Source: Gemmatimonadota bacterium
GTDB lineage: Bacteria; Gemmatimonadota; Gemmatimonadetes; Gemmatimonadales; GWC2-71-9
Direction of reading: 5' to 3'
Length of the DNA stretch: 32,404 nucleotides
Assembly: GCA_016209985.1 (NCBI GenBank)
Contig: JACQVB010000018.1
Location: forward strand, 1-32,404
A model generated the notes under the pieces. It was not told where the DNA came from. It did not search any database and saw only the letters and a program-made list of their open reading frames with translations. The position numbers and the translations under genes were made by a program. Shown here piece after piece: positions 1-32,404 of the stretch (its first letter is position 1; the number at the start of each line of letters is the position of its first letter).

Positions 1-489
1 CAGCCTCAGGAGACGGCCCGCCCCCTCGAACGCCGCGGGGAGCAGCCACCCGCCGACCCGCCGACCCGCCCCCCCCCGCCGCCGACCATGCGAGACGTCG
101 GATCGCTCACGCTCGAGGGCATCCAGGCGCGCTGGACCGAGGTGCTCGACATCGTGGGCCGCAAGAAGCGCGTCCTCCGGGAAGCGCTGTCGCGGGCGGT
201 CCCCGATTCCCTGCGAGACGGAGCGCTCACCCTGGAAGTCGCCAACGCCATCGATCTCGAAGGGCTGGAGCGGAGCCGCTCGACCATCTCCGAGGCGATC
301 GCCGAGCTGTGGGGACAGCGCACCCCGGTGGTCCTGGCCGCCAAGGCGAGCGAACTTCCGACCCCGGCGGCGGAGCCGCAGCGGCTCGATCAGCGGGGCG
401 ACCGGCAGGAGCGGCTGCAGGGCTATCGTGCGAAAGATCAAGCGCTTGACACTGCTGCCGAACTGCTCGATCTGGAGCTTACCGATTAG
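1..489 (+). CDS. dnaX: DNA polymerase III gamma/tau subunit, C-terminal part (5' end outside window)
   Basis: The frame is open from base 1 to the TAG at 487-489, so only the last ~162 residues are present. The clamp-loader ATPase domains lie upstream of the window. What is visible is a Pro-rich linker (encoded by a C9 run at 69-77) and then a helical tail of the kind that joins gamma/tau to other replisome subunits. The tail includes a segment starting around base 94 (VGSLTLEGIQARW) that resembles the conserved post-linker domain. The assignment rests on this tail and on the neighbours: dnaX-ybaB-recR is one of the most widely conserved bacterial gene orders. An ATG at 88 lies inside the frame and is not considered a start. 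Family identity is inferred from a fragment, so confidence is moderate to high. Confidence 0.75.
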   Translation, partial: QPQETARPLERRGEQPPADPPTRPPPPPTMRDVGSLTLEGIQARWTEVLDIVGRKKRVLREALSRAVPDSLRDGALTLEVANAIDLEGLERSRSTISEAIAELWGQRTPVVLAAKASELPTPAAEPQRLDQRGDRQERLQGYRAKDQALDTAAELLDLELTD

Positions 490-557
490 CTTGCGGCTGT
501 CTCGCTGCCGCGATACCTTCGACTTCAGGAACCACTCTCTTGGACACCGGCGCACCA

Positions 558-875
558 ATGCCCGATTTTTCGCAGCTCCTGCAACTGGGCCAGCAGATGC
601 AGGTGAAGCTCTCGCAGATGCAGAGCGAGCTTTCCCAGCGTGTGGTCACGGGTTCGGCCGGCGGCGGGATGGTCAAGGCGACCGTGGATGGTCGGGGGCA
701 GATCCGGGGAGTGCAGATCGATCCGAGTGTTCTCGGTGGGGCCGACACCGAAATGCTCGAGGACCTGGTGCTGGCCGCGGTGAGTGACGCGCAGCGGCGC
801 GCGAGCGAGATGTATAAGGAAGAGCTCCGCAAAGCCACCGGAGGTCTCCCGCTGCCTTTCCAGCTTCCGATCTGA
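558..875 (+). CDS. ybaB: YbaB/EbfC family nucleoid-associated protein
   Basis: This encodes a ~105-residue DNA-binding dimer of the YbaB/EbfC family. It begins MPDFSQLLQLGQQMQ, a helix rich in Gln/Met typical of the family (cf. the 'mkQaqkmQ' pattern). The central beta segment, with a GGGMVKATVDGRGQIRGVQID-like stretch around residues 34-54, is the family hallmark. The C-terminal helix around residues 68-90 (DLVLAAVSDAQRRASEM) also fits. The start was placed at ATG 558 because the upstream in-frame TTG (540) adds only six residues before the conserved start. It lies between dnaX and recR, as in most bacteria, and its stop is 7 bases before the recR TTG, so the two are probably co-transcribed and coupled. 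Confidence 0.92.
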   Translation: MPDFSQLLQLGQQMQVKLSQMQSELSQRVVTGSAGGGMVKATVDGRGQIRGVQIDPSVLGGADTEMLEDLVLAAVSDAQRRASEMYKEELRKATGGLPLPFQLPI

Positions 876-882
876 GACGCGG

Positions 883-1485
883 TTGTCGGTCATCGACGAG
901 CTCACGACGGAGCTCGCGAAGCTCCCGGGCATCGGACGCAAGACCGCCACGCGGCTCACGTATCACCTGCTGAAGCAGCCGGCTGTCGCGGTCGAGCGTC
1001 TCGCCCGCGCGATTCGTGCGGTTTCCGAGCGCGTCACTCCCTGTTCGGTGTGCGGCAATCTGACGGAACAAGATCCCTGCGCGATCTGTGCCGATCAGCG
1101 GCGCGATCCTCGGCTTGTCTGCGTAGTGGAAGAGGCGTCCGATATCGGCGCCATCGAGCGCTCGGGCGAGTACCGCGGCCGGTATCACGTGCTCGGCGGG
1201 CATCTCTCACCGCTGGATGGCATCGGGCCAGACGATCTGCGGGTAGAGCCGCTGCTCGCCCGGCTGCGCAACGGTTCCGCCGTCCGGGAAGTGATCCTGG
1301 CGACCAACCCGTCCATGGAAGGTGAAGTGACGGCAACATACCTGAGGGGCCTGCTGGAAGGTGCGACCACCGGAAACGTGCGGGTGACCCGCATCGCGCT
1401 GGGTCTGCCCGTCGGCGGGGATCTCGAGTATGCGGACGGTGTCACCATTGCCCGGGCGCTGGCCGCGCGCCGGGAGATGGCCTAA
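883..1485 (+). CDS. recR: Recombination mediator protein RecR
   Basis: RecR acts with RecF/RecO to load RecA at gaps in single-stranded DNA. The 200-residue length from the TTG at 883 equals the usual RecR length, and the first residues (MSVIDELTTELAKLPGIGRK) align with the conserved helix-hairpin-helix start; the open frame upstream of 883 overlaps ybaB and is not RecR-like. A C4 zinc finger is complete (C54, C57, C66, C69). The Toprim domain starts with VVEEASDIGAIE at ~81-92, followed by the YHVLGG and LSPLDGIGPDDL blocks. The C-terminus (TRIALGLPVGGDLEYAD) is canonical. No strong Shine-Dalgarno precedes it; translation is probably coupled to ybaB. Confidence 0.95.
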   Translation: MSVIDELTTELAKLPGIGRKTATRLTYHLLKQPAVAVERLARAIRAVSERVTPCSVCGNLTEQDPCAICADQRRDPRLVCVVEEASDIGAIERSGEYRGRYHVLGGHLSPLDGIGPDDLRVEPLLARLRNGSAVREVILATNPSMEGEVTATYLRGLLEGATTGNVRVTRIALGLPVGGDLEYADGVTIARALAARREMA

Positions 1486-1489
1486 AGCC

Positions 1490-1774
1490 GTGCGTACCCG
1501 GACCAAGGTTCTCCTGTTTGGATTTGCGCTTGGCGCCGCGATCGGCGTGGTGTTGGCCCAGCAATCCATGGGGCGGCACCGGCGGGACCTGTTCAGCGCC
1601 CGTCCCTTGCGCAGATTATCCGCGCTGGGCTATCTGAGCGGACACCCCAGCGTTGAAGCCGTGAGGCTGCTGCGCGATTATGTCGCGTGGGAACAGAGCC
1701 CGGTCTTGAAGCGCCGGGCCGAGACCGTCGTGCGACGCATGGAGGCCACTTTGGGTCGGACAGGGCCCGTATGA
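1490..1774 (+). CDS. Small protein with N-terminal membrane segment, unknown function
   Basis: GTG at 1490 gives a 94-residue protein. It starts four bases after the recR stop, and its TGA (1772-1774) overlaps the next ATG (1771) as ATGA, so it is translationally coupled to the roadblock gene. Residues ~6-23 (KVLLFGFALGAAIGVVLA) form one hydrophobic helix after a basic N-terminus (RTRTK). This predicts a membrane anchor or uncleaved signal. The remainder is basic and helical and contains a HEAT-repeat-like helix pair (HPSVEAVRLLRDYVAWEQ). I do not recognise a named family. Its position between recR and mglB-mglA suggests a role with the MglA/MglB polarity system, but that is inference from gene order only. 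Confidence 0.75.
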   Translation: MRTRTKVLLFGFALGAAIGVVLAQQSMGRHRRDLFSARPLRRLSALGYLSGHPSVEAVRLLRDYVAWEQSPVLKRRAETVVRRMEATLGRTGPV

Positions 1775-2262
1775 CCGGCGCCGGCACCTGGTCAATCGCA
1801 GAAGACGATCATCGCAAAATCACCGAACACCTCGCCGCCCTCCTGCAGGAGTCGCAGGCGCGGTGCGCGCTGGTGGTCGACCGCACCGGGCAGATGCTCG
1901 CCAACGCGGGCGATGCGCTCAAGTTCGATCCTGCCGCCTTCGCATCCCTCACCGCCGCCGACTTCAGCGCCAACGACCAGCTCGCCAAGATGATCGGGGA
2001 GCCCGAGTTCGCCTCGCTCTTTCACCAGGGCGAAAAAGAATCCATGTACCTGGCCGACGTGGCGCGGCGGGCGATCCTCGTGGTGTTGTTCGATCAGCGG
2101 ACGACGGTGGGGATGGTCCGGCTCAAGGTGAAGCAGACCGTGACGGATCTGTCCCGGGTGTTCGAAGAAATGTTTGGGCGCGCGAGCCAGGGCGGTGGAG
2201 CGAAAGCGCCCGGCCTGCTCGAGGGCGCTGAGGACGAAATTGACAAGCTGTTTGGGGATTAG
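1771..2262 (+). CDS. Roadblock/LC7 domain protein, MglB-like GTPase partner
   Basis: This encodes a 163-residue protein with the roadblock/LC7 fold, in which a helix precedes a five-stranded sheet. ALVVDRTGQMLANAGDA (~31-47) is the characteristic strand-turn-strand, and SMYLADVARRAILVVLF and the VGMVRLKVKQ helix follow. In Myxococcus and Thermus, MglB is the GAP for the Ras-like GTPase MglA and sets cell polarity. Here the MglA-like gene lies 66 bases downstream on the same strand. The C-terminal ~25 residues are acidic and glycine-rich (EDEIDKLFGD end). The start was chosen at the ATG of the ATGA overlap with the preceding small gene. MglB orthology rests on the pairing; the domain assignment is firmer. 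Confidence 0.85.
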   Translation: MTGAGTWSIAEDDHRKITEHLAALLQESQARCALVVDRTGQMLANAGDALKFDPAAFASLTAADFSANDQLAKMIGEPEFASLFHQGEKESMYLADVARRAILVVLFDQRTTVGMVRLKVKQTVTDLSRVFEEMFGRASQGGGAKAPGLLEGAEDEIDKLFGD

Positions 2263-2328
2263 GGCGAAGGACCCACGCATGGTACCCGCACGCACAACGC
2301 ACCTATCCTACGGTCGAGGCGACTAACC

Positions 2329-3003
2329 ATGTCGATGATCAATTACGCCTCCCGTGAGATCAACTGTAAGCTGGTCTACTACGGCCCCGGCTTGGGGGGA
2401 AAGACCACCAACCTGGAGCACGTCTACACCAAGGTGGCGCCGGACCAGCGGGGGAAAATGGTCTCGCTCGCCACCGAGACCGAGCGGACCCTCTTTTTCG
2501 ACTTTCTGCCGGTGGATCTCGGCACGATTCGCGGATTCAAGACCCGGTTCCATCTCTACACGGTGCCGGGTCAGGTCTACTACAACGCCTCACGCAAGTT
2601 GATCTTGAAGGGCGTCGACGGGGTGGTGTTCGTGGCCGACAGCCAGGTCGAGCGCATGGAAGCGAACGTCGAGGCCATGCAGAACCTCTACGACAACATG
2701 GCGCAGTACGGGTACGACCTGACCAAAGTCCCGTTCCTGATTCAATACAACAAGCGGGACCTGCCCAACGCGGCGCCGATCAAGGACCTCCAGGCGCAGC
2801 TCAATCCGGGCTGGCCGGTGGAGGATCCCGCCAAGCAGAAGCCGGCGCCGGACCCCTGGCACGCGGGCGAGTCTCTGGTGTTCCAACAGGATGGAGCCTG
2901 GGTCGAGCGGGCGCCGTATTTCGAGGCGGTCGCCGTCACCGGCGAGGGAGTGTTCGAGACGCTGAAGGCCGTCGCCAAGCTGGTGCTCATAACCCTGGGA
3001 TGA
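2329..3003 (+). CDS. mglA: MglA-like Ras-superfamily GTPase (with C-terminal insertion)
   Basis: This encodes a 224-residue small GTPase. Residues 1-20 ([20 protein letters not shown]) closely match the MglA start. The P-loop is [10 protein letters not shown] (19-28), switch II contains [12 protein letters not shown] (78-89), and the guanine-specificity motif is NKRDLP (141-146). MglA lacks the usual DxxG aspartate, having TVPGQ instead, and this protein shows the same substitution. MglA proteins are ~195 residues; the excess is an insertion of about 30 residues between ~160 and ~195, rich in Pro and Trp, just before the [18 protein letters not shown]-terminal block. It follows the mglB-like gene, so the pair probably forms a polarity or surface-motility switch. 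Whether the insertion affects function is unknown. Confidence 0.93.
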
Positions 3004-3016
3004 ACCATGGGCCTTG

Positions 3017-3670
3017 ATGTGGACGTTGCCGAATATCCTGACACTCTCCCGGATCGCCCTGGCGCCGGTTATCGCGCTGCTTCCTTTCATCAACGGTTGG
3101 TTCCCCAAGTTTCTGGCGTTCATCGTTTTCCTGGCTGCCGCCATCAGTGACATCTATGACGGCCGCCTGGCCCGGGAGCGCAAGCAGATCACCGACCTCG
3201 GCAAAGAACTGGATCCTCTCGCCGACAAGCTGTTGCTCTTCGCTGCACTGATCCCGATTTACTGGATCACCACCTACAGCATGAAACAGTACGAGATCCC
3301 CTGGTGGGGGAGCGTGCCGCTGTGGGTGGCGGGCATCCTGGTGGGCCGGGAAGTGGCGATGACCGTTTTCCGCTGGGTGGCCAAGCGTCGTGGGGTGGTC
3401 ATCGCGGCCATGGGGCCGGGCAAACTCAAGACCATCGTGCAGGACATCTTTCTGGGCGCCACCATCGGATGGTTCGCCTGGAAGGACATGCGGGCGGAGT
3501 TCGGGTGGCAGCGGCTGTGGATCGGCATCTGGTGGGAGAAGCTGCATGGGGCGGTCATCGCCCTCACCATGGCTATCGCGGTGATACTCACCGTGTATTC
3601 CCTGCTGGTGTATCTGCATCGGTATCGGGCACTCTTTCGGAGCGGGACTCCTCCTCGGGCAGGGCATTGA
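3017..3670 (+). CDS. pgsA: CDP-diacylglycerol--glycerol-3-phosphate 3-phosphatidyltransferase
   Basis: This is an integral membrane CDP-alcohol phosphotransferase that makes phosphatidylglycerol phosphate. The full family motif D-x2-DG-x2-AR-x8-G-x3-D-x3-D is present as D45, D48-G49, A52-R53, G62, D66 and D70. The N-terminus (MWTLPNILTLSRIALAPV) matches the PgsA subfamily start 'NiPNiLTlsRi', and 5-6 hydrophobic segments follow. The 217-residue length is slightly above the ~180-200 typical for PgsA because of an extended loop around residues 90-100 and near 155-175. It follows mglA by 13 bases. The ATG at 3017 is preferred over the adjacent TTG 3014. The TGA stop runs directly into an inverted tandem repeat. 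Confidence 0.93.
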   Translation: MWTLPNILTLSRIALAPVIALLPFINGWFPKFLAFIVFLAAAISDIYDGRLARERKQITDLGKELDPLADKLLLFAALIPIYWITTYSMKQYEIPWWGSVPLWVAGILVGREVAMTVFRWVAKRRGVVIAAMGPGKLKTIVQDIFLGATIGWFAWKDMRAEFGWQRLWIGIWWEKLHGAVIALTMAIAVILTVYSLLVYLHRYRALFRSGTPPRAGH

Positions 3671-3770
3671 CGGTTGGACGGTTGGACGGTTAGACGGTTA
3701 GAAGAGCTCAATGTCGATACCGGAAGGGTACCGGCCACGGAATCACCAACCGTCCAACCGTCCAACCGTC
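3669..3770. repeat. Inverted tandem array, 8-nt unit (ACGGTTGG)
   Basis: Left arm 3669-3691 is made of ACGGTTGG units (two more degenerate units continue to ~3702). Right arm 3748-3770 is its perfect 23-base reverse complement, separated by 56 bases. The array starts at the pgsA TGA and ends 10 bases before the cinA ATG. It could form a long hairpin in mRNA that acts as a terminator or masks the cinA start; the function is inferred. Confidence 0.9.
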
Positions 3771-3780
3771 CGCTTTACCC

Positions 3781-5034
3781 ATGAACATCGAACTAGTGAC
3801 GATTGGCACCGAGCTCCTCCTCGGTTTCACCATCGATACCAACGCCGCCCATATCTCTCGCGCCCTGGCTTCGGTTGGGGTGCGGGTGGTTAGAAGGACC
3901 ACCGTGGGAGACGGCGAGGCCGAGATACGGTCGAGCGTATCAGACGCGTTGGAGCGAACCGGTTTCGTCATTACCACCGGAGGCTTGGGACCGACGCGCG
4001 ACGACATCACCAAGAAGGTGTTGGCGGAGATTTTCGGCTTGCCGCTCGATCTGGACGAGCAGTATCTGGAAGCGCTACGCCGGCGATTCGAGGGAATGGG
4101 TCGCGGCCCGATGCCGCCGAGTAACCGGTGTCAGGCCGAGATGCCGCGGGGGGCGACGGTGCTGAACAACCAGTGGGGGACGGCGCCGGGGTTGTGGCTG
4201 GAGGGGAAGCCGGGGATCGCGATCCTTCTCCCGGGAGTTCCCCACGAAATGAAGATGCTGCTGGAGTACGAAGTCATTCCGCGGATCGAGGGAAGAGGGA
4301 AGAGGGAAGAGGGAAGAGCAAAACTCATTCGCTCGCTTACGCTGCGCACCACGGGCATTGGTGAGTCGGCATTGGCGGAGAAAGTCGGGGAAGTCGAGGA
4401 GAGGATAGCGCCGGTGACGTTGGCGTATTTGCCGTCGGTCGAAGGAGTGGACTTGCGGCTCACAGCGTGGGGCGCGGATGCGGAAGGGGCAGCACAGGTC
4501 TTGGAGCGTGCGGCGGGCGAGTTGAGGCCGGCGATTGCCCCCTACTGGTATGGAGATGACGAGAGTGATCTGGCCGCAGTCCTGCTGGATGAGCTGCGCA
4601 GGGAAGGTCGCAAGCTTGCGGTAGCGGAGTCCTGCACCGGTGGAATGTTGGGTGAGCGGATCACGGCCGTGCCCGGCTCCTCGGCCGTATTCGTGGGTGG
4701 AGTGATTGCCTATTCGGATGACGCCAAGGCAGCCGAGCTCGGAGTAGCCGAACCTTTGATCCGGGAGCACGGGTCCGTGAGCGAGCCGGTGGTGCAGGCC
4801 ATGGTAGAAGGGGTGACGCGCAAGTTCGGGGTAGCCGCGGGAATCGCGATTACCGGCATCGCGGGGCCGGATGGAGGGACGGCCGAGAAGCCGGTCGGGA
4901 CGGTGTGGCTGGCCGCGGTGGACGGTGACCAGATTCGGACGGTCGGGCGACGGTTTTTCGGAGGACGGCAAGAAGTGAGGGCGCGAAGCGTGCAGGCGGG
5001 GCTGGACCTGCTGCGCAGGCTCGGGGCCTCATGA
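3781..5034 (+). CDS. cinA: CinA family nicotinamide-nucleotide amidohydrolase / competence-damage protein
   Basis: This encodes a 417-residue protein with both CinA domains. The N-terminal MoCF-like (COG1058, ADP-ribose pyrophosphatase-type) domain spans ~1-170, with MNIELVTIGTELLLGFTIDTN and the TTGGLGPTRDD motif. The C-terminal PncC-type NMN deamidase domain starts around residue 260 and has AESCTGGMLGERITAVPGSS and AITGIAGPDGGTAEKPVGT. NMN deamidation recycles pyridine nucleotides, and in some bacteria CinA is part of the competence regulon. Residues ~169-181 are encoded by four GGGAAGA heptamers (4290-4317) at the domain junction and look like an insertion. No Shine-Dalgarno is visible; the ATG is close to the 23-bp inverted repeat. 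Its stop overlaps that of the convergent gene through TCATGA. Confidence 0.94.
   Translation: MNIELVTIGTELLLGFTIDTNAAHISRALASVGVRVVRRTTVGDGEAEIRSSVSDALERTGFVITTGGLGPTRDDITKKVLAEIFGLPLDLDEQYLEALRRRFEGMGRGPMPPSNRCQAEMPRGATVLNNQWGTAPGLWLEGKPGIAILLPGVPHEMKMLLEYEVIPRIEGRGKREEGRAKLIRSLTLRTTGIGESALAEKVGEVEERIAPVTLAYLPSVEGVDLRLTAWGADAEGAAQVLERAAGELRPAIAPYWYGDDESDLAAVLLDELRREGRKLAVAESCTGGMLGERITAVPGSSAVFVGGVIAYSDDAKAAELGVAEPLIREHGSVSEPVVQAMVEGVTRKFGVAAGIAITGIAGPDGGTAEKPVGTVWLAAVDGDQIRTVGRRFFGGRQEVRARSVQAGLDLLRRLGAS
4289..4318 (+). repeat. Intragenic 7-nt tandem repeat in cinA (GGGAAGA x4)
   Basis: Four perfect GGGAAGA units occupy 4290-4317 inside cinA and encode the GRGKREEGR stretch. Because 7 is not a multiple of 3, gain or loss of one unit would shift the reading frame. 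Confidence 0.9.
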
Positions 5035-5517
5035 GCCCTTTTTTCGCTGTCTGAGGGCGAGGAGCGCCTCCAGCTCGGGAATTTGCGACAGGTCTTTGGG
5101 CCGCTGCGCCGCCCGCTTGGCGGCGAGGAGCCCCGGAAGAGCCAATGCTCGGAAGCGAACCCCGCCAATTTCCGCTTCGATGGATGCCGCAAGCACCTCA
5201 CTATACCCGCCTACTCCGGCTACCCGGTCCATAAGGTCCAGCGGTCCGTGATCGGTCGTCAGCGTCATGACGGGCGTTATTCGAAAGGTCCGGGCGTCCA
5301 TGACGAAGGGCAGCCCCGGCTCCGCTCCGCGGATGTAGGGTTTCCACCCCGCCAGGACGCTCGCCAGGTTGCGGAGATTTTCGGGATCAGGGTCGTAACA
5401 GATGTCCAGATCGAACGTCGCGCGCGTCGATCCCTGGATGCCTGCCGCGACGCCGCCAATCACAACAAAGCGAACGCTCGCCCGTGTCAATTCCGATATG
5501 ATGTCGCCGAACATCAT
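5029..5517 (-). CDS. Nucleotidyltransferase-fold protein, possible toxin of a two-gene module
   Basis: This encodes 162 residues with a minimal nucleotidyltransferase core. G21-G22 (VVIGGVAAG) is followed by the paired acids D36-x-D38 in TRATFDLDICYD, and a third acid may be D94 (GPLDLMD). The pattern 'GG.A...hG..R.T.DlDl' is that of MNT/AbiEii/DUF6036-type proteins, several of which are toxins or antitoxins that modify tRNA or a partner protein. Its ATG (5517) overlaps the TGA of the preceding gene (ATGA), so the two are coupled. A longer open frame reaches upstream to 5967, but that part is the shadow of the partner gene. The stop lies in TCATGA and overlaps the cinA stop. The biological role is inferred from family and pairing. 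Confidence 0.8.
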   Translation of the reverse strand: MMFGDIISELTRASVRFVVIGGVAAGIQGSTRATFDLDICYDPDPENLRNLASVLAGWKPYIRGAEPGLPFVMDARTFRITPVMTLTTDHGPLDLMDRVAGVGGYSEVLAASIEAEIGGVRFRALALPGLLAAKRAAQRPKDLSQIPELEALLALRQRKKGS

Positions 5518-6011
5518 GGTCCGGTCACTCGCACGTTCTTGAGGAATTCGACGGCTTCCTCCAAGTTGCGCAGTCGTTCCTCCGGCGTCCGCTTGAGATT
5601 CTCCTCCAGCAGACTGATGTCCACCCCGTATTCCCGGGCCCGCGCGATGGCACCGCCCCGCCGCCGCTTGCGCGGCCGGCCGCGCTGGCGCTCGGCGTAG
5701 TAGCTCCGCGACAGCGAGAGATGCACCGCGAAGTTCGAGAGGGCGCGCTCCAGGTCGATCACGATCCGCACCGAGCCATCCGCCCCTTCCTCGATCCACT
5801 CGCGCTGGGCGGGCCAGGCGGCCAGGGCACGTTTGGCCAGCGGGTGGGCTCGCGCCAAGGGTATCCCGCAGGTTCGCACCAGCTCGTAGGCGAGGCCCAG
5901 TACCTTGGCGGCTTCCAGGGTGTAGCGGCGGGGAAGCTTCAGCAGGGCAATGGCATTCTGGACCCACTTGGCGGGGGCGCCGGCGGCAGTGGCGAATTGT
6001 CCGAAGGTCAT
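5514..6011 (-). CDS. Putative DNA-binding partner of the nucleotidyltransferase, with AT-hook-like motif
   Basis: This encodes 165 residues of no firmly recognised family. The N-terminal ~65 residues look like a helix-turn-helix unit (FGQFATAAGAPAKWVQNAIA, then RYTLEAAKVLGLAYELV). A basic RGRPRKRRR stretch at 110-118 is an AT-hook-like minor-groove motif. The tail (YGVDISLLEENLKRTPEERL, ~128-147) resembles the helical extension often found beside nucleotidyltransferase genes. It is first in a two-gene operon with the nucleotidyltransferase (ATGA overlap). The AT-rich, palindrome-bearing leader just upstream suggests autoregulation, as in antitoxins. The function as antitoxin/repressor is inference. 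Confidence 0.72.
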   Translation of the reverse strand: MTFGQFATAAGAPAKWVQNAIALLKLPRRYTLEAAKVLGLAYELVRTCGIPLARAHPLAKRALAAWPAQREWIEEGADGSVRIVIDLERALSNFAVHLSLSRSYYAERQRGRPRKRRRGGAIARAREYGVDISLLEENLKRTPEERLRNLEEAVEFLKNVRVTGP

Positions 6012-6048
6012 ACGATAAAGATAACTAGTTACTAGGCATTATTTAGCG
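6012..6048 (-). promoter_or_regulatory. AT-rich leader with palindromes, probable promoter/operator of the nucleotidyltransferase pair
   Basis: The bases just upstream of the ATG at 6011 are much more AT-rich than the surroundings. They contain AACTAGTT (6023-6030) and the inverted repeat CTAG-N3-CTAG (6025-6035). Reading on the minus strand, TATCTT lies about 8 bases before the ATG and could be a -10 box of a leaderless transcript. The palindrome could be the operator for the AT-hook partner protein. All of this is inferred from sequence. Confidence 0.35.
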
Positions 6049-6084
6049 TGCGGGTAGCGGCTGCAGCCGGAGGTGCTGCTCCGA

Positions 6085-7164
6085 TTACGAAGCGTCCCTG
6101 GCCCGTTGCCCAGACGGTGCGGTCTCCCACACCCCGGACGCCCCGCCCGGCGGGAGCCGCCCGGCCAGCAACTCGCTCACCGGCCGTGTGGTGGTGAACT
6201 GCGCCAGCACGATGCGGAGGATCGCGGTCATCGGAACGGCGAGCAACATACCGACGATGCCCCAGACCAGGCCCCAGAAGACCAGGGCGAGCAGGATCGT
6301 CACCGGGCTCAAGTCGAGCCCGCGGCCCATCAGCTTAGGATCGAGGAAATTGCCGATGGTGACCTGTACGATCGAGGGCAGTGCCAGGACGCCAAATACC
6401 GGCCACCAGCCGGGGAACTGCACCAGGGCGATGGGGATCGGGAGCAGCACGGCGACGATGGAGCCGACGGACGGGATGAAGTTGAGAAAGAACGTCAGCA
6501 CGCCGAACACCAGGGCGAGCTCGAGCCCGAGGATGGCCAGGATCACTCCTACCAGCACTCCCGTCGCCGCCGAGATCGCGAACTTGAGCACCAGGAAGCG
6601 GCGGACCTGCGCGTCGATCTCCCGGAACACCGCGCTCTTGACCATCTCCCGCTGATGGCCCAACAGGAGAAAAATGACGAAGATCAGGACCAGAAACCCA
6701 TTAGTGACCAGGGTGAAGGCGGTCGCCGCGCTGGTCTGAACTATCCGCGCCATGGGCAATTGCCGGATGGTCTCCACGAAGGCGGCCTGCCCCAGGTCGA
6801 TTCCCCGGTCATCGAGAATCTGAAAGACCCGCCGCGCCATCTGGATCAGTCGCTCCCGGTAGATGTCCACCGAGTCGAGCAATCCGCGGGTGGAGGCTAC
6901 GATCAACAGGCCGGTGACGACGATCAACCCGGCCACCACCAGCAGCGTCGTGAGCGCAGACGCCCAGCGCGGCAGGTGGGCCCGGGATTCGAGCAGGTCG
7001 GCAATAGGCGAGACGAGGTAATACACGAAAACGGCGAGCACGAACGGCACCATGACGGGGCGAGTGTACACCAGCGCCACGCCGGTCGCGACCGCCGCGA
7101 TCGTGATCAGGGAGGCGGTGATGAGCCAGGCCTGCTCATCGGCGAGTTCCCAGGGGCGACGCAT
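6085..7164 (-). CDS. AI-2E family transporter (PerM/TqsA-type permease)
   Basis: This encodes a ~359-residue polytopic membrane protein with the arrangement of the AI-2E transporter/PerM family. Two N-terminal helices (~13-35 and nearby) come first, then a third (LTTLLVVAGLIVVTGLLIV), a soluble middle segment (~100-160), and four to five C-terminal helices. FVIFLLLGHQREM, FLNFIPSVGSIVAVLLPIPIALVQF and DPKLMGRGLDLSPVTILLALVFWG are signature blocks of this family. Members export autoinducer-2 or act as Na+/H+ or general permeases, so the substrate cannot be told. The ATG at 7164 (MRRPWELADEQAWL) was preferred over an in-frame start at 7263, whose extra 33 residues lack family character. It is transcribed divergently from the Spy-like gene. 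Confidence 0.88.
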   Translation of the reverse strand: MRRPWELADEQAWLITASLITIAAVATGVALVYTRPVMVPFVLAVFVYYLVSPIADLLESRAHLPRWASALTTLLVVAGLIVVTGLLIVASTRGLLDSVDIYRERLIQMARRVFQILDDRGIDLGQAAFVETIRQLPMARIVQTSAATAFTLVTNGFLVLIFVIFLLLGHQREMVKSAVFREIDAQVRRFLVLKFAISAATGVLVGVILAILGLELALVFGVLTFFLNFIPSVGSIVAVLLPIPIALVQFPGWWPVFGVLALPSIVQVTIGNFLDPKLMGRGLDLSPVTILLALVFWGLVWGIVGMLLAVPMTAILRIVLAQFTTTRPVSELLAGRLPPGGASGVWETAPSGQRARDAS

Positions 7165-7301
7165 GGACGGAGTATCGCGGGCGCCCGAAATGGTGACAAG
7201 GCCCGTGACGGTTGCCCGACAGGTCGGGGGCCCGCCCCTGATGCTTCCATCCAGAATGAACATTCCATGTGGTCTCTGCGTATTAATGGCGGGACCAACC
7301 C

Positions 7302-7307
7302 AGGAGG
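7302..7307 (+). promoter_or_regulatory. Strong Shine-Dalgarno AGGAGG
   Basis: AGGAGG lies 9 bases before the ATG at 7317 and fixes that start. Most other genes in this window have weak or no ribosome binding site, so this exported protein may be made in quantity. Confidence 0.75.
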
Positions 7308-7316
7308 AAAATCCTA

Positions 7317-7757
7317 ATGTCCCGCATGCTTGCAGTGCTTTTCACGCTGGTCATGGCGGGCGCCTCCGTGGCCCTCGCGCAGGGCGGCAGAATGGGGCCC
7401 CCGCCGGACCACTGGGTCACGGCCGACTCACTATCCAAAGCGGTGGGTGGCGACGCCGCCCTCGCCCAGAAGGTCGCGCCGCATCTGGCCGCGGTGGACA
7501 AGATCATGAAGCAGGCCGCAGATGATCGGGCCAAGGCCTTTACGCCCGGCGCCGGACCGCCGGATCAGGCCACGATGGAGGCGACGCGGACCAAGATGCA
7601 GGACTATCAGACCCAGATAGACTCGCACCTCACGATGATCCGCGATGGGCTCGATGCGAAGCAGCAGGCCGCGTTCGACGCGATCCAGAAGCCGATGGTG
7701 ATGCGGCGTGGCGGGATGGGTGGCGGCAGAATGGGTGGTGGCGGACCCCCTCAGTAA
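7317..7757 (+). CDS. Secreted Spy/CpxP-like small protein
   Basis: This encodes 146 residues. A clear signal peptide (MSRMLAVLFTLVMAGASVALA, cleavage after ~21) leads to a mature region rich in Gln, Lys, Asp and Met, with long amphipathic helices (~60-125). One example is MQDYQTQIDSHLTMIRDGLD. The tail is Gly/Met/Arg-rich (MRRGGMGGGRMGGG). The layout, with a signal, a helical middle containing LxxxQxxxF-type spacing (LDAKQQAAFDAIQK) and a low-complexity end, resembles periplasmic Spy/CpxP-type chaperones or heavy-metal resistance proteins. I see no exact LTxxQ motif; the closest is LDAKQ. Family membership is inferred; export is well supported. The gene is monocistronic and followed by a terminator-like hairpin. 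Confidence 0.8.
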   Translation: MSRMLAVLFTLVMAGASVALAQGGRMGPPPDHWVTADSLSKAVGGDAALAQKVAPHLAAVDKIMKQAADDRAKAFTPGAGPPDQATMEATRTKMQDYQTQIDSHLTMIRDGLDAKQQAAFDAIQKPMVMRRGGMGGGRMGGGGPPQ

Positions 7758-7785
7758 CTGACGGATTTCGGATTCCCGGGTTCGG

Positions 7786-7830
7786 ATTGCGGGCTGGAAA
7801 CGACACTGACTTCCAGTCCGCAATTCGCTT
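7786..7830 (+). terminator. Probable intrinsic terminator after the Spy-like gene
   Basis: Arms 7786-7799 and 7811-7824 pair over 14 bases with one G-T pair, around an 11-base loop, followed by a short T-rich run (TTCGCTTTT). TTCGGATT-type direct repeats lie just before the stem. The T run is short, so efficiency is uncertain. Confidence 0.6.
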
Positions 7831-7926
7831 TTCCGCCGAAACTCTTCCCTACCCGCGCGGTTCTTAATGCATATTTCTAGTCACGCAGTTCCAGGGCCTG
7901 AACTCATTGACCAGTCGAGATGCACC

Positions 7927-8502
7927 GTGACCAAGAAGGGTAAGAAGGAAGCCGTGGCCGCCGAAGCGCCCGCCCCATCTCCTTCGGAAGACGGACCGGT
8001 TGGCGCCCCGGCTGCCGGTTCGGCACTCGTCGAGCCGCTCGAGGAGCATATCCGCCGGCTCACGGACGAAATGGCGCAAGCCAAGGAGCAATACCTGCGC
8101 CTGGCGGCCGACCACGACAACTTCCGCAAGCGAATCGCCAAGGAGCGCTCCGAGACGTGGACCCGCGCCCAGGCAGACGTGGTCTCCAGCATTCTGGACG
8201 CCCTGGACGACTTGGGGCGTGTGGCGCATCTCGACCTCGGCCAGACGACCGCTCAGGATCTGCTGACCGGGGTCGAGCTGGTGGAACGGAAGATCCTGAA
8301 AGAGCTGGAAGGAGCGGGGCTCGAGCGAGTCGGCAACGTGGGTGAACCGTTTGACCCGCATCGTCATGAGGCGGTCTCCACCGTGCCGGCACCGGCACCG
8401 GACAAGGACCACCTGGTCTCGGCGGTCTTCCAACCGGGTTACCGCTTTGGCGGAGCGTTGCTGCGCCCCGCACGGGTGCAGGTGCAGGTGTGGACCGACT
8501 GA
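7927..8502 (+). CDS. grpE: Nucleotide exchange factor GrpE
   Basis: GrpE releases ADP from DnaK. The protein has a low-complexity N-terminus (Lys/Ala/Pro/Glu), a long coiled-coil helix (EEHIRRLTDEMAQAKEQYLR), and the conserved ADHDNFRKRIAKER block. A C-terminal beta domain follows, with FDPHRHEAVS and the GYRFGGALLRPARVQV signature. The GTG at 7927 (VTKKGKKEA) gives 191 residues, near the usual ~190. An ATG at 7867 would add 20 residues that look non-coding, but it cannot be excluded. dnaJ follows on the same strand after a 125-base gap filled by an inverted repeat. No dnaK or hrcA is in the window. Confidence 0.94.
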   Translation: MTKKGKKEAVAAEAPAPSPSEDGPVGAPAAGSALVEPLEEHIRRLTDEMAQAKEQYLRLAADHDNFRKRIAKERSETWTRAQADVVSSILDALDDLGRVAHLDLGQTTAQDLLTGVELVERKILKELEGAGLERVGNVGEPFDPHRHEAVSTVPAPAPDKDHLVSAVFQPGYRFGGALLRPARVQVQVWTD

Positions 8503-8506
8503 TGAG

Positions 8507-8616
8507 AGTGCGGAGTGCGGAACGCGGAGTGCGGAATGCCCAGGATACCACCATGTCCCTCGGGAGCTCCGTAGCCAGACCGGCTATTCCGCACTCCGCA
8601 CTCCGCAGTCCGCACT
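8507..8616. repeat. Inverted tandem array, 7-nt unit (AGTGCGG / CCGCACT), between grpE and dnaJ
   Basis: Left arm 8507-8534 is four AGTGCGG-type heptamers. Right arm 8589-8616 is four CCGCACT-type heptamers, the reverse complement, each with one variant unit. The array lies between the grpE stop (8502) and dnaJ start (8628). In grpE-dnaJ mRNA the arms could pair into a long imperfect hairpin. Confidence 0.9.
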
Positions 8617-8627
8617 TCGACTGATCC

Positions 8628-9722
8628 ATGGCCGCCGCACGAGATTACTACAAGGCGCTGGGCGTCTCGGAGAGCGCTACGCCCGAGGAAATGAAAAAGG
8701 CCTATCGGCGCCTGGCCAAGAAATACCATCCCGACGCCAATCCCAACGATTCCAGCGCGGCCGAACGCTTCAAGGAGATCTCTGAAGCGTATTCCGTCCT
8801 TTCGGATCCGGAGAAGCGCAAGCAATACGACCTCATGCGGAAGTACGGCGCGCCCATGGGCGGCGGCGCGCGCGGCGGTCCGCGGGGGCCCCGGGCCGGT
8901 GGTCCCGCCGGCGGCGTGCGCTTCGAAGACATCGGTGACCTCGGGGGATTCGGCGGTCTGGGAGACCTCTTCTCGACCATTTTCGGACGCGGCAAGCGGG
9001 AAGAAGCGGAGCCGATCGAAATCACGGTGGAGGTGCCGTTTCGCGTGGCGGCGCTGGGCGGCAAGATCCCGGTGTCCATTCCAGTCACCGAGCGCTGCCC
9101 CACCTGCGGCGGGTCGGGCGCCGCCCCGGGCGCCAAGGTCAATACCTGCCCGGAGTGCAACGGTCGGGGGACGGTAAGCTTCGGGCAGGGCGCGTTCACG
9201 GTGCAGCGCCCCTGCCCGGTGTGCCGCGGGCGCGGACGAATTCCCACGAAGCCGTGCCCAACCTGCAATGGCCAGGGCGAGGTTTCGGCCGACAAGCGGC
9301 TGATGATTACGGTGCCGCCCGGTACCGACTCCGGCCACCGGGTCCGCTTGCGGGGCCAGGGCGAGGCGGGGGCCAGCGGCGAGCCTGCGGGCGACGTGAT
9401 CGTCAACTTCCAGGTGCAGCCGGATCCATTTCTCAGACGGGTGGGGCTGGATCTCTACTGCACGGTTCCGATCAACCTGGCGCAGGCCATGCTCGGCACC
9501 CGGATCCGGGTCCGGACGGTCGACGGCAAGCGGATCGTGCTGCGAATTCCGCCGGGCACGCAGCCGGGACGCCAGTTCCGCATCAAGGGGCAGGGGATCG
9601 AGCGGAACGGGAGCCGCGGAGACCAGTTCGTGGAGATCGCGGTGGAGATTCCGGAAAAACTCAGTGTCGAGGATCAGGAGAGGTTCAAAGAATTTGCGGA
9701 GAAGGCGGGATTGAAGCACTGA
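8628..9722 (+). CDS. dnaJ: Chaperone protein DnaJ
   Basis: This is a 364-residue type I J protein that stimulates DnaK ATPase and binds unfolded substrate. The J domain is residues 1-70 with HPD at 34-36 (KKYHPDANP). A Gly/Arg/Phe-rich linker (~76-115) follows. Four CxxCxGxG zinc motifs are present ([32 protein letters not shown], ~152-222). C-terminal substrate-binding domains follow, with [20 protein letters not shown] and [18 protein letters not shown]. All catalytic and zinc residues are intact. The start is ATG 8628, two bases after the preceding array ends in TGATCC. The TGA (9720-9722) abuts a tandem array. Confidence 0.96.
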
Positions 9723-9793
9723 AGGTGTCAGGTGCCAGGTGCCAGGTGTCAGGGACCTAACCCAAAAACCCCGACACCTGATACCTGACACCT
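9723..9793. repeat. Inverted tandem array, 7-nt unit (AGGTGYC / GRYACCT), between convergent genes
   Basis: Five AGGTGTC/AGGTGCC heptamers (9723-9757, the last degenerate) face three GACACCT-type heptamers (9773-9793). The array begins one base after the dnaJ TGA. Its last unit contains the TAG stop (9794-9792) of the minus-strand lipoprotein gene. The geometry suits a bidirectional terminator; that role is inferred. Confidence 0.9.
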
Positions 9794-10595
9794 ATTTCAA
9801 CCACTTCCCCGCATCATCCGCCTTCAACCCACCCAATCGATCCACCACAAACGTCGGCTCGCGCGCCGGCTTGGACCAGGTCACGACTTCCCCCGTCTGG
9901 GACGACAGCGAATACACGATGAACGAGCTGTCGCTTGGGACGCCGGCGAGCACGTGGATCCGGCCCTGTGGATCGGTGGTGATCTCGGTGACGAACGCGG
10001 TCCGGGCCCAGGGCCAGTCCAGTCTCCAGCGCAGGTGCCCAAACTCGTTGTAGAGCGTGATGTAGCGGTCCGGCACGGCGTGCAGGACGCCACCCGACGC
10101 ACCCAGGAGAAGGCCGGTCTTCGAGCCGCGCTCCGTCATGGCGAACACCGGAGCGGAATCGCCGTTCGCCGTGACGAGCGTGCCGTCAGGGGATTCAACG
10201 ACGATCCGGCCGTCGGGAAGGACGGCGAACTGATGTGGTGTCTGGGTGAACCGCTCGAGCGACAGGCGGCGGCGGAGCTCGCCGGCAGGACCCAGTACCA
10301 CCACCGCGGGCTTGCCGTTCTCGATATCGGAGACGAACCACTCCCCGTTCATCCACTGGACATGCGATGGGCTGTGAACTGGGTCCGCGCCCAGTTCCAC
10401 GGAACGCCCGGTTCCACGGTTGCGTAGCAGGATGCCGGGGTGGCCGGCCCGGGTGAACGCGATCAGGCTGTCGCCCGCCGCGGCGACGGCCCTACCCTCG
10501 AGGAAGATCGGGTCTACGCCCTGACCGGAAGTCCCGCACGCCGCCACCAGGACGGTGAGGGCGACGTGCGGGATCCTTCCGAAGTAGGTGCTCAG
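9792..10595 (-). CDS. Putative lipoprotein with beta-propeller (NHL/6-bladed) character
   Basis: The first conventional start is GTG 10547, giving 251 residues that begin directly inside a lipobox (VAAC). The frame is open upstream, and a CTG at 10595 overlapping the upstream TGA (CTGA) would supply a full lipoprotein signal. That signal has a basic n-region, a hydrophobic ALTVLVAA stretch and Cys20, so I extend to 10595; this start is inferred. The mature protein has repeated strand-turn units such as FAVLPDGRIVVESPDGTLV and ITTDPQGRIHVLAGVPSDSS. These are typical of 6-bladed propeller proteins with DxxGRI-type turns. No catalytic motif is seen. It follows another lipoprotein gene with no gap, so the two are likely an operon. 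Confidence 0.75.
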   Translation of the reverse strand: MSTYFGRIPHVALTVLVAACGTSGQGVDPIFLEGRAVAAAGDSLIAFTRAGHPGILLRNRGTGRSVELGADPVHSPSHVQWMNGEWFVSDIENGKPAVVVLGPAGELRRRLSLERFTQTPHQFAVLPDGRIVVESPDGTLVTANGDSAPVFAMTERGSKTGLLLGASGGVLHAVPDRYITLYNEFGHLRWRLDWPWARTAFVTEITTDPQGRIHVLAGVPSDSSFIVYSLSSQTGEVVTWSKPAREPTFVVDRLGGLKADDAGKWLK

Positions 10596-11629
10596 ACGGA
10601 GAATACGAAGTGGTAGGGCACCAGGACGTCGTCGAAGCCGTTGAGGATCGTGTCCACCTGGTCGAACAGCTTCTTGAGGCCCGCGAGGTCTTCCGAAGTC
10701 AATGTCTTTCCGTTGGCGCCCGTGAAGACCGGATCCTGGTCGCCGGTGACCGAGATATTCGCGACGGTCGTTCCGTTGTATTTGACGGTCCCGGTGGAAG
10801 ACGCCTCGCTGCCGCTGACGCTGACTTCCAGCTTGTTCTTGCCTTCGGTCACCGTCAGCGTCACGCTCGCCATGCTGGAGCTGGTGGCCGTGGCCAGTAT
10901 CTCGAGGCTCACTTCCCTTCCGGTGAGCTTGTAGTCTGCCCGGAGACCCGTCGTTCCCGACGCGCTCAAGGACAAGTCGAAATCCAGCCGGTTGGTCCCG
11001 TCGGTGACGTAGCCCTTCACGCTGGAGCTGAAGCTGGTGCCGGTGATGGAGGCGGTCGCGTCGTACTCCAGAACGGTGACGTTGTTGATCACCGCCTTGA
11101 CGCCCATGGTATTGCCGGCCTGCGACGACTTATCCGTAAGATCGAGCGTGCCGATCTGCTGGAGCGGCGTGACGACGGTATGCTGGACCGGATTGACCGC
11201 GTACAGCAGGAAGCGCACCCCGTTGGCCGGAGCGCCGGTCAGGTCGCTCGCCTGGTATTTGCCGGTCTGGGTGCTATAGACGAAGGTCTTGCCGAGGACG
11301 GCCGAAGGAAACAGCGCCGCGGGACTGGCCGGGGTAAAGAGCGTCGTGGAGCGCTCCAGCATCTGCAGGGTGCCGAAGATCGTCGGGTCGAGACCGGCGA
11401 GGTGCGAACGCGAGAGCGGGGTCCCCACGAAGGCCGGAGGCGCTCCGGTAAACGTCAGGGCGCCCGACATGACTTCCATGCTCTGGACCGCCTGGTTGTT
11501 GTCGACCGCGCCAAACGCCTGTTCGACCTTCTGGCCGGTGGTGCCGGGATTGAAGGCCTCGACGCCACCGTCCTTGCACGCTGCCAGCACCAGCAGGGAA
11601 GCAGCGGCCAGCGCGAGAGTACGCGTCAC
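10592..11629 (-). CDS. Putative lipoprotein, function unknown
   Basis: This encodes 345 residues from GTG 11629. The N-terminus VTRTLALAAASLLVLAAC is a lipoprotein signal, with a lipobox LAAC and Cys at 18. The GTG was chosen because a GGAGGA Shine-Dalgarno (11637-11642) lies 7 bases upstream; longer frames to 11677 would bury the signal. The mature protein is rich in Thr, Ser, Gly and Val and alternates short strands (for example SVTLTVTEGKNKLEVSVSG). This suggests a beta-rich surface or periplasmic domain. No family was recognised. A helical C-terminal segment (SEDLAGLKKLFDQVDTILNG) ends the protein. It overlaps the start region of the downstream propeller lipoprotein. Confidence 0.8.
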   Translation of the reverse strand: MTRTLALAAASLLVLAACKDGGVEAFNPGTTGQKVEQAFGAVDNNQAVQSMEVMSGALTFTGAPPAFVGTPLSRSHLAGLDPTIFGTLQMLERSTTLFTPASPAALFPSAVLGKTFVYSTQTGKYQASDLTGAPANGVRFLLYAVNPVQHTVVTPLQQIGTLDLTDKSSQAGNTMGVKAVINNVTVLEYDATASITGTSFSSSVKGYVTDGTNRLDFDLSLSASGTTGLRADYKLTGREVSLEILATATSSSMASVTLTVTEGKNKLEVSVSGSEASSTGTVKYNGTTVANISVTGDQDPVFTGANGKTLTSEDLAGLKKLFDQVDTILNGFDDVLVPYHFVFSV

Positions 11630-11636
11630 GTTGATG

Positions 11637-11642
11637 TCCTCC
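11637..11642 (-). promoter_or_regulatory. Shine-Dalgarno GGAGGA fixing the lipoprotein start
   Basis: On the minus strand GGAGGA precedes GTG 11629 by 7 bases. It decides for this start over the in-frame start 48 bases upstream. Confidence 0.7.
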
Positions 11643-11722
11643 GGTGGATTCGTGAATGCGCGGATCGAGAGTAACATAGTCCATCCGAAACCGGGTGCCA
11701 GATGGTTGCGGCCGAGAGGCGT

Positions 11723-12595
11723 CTAGGAAGCCAGCCTCCTCACGGTTTCCACGACCGCATCTACCACCCGGGACATGAATTCATAATCGAGCGTGTGGGC
11801 CGAGTCGCTTCGGCGGTGGTAGTGCGGGTTCCGGAGGAACGCCGTATCGGTGATCATCAGCGACGGGTAGCCCTCATCCCAGAACGAGGCGTTGTCGGAT
11901 AGCCGTGTGTAGGGCACCAGCCAGCCGCGCAACGGCGAGCGGAGGGTGACCACAGCGAGGCCAGGGACGGCGGCCTTCGCCGAATCCGCAAAGGTGCGAA
12001 GCAGGCGGCCGGAGCGGCGGTCCCCGGTGGCGGCTATGAAGGTGCCGGTTCGCGGCACCCGCTTCCAGAAGAGCAGTTTGGGAACGTACTGGCTTCCCGG
12101 GTCCCGGCTCACGTAGCCCAGCATCTCCAGCACCAGGGCACCGGCGTAACGGATCCCCTCCCGTCGCGCGGCGGCGGCGTAGCGTCGGCTTCCCACGCGA
12201 TAGGTATAGGCCTGAATCTCTTCCAGGTTGAAGGCCACCAATTCCACCGTGGCCGCCGGCCTGGTGCCGGAAAGGATCCGGGCGATTTCGAGCAGCCCGG
12301 CGACGCCACTGGCATTGTCATCCGCGCCCGGCGTGCCGCGCACGCTGTCGTAATGTGCTGCTACCAACACCCGATCCCGGTCGGGCAGGGCACCGGCCCG
12401 CGTCGCGACGATGTTGTAGTAGCTCTCCCCGCGAAACTCGAACGCTCGCCGCTCGGGAGAGAACCCCACGGCTTGGAGCTCCGCCTCGATGTAGCGCGCC
12501 GCCGCTTCGAGTGCGGCCGGCGAGGACTGCGGATGGCGCTCACCTTCGAGGGCCCGCACATGGGTGGCGAGCCGGGCGGGATCGGCGCTACCCAC
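11723..12595 (-). CDS. M28 family zinc peptidase
   Basis: This encodes a 290-residue metallopeptidase of the M28 (aminopeptidase) family. The metal/catalytic layout is visible: H81 and D83 in AAHYDS, D92 in GADDNASGVAGLLEIAR, the Glu pair in NLEE (~125-126), E157 in LVLEMLGY, and H260 in NPHYHRRSDS. E157 occupies the position where many members have Asp. The region after residue 230 (SDNASFWDEGYPSLMITDTAF) is also family-typical. No signal peptide follows the GTG at 12595; the frame is open a little further upstream, so a short N-terminal extension is possible. It is divergent from pdxH with only 53 bases between, so a shared promoter region is likely. Confidence 0.87.
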   Translation of the reverse strand: MGSADPARLATHVRALEGERHPQSSPAALEAAARYIEAELQAVGFSPERRAFEFRGESYYNIVATRAGALPDRDRVLVAAHYDSVRGTPGADDNASGVAGLLEIARILSGTRPAATVELVAFNLEEIQAYTYRVGSRRYAAAARREGIRYAGALVLEMLGYVSRDPGSQYVPKLLFWKRVPRTGTFIAATGDRRSGRLLRTFADSAKAAVPGLAVVTLRSPLRGWLVPYTRLSDNASFWDEGYPSLMITDTAFLRNPHYHRRSDSAHTLDYEFMSRVVDAVVETVRRLAS

Positions 12596-12648
12596 TAGAT
12601 TTCGGGCGCCAGAAGACGGAATTCGGAGGACCTGAGAGGCGGCACACG

Positions 12649-13257
12649 ATGACAGAATCTAGCCTGCGCGAGACCGACGTCGATCCCGATCCCGTGAAGC
12701 AGTTCAGTCGCTGGTTCGATGATGCGCAGCACGCCGGCCTGATCGAGCCCAGCGCGATGAGCCTGGCCACGGCGAGCCGACAAGGTATACCGTCCGTGCG
12801 GCTGGTGCTGCTCAAGGGATTCGACGATCGCGGCTTCGTGTTCTATACCAACTATCAGAGTCCCAAAGCGCGGGATCTGCTGGAGAATCCCCAGGCCGCG
12901 CTGGCGTTCTGGTGGGATGTGCTCCAGCGACAGGTCCGCATCAGCGGGGACGTTGCGCGCGTGAGCCAGGCTGAGTCGGACGCGTACTTCCTGGTGCGCC
13001 CGGTGGGGAGCCGGCTCGGCGCGCACGCTTCCAGTCAGAGCAGCGTAATCAAGAGCCGCGACGACCTGGAGCGGCAGGTGGAAGCCCTCAGGAAGCAATA
13101 CGCCGATGGCAACGTACCGCGGCCGGAGCATTGGGGCGGATTTCGGCTGACCCCGCGCATGCTTGAGTTCTGGCAGGGCCGGGCCGACCGGCTGCATGAC
13201 CGGTTGCGCTACCAGCGCAAGGGTGGGGCGTGGGTTATCGAACGGTTGGCACCCTGA
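12649..13257 (+). CDS. pdxH: Pyridoxamine 5'-phosphate oxidase
   Basis: This FMN-dependent enzyme oxidises PNP/PMP to PLP in vitamin B6 synthesis and salvage. The 202 residues match the usual length. FMN-binding blocks are RLVLLKGFDDRGFVFYTNY, SPKARDL and FWWDVLQRQVRISGDV. Substrate and active-site blocks are VGSRLGAHASSQSS and, near the C-terminus, WGGFRLTPRMLEFWQG and RLHDRL, the PNPOx C-terminal dimerisation motif. The ATG 12649 is preceded by GAGAGG. A long open frame upstream on this strand overlaps the divergent peptidase and is not used. Its stop is directly followed by a tandem array. Confidence 0.96.
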   Translation: MTESSLRETDVDPDPVKQFSRWFDDAQHAGLIEPSAMSLATASRQGIPSVRLVLLKGFDDRGFVFYTNYQSPKARDLLENPQAALAFWWDVLQRQVRISGDVARVSQAESDAYFLVRPVGSRLGAHASSQSSVIKSRDDLERQVEALRKQYADGNVPRPEHWGGFRLTPRMLEFWQGRADRLHDRLRYQRKGGAWVIERLAP

Positions 13258-13260
13258 AAA

Positions 13261-13394
13261 GGGGTCGGTAAGGGTCGGTAAGGGTCGGTAAGAGTCGGTA
13301 AGGGTGAACGACCGACCCGTACCCCCAGGCCTACGACTCTTCCCGACTCTTCCCGACTCTTCCCGACCCTTACCGACTCTTACCGACCCTTAAA
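13261..13394. repeat. Inverted tandem array, 10-nt unit (GGGTCGGTAA family), first locus
   Basis: Left arm 13261-13300 is four decamers (GGGTCGGTAA with one GAGTCGGTAA variant) plus a degenerate fifth. Right arm 13335-13394 is six decamers on the opposite strand (GACTCTTCCC x3, then GACCCTTACC, GACTCTTACC, GACCCTTAAA). It lies between convergent pdxH and the antiporter gene. The antiporter's last three codons and TAA fall inside the right arm. Confidence 0.92.
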
Positions 13395-15359
13395 GATCTC
13401 CCCCGCTCTCGCCAGTGCCTCCGCCGTACCCACCACCACGAGCGTGTCCCCGGCGTGAAATCGGAAGTCGGGGTCGGGAGTGTGAAAGGTCTGGCCGCCA
13501 CGCACGGCGGCAATGACCGTGCATCCGGTTTGGCGTCGCAGGGCGAGCGTGACCGGCGTTTCGCCGACGGCGCGGCTTCCCGCTTCGACTTCGATGGTCT
13601 CGACGGCCATCTTGGCGCCGAGCTGGCGCAGGAGGTCGAGTCGCATGCCTGGCAAAGAGAGGCCGCGCAGCATGCCGTAGTGCTCGCCACGGGCGGCTTC
13701 CACTTCCTGGCGAATGGTGCTGGTGGGTACGCCGTAGAGCCGGAGGACGCGCGCGAAGATTTCGAGCGAGGTCTCGAACTCCTCGGGAATGACCTGGTCG
13801 GCCCCCAGCCGCTCGAGCTCCTCCAGCTCCGATACGTAGCGGGTGCGGACCACGATACGCACATCAGGGTTGAGATGCCGGGCCACCGCTACACCGCGTC
13901 GCTCGTCGGCCGGCGCCGAAATGGCGAACACGATTACCCGCGCACGTTTTATCCCCACCCGTTCCAGAACCTCGTGGCGGGTGGCGTCTCCGAAGAGAAT
14001 CGGTTCCCGATTGAGGCGAGCCTGGCGCACCACCTGCCCGTTCTGCTCCAGGATCACGTAGGGGATCCCGGATGCTTTCAGCGCCTTGGCCAGGTTGCGT
14101 CCGTTGAGTCCATAGCCGACGACGATCACGTGATCCGCGAGAGTGGCCGCGGGTTCCGAGGCCTCGGCGAGAGCGGCGGGGAGGTGTTTACCGATCCGCC
14201 GCCCCAGCCATTCGGCCAGCGGGCCGGCGGCCTGGATGACGAACGGAGCGGTAAGCATGGAGAGCACCGCGGCGCCGAGGAATAGCTGGTAGGACTCCTC
14301 GGTGAAGAGATTCAGCGGCTTCGCGACTTCGGCCAGGACGAAAGAGAATTCTCCCACTCGAGCCAACGCGAGCGCGCTCATCAGGCTCACCGGTAGGGAG
14401 CGCTTGAGCGAGCGGACCACGGCGCCGGCCACCGCCGTCTTGAGCAGGATCACGCCGGCGGTTGCTCCCGCCACCAGCGCCAGATGTTGGAGCACGAACC
14501 CGATGTCGAGCAGCATGCCGATCGACGTGAAGAAGATGCCGCTGAACGTGTCGCGGAACGGCAGGATGTCGGAAAGCGCCTGTACCCCGTATTCGGATTC
14601 GGAAATGACCAGACCGGCAATGAAGGCCCCCAGTGCGAGCGACAGCCCGAAGCTCGCGGTGAGATACGCCGCGCCGAGCCCGAGCAGCACGATGCACAAG
14701 GTGAAGATCTCGCGGTTGCGGAGCGCAGCCACCCGCTCCAGGAGCCGAGGCACCGCCACGCGTCCCACCAACACCAGCGCCGCCGTGAGCACCACGGAGC
14801 CGATGACGACGAGGGTGGCGGGCCGCGCACCCGCCGGCGTGGCGCCCGCGAGCGCAGGGATCAGCAGCATGAGGGGAACCACGCAGAGATCCTGGAACAG
14901 CAGGATCGCGATCACCACGCGACCCTGCGGCGTGTCCAGCTCCCCTCGATCGGTATAGACCTTGAGCACGATGGCGGTCGAGGACAGCGCCACCAGCGCG
15001 CCGATGAACACGCCCCGGTTGGGAGGGACGGAAAGGGCACCGGCGATCAGCGCCGTGACCGCCATGGTCCCCGCCATTTGCAGCCCGCCGCCCAGGGCCA
15101 CCGCGCGGCCGAGCTTGATGATGCGGGAGAGCGAGAGCTCAAGCCCGATGGCGAACAGCAACAGGACGACACCGATTTCGGCCAGGGCAGAGACCGATTC
15201 GGGCTGGCCGATGAGTGCCAGACCGTGTGGGCCGATCGCGATCCCCGTGAGCAGGAAGCCCACCACCGTCGGAATTCTGAGCCGGTAGGCGATCGCCACG
15301 ACCGGGATCGCAACGGCGACCAGAATGACCAGATCGCGGAGCAGCGCGAATTGATGCAT
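13380..15359 (-). CDS. Kef-type monovalent cation:proton antiporter (CPA2) with RCK domains
   Basis: This encodes 659 residues in three parts. A ~12-helix Na+/H+ exchanger domain spans ~1-390, with VVGFLLTGIAIGPHGL, GVVLLLFAIGLELS, the VALSSTAIVLKV block and ALARVGEFSFVLAE. A Rossmann RCK/TrkA-N domain starts at ~407 (DHVIVVGYGLNGRNLAKAL, i.e. GxGxxG) and runs to ~530. A TrkA-C domain spans ~575-655. The family exchanges K+ or Na+ for H+ across the inner membrane under nucleotide or ligand control by the RCK part. Start ATG 15359 begins MHQFALLRDLVIL. The last residues KGR and the TAA are encoded by the 10-nt repeat, so the natural C-terminus may have been altered. Ion specificity cannot be told from sequence. 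Confidence 0.93.
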   Translation of the reverse strand: MHQFALLRDLVILVAVAIPVVAIAYRLRIPTVVGFLLTGIAIGPHGLALIGQPESVSALAEIGVVLLLFAIGLELSLSRIIKLGRAVALGGGLQMAGTMAVTALIAGALSVPPNRGVFIGALVALSSTAIVLKVYTDRGELDTPQGRVVIAILLFQDLCVVPLMLLIPALAGATPAGARPATLVVIGSVVLTAALVLVGRVAVPRLLERVAALRNREIFTLCIVLLGLGAAYLTASFGLSLALGAFIAGLVISESEYGVQALSDILPFRDTFSGIFFTSIGMLLDIGFVLQHLALVAGATAGVILLKTAVAGAVVRSLKRSLPVSLMSALALARVGEFSFVLAEVAKPLNLFTEESYQLFLGAAVLSMLTAPFVIQAAGPLAEWLGRRIGKHLPAALAEASEPAATLADHVIVVGYGLNGRNLAKALKASGIPYVILEQNGQVVRQARLNREPILFGDATRHEVLERVGIKRARVIVFAISAPADERRGVAVARHLNPDVRIVVRTRYVSELEELERLGADQVIPEEFETSLEIFARVLRLYGVPTSTIRQEVEAARGEHYGMLRGLSLPGMRLDLLRQLGAKMAVETIEVEAGSRAVGETPVTLALRRQTGCTVIAAVRGGQTFHTPDPDFRFHAGDTLVVVGTAEALARAGEIFKGR

Positions 15360-15387
15360 GACACCTAAGGTCGTAAGTGATGTAGGA

Positions 15388-15446
15388 GGTTGGAAGGGCG
15401 GGAAGGGGAACCCTTACATCCCTTCCAACCCTTAGATCCCTTCCGA
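15388..15446. repeat. Inverted/tandem array with 9-nt units between divergent genes
   Basis: Four CCCTTNNAN nonamers occupy 15411-15446. GGTTGGAAGGG (15388-15398) is the perfect reverse complement of 15420-15430. It lies between the divergent antiporter and aldo/keto reductase genes, so here it is in promoter rather than terminator position. Confidence 0.85.
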
Positions 15447-15459
15447 CTAGATTGTCCCC

Positions 15460-16491
15460 ATGCGCTGGAAGTCTTTTGGCCGGTCCGGCCTCAAAGTCAC
15501 CGAGCTCTGCCTCGGTACCATGACGCTCGCGGGGCAGGCCGACGAGCAGGCCAGCTTCGCGATTCTCGACGCGGCCTGGGAGGGCGGCATCCGTTTCCTC
15601 GATACCGCCGATTGCTACCCCATACCCATCGAGGTCGAGACCGGCGGCCGCACCGAGTCCCTTCTGGGTCGTTGGATGGCCGAGCGACAAAACCGGGGCG
15701 ATCTGGTGCTCGCGACGAAAGCCTATTTCGCGATGGGCCGGCTTCCGCTGCATCGCGGGAACTCCCGGCTCCATTTGCGCAAAGCCTGCGAGGCTTCGCT
15801 CCGGCGGCTGCAGACCGACTACATCGACCTTTATCTCTGCCACGGCTGGGATGAGACCGTTCCCGTTGCCGAGACGATCGATGCGCTCGAGGCATTGCGG
15901 CGAGAAGGGAAGATCCTCTACGCCGGCATCTCCAACGTCCGGGTGCCGGAGGTGACGGCGGCGCTGCTCGAGGCGCACCGGTTGGGAGTGACCGGCTTCG
16001 ACGGGCTCCAGCCCCGGTACAACCTGCTGTATCGCGAGCTGGAGGATTCGCTCTTTCCGCTGGCCCGCAGCCAGGGGCTCGGCATCATGGTGTACAACCC
16101 GCTCGCCGGCGGGCTCCTCACCGGTAAACACCGGCCCGGTGCGGCGCCTGCCGAAGGAACCCGCTTCACGTTGGGAAGCTCGGGTGACGCCTACCGCGCG
16201 CGCTACTGGCACGACCGGCTGCTCACTGAGTCCGCCCGCCTGCACGGTGTCGCGGCCCAGCATGGTATCTCGCTGGTCACGGCGGCGATCGCCTGGACGC
16301 TCGCGAAAGCGGACATCAGCAGCGCCATCGTCGGCGTCAGCCGGGCGGTGCAGCTCGCCGACCAGCTCCGGGCCACGGAAATCACCCTGCCGGCCGAGTT
16401 GCAGAAAGAGCTGGACGCGGTATGGTACGCGTTGCCACGAAGACCACAGGAAAAGGATCCCCGCATCTCCGACTTCTATGGAACGGTCTAA
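15460..16491 (+). CDS. Aldo/keto reductase
   Basis: This encodes a 343-residue NADPH-dependent oxidoreductase with the (beta/alpha)8 AKR fold. The catalytic tetrad is visible: D48 (FLDTADCYP), Y53, K87 (LATKAYF) and H128 (LYLCHGWD). The N-terminus (MRWKSFGRSGLKVTELCLGTM) and the C-terminal cofactor block (SSAIVGVSRAVQLADQL) are typical of the YajO/Tas-like branch. In vivo substrates of such enzymes are rarely predictable. ATG 15460 follows the 9-nt array. The TAA (16489-16491) is one base before the ATG of the S9 peptidase gene, so the two form an operon. Confidence 0.92.
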   Translation: MRWKSFGRSGLKVTELCLGTMTLAGQADEQASFAILDAAWEGGIRFLDTADCYPIPIEVETGGRTESLLGRWMAERQNRGDLVLATKAYFAMGRLPLHRGNSRLHLRKACEASLRRLQTDYIDLYLCHGWDETVPVAETIDALEALRREGKILYAGISNVRVPEVTAALLEAHRLGVTGFDGLQPRYNLLYRELEDSLFPLARSQGLGIMVYNPLAGGLLTGKHRPGAAPAEGTRFTLGSSGDAYRARYWHDRLLTESARLHGVAAQHGISLVTAAIAWTLAKADISSAIVGVSRAVQLADQLRATEITLPAELQKELDAVWYALPRRPQEKDPRISDFYGTV

Positions 16492-16492
16492 C

Positions 16493-18991
16493 ATGTCTTC
16501 TGCTCGAGTCTCTTCCGGACACATTCTCTGGCTGGTTCCGGCGCTGCTCACTGCGGGCTCCCTTGCCGCCCAGGAACCGTACCTCAAGCCGCCGGCCGTC
16601 GTGGAACAGATTCTCGACGCGCCCCGGCCGCCGACACCGGTTCCCTCACCGGACGGAAAGCGGATCCTGCTTGCCGAGCCGACCTCGCTGCCGGGCATCG
16701 CCGACCTGGCGCAGCCGATGCTTCGTCTGGCCGGTCTGCGGATCAATCCCAATACCAGTGGACCCCATTTGCCCGTGGGATACCGCGCGCTGGTATTGCA
16801 CGACCTGGCAACCGGGAAAGAACGACGGCTGGTGACGCCGGCCGGGGCGCGCATCCAGTCGCCTCGCTGGTCGCCCGACGGCCGGCATCTGGCGTTCACC
16901 ACCACCACGCAGGAGGGAATCGACCTGTGGATCGCCGATATCCGCACCGGTGAGGCCCATTCGCTCACTCCGCGCCGGCTGAACGCGGTCACTGGGGAGC
17001 CATGCGACTGGCAGCCCAGCTCGGCGCAGCTCCTCTGTCAGTTCATTCCCGATGGGCGACAGGCGGCGCCCAGGGAGCCCGCGGTTCCGATCGGGCCGAT
17101 CGTGCAACGCAGCGAAGGCAAGGCCGCGCCGGCGGCGACGTACGAGGACCTGCTCGCGTCGCCCTATGACGAGGACCTGTTCGAGTACTACGCGACCGCC
17201 CAGGTGACCCGGGTGGATATCGCCACCGGTGCGCGTACCAAGCTCGGCGCTCCGGGGATCTATCTGGATGTGGACCCCTCACCCGGCGGGAATGCGATCC
17301 TGGTGGCGCGTGCGCTCCGGCCCTTCTCCTATCTGGTGCCGCTGGGCGCGTTCGCGCAGGAGGTGGAAGTCTGGAACCGGGACGGCACCAGGATCCACAC
17401 GGTGGCGAAGCTTCCGGTGGGAGAAGGCGTACCGGTGGACGGGGTTCGCACCGGCCCCAGACAGATCCAGTGGCGAAGCGGCGAGCCGGCGACCTTGATC
17501 TACGTCGAAGCGCTGGACGGCGGAGACAACCGGCGCGCCGCGGAGTTCCGCGACCGGGTGGTCGAGATCGCACAGCCGTACACGCAGGAGCGCGAGCTGG
17601 CGCGGCTCAACTTCCGCTTCACCAGGATCGTCTTCGCCCGGGACGGCTCGGCACTGCTGACGGAGACGGAGAGGCGTACGCGTCATACCCGTACGTGGAT
17701 GCTCTCGTCGTCCCCGTCCTCCCTCCCGCAGAGCCTGCCCCGAGCAGAGCGAGAGCCTGCCCTGAGCGGAGCGAAGGGGGAAGAGGGGAAGGGAAATCGC
17801 AGGCTGTTGTTTGACCGTTCCTCCGAGGATCGCTACAGCGATCCCGGAACGCCGGTCACCACCCGCGACGCGGTGGGGGACCTGGTGCTGCTGCAGCCGG
17901 AGGATCGAAACTGGATCTACCTGTCCAGTGCCGGAGCGTCGCCCGCCGGTGATCGGCCGTTTCTCGACCGCCGCAATCTCCAAACCGGGAAGACCGAGCG
18001 CATCTGGCAGTCCGGGTCGGACAGCTACGAGCAGCTGGCCGCAGTGCTCGATCCGGACGCGCGCCAACTGGTCATCCGGCAGGAGAGCCGCACCACGCCG
18101 CCCAACTTCGTGCTGCGCGATACGCGAACCGACGCGCTCAAGCGCATCACGGACCTCAAGCCGCCGGTGGCGGAGTTGGCCAACGTGCGACGGGAGCTGG
18201 TCAAGTACCGGCGGGCGGATGGGATCGATCTCTCGGGCACGCTGTACTATCCGCTGGACTACCGGGAGGGCCAGAAGGTGCCGGTAATCTTCTGGGTGTA
18301 CCCTTCGGAATTCGCGACCGCGTCGGCCGCGAGCCAGGTGCGGGGCAGTGACAATACGTTCGTCTGGCCCACCGGAGCGTCCCAACTTTTCCTGCTGACG
18401 CAGGGGTACGCGGTGCTGGACAACCCGTCACTTCCGGTGATTGGCGGGGACACGGCGAACGACACCTATGTAGATCAGACGGTCGCGGGGGCCAGGGCGG
18501 CGGTGGAGTATCTCATCCAGCGCGGCATCGCCGATGGCAATTTCGGGGTGGGGGGGCACAGCTACGGCTCTTTTACCACCGCCAACCTGTTAGCCCACTC
18601 TGAGCTGTTCAAGGCGGGGGTCGCGCGTAGCGGGGCCTTCAACCGCACGCTCACGCCTTTCGGCTTTCAGAACGAGCGCCGCACCTACTGGGAGGCCCGC
18701 GACGTATATCTCAGGATGATGCCGTTCAATGCCGCCGATTCCATCAATGAGCCGATCCTGTTGATTCACGGAATGGTGGATGACAACTCGGGCACCTTCC
18801 CGATCCAATCGGAACGGATGTACCTGGCGCTCAAGGGACTCGGCGCAACGGTCGAGTATGTGCAGCTACCCAACGAGGCACACGGATATCTGGCGCGCGA
18901 GACCGTGGGGGACGTCGTGGCTAGAATGATTCAGTGGTATGACAAATACGTAAAAAGCGGTGTTAGGAAAGTGTCGCTGAAGGGTCGGTAA
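16493..18991 (+). CDS. S9 family serine peptidase, glutamyl endopeptidase (CGEP)-like
   Basis: This encodes 832 residues. A signal peptide (SSGHILWLVPALLTAGSLAAQ) predicts export. A beta-propeller (~40-560) with WSPDGRHLAFTT-type turns precedes an alpha/beta-hydrolase domain. The catalytic triad is S690 (GGHSYGSF), D763 (HGMVDDNSGT) and H797 (NEAHGY). The blocks LRINPNTSGPH near the N-terminus and NRTLTPFGFQNE after the nucleophile match plant and bacterial glutamyl endopeptidases of S9. ATG 16493 is preferred; ATG 16478 in frame adds five residues and overlaps the preceding gene. Residues ~413-435 are encoded by a 22-nt direct repeat and look inserted. The terminal KGR and stop come from the 10-nt repeat at 18981. 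Confidence 0.93.
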   Translation: MSSARVSSGHILWLVPALLTAGSLAAQEPYLKPPAVVEQILDAPRPPTPVPSPDGKRILLAEPTSLPGIADLAQPMLRLAGLRINPNTSGPHLPVGYRALVLHDLATGKERRLVTPAGARIQSPRWSPDGRHLAFTTTTQEGIDLWIADIRTGEAHSLTPRRLNAVTGEPCDWQPSSAQLLCQFIPDGRQAAPREPAVPIGPIVQRSEGKAAPAATYEDLLASPYDEDLFEYYATAQVTRVDIATGARTKLGAPGIYLDVDPSPGGNAILVARALRPFSYLVPLGAFAQEVEVWNRDGTRIHTVAKLPVGEGVPVDGVRTGPRQIQWRSGEPATLIYVEALDGGDNRRAAEFRDRVVEIAQPYTQERELARLNFRFTRIVFARDGSALLTETERRTRHTRTWMLSSSPSSLPQSLPRAEREPALSGAKGEEGKGNRRLLFDRSSEDRYSDPGTPVTTRDAVGDLVLLQPEDRNWIYLSSAGASPAGDRPFLDRRNLQTGKTERIWQSGSDSYEQLAAVLDPDARQLVIRQESRTTPPNFVLRDTRTDALKRITDLKPPVAELANVRRELVKYRRADGIDLSGTLYYPLDYREGQKVPVIFWVYPSEFATASAASQVRGSDNTFVWPTGASQLFLLTQGYAVLDNPSLPVIGGDTANDTYVDQTVAGARAAVEYLIQRGIADGNFGVGGHSYGSFTTANLLAHSELFKAGVARSGAFNRTLTPFGFQNERRTYWEARDVYLRMMPFNAADSINEPILLIHGMVDDNSGTFPIQSERMYLALKGLGATVEYVQLPNEAHGYLARETVGDVVARMIQWYDKYVKSGVRKVSLKGR
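17731..17774 (+). repeat. 22-nt direct repeat inside the S9 peptidase gene
   Basis: 17731-17752 and 17753-17774 are two adjacent copies of GAGCCTGCCC(C/T)GAGC(A/G)GAGCGA, followed by purine-rich GGGGAAG-like repeats to ~17790. The unit resembles dispersed CTGAGCG-type repeats seen in several bacterial phyla (from memory, not searched). It encodes a low-complexity insertion in the propeller. Confidence 0.85.
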
Positions 18992-19024
18992 GAGTCGGTA
19001 AGAGTCGGTAAGGGTCGGTAAGGG
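18981..19024 (+). repeat. 10-nt tandem array (GGGTCGGTAA family), second locus, left arm
   Basis: Four decamers (AGGGTCGGTA, AGAGTCGGTA twice, AGGGTCGGTA) occupy 18981-19020. The first supplies the last codons and TAA of the S9 peptidase. The matching opposite-strand arm lies ~0.84 kb away at 19861-19930. Confidence 0.92.
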
Positions 19025-19050
19025 GTTGTCGCGCATGCTTTGGGTACGGC

Positions 19051-19461
19051 ATGCAGGTATTTGGTGTCTCAGAGGCGTTGTTCCGTCCGCAATTTGCCTC
19101 CGTGTCCGCGCTCCCATTTCAGCGGCTGGTCGCCTGGCAAGCCTGTCATGCACTCACCTTGGCGATCTATGCCGCCACGGACCGGTTCCCCAGAGAAGAG
19201 CGCTACGGGTTGACTTCCCAGGCGCGCAGGGCGGCGTTTTCGGCTGAGGCCAATATCGCGGAGGGTTCAGCGAAGCACGGGAAGCGTGAGTGTCGCAGGT
19301 TTCTGGATATCTCGATTGGTTCGTTGAGCGAACTTGCTTGCGCCTTGTTGCTGTCACGTGATCGTGGCTATCTCAGCGAGAAAGATTGGGCGAGGTTGGA
19401 GCGGATTCGAGGCCGGGCGGGTTTCTTGACGTGGCGTTTGTACGATTCGCTTCGCCACTAG
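19051..19461 (+). CDS. Four helix bundle protein (S23/IVS-encoded family)
   Basis: This encodes 136 residues. From ~22 onwards it matches the four-helix-bundle family first known from 23S rRNA intervening sequences and related to Avd of diversity-generating retroelements. The matching blocks are FQRLVAWQACHALTLAIY, FPREERYGLTSQARRAAFSAEANIAEG, ECRRFLDISIGSLSEL and, at the end, RLYDSLRH. The first ~18 residues after ATG 19051 are not conserved-looking; a GTG at 19102 (VSALPFQRL) is an alternative start. Members form pentameric nucleic-acid-binding barrels, but their cellular role is unsettled. The gene sits between two inverted arms of a 10-nt repeat and is less GC-rich than its neighbours. 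Its stop overlaps that of the convergent gene in a shared CTAG. Confidence 0.88.
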   Translation: MQVFGVSEALFRPQFASVSALPFQRLVAWQACHALTLAIYAATDRFPREERYGLTSQARRAAFSAEANIAEGSAKHGKRECRRFLDISIGSLSELACALLLSRDRGYLSEKDWARLERIRGRAGFLTWRLYDSLRH

Positions 19462-19838
19462 CTTTTCCCCCTCATCGTCCAGACCTCGATTCCACCCTTG
19501 TCGCCCACGTAACTGCTCGCCGCCCAGCCGGTTAGTCCCACGATGATCGACGCGAGAATTGCCGAGCCAAGTCCGGATACATGAAACGAAGGCATGAACC
19601 ACGCCACCAAGAGAATCATCATTCCATTGATTACAAAAATGAAAAGGCCGAGTGTTAAGAGCGTGAATGGTAGGGTGAGCAGAATGACCACCGGCCGGAC
19701 GAATGCGTTGACTATCCCCAGAAGAGCAGCGGCGATAAAGAGGGGAAGGGCGCCATCGAAGCTGATTCCCGAGAGCAGCAAATCGGCGAGCCAGAGGCCA
19801 AAAGCCGTCATGAGGAGCCGGGCAAAGAAGCCACGCAT
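19458..19838 (-). CDS. YvlD/DUF360-type phage holin family membrane protein
   Basis: This encodes 126 residues with four hydrophobic helices: LLMTAFGLWLADLLL, LPLFIAAALLGIVNAFV, PFTLLTLGLFIFVINGMMILLVAWF and a last one near 100-113. The NAFVRPVVILLTLPFTLLTLG block is the signature of the mycobacterial-type phage holin/YvlD family. In Bacillus, YvlD is linked to envelope stress. These proteins are usually chromosomal and not evidence of a phage. The start is ATG 19838. It converges on the four-helix-bundle gene with a 4-base overlap. It lies inside the pair of inverted 10-nt arrays. Confidence 0.9.
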   Translation of the reverse strand: MRGFFARLLMTAFGLWLADLLLSGISFDGALPLFIAAALLGIVNAFVRPVVILLTLPFTLLTLGLFIFVINGMMILLVAWFMPSFHVSGLGSAILASIIVGLTGWAASSYVGDKGGIEVWTMRGKS

Positions 19839-19860
19839 GGTTGGAATATAGGCGGTGACA

Positions 19861-19930
19861 ACCCTTCCCGACTCTTACCAGCTCTTACCGTCCCTTACCG
19901 ACCCTTACCGACCCTTACCGACTTTCACCG
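19861..19930 (-). repeat. 10-nt tandem array (GGGTCGGTAA family), second locus, right arm
   Basis: Seven decamers on the opposite orientation (ACCCTTCCCG, ACTCTTACCA, GCTCTTACCG, TCCCTTACCG, ACCCTTACCG twice, ACTTTCACCG). Read on the minus strand they end the symporter gene with GAA AGT CGG TAA. Confidence 0.92.
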
Positions 19931-21168
19931 CCACTTGAGGACCACCGCGCTACTATCACCGCCACCGTCATGTCGGAAGCGAGAATCAGCGCGCTCTTGA
20001 ACATGTCGGGAATAGCGTCAATCGCGATGAGGATCCCGATGCCTTCCACCGGCAGCCCGATCGCCGCATAGATCGGCGCCTGGATCAGCAATCCTCCGCT
20101 GGGGATTCCCGGCGTGCTGGCATTCAGGAGGATCGATGCCGCGGCGACGGTGGCGAGCTGTGAGGGCGCGAGGTCGATGCCGTAGAGCTGGGCCACGAAC
20201 TGAGCGCCCAGGGTCCAGTAGATCGGACTGGTAAACTTGAACACCGAGATCGCGAACGGCAGCACGAAGCCGGTCACCTCGGCCGGCAGATGCAGGACGT
20301 CCCGGGCTCCTTCGATGAGTGCCGGGAGTGCCGTCAGCGAAGAACGCGAAGTGAAGCCCACCACCTGTGCCGGGAACACCGCTCGGGCGAAGGTGCGAAG
20401 CGACACCCGTCCCGCAATAGTGGCGAAAAGGTAAAGGCCGATTCCGGCCACCAGCGCCAGCACCACCGCCAGCCCCACGTAATAGCCCAGCGCCGCGCCC
20501 AGCGTGCCGGAGCCGAGCCGCGCGCTCACCACGAACGCCAGGGCGAACACACCGAGCGGCGTCAGCTTGAGAATCCAGCGAATCAGAATCAGCAGCGCTT
20601 CCAGGATGGCCTCGAAGAAGCGCAGGGTGACGGCCCGCGCCGCCGGTTCCAACCGGGTGAGTGCAAACGCGAACGTGACGGTGAAGACGATGACCGGCAG
20701 CAGGGTGCCATCGGCCGCGGCCTTGATGGGGTTCACCGGAATGAGGGAGACCAGCCACGTTCTCCAGGAAATGTCCGCCGCGTTGGCAGGCTGGAGATGC
20801 GCGCTGGCGCGCAGCGCCGCGGTGCTTGCGGGATCGAGTACCAGGGGCCGGAAGGCGAAGGGAGCGACGACGGCGGTGAATGCCGCCGCCGCTATCAGCA
20901 GCACCAGAAACAAGGCGACCGATTGCGCCCCTAAGCGGCCCACCCGCTTGGCGCTTGCCGCCGATGCCACCCCGGTCACCAGGAGCGACACGACCAGGGG
21001 AATCACGGTCATCCTGATGGCGTTGATCCACAGGGTGCCGACCGGCTCGATCAAGGGCACGAGCCTTTGCAACGTGGCGATTGCGCCCAGGGCCAGCCCG
21101 AGGAGCAGGCCCCAGAACGCCCGGGCGGTGGGAGAGAACAGTCCGGCGGCGCGTGGCTGCCTGGGCAT
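19915..21168 (-). CDS. Dicarboxylate/amino acid:cation symporter (DAACS, SLC1-type)
   Basis: This encodes a 417-residue secondary transporter of the glutamate/dicarboxylate family with ~8 helices and two re-entrant hairpins. The hairpin 1 region carries a serine-rich block (FTSRSSLTALPALIEGA). Hairpin 2 is ASTPGIPSGGLLI. The last helix, normally DxxRTxxNVxGD, reads AIDAIPDMFKSALILASDMTVA, so the substrate-selecting Arg and the Asn are not conserved as usual. The transported solute is therefore uncertain. ATG 21168 has AGGA 9 bases upstream; the open frame continues far upstream but that part overlaps the ABC-F gene in another frame. The C-terminal ESR and TAA are encoded by the 10-nt repeat. 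Confidence 0.92.
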   Translation of the reverse strand: MPRQPRAAGLFSPTARAFWGLLLGLALGAIATLQRLVPLIEPVGTLWINAIRMTVIPLVVSLLVTGVASAASAKRVGRLGAQSVALFLVLLIAAAAFTAVVAPFAFRPLVLDPASTAALRASAHLQPANAADISWRTWLVSLIPVNPIKAAADGTLLPVIVFTVTFAFALTRLEPAARAVTLRFFEAILEALLILIRWILKLTPLGVFALAFVVSARLGSGTLGAALGYYVGLAVVLALVAGIGLYLFATIAGRVSLRTFARAVFPAQVVGFTSRSSLTALPALIEGARDVLHLPAEVTGFVLPFAISVFKFTSPIYWTLGAQFVAQLYGIDLAPSQLATVAAASILLNASTPGIPSGGLLIQAPIYAAIGLPVEGIGILIAIDAIPDMFKSALILASDMTVAVIVARWSSSGGESR

Positions 21169-21187
21169 TGGACATCCTTTATTAGGT

Positions 21188-21215
21188 CCTGGGCCTTGGG
21201 TCTTAGATCTTGGGC
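21188..21215. repeat. Degenerate 7-nt tandem array (CTTGGGY) at the ABC-F stop
   Basis: Four heptamers (CCTGGGC, CTTGGGT, CTTAGAT, CTTGGGC) fill most of the gap between the ABC-F and symporter genes. The TAA of the ABC-F gene (21205-21203) lies inside the third unit. Confidence 0.7.
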
Positions 21216-23158
21216 GAGAGCGCCTCCAGCTCCTCGCCGGTACGGGTCCAGCGCTCGATAGCCGACGTGAGGTCGCCTTTGAGCGTCTCGAGCTTCTCCC
21301 CCAGCCGCTTGGCCTCCTCGACGCCGCCCCGGCGGGTATAGAGAGACGGGTCTTCCAGCACCGCGGTGAGCCGGGCGATTTCCGTTTCGAGCTTGGCCAC
21401 TTTCGCTTCCGCGTCTTCCAGCGCCCGCTGCACGCGACGCAGCTTCTTCGCGGTGTCGTCCCGATCGATGCTCGCCGGCTGTCGCGATCGCTCCACCCGC
21501 TGTTTCTCATGGACCCGAAGCAGGGCCTCTTCTTCCTGCGCCCGCACCCGGGCCGCGTGCTCGCGCTCGGCGCTCACCTCTTCCCATTCGGCGAAGCCGC
21601 CGGGGAAATCAGTGATGCGGCGGTGGTGGAGAACCCAGACCCGACCGGTCAATGCGCGAAGCAGCTCGCGGTCGTGACTCACCAGGACAACGGTGCCTCC
21701 ATAGCCCTCGATCGCGTCTTCCAGCGCTTCGATCGACTCCACGTCGAGATGGTTGGTCGGCTCGTCCAGCACCAGCAGGTTGGCGCGAGAGAGCATGAGC
21801 ATGGCCAGGGCCACCCGGGCTCGCTCGCCGCCGGAGAGGGTCTCAGTGCCTCGTTGTACCTCGTCCCCGGAGAAGCCGAAACGGCCGAGATGTCCCTGGA
21901 TCAGTCGCCGCTCCCAGGTGGGCCGCAAATCCGCGATGCAGTCGTACAGCGAGCGGCCGAGCGGGACTTGCGAGAGATCCTGCCGGTAGTAACCGGCGGT
22001 GATGGACCCGCCGACCGCGAGCTCTCCGGCCGCTACCGGGTGCTGGCCAAAGAGGGCGCGGAGCAGAGTGGATTTGCCCGACCCGTTGGGACCGACGAGT
22101 CCGACGAACTCGCCCCGCTGCACCGTGCCGCTGAAGCGCTCGATCAGGGCGCGGCCCCCCGCCTCGACCGTCACGTTCTTCGCGGTGATGACCTGATCGC
22201 CGCCGCGTCCGGAGACGTCGAATCGCAGCGCCATGGCGTCTTCGGCGGTTACTGGCGCGCTCAGACGCGGCAATCGGGCCAGGCGCGTGCGCCGGCCTTT
22301 GGCCTGGCGGCTGTTCTGGCCCGCGATGTTGCGGGCGATGTAGTCCGTCTCATGCGCGATGGTGCGCTGCTGCTGTTGAAACGCGCGTTGTTGCGCCAGC
22401 CGGCGTTCCGCGCGCTGGGCGACGAAGGCCTGGTAGCTGCCGGTGTACGGGATTGCGGTTCCACCCTCGAAATGAAGCACGTGGTCCACGGTGGCGGCGA
22501 GGAAGGCGCGATCGTGGCTCACCAGCATCACGGTTTTGTCGATGCCGGTGAGGTACTCCTCCAGCCAGCGCGTGGTCTCCAGGTCGAGGTGGTTGGTGGG
22601 CTCGTCCAGCAGCAGGACATCGGCGTCGGCCATCAGCTGGCGTGCGAGGCCCAAACGGCCCCGCTCGCCACCCGAGAGCGCGGTGAGGGGAAGGGTGCGC
22701 GACTGCTCCGGATCGAAGCCCAGGCCGTGCAGCACGGCATCTACCCGGGAGGTGAGAGCATAGCCGCCGTCGCGCTCGAAGCGCTCGAGGTCGTGCCCGT
22801 AGCGCGCCAGCGCCGCTTCCGACGCATCGTGCGCCAGCGCCGCGGACTGCTCCACCAGTGACCGTTCCAGCCGGAGCAGCTCGGCCAGACCGCCGGCCGC
22901 GGCCTCCCAGACGGTGACGGCCTCGCCGAAATCCCGATGCTGCTCCAGCAGGGAGACCGTGAGTCCCGACTGCCGGGTCGTGACACCGCGGGTGGGCGTC
23001 ATCTCGCCCGTGATCAGACGGAACAGTGTGGTCTTTCCGGTTCCGTTCCGGCCGACCACACCCCAGCGTTCGCCGCCGGAGACGGTAAATGTGACATCCG
23101 AGAAGACGGTAGTCGCACCGAAGTCGACGCCGGCGGATCCGAAGACGAGTTGAGTCAT
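21203..23158 (-). CDS. ABC-F family ATP-binding cassette protein (Uup-like)
   Basis: This encodes a 651-residue cytosolic protein with two ABC ATPase domains and no membrane part. Walker A motifs are GRNGTGKTT (36-44) and, in the second half, GPNGSGKST. Signature motifs are LSGGERGRLGLA and LSGGERARVALA. Walker B is LLLDEPTNHLD and LVLDEPTNHLD. The inter-domain linker (P-site tRNA-interaction motif region) contains the basic RNIAGQNSRQAKGRRTRLARL. A C-terminal coiled coil (~560-650) is as in Uup. ABC-F proteins act at the ribosome E site, relieving stalled or drug-bound ribosomes. ATG 23158 gives MTQLVFGSAGVDFG; an open frame continues upstream through repeat DNA and is discarded. Confidence 0.95.
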   Translation of the reverse strand: MTQLVFGSAGVDFGATTVFSDVTFTVSGGERWGVVGRNGTGKTTLFRLITGEMTPTRGVTTRQSGLTVSLLEQHRDFGEAVTVWEAAAGGLAELLRLERSLVEQSAALAHDASEAALARYGHDLERFERDGGYALTSRVDAVLHGLGFDPEQSRTLPLTALSGGERGRLGLARQLMADADVLLLDEPTNHLDLETTRWLEEYLTGIDKTVMLVSHDRAFLAATVDHVLHFEGGTAIPYTGSYQAFVAQRAERRLAQQRAFQQQQRTIAHETDYIARNIAGQNSRQAKGRRTRLARLPRLSAPVTAEDAMALRFDVSGRGGDQVITAKNVTVEAGGRALIERFSGTVQRGEFVGLVGPNGSGKSTLLRALFGQHPVAAGELAVGGSITAGYYRQDLSQVPLGRSLYDCIADLRPTWERRLIQGHLGRFGFSGDEVQRGTETLSGGERARVALAMLMLSRANLLVLDEPTNHLDVESIEALEDAIEGYGGTVVLVSHDRELLRALTGRVWVLHHRRITDFPGGFAEWEEVSAEREHAARVRAQEEEALLRVHEKQRVERSRQPASIDRDDTAKKLRRVQRALEDAEAKVAKLETEIARLTAVLEDPSLYTRRGGVEEAKRLGEKLETLKGDLTSAIERWTRTGEELEALSPKI

Positions 23159-23190
23159 GGCGGACAGGAAAGTAGCATCAGTCGCAGCGG

Positions 23191-23283
23191 GGGCGGTAAA
23201 GGGCGGTAGAGGGCGGTAGAGGGCGGTAAAGGGCGGAAAGGCGGTCCTCCACCGCTGATGGCTGATGGCTGATGGCTGACGGC
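23191..23283. repeat. Double tandem array: 10-nt (GGGCGGTARA x5) then 7-nt (GCTGATG x4)
   Basis: GGGCGGTAAA/GGGCGGTAGA decamers run 23191-23240, the last degenerate. After 13 bases, GCTGATG heptamers run 23254-23281 and abut the TGA (23286-23284) of the aldo/keto reductase. Here the two arrays have different units and no inverted partner. The array lies in the 5' leader of the ABC-F gene. Confidence 0.9.
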
Positions 23284-24228
23284 TCAGCCCGGCACCATCT
23301 CCTGCAACCGTTTCGGCTCCTCTCCCAGCCACTCCGGGTTGGTCGCCGTCGAGTCGAAGATGGACGTAGTCTTGAACAACTCCCACTGGCCATGCGCGGC
23401 GGCGTTGGCGGTCTTGGCCAGCAGCGCGCTTAGCGCAGCTTCGCTCATCGGGCGGAAGGTGCGGGCGGCGTCCAGCGCCTGGTTGAGGATTCTCATACTG
23501 TCCACGCCGGCGATCACCACCGAGGTCGGCAGGTTGAGGGCGTAGTGCAGACATTCAATCGGCGTCACGGTCTTCGACTTGAGGATGAGGCCGTTGGCCA
23601 TGCTCTTCATGCCCAGCACGCCGATCTTGTCCTTTACCAATTCCGGCAGAACCAGCTTCTCGAAGCTACGGTAGTGTGCGTCCATCACGTTGAGCGGCAT
23701 CTGGACGGTGTCCATCTGGAAGCCGCGCTCGCGGGCCACCTCGAGCATGTGCAGGTGGATGCGGGGGTCCTTGTGGCCGGTGAAGCCGATGTAACGAAGC
23801 TTGCCCGCTTCTCGCGCCTTTTCCAGCGCGTGCTGCGCGCCTTCCAGATCAAAAATGCGGTGGGGATCTTCGAACCGGATGATTTCATGATGCTGGACCA
23901 GATCGATGTAATCGGTTTGCAGCCGGCGCAGCGATTCGTTGAGCTGGCGGGTGGCTGACGCCGCAGACCGGCCGTCGATCTTGGTCATGAGGAAGACCTT
24001 CTGGCGGTAGCCCGCCCGCAGCGCCTTGCCCATGCGGCGCTCGCTGGCGCCGTTGTTGTAGTCCCAGGAGTTGTCCAGAAAGTTGATGCCGCCGTCGATC
24101 GCGCTGCGGACGATGCGAATCGCGAGCTTCTCGTCCACTTTGCTGATGCCCAGGTGCCAGCCGCCGATCCCGATGGCGGAGACGCGCTCGCCGGTGGAGC
24201 CGAGGGTACGGTAGGGAACGTCGAACAT
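23284..24228 (-). CDS. Aldo/keto reductase (second, distinct subgroup)
   Basis: This encodes a 314-residue AKR with the tetrad D52 (FLDNSWDYNNG), Y57, K83 (LMTKIDGR) and H114 (LVQHHEI). GGINFLDNSWDYN and the SMRILNQALDAAR C-terminal cofactor helix fit the subgroup often annotated simply as oxidoreductase. A C-terminal tail (~285-314) exceeds the barrel. It is only distantly similar to the aldo/keto reductase at 15460. ATG 24228 is preceded by GAGGAG at 7-8 bases. It lies 19 bases downstream of the broken DUF4112 gene and may share its transcript. Confidence 0.92.
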   Translation of the reverse strand: MFDVPYRTLGSTGERVSAIGIGGWHLGISKVDEKLAIRIVRSAIDGGINFLDNSWDYNNGASERRMGKALRAGYRQKVFLMTKIDGRSAASATRQLNESLRRLQTDYIDLVQHHEIIRFEDPHRIFDLEGAQHALEKAREAGKLRYIGFTGHKDPRIHLHMLEVARERGFQMDTVQMPLNVMDAHYRSFEKLVLPELVKDKIGVLGMKSMANGLILKSKTVTPIECLHYALNLPTSVVIAGVDSMRILNQALDAARTFRPMSEAALSALLAKTANAAAHGQWELFKTTSIFDSTATNPEWLGEEPKRLQEMVPG

Positions 24229-24247
24229 AGCTGGCTCCTCGCGAGAG

Positions 24248-24714
24248 TTACGACGGCGTGACCATCCGGAAGAGTGCGGTCACCAGAATCACACCTTCCA
24301 CCGTAATTATCCCGCACATCACGACCACCGCAACCGCCAGCAATGTCATGAAGAGCCGGTCCATCTTGCCGGCCCGCGCCGGATCGGCCAGGTGGCGCTC
24401 GAGGAGTGCCAGGTTGCGCTGGTTGGCCTTCCAGACAAAGTCGAACGCGTCGCCCAGGAATGGAACCGCGCCGACCAGGGAGTCGATCCCGATGTTGATC
24501 GTCATGCGGAGGAGCGTCGCGCGCGGCAGTCCCTGGCCCGCCGCTTCGAGAAGAATCCAACCCGAGAGGATGGCCCCCGCCGCGTCGCCCACACCGGGTA
24601 TCAGCCCGATGAGGGGGGGTCCAGTCCTATCCGGTATCGGGTGCCCGGAATGGGAATGGCGGAGTCGAGCCACCAGGCGAAGCGGCGGAGGCGTTCGAGG
24701 GAAGCGGAGTTCAC
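24248..24714 (-). pseudogene. DUF4112 membrane protein gene, frameshifted at a C7 run
   Basis: Starting from GTG 24714, which overlaps the upstream TGA as GTGA, the frame reads MNSASLERLRRFAWWLDSAI, then PGTRYRIGLDPP, before losing frame at seven C (plus-strand G7, 24613-24619). The next frame resumes at once with LIGLIPGVGDAAGAILSGW, then FLGDAFDFVWKANQRNLALL and a C-terminal hydrophobic helix. Together these make a complete DUF4112 protein (consensus GLDPLIGLIPGVGD). Five C would restore the exact consensus; eight C would restore frame with one extra Pro. The cause may be a true mutation, slippage-based switching or a sequencing error at the homopolymer. DUF4112 has no established function. 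Confidence 0.8.
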
Positions 24715-26138
24715 TTACTCCCGGGCGCGATGTTCTTGTTCGCTCGGAACAGATTCTGCGGATCCCATTTCGCCTTGACGTCGGCCAGTCGGCGATAGTT
24801 CGCGCCATAGGCTGCCTGTACCCGGTCCCCGGTCTCTTCTTCTGTCAAGAAATTGACATATGTCCCGCCGGTGGAGAAACGACGCATATCACTCCAAGCC
24901 GTCCGGGCCCATTCGATGTTTCGCGCGTCGTCATCGGCCCTTTCCCAGGACGCCGCAAGGTTGAGCACCGCGCCGGCGTCGCGGTTGCCCACGGCCGAGT
25001 GATCGGTGGGAAGGCGCGCGATCGCACCACCCAGGGGAAAGAGAAGGACCGCAGAATGCGGCGAGGTGATGCGTCGTCCGTGCTCGAGGACCTTGGCGGT
25101 CAGGTCGGCCGTGATGCCTGGCAGATACTCCGACTTCCAGTAATAGCGCCGCCCCTTGGGTTGGGTCGCGTCGAGCAGGCTTTGCTGCGAGGCATAGGGC
25201 CGCCGCTGGACGATGTCGCCCACCGGGGTGCGAAACTTCTTGAGGGGAGCGACGAGTGTTTCACCATCCGCCACCGAACCGCTGTGACAGACGAATACCG
25301 CGGCGATCGGCTTGCCGTGGAACTCTTTCGCGATCCAGGGAGCCGGCGGCGCGAGACGGAACCCTGCCACCAGGGCCAGCTCTGGAGGGGCCGAGTCGGC
25401 GAGGCGCCGATAGAGCTCGAAGACCTCCTCGGCGTGCTCGCCGGGCCAGGCAATGGCGCCACCGACGATCTCCGGCCCCACGGGCTCCAGCCGATACTCG
25501 AAGCCGGTCACTACTCCGAAGTTGCCGCCACCGCCGCGCAGCCCCCAGAAGAGGTCGGCGTTGTCTTTCTCGCTGGCGCGCACCAGGCGGCCGTCGGCCG
25601 TGACGACGTCCATCGCGAGCACCGTATCGGAGGTCCAACCGAAGCGGCGTGAGAGATACCCGAACCCGCCGCCGAGGGTGAGGCCGGCGATGCCGGTCGC
25701 CGAGACGAAGCCGAAGCAAGCGGCGAGGCCATGGAGCTGGGTCTCGCGGTCCACGTCGCCCAGCAGGCAGCCCGCCTGCGCGCGAGCGACGCGGGCCAAG
25801 GGGTCGACCCACACGCCACGCATCGCCGACATGTCCAGCACCAGCGCGCCGTCTGCGATGGCGAGGCCCGAGATGTTGTGGCCGCCGCCCTTGATCGCCA
25901 GCGGCATATGATGCTCTCGGGCGAAGTTCACGGAGGTCACGACATCCGCGACCCCAAGGCAGCGGGCGATGGCCACGGGCCGGCGATCGATCATGGCGTT
26001 CCAGATGGATCGGGCGTCGTCGTAGCCCGGGTCGGCGGGGAGAAGGAGCGACCCGCGCAGCTTGGGCTTGAGGTCGGCGAGGCCCCCGCCACCCACGACG
26101 ACGGAAGCCACGGGTGCTTTGGCGCTAATGTCGGTCAT
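24711..26138 (-). CDS. FAD-linked oxidase, BBE-type (VAO/PCMH flavoprotein family)
   Basis: This encodes 475 residues. The FAD-binding_4 (PCMH) domain spans ~30-210: PLAIKGGGHNISGLAIADG carries the His that usually bonds the FAD 8-alpha carbon, and ATGIAGLTLGGGFGYLSRRFG is the second FAD block. The usual Cys for the 6-S-cysteinyl bond in two-link members is absent from it, so a single covalent link is expected. The C-terminal berberine-bridge-like segment is present (VKAKWDPQNLFRANKNIAP). Such enzymes oxidise sugars, alkaloid-like or polyketide substrates; the real substrate is unknown. The sequence starts MTDISAKAPVAS with no clear signal. Its TGA overlaps the GTG of the DUF4112 gene. Confidence 0.93.
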   Translation of the reverse strand: MTDISAKAPVASVVVGGGGLADLKPKLRGSLLLPADPGYDDARSIWNAMIDRRPVAIARCLGVADVVTSVNFAREHHMPLAIKGGGHNISGLAIADGALVLDMSAMRGVWVDPLARVARAQAGCLLGDVDRETQLHGLAACFGFVSATGIAGLTLGGGFGYLSRRFGWTSDTVLAMDVVTADGRLVRASEKDNADLFWGLRGGGGNFGVVTGFEYRLEPVGPEIVGGAIAWPGEHAEEVFELYRRLADSAPPELALVAGFRLAPPAPWIAKEFHGKPIAAVFVCHSGSVADGETLVAPLKKFRTPVGDIVQRRPYASQQSLLDATQPKGRRYYWKSEYLPGITADLTAKVLEHGRRITSPHSAVLLFPLGGAIARLPTDHSAVGNRDAGAVLNLAASWERADDDARNIEWARTAWSDMRRFSTGGTYVNFLTEEETGDRVQAAYGANYRRLADVKAKWDPQNLFRANKNIAPGSK

Positions 26139-26172
26139 GGTGTCTCCCAGCTCAGATGGTAGTTATCGATTC

Positions 26173-29100
26173 TCATGCCGCGGCCCGCTCACGAATGTCT
26201 CTGAGAGCGCTGACTAATGCGTCCACCTGCGAGCTGGAGAATACACCCTCGGGACCGTGAGGGTTGATATCGGTGAACGGTGATTCGTAGAGGCGGGCCG
26301 GATCCATCACCCCATGCTCGGTGAGGTGGTCTACGACGAGGTCGAGAAACTCGATCTGATTGGCACTGGGAGTCTTTCCCGCGAGAAAAGCGTTGACCGC
26401 CCGCACGGCCGCTTCACGGTCCATTCCGACCAGCGAGCGAATAAAGAGCCCGAGGCCGGCACTTTCCTGCTTGGCTCGGGCCAAATCCGCTGACGTCCCC
26501 ACCCCCGCCTGGAGCATGATACGCTCCAGCTCCTGGAGATCGGTCGGCGTTAGCGGGAGGTTCCACCGGAGCTTGTGGATCACGACGTGCTTGTCGTGCT
26601 CTCTCAAGAAGGCCCGTGCCTTTGAACGGAACCGCTCGAATCCGGCGCCATCCCCGAATCCAGGCAACTCGACGGCCGTTCCCTCTCCCATCACGTCTTC
26701 GAAGTCGGTATAAACCGGCCGGCGCGCGGTTTTGTCCACGAACTTGGCCAGTGCGCGGAGCCGGCGGCGGACCTGTTCGAGCATGGGCAGGGTGACATCC
26801 TGCCAGTACTCATCGGTCTGAATCTCCTGAATCAGCGCCATCTGCTCGTGCACCATCGGGATGCTGTCCTTCTCCTCCAGGGACGCGGCGATCGTGCGGA
26901 CGCTGTCGCGCAGGCGCTCGAACGAGGGCTCGGCTCGGAGCACCGCGATCTCCAGTCGCAGCATCAGCATGTCGAACCGCTTGGCTTCGAGGTCGTCGTC
27001 CACCAGCTCGGAGGGCAATCCGGCGACCGCGTGGGCCAGTTCCGCGCGATCCTCGTCCGTCAGCTTCTGCCATGCCTCCGCCTTGGCGTACTTCTCGACC
27101 AGCCGCCGCTGCTTGCGAACGATGAAGTTGCCCAGATTCATGGCGGCAACCTGCTGGTGCAGCCAGCGGGCAATCTCCGCCCTGACGTCGCGGGGTTCGT
27201 ATGACGCGGCAGGCTCCTTGACCCGGTCTCCGGCCGCTTCTTTGTCCAGCTCGCCAAGCAGATCCAGGCGGGCGATGAAGAGTCGCGCGCCGAGAGATTG
27301 GACGGTTGCTCCCTCGGTGGTCGTGGGGTTCTGGCCAAAGAACTCCAGGTTGCCACAGTAATCGAACAGGTAGAAACACTCTTTGTTCTTCCCCAGACCG
27401 AATAGACCCGGCCGGAGGCGCGTACCGCGGCCGAGCATCTGCCAGAATTTGGTCTTGGACCGAACCAGCTTGAAGAAGACCAGGTTCACGACCTCGGGGA
27501 TATCGATCCCGGTATCCAGCATGTCCACCGAGATCGCGATGTGGGGAGCCTTCTCGGCCTGGGAGAAGCTGTCGATCAGAGACTGCGTGTATTCGACCTT
27601 GAAGTCGATGACCCGCGCGAACTCACCCTTGTAGTGCGGATAGTTCGCGTTGAAGCGGTCGACAATGAAGTTGGCGTGGTCGTGATTCTTGGCGAAGACG
27701 ATCGTTTTCCCCAGGCGGTCACCGTCGGCGACTTTGAGGCCGCGCGTCATCAGGTGCTCGAGGACCTTGTCTACCGTGTCGATGTTGAAGAGCCATTTGT
27801 TCACGGCCGCCGGGTCCACGCGGTCGGGGACTTCACCATCCTCCGACCACTCCAGCGCGTCCCAGCGGTCCCGGTCCTCTTCCGACAGGTCGGCGTAGGT
27901 GATCCCTTCGCGCTGGAACTTGATCGGGACCGAGACAGCCGCAGCCGGGACCAGGAAGCCGTCGTTCACCGCGTCTTTCAGCTCATACACGTCCGTGGGG
28001 ACCCCTGTCTCCAGCTCGAACAGCGAGTAGGTGTTCCGGTCCACTTCGTCTTTCGGCGTCGCGGTGAGTCCCACGAGCAGAGAATCGAAATACTCGAAGA
28101 TGGCACGGTACTTCTGGTACACTGAGCGGTGTGCCTCGTCGATGATGATCAGATCGAAGTGCCCCACGCCGAACTTCCGCTCGCCGTCCGCCGTCTGATC
28201 GATCAAGCCCATCATCGTGGGATAGGTCGAGACGTACACGCGGCCGCCAGTGTCCTTCTCCGTTACCAGGTTTACGGGTGAGGATGCCGGGAGGTGTTTC
28301 TTGAAGGCGCCGACCGCCTGATTCACCAGGGCTACGCGATCCGCCAGGAAGAGCACGCGCTTGACCCAGTTGCAGCGCATCAGCAGGTCGCAGAGCGCGA
28401 TCACGGTCCGCGTCTTCCCGGCGCCGGTCGCCATGACCACCAGCGCCTTCCGCTCGTGGCCTTCGAACGACTCGGCGATCCGCCGGATGGCCCGGGTCTG
28501 GTAGTAACGCTCCACGATCGCGCCGTCGATCTTGGATTGGCCGAGGGACTGGCGGGTGGTCCGGCGCTGGATGGTCAGCTCCAGCTCGGCCTTTTTGAGG
28601 AATCCCTGGATGGGCCGAGGGGGGTAGCTGATGTCGTCCCAGATCCAGTGCTCGTAGCCGTTGCTGTAGAAGATCACCGGCCGGCGGCCGAACTCCTTTT
28701 CCAGGCAATCGGCGTAGAGCTTGGCCTGCTGCTGTCCGGCGCGGGCGTCCCGCTGGGTGCGCTTGGCTTCGACCAGGGCGAGCGGCTTCCCGTCGTCGCC
28801 CCAGAGCACGTAGTCCACGAAGCCCTTGTCTTCCTTGTTCGGCATGCCCGGGACTTCGTACTCCCGGTCCCGGGGCTGGTCCAGCGGCCACCCGGCTTCC
28901 CGCAGCAGCAGGTCGATGAAGAAGTCGCGGGTCTGGGCTTCGGAATAATCGTGGGTGTCGGGCCTGGCCGCGTTGGCGGCTTTGATCTTGGTGACCTCGT
29001 CCCGGAGCCGTTTGAGCTCCTTGTCCGCCTCGAGGCTATCGGAGAGGGCCGCGTTGAGCAGGGCGTTCTTCTCGGCCAGCTCCGCGGCCATGGCCTGGAG

Positions 29101-29565
29101 CTGGGCTTGGGCTTGCACGGGGCCAGGGCCGGCCGCCGGCAGCTTGGTGGGGTCGAACGCGAGTCCGTCAGGCGGCTTGGCGCCCTTGGCATACGTGCGG
29201 GCGATCCAGAAGCACACGTGGAACAGCTCGCGAACGGTAGAAAGCGCGTCGTACTGCCGGATGGTCTTGTTCTGGTGGACCGCCTGGTTGCCGAGGTCCT
29301 TGATGATGCGAGCCTTGGCGAAGACCGCGGAGCCGACGGAGTTGCGGAAGCTTGGCTCGTGGATCAGGGCACTGAGCTGGGTGTCGTAAGGGAGCTTCAA
29401 GGCGCGGTCGCGCTGGTAGAGCCAGGTCACGGCCAACTCCAGGGCCCGCCGGGCATAGAAGCAGGACGCCCGGGCGTCGGAGTTGGCCAATGCCTCGGCC
29501 CGGGCCGCGGCGTCGTGGACGTCGGGCCATTCGGCCTTCAGGAACGCGAAGTTGGAAATGGTCAA
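26173..29565 (-). CDS. hsdR: Type I restriction endonuclease R subunit with N-terminal DUF4145
   Basis: This encodes the 1130-residue motor/nuclease subunit of a type I restriction system. Residues ~1-130 are a DUF4145 domain (CFYARRALELAVTWLYQ), and a coiled coil follows at ~150-195. The PDDEXK nuclease core follows: D251 (FVDYVLWG) and E267-x-K269 (LVEAKRT). The SF2 translocase has MATGAGKTRT (378-387), DEAHRS (476-481), GLTATP (499-504) and a motif VI QMLGRGTRLRPG. The C-terminal ~200 residues resemble the EcoEI-type R C-domain. The start is a TTG (29565) overlapping the upstream TGA (TTGA). All catalytic motifs are intact. HsdM and HsdS genes lie upstream on the same strand, split from it by a toxin-antitoxin insert. 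Confidence 0.94.
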   Translation of the reverse strand: MTISNFAFLKAEWPDVHDAAARAEALANSDARASCFYARRALELAVTWLYQRDRALKLPYDTQLSALIHEPSFRNSVGSAVFAKARIIKDLGNQAVHQNKTIRQYDALSTVRELFHVCFWIARTYAKGAKPPDGLAFDPTKLPAAGPGPVQAQAQLQAMAAELAEKNALLNAALSDSLEADKELKRLRDEVTKIKAANAARPDTHDYSEAQTRDFFIDLLLREAGWPLDQPRDREYEVPGMPNKEDKGFVDYVLWGDDGKPLALVEAKRTQRDARAGQQQAKLYADCLEKEFGRRPVIFYSNGYEHWIWDDISYPPRPIQGFLKKAELELTIQRRTTRQSLGQSKIDGAIVERYYQTRAIRRIAESFEGHERKALVVMATGAGKTRTVIALCDLLMRCNWVKRVLFLADRVALVNQAVGAFKKHLPASSPVNLVTEKDTGGRVYVSTYPTMMGLIDQTADGERKFGVGHFDLIIIDEAHRSVYQKYRAIFEYFDSLLVGLTATPKDEVDRNTYSLFELETGVPTDVYELKDAVNDGFLVPAAAVSVPIKFQREGITYADLSEEDRDRWDALEWSEDGEVPDRVDPAAVNKWLFNIDTVDKVLEHLMTRGLKVADGDRLGKTIVFAKNHDHANFIVDRFNANYPHYKGEFARVIDFKVEYTQSLIDSFSQAEKAPHIAISVDMLDTGIDIPEVVNLVFFKLVRSKTKFWQMLGRGTRLRPGLFGLGKNKECFYLFDYCGNLEFFGQNPTTTEGATVQSLGARLFIARLDLLGELDKEAAGDRVKEPAASYEPRDVRAEIARWLHQQVAAMNLGNFIVRKQRRLVEKYAKAEAWQKLTDEDRAELAHAVAGLPSELVDDDLEAKRFDMLMLRLEIAVLRAEPSFERLRDSVRTIAASLEEKDSIPMVHEQMALIQEIQTDEYWQDVTLPMLEQVRRRLRALAKFVDKTARRPVYTDFEDVMGEGTAVELPGFGDGAGFERFRSKARAFLREHDKHVVIHKLRWNLPLTPTDLQELERIMLQAGVGTSADLARAKQESAGLGLFIRSLVGMDREAAVRAVNAFLAGKTPSANQIEFLDLVVDHLTEHGVMDPARLYESPFTDINPHGPEGVFSSSQVDALVSALRDIRERAAA

Positions 29566-29720
29566 TCAGTTTCGGCGAGGAGATTCGCGATCAGTCGAGC
29601 TGTCTCCGGTTCGCCGTTCTCAACCAGGGCAACCACCTCGTTTCGAAGCGCCTGGGCAAACAGCCGATCACGCCGGGCCCGTTCAACTATTGTCATCTTG
29701 AAATCCCGGGTGAGTCGCAC
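29562..29720 (-). CDS. Short antitoxin-like regulator, probably truncated
   Basis: GTG 29720 gives 52 residues. VRLTRDFKMTIVERARRDRLFAQAL closely follows the start of a ~100-residue antitoxin family whose members begin LTRDFKETVQARxxRDPxFxxALL and end in a helix-turn-helix. Here the protein stops after the ETARLIANLLAETD helix, so the DNA-binding half is missing. The start is set by GGAGGG (29731-29726), which lies 5 bases before the GTG and in the 11-base gap after the ParE stop. Its TGA overlaps the hsdR TTG, so its translation may drive hsdR. It is either a truncated remnant kept for coupling or a short functional variant. Confidence 0.68.
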   Translation of the reverse strand: MRLTRDFKMTIVERARRDRLFAQALRNEVVALVENGEPETARLIANLLAETD

Positions 29721-29724
29721 GGTG

Positions 29725-29731
29725 TCCCTCC
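29725..29731 (-). promoter_or_regulatory. Shine-Dalgarno GGAGGGA fixing the short regulator start
   Basis: It lies directly after the TAA of the ParE gene and 5 bases before GTG 29720. It decides for this start over the longer upstream frame, which overlaps the toxin gene. Confidence 0.7.
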
Positions 29732-30031
29732 TTAACTCGTTCTCGCGCGCCAACTCTCCGGATCGCGTCGCTGATGATGAACCGCGATGATTATGACCTC
29801 GTCGTCCCGGATGCGGAAGAAGAGGGCATAGGGGAACCGGCGCATGACGCATTGGTGAAAGGCGCCATAGGCCAACGGAAACGCGCGGGGTCGTGATGCA
29901 ATCGCTGCAACGGTGGCATCGAGGGTCCTTGAGAATTCGTCGCCGAGACCTTCTACTTGCTCATCGTACCATTTTCGTGCCGCGCGGACTTCGGCGCGAG
30001 CTTCGCGCCGAAAAACGACGCGCGACGTCAC
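29732..30031 (-). CDS. RelE/ParE-superfamily toxin
   Basis: This encodes a 99-residue toxin-fold protein. FRREARAEVRAARKWYDEQVEGLGDEF is the two-helix start of ParE/RelE. PRAFPLAYGAFHQCVMRRFPYALFFRIRDDEVIIIAVHHQRRDPESW is the conserved beta sheet and C-terminal segment: the FPY-FFRI strand, then AVHHQRRDPxxW. ParE types poison gyrase and RelE types cleave ribosome-bound mRNA; the ParE-like C-terminus favours the former, but this is not certain. GTG 30031 overlaps the antitoxin TGA (GTGA). It sits inside the restriction operon. All conserved positions that I can see are intact. Confidence 0.9.
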   Translation of the reverse strand: MTSRVVFRREARAEVRAARKWYDEQVEGLGDEFSRTLDATVAAIASRPRAFPLAYGAFHQCVMRRFPYALFFRIRDDEVIIIAVHHQRRDPESWRARTS

Positions 30032-30255
30032 TCGTCGTGCTCGAGGAGCTCTTTCTTAATCTGTTCCCAGGGAATGGCTGAGGAAGGATCGCGTTCGTGC
30101 TCGGCCCAGCGGCGGTCCAACTCCGCCCGCAGGTCATCAGTCAGTGGAAGGGCACGGGCATCCTTGGCAATACTGTCCCAGATATCCTCGACGAGCGCAA
30201 TCCGCTGGGCGATGGACAGTTTGCTGTAGTCCGGCTCCCGGACATGCTTGGCCAT
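30028..30255 (-). CDS. Addiction module antitoxin (TIGR02574-type)
   Basis: This encodes 75 residues. YSKLSIAQRIALVEDIWDSIA, then LPLTDDLRAELDRRWAEHERDPSSAIPWEQIKKELL, is the pattern of the 'putative addiction module component' family (consensus LSxxERxxLVEDLWDSIA...LTxxxxxELDRRxxxxExxPxxxxxWExVK). Members are usually encoded just before a RelE/ParE toxin, as here. The ATG 30255 (MAKHVREPDYSKLS) was chosen because the upstream open frame is Pro/Ala-rich shadow of the Uma2 remnant on the other strand. It probably binds and neutralises the next protein and may repress its own promoter, which must lie in the ~30 bases up to the Uma2 remnant or further upstream. Confidence 0.9.
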   Translation of the reverse strand: MAKHVREPDYSKLSIAQRIALVEDIWDSIAKDARALPLTDDLRAELDRRWAEHERDPSSAIPWEQIKKELLEHDE

Positions 30256-30284
30256 ACGTCTAATCTCTAAAGCGGCCGGGTGTG

Positions 30285-30455
30285 GTGCAAGCCGAGCACT
30301 GGATCGTGGATCTCGATGCGCGGCTGGTGGAGCGGTGGCGGCCGGGGGATGAGCGCCCGGAGGTGTTGCGAGAAGACCTGGCATGGCGGCCCGGCGATCA
30401 CGACGCACTTCTGATTGATCTGCGGGGATACTTCGCGGAGGTCCTGGGGGAGTGA
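30285..30455 (+). pseudogene. Uma2-family (DUF820) nuclease gene remnant, C-terminal part
   Basis: Reading the plus strand from GTG 30285, the frame gives 56 residues: VQAEHWIVDLDARLVERWRP, then GDERPEVLREDLAW, ending LLIDLRGYFAEVLGE and TGA. This is the C-terminal part of a Uma2-family PDDEXK-type protein (consensus EYWIVDxxxRxVExxR...L.ID..xxFaevl). The N-terminal ~130 residues with the catalytic acids are missing. The break coincides with the edge of the antitoxin-toxin module. No start or ribosome site supports expression. It fills most of the 204-base gap between hsdS and the antitoxin gene. Confidence 0.78.
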
Positions 30456-30459
30456 AGCG

Positions 30460-31620
30460 TTAAAGCTCGCCGCGAAAGGCTCGGTGCTGAAGCGAAGAGA
30501 ACAAATCGTTAAGCCTTACTTCCGACGCTTGCTGCATTGCCCTCAGACCCTCCAAAGCCTTCACTTGGTTGCCGAATTCACGTTGAAGCGCAACCGGCGG
30601 TACGGGAACCGGTAATTCGCGAAGTTGTCCCATGCTAATGCGAAGACGTGTTTGACCATGAATTCGTCCTCGTGCGCTTCTCTCCGTTGATGGTTCATTG
30701 AGGAGTCCGCACAAGTATTCTCCCGTCGCGATTTCCGGATTTGGTCTCGCCTGGACGCAATCTGCTTTGTTCAGAGCCGACGTCAGCCAGGCTGGTTGAA
30801 TGCATGCTCGAAGGTTCGGGTCGCCTAGCGTCCCTATAAGGACGTCGCCAGGAACGCACTCATGTTTCCGGAGTTTCGCGAAATGCTCGGCGGCGATGTA
30901 TGCCCTGTCCCTATCCAAAAAATGGCCAACGCCAATGTTCTGGAGTCGGATTACTCGTACACCTGAATGCGTATAGTGACAAGACTTGAGGTTAGAGCCG
31001 AAAGGGCCGTCGGAGAACTTGATGGCTAATTCGCCAACCGGGCGCTTTGGCCAATGCCGCGGATTGCTCGCGGGGTCACCGAACATGTCCAGAAAAAGCG
31101 ACCGTTTGAGGTCTTCGACTGTATGGAGGGCGGTGCGTCGCTTGGCCCGCAACACCTCGGCCTGATCCAGAATCGCCGCAATCCGTTGCTGCTCGATTAT
31201 TGGAGGAAGGAAGAGACGGGTTGCTAGAAACTCTCCGCGATTCACGTGCTGCATGGTTGCCCCATGCAAGTGTTTCTGCATCTCGATCAGAGCCATTTCC
31301 AAGGCGTGTCGGAGATACCGCTTGTCGACTCGCTCGGGGTGTGGCAAAACGCGGAAGATGTGCTGGTTGACCAGCGCCACTTCCGGATGGGTCCATTCGA
31401 AAACCCCGAGAGACGCGGACCAAGAGACCAGCAGGTCCCCAGGATGCACGTGATACTTGGTTTCAACCGTCCGCCGGGTGCGGTTGTACGGCTTTGTTGG
31501 ATCGGTCAAGTTCTGAATACGGATGATCGGTTGGCCGGTGTCACCCCAATCGTCAGGTTTGAAGGCAACTCCGTTAATAAACTCCGCGACATTGCCAAGT
31601 TCTTCGAAAACCTGTGTCAC
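30460..31620 (-). CDS. hsdS: Type I restriction-modification specificity subunit S
   Basis: This encodes 386 residues with the two-TRD architecture. The first target-recognition domain is ~1-140. It is followed by the conserved helical spacer LPPIIEQQRIAAILDQAEVL (~138-157) and RRTALHTVEDLKRSLFLDMF. The second TRD is ~185-345, with the C-terminal conserved PVPPVALQREFGNQVKALEG. It directs HsdM and HsdR to a bipartite DNA site. GTG 31620 overlaps the hsdM TGA (GTGA). The gene is visibly less GC-rich than its neighbours, as is usual for horizontally exchanged S subunits. The recognised sequence cannot be predicted. The stop is four bases from the Uma2 remnant. Confidence 0.93.
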   Translation of the reverse strand: MTQVFEELGNVAEFINGVAFKPDDWGDTGQPIIRIQNLTDPTKPYNRTRRTVETKYHVHPGDLLVSWSASLGVFEWTHPEVALVNQHIFRVLPHPERVDKRYLRHALEMALIEMQKHLHGATMQHVNRGEFLATRLFLPPIIEQQRIAAILDQAEVLRAKRRTALHTVEDLKRSLFLDMFGDPASNPRHWPKRPVGELAIKFSDGPFGSNLKSCHYTHSGVRVIRLQNIGVGHFLDRDRAYIAAEHFAKLRKHECVPGDVLIGTLGDPNLRACIQPAWLTSALNKADCVQARPNPEIATGEYLCGLLNEPSTERSARGRIHGQTRLRISMGQLRELPVPVPPVALQREFGNQVKALEGLRAMQQASEVRLNDLFSSLQHRAFRGEL

Positions 31621-32404
31621 TTCATCAATCCTTCAAGCTCCTTCATACCCTTCTCAATTTCTTTCTCCAGGATTGCCAGCTCCGCTAGGATCGTCCTCGG
31701 CGCGACATGCGCCACATCATCGTTTACTGCCTCCTTGTACCGATTCAGCGACAGGTCATAATCGTTGGCAGTGATATCCGCCTGCGGCACCGTGAAGCTC
31801 TGGTCCGTCCGCGCCCGCTTAGTCTCTTTCTTGTCCCGCTCCCACCACCGCGCCAGCACGTCCGGCAAGTTGTTCTTCATATGCTCATCGGCCGTCAGCG
31901 CCTTCGCTGGCGAAACACCGAGTTTATCCTCCGCGAGGAGGGGCGTACGCTTGTCGTCCAGGCTCCAACCGTCAGCGTCTACGTCATAGAACCAGACCCG
32001 ATCCGTCCCGCCGGAGTTGGTCTTTGTGAAGAGGAGTATGGCAGTCGAGACGCCGGCGTAGGGTTTGAATACGCCGCCGGGCAGCGATATGACCGCATCG
32101 AGCTTCTGCTCCTCCACCAGCATCTTCCGCAGCGTCTTGTGCGCGTTGCTCGATCCGAACAGCACGCCATCCGGGACGATCACCGCCGCTCGGCCGCCTG
32201 GCTTGAGCAGGCGCAGGAACAGCGCGAGGAAGAGCAGCTCGGTCTTCTTGGTCTTGACGATCTGCAAGAGGTCCTTGGCGGTGTTCTCGTAGTCGAGACT
32301 GCCGGCAAAGGGCGGATTGGCCAGCACCAGCGTGTATTTCTCCTCCTCGCCCGCGTGGTCCTGCGCCAGCGAGTCGCGGTAGCGGATGTCAGGGTTCTCC
32401 ACGC
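31617..32404 (-). CDS. hsdM: Type I restriction-modification DNA methyltransferase subunit M, C-terminal part (5' end outside window)
   Basis: About 262 residues are present and the frame is open to the window edge. The catalytic N6-adenine methylase motif IV NPPF is present (YTLVLANPPFAGS, ~24-36 of this fragment), as are LRLLKPGGRAAVIVPDGVLFGS and LPGGVFKPYAGVSTAILLFTK, typical N6_Mtase blocks. The C-terminal helices (~180-261) that contact HsdS follow, including AELAILEKEIEKGMKELEGLM. The SAM-binding motif I lies outside the window. The TGA overlaps the hsdS GTG. Confidence 0.95.
   Translation of the reverse strand, partial: VENPDIRYRDSLAQDHAGEEEKYTLVLANPPFAGSLDYENTAKDLLQIVKTKKTELLFLALFLRLLKPGGRAAVIVPDGVLFGSSNAHKTLRKMLVEEQKLDAVISLPGGVFKPYAGVSTAILLFTKTNSGGTDRVWFYDVDADGWSLDDKRTPLLAEDKLGVSPAKALTADEHMKNNLPDVLARWWERDKKETKRARTDQSFTVPQADITANDYDLSLNRYKEAVNDDVAHVAPRTILAELAILEKEIEKGMKELEGLMK

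Follow-up and report, generated by a model that had tools for sequence, protein, structure and literature searches.

Short tandem repeats at gene ends of a Gemmatimonadota genome as probable inverted arms of small insertion elements, often with an S23 gene

The window, a stretch of 32,404 nucleotides from a Gemmatimonadota bacterium (contig JACQVB010000018.1), holds two structures built from a 10-nt unit, one between a pdxH-like gene and a Na+/H+ exchanger gene (the antiporter), the other between the genes of an S9 peptidase and a DAACS symporter (Table). Their arrays are not three independent arrays but inverted arms that pair with each other. The arms of the short hairpin (13262-13305 with 13340-13392) fold at -87 kcal/mol (z -8.5), while the long element spans 18968-19934 and encloses an S23 gene and a Phage_holin_4_2 gene, with 18980-19024 pairing with 19861-19922 over about 840 nt. 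The S23 protein belongs to its family (PF05635, TIGR02436) with 96.6 bits against a curated cut-off of 33.8 and, in a second search, 87.8 against 24; its closest solved structure is 2gsc (XCC0516) from Xanthomonas campestris, of the four-helix-bundle family. No arm follows directly past the stop of this S23 gene, the paired arm lying beyond the holin gene, which was possibly captured.

Table. Genes and repeat arms around the two hairpin-forming structures of the window.
Feature	Position	Strand	Remark
pdxH-like gene	12649..13257	+	convergent with antiporter; stop 5 nt outside array
Short hairpin, left arm	13262..13305	+	about 4.4 units GRGTCGGTAA
Short hairpin, loop between arms	13306..13339	.	
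Short hairpin, right arm	13340..13392	-	5 minus-strand units; writes ...KGR-stop of antiporter
Na+/H+ exchanger (antiporter), TrkA_N + TrkA_C domains	13380..15359	-	final codons and stop array-derived
S9 peptidase	16490..18991	+	start 16490 or 16601; tail about VSLKGR-stop array-derived
Long element, left arm	18968..19024	+	4.5 units and one degenerate outer unit
S23 / 23S_rRNA_IVP gene (PF05635, TIGR02436), four-helix-bundle protein	19051..19461	+	likely start GTG 19102; stop overlaps holin stop
Phage_holin_4_2 family gene	19458..19838	-	between long element's arms; chromosomal in relatives
Long element, right arm	19861..19934	-	about 6 units and degenerate outer unit; writes SGGESR-stop of DAACS
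DAACS (SDF family) symporter	19915..21174	-	final codons and stop array-derived

Further inverted short-tandem hairpins lie at 3669-3691/3748-3770 (unit GACGGTTG), 8507-8537/8586-8616 (unit GAGTGCGG) and 9730-9754/9769-9793 (unit AGGTGCC/GGTGTC), all three beginning no more than about 10 nt from a stop codon. Between divergent genes, at 15370-15447, lies a hairpin with a 9-nt unit (ATGTAAGGG type) that resembles the arms of the S23 element on contig C154, and a 10-nt GGGCGGTAAA array at 23190-23245 has no clear inverted partner. Two repeats are found inside genes: a GAGGGAA heptamer array at 4288-4318 in a CinA-like gene, translated as GKREEGRAK, and a 22-nt repeat at 17730-17793 in the S9 peptidase gene. 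A different frame of the latter gives ACPERSEGG, which recurs as a short repeat in many MAG proteins.

The antiporter and the S9 peptidase both end in AAG GGT CGG TAA (stops at 13382-13380, minus strand, and 18989-18991, plus strand), and the DAACS symporter ends in GAA AGT CGG TAA (stop at 19917-19915, minus strand). An earlier note had claimed that the array writes the C-terminus and stop codon of these three unrelated genes; this is correct, and every coordinate and codon was verified. The note had also pointed out that all three genes read the same strand of the unit in the same frame, which is true as a description but carries no weight as independent evidence, since it is forced by the unit. 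TAA is the sole stop of the G-rich strand and occurs once per 10-nt unit; therefore a gene entering in any frame reaches an in-frame TAA within three units (30 nt), after AAG RGT CGG, and a KGR-stop ending becomes common to the three genes. Indeed, genes that enter an array in the other two frames exist and end in VGKGR-stop and VRVGKSR-stop. In both the S9 peptidase and the DAACS symporter the array-written stretch exceeds three codons through a degenerate outer unit, AAGTGNCGNTGA, of the L053 arms.

Could the similar terminal words of the three genes be an accident? The small number of cases within the window may invite this reading, but we regard it as already refuted and its probability as negligible, because GGGTCGGTAA with at most one mismatch matches the window 17 times against 1.4 expected, and because, in the stretches of the own genome that were examined, RGT CGG TAA terminates 10 of 24 gene ends that lie no further than 30 nt from an array against 0 of 187 elsewhere. 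In the orthologue comparison, the C-termini of the antiporter, the S9 peptidase and the DAACS symporter were unconserved past the last domain residues. Array-free orthologues with the same terminal residues, which would speak against a rewriting of these ends, did not turn up: the tails differ, and none of the compared orthologues ends in KGR/ESR plus TAA or in array-like codons of the 10-nt unit. Other arrays lie directly past the stops of the same genes in some relatives (S9 peptidase in G001 and G003, DAACS symporter in G015). At the pdxH/antiporter junction, which measures 122 nt in the window and holds the hairpin, the two stops abut without an array in G001, of the same genus, and stand about 14 nt apart in G019, so that the array at this junction is derived.

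Within the source assembly (4.64 Mb), the two-unit pattern of the 10-nt array gave 71 matches at about 25 sites and its backward control none. Most of these sites consist of about four units, a loop and about four inverted units, the units pointing inward. Not three but at least 12 genes of this genome end in codons written by the GRGWCGGTAA array, with K[GS]R, ESR or SGR before the TAA and with all three entry frames represented. Gene calls from a simple home-made program place a gene stop of the same strand no more than 200 nt from 27 of the 43 arms, and 21 of those 27 stops fall inside the array or at most 6 nt outside it.

Six S23 matches, five of them complete, were found in the genome; in a scan with a two-sequence alignment, the closest named S23 relatives came from Gemmatimonadota MAGs. 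Four of the five complete genes lie between significant inverted arms whose units differ from element to element: 10 nt in the window, 9 nt on C154, 7 nt on C7 and a degenerate 7 nt on C180. The fifth (C33) is accompanied by a tandem repeat without significant pairing. The 10-, 9- and 7-nt units of three of these elements recur at many places free of S23, often as plus/minus pairs 50-100 nt apart, although the backward control of the simple 7-nt pattern likewise scored 22.

Is the enclosure of S23 genes by such arms a common arrangement? At a threshold of score at least 16 and z at least 4, inverted short-tandem arms surround 76 of 91 S23 loci, which are top search matches, some of them orthologous, and so not independent counts. 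Among the controls, none of 51 large genes, none of 46 small genes and 2 of 400 random intervals reached this threshold. The only two passes among the small-gene controls were the long element of the window itself, seen twice through its holin gene, and were removed, which leaves 0 of 97 control genes when pooled. Armed loci occur in Gemmatimonadota and also in Bacteroidota (15 of 18), Cyanobacteriota (4 of 6), Pseudomonadota (3 of 4), Planctomycetota (2 of 2) and Chloroflexota (1 of 1); the 15 loci that failed include the cyanobacterial L190, and L146 and L147 in the same family. The median element length is 534 nt. Of the family's 102 genomes, 85 contain PF05635, as do 54 of 101 in a phylum sample. 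Similarity of S23 proteins tracks similarity of the arms (Mantel r 0.14, p 0.002, same-orientation arms; p 0.2 for reverse-complemented arms as control), a correlation for which vertical descent of whole elements suffices, so that no binding is required.

Three plasmid loci deserve separate mention. On plasmid AZO_p2 of Azospirillum lipoferum 4B (L233), the gene table used omits an S23 gene that has clear inverted arms. An armed S23 gene lies inside a CRISPR operon, cas6-cas4, on a Pseudanabaena plasmid (L230), and another, with weak arms, inside cas10-cmr3 on a plasmid of Picosynechococcus PCC 7003 (L235). The 23S rRNA IVP is among the proteins scored for CRISPR association (PMC10910872). Such an association could stem from insertion, and S23 genes in cas operons may be insertions rather than CRISPR components.

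At 40 Gemmatimonadota S23 loci, 42 arms face a same-strand stop, and 40 of these arms are placed between -41 and +34 nt from that stop; besides stops, arms adjoin start codons too. The S23 loci stand in convergent (21), tandem (31) and divergent (1) contexts, as given by a gene caller trained on GC-rich DNA and hence less sure for Bacteroidota. Sites with and without an element can be compared at the L138 junction, whose flanks were sought in the family. It is empty in G046, G050, G067 and G054, the convergent genes sharing CTAG as overlapping stops in G046, G067 and G054 and nearly abutting in G050, and it is occupied in G049, G048, G043 (part of whose flank is masked) and G042, with an element of ~530-570 nt in G049, G048 and G042. 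In occupied genomes both flanking genes end in array-encoded codons: in G049, the left gene reads through the array (ELLG-SQESGVRSRG-stop) and the right one ends in SKK-HGVGS-stop. The GGAGTCA unit at this junction has no coding-strand stop, four of its units being read through by the gene. In other relatives, S23-free hairpins built from different units stand here, and G044 has a decayed element. Roughly 20 nt of the junction seem to be replaced rather than duplicated. At the L154 junction, which is tight in G043, G046 and G048, the filled site of G050 has TAG at the arm edge. A clean target-site duplication was resolved at neither of these two junctions, given that only about 70-90% of the sequence agrees between occupied and empty sites; in the comparison of G061 with G067, the insert in G061 is flanked by copies of CTAG on both sides. 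The empty junction in G054 is itself a palindrome, AAAGGCGTCTAGACGCCTTT, and nearly so in G067 (L211, L212, L224).

These empty sites in relatives support the first of two alternatives raised in the earlier note, namely that arrays entered the 3' ends of genes and replaced the original stop. The second, a unit selected as a stop-codon cap, can be widened to a bidirectional transcription terminator, with a position at stops that is functional and not insertional. The 10-nt unit does supply a stop in every coding-strand frame, the hairpin fold is very stable and convergent contexts far outnumber the single divergent one, but a unit without any coding-strand stop, units that vary within one genome, arms at start codons and several relatives that do without arrays at the same junctions make this alternative rather unlikely. 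A further alternative is an in-place expansion by slippage from sequence that pre-existed at gene ends, in which no element moves. Slippage does expand short tandem repeats, and the CGTCTAG of the empty palindrome in G067 and G054 is found in the arms of G061; yet one 10-nt unit recurs as inward-pointing arms at about 25 unrelated places of the genome, and inverted pairs bracket S23 genes far above controls, which renders slippage quite improbable.

Elements of this kind have relatives among known systems. In Coxiella, an S23 ORF lies between complementary ends in an rRNA intervening sequence (IVS) of 428-444 nt whose mobility has long been suspected (PMC4990558). The 23S rRNA IVSs of Coxiella and Leptospira, which encode S23p and are cut out of the RNA by RNase III, share with the present elements the protein family, a length of some hundred nucleotides and complementary ends; the element of the window likewise has an S23 ORF between complementary terminal sequences. 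However, the IVSs sit in a 23S rRNA helix, whereas the present elements lie between protein genes (in the window, those of the S9 peptidase and the DAACS symporter), have arms of tandem 7-10-nt units and share these units with many gene-less hairpins. Heptamer arrays of GGGAATC / GGGGAYT in Xanthomonas and Nostoc, for which no link to a mobile element was found and S23 was not mentioned (Rehm et al. 2015, PMC4692102), resemble the present ones as convergent inverted pairs mostly less than 50 bp from stops and partly overlapping them. The TAACTGA repeats of Beggiatoaceae, read as regulatory sites (MacGregor 2015, PMC4679880), have stops in all three frames, overlap upstream stops and are forced to ORF ends like the present unit, but are mostly direct and lie ahead of start codons.

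Could the hairpins be MITEs or REPINs served in trans by a transposase, with S23 a mere passenger? We consider this unlikely, judging from a search of the genome for Y1/RAYT-like transposases. REPINs depend on a RAYT, and S23 is without a known nuclease. Like REPINs (PMC3116915), the present hairpins are small, intergenic and often at gene ends, occur in many copies and have a matching gene; as in MITEs, they are short and multi-copy, and their terminal inverted repeats are common to a gene-carrying element. Their repeats are short tandem units and not REP sequences, however, and the source genome yielded no Y1 transposase with such repeats on either side. Mobilisation by a RAYT is unsupported, as the only Y1/RAYT-like gene found (C6:17601-17852) is not flanked by arms and has no such units nearby.

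We therefore favour, as the probable explanation, that small insertion elements, often with an S23 gene, carry the repeats as their inverted terminal arms and rewrite gene 3' ends at junctions. On this view, the short repeat writes the final residues and stop of three genes because it forms the ends of hairpin-forming insertions placed at gene ends. A typical element of ~530 nt consists of inverted arrays of 7-10-nt units enclosing the S23 (23S-rRNA-IVP) gene, and gene-less arms, as hairpins of ~100-130 nt, resemble non-autonomous copies. Both are found at gene junctions, nearly always at the 3' end of a gene. As the outer units replace its last codons and stop, the host gene uses the first in-frame stop and ends in repeat-encoded residues, here K/E-G/S-R, the altered tail presumably being a tolerated by-product.

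We infer that the elements are mobile and that the hairpins rely on S23 supplied in trans. No catalytic activity is known for S23. A weak similarity (E 0.0045 to 0.00015) links it to the Avd protein of diversity-generating retroelements, whose known partners are nucleic acid and a reverse transcriptase, so that nucleic-acid binding by S23, as predicted from this similarity, is plausible. S23 would act through host enzymes, possibly while bound to the arms in folded DNA or RNA form. More tentatively still, and with some doubt on our part, S23 proteins might define a widespread class of transposase-less mobile elements. The protein would recognise folded short-tandem arms and have S23 genes, along with the hairpins that depend on them, put at the ends of genes by host enzymes; such a class would take in the rRNA IVSs as well as the orphan heptamer arrays of Xanthomonas, Nostoc and others.

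Short repeats that overlap stop codons are already known from Xanthomonas and Nostoc and from Beggiatoaceae. A link between S23 and tandem arrays was not found in the literature searched, where thin coverage of subscription papers makes such an absence weak; within that literature, the connection of stop-codon repeats with S23 elements appears new. If it is true, the common annotations "four helix bundle protein" and "S23 ribosomal protein" would gain a context and a testable role, the intergenic short-tandem hairpins of several phyla would have one cause, and bacteria would possess a route for rewriting the C-termini and stop codons of their genes.
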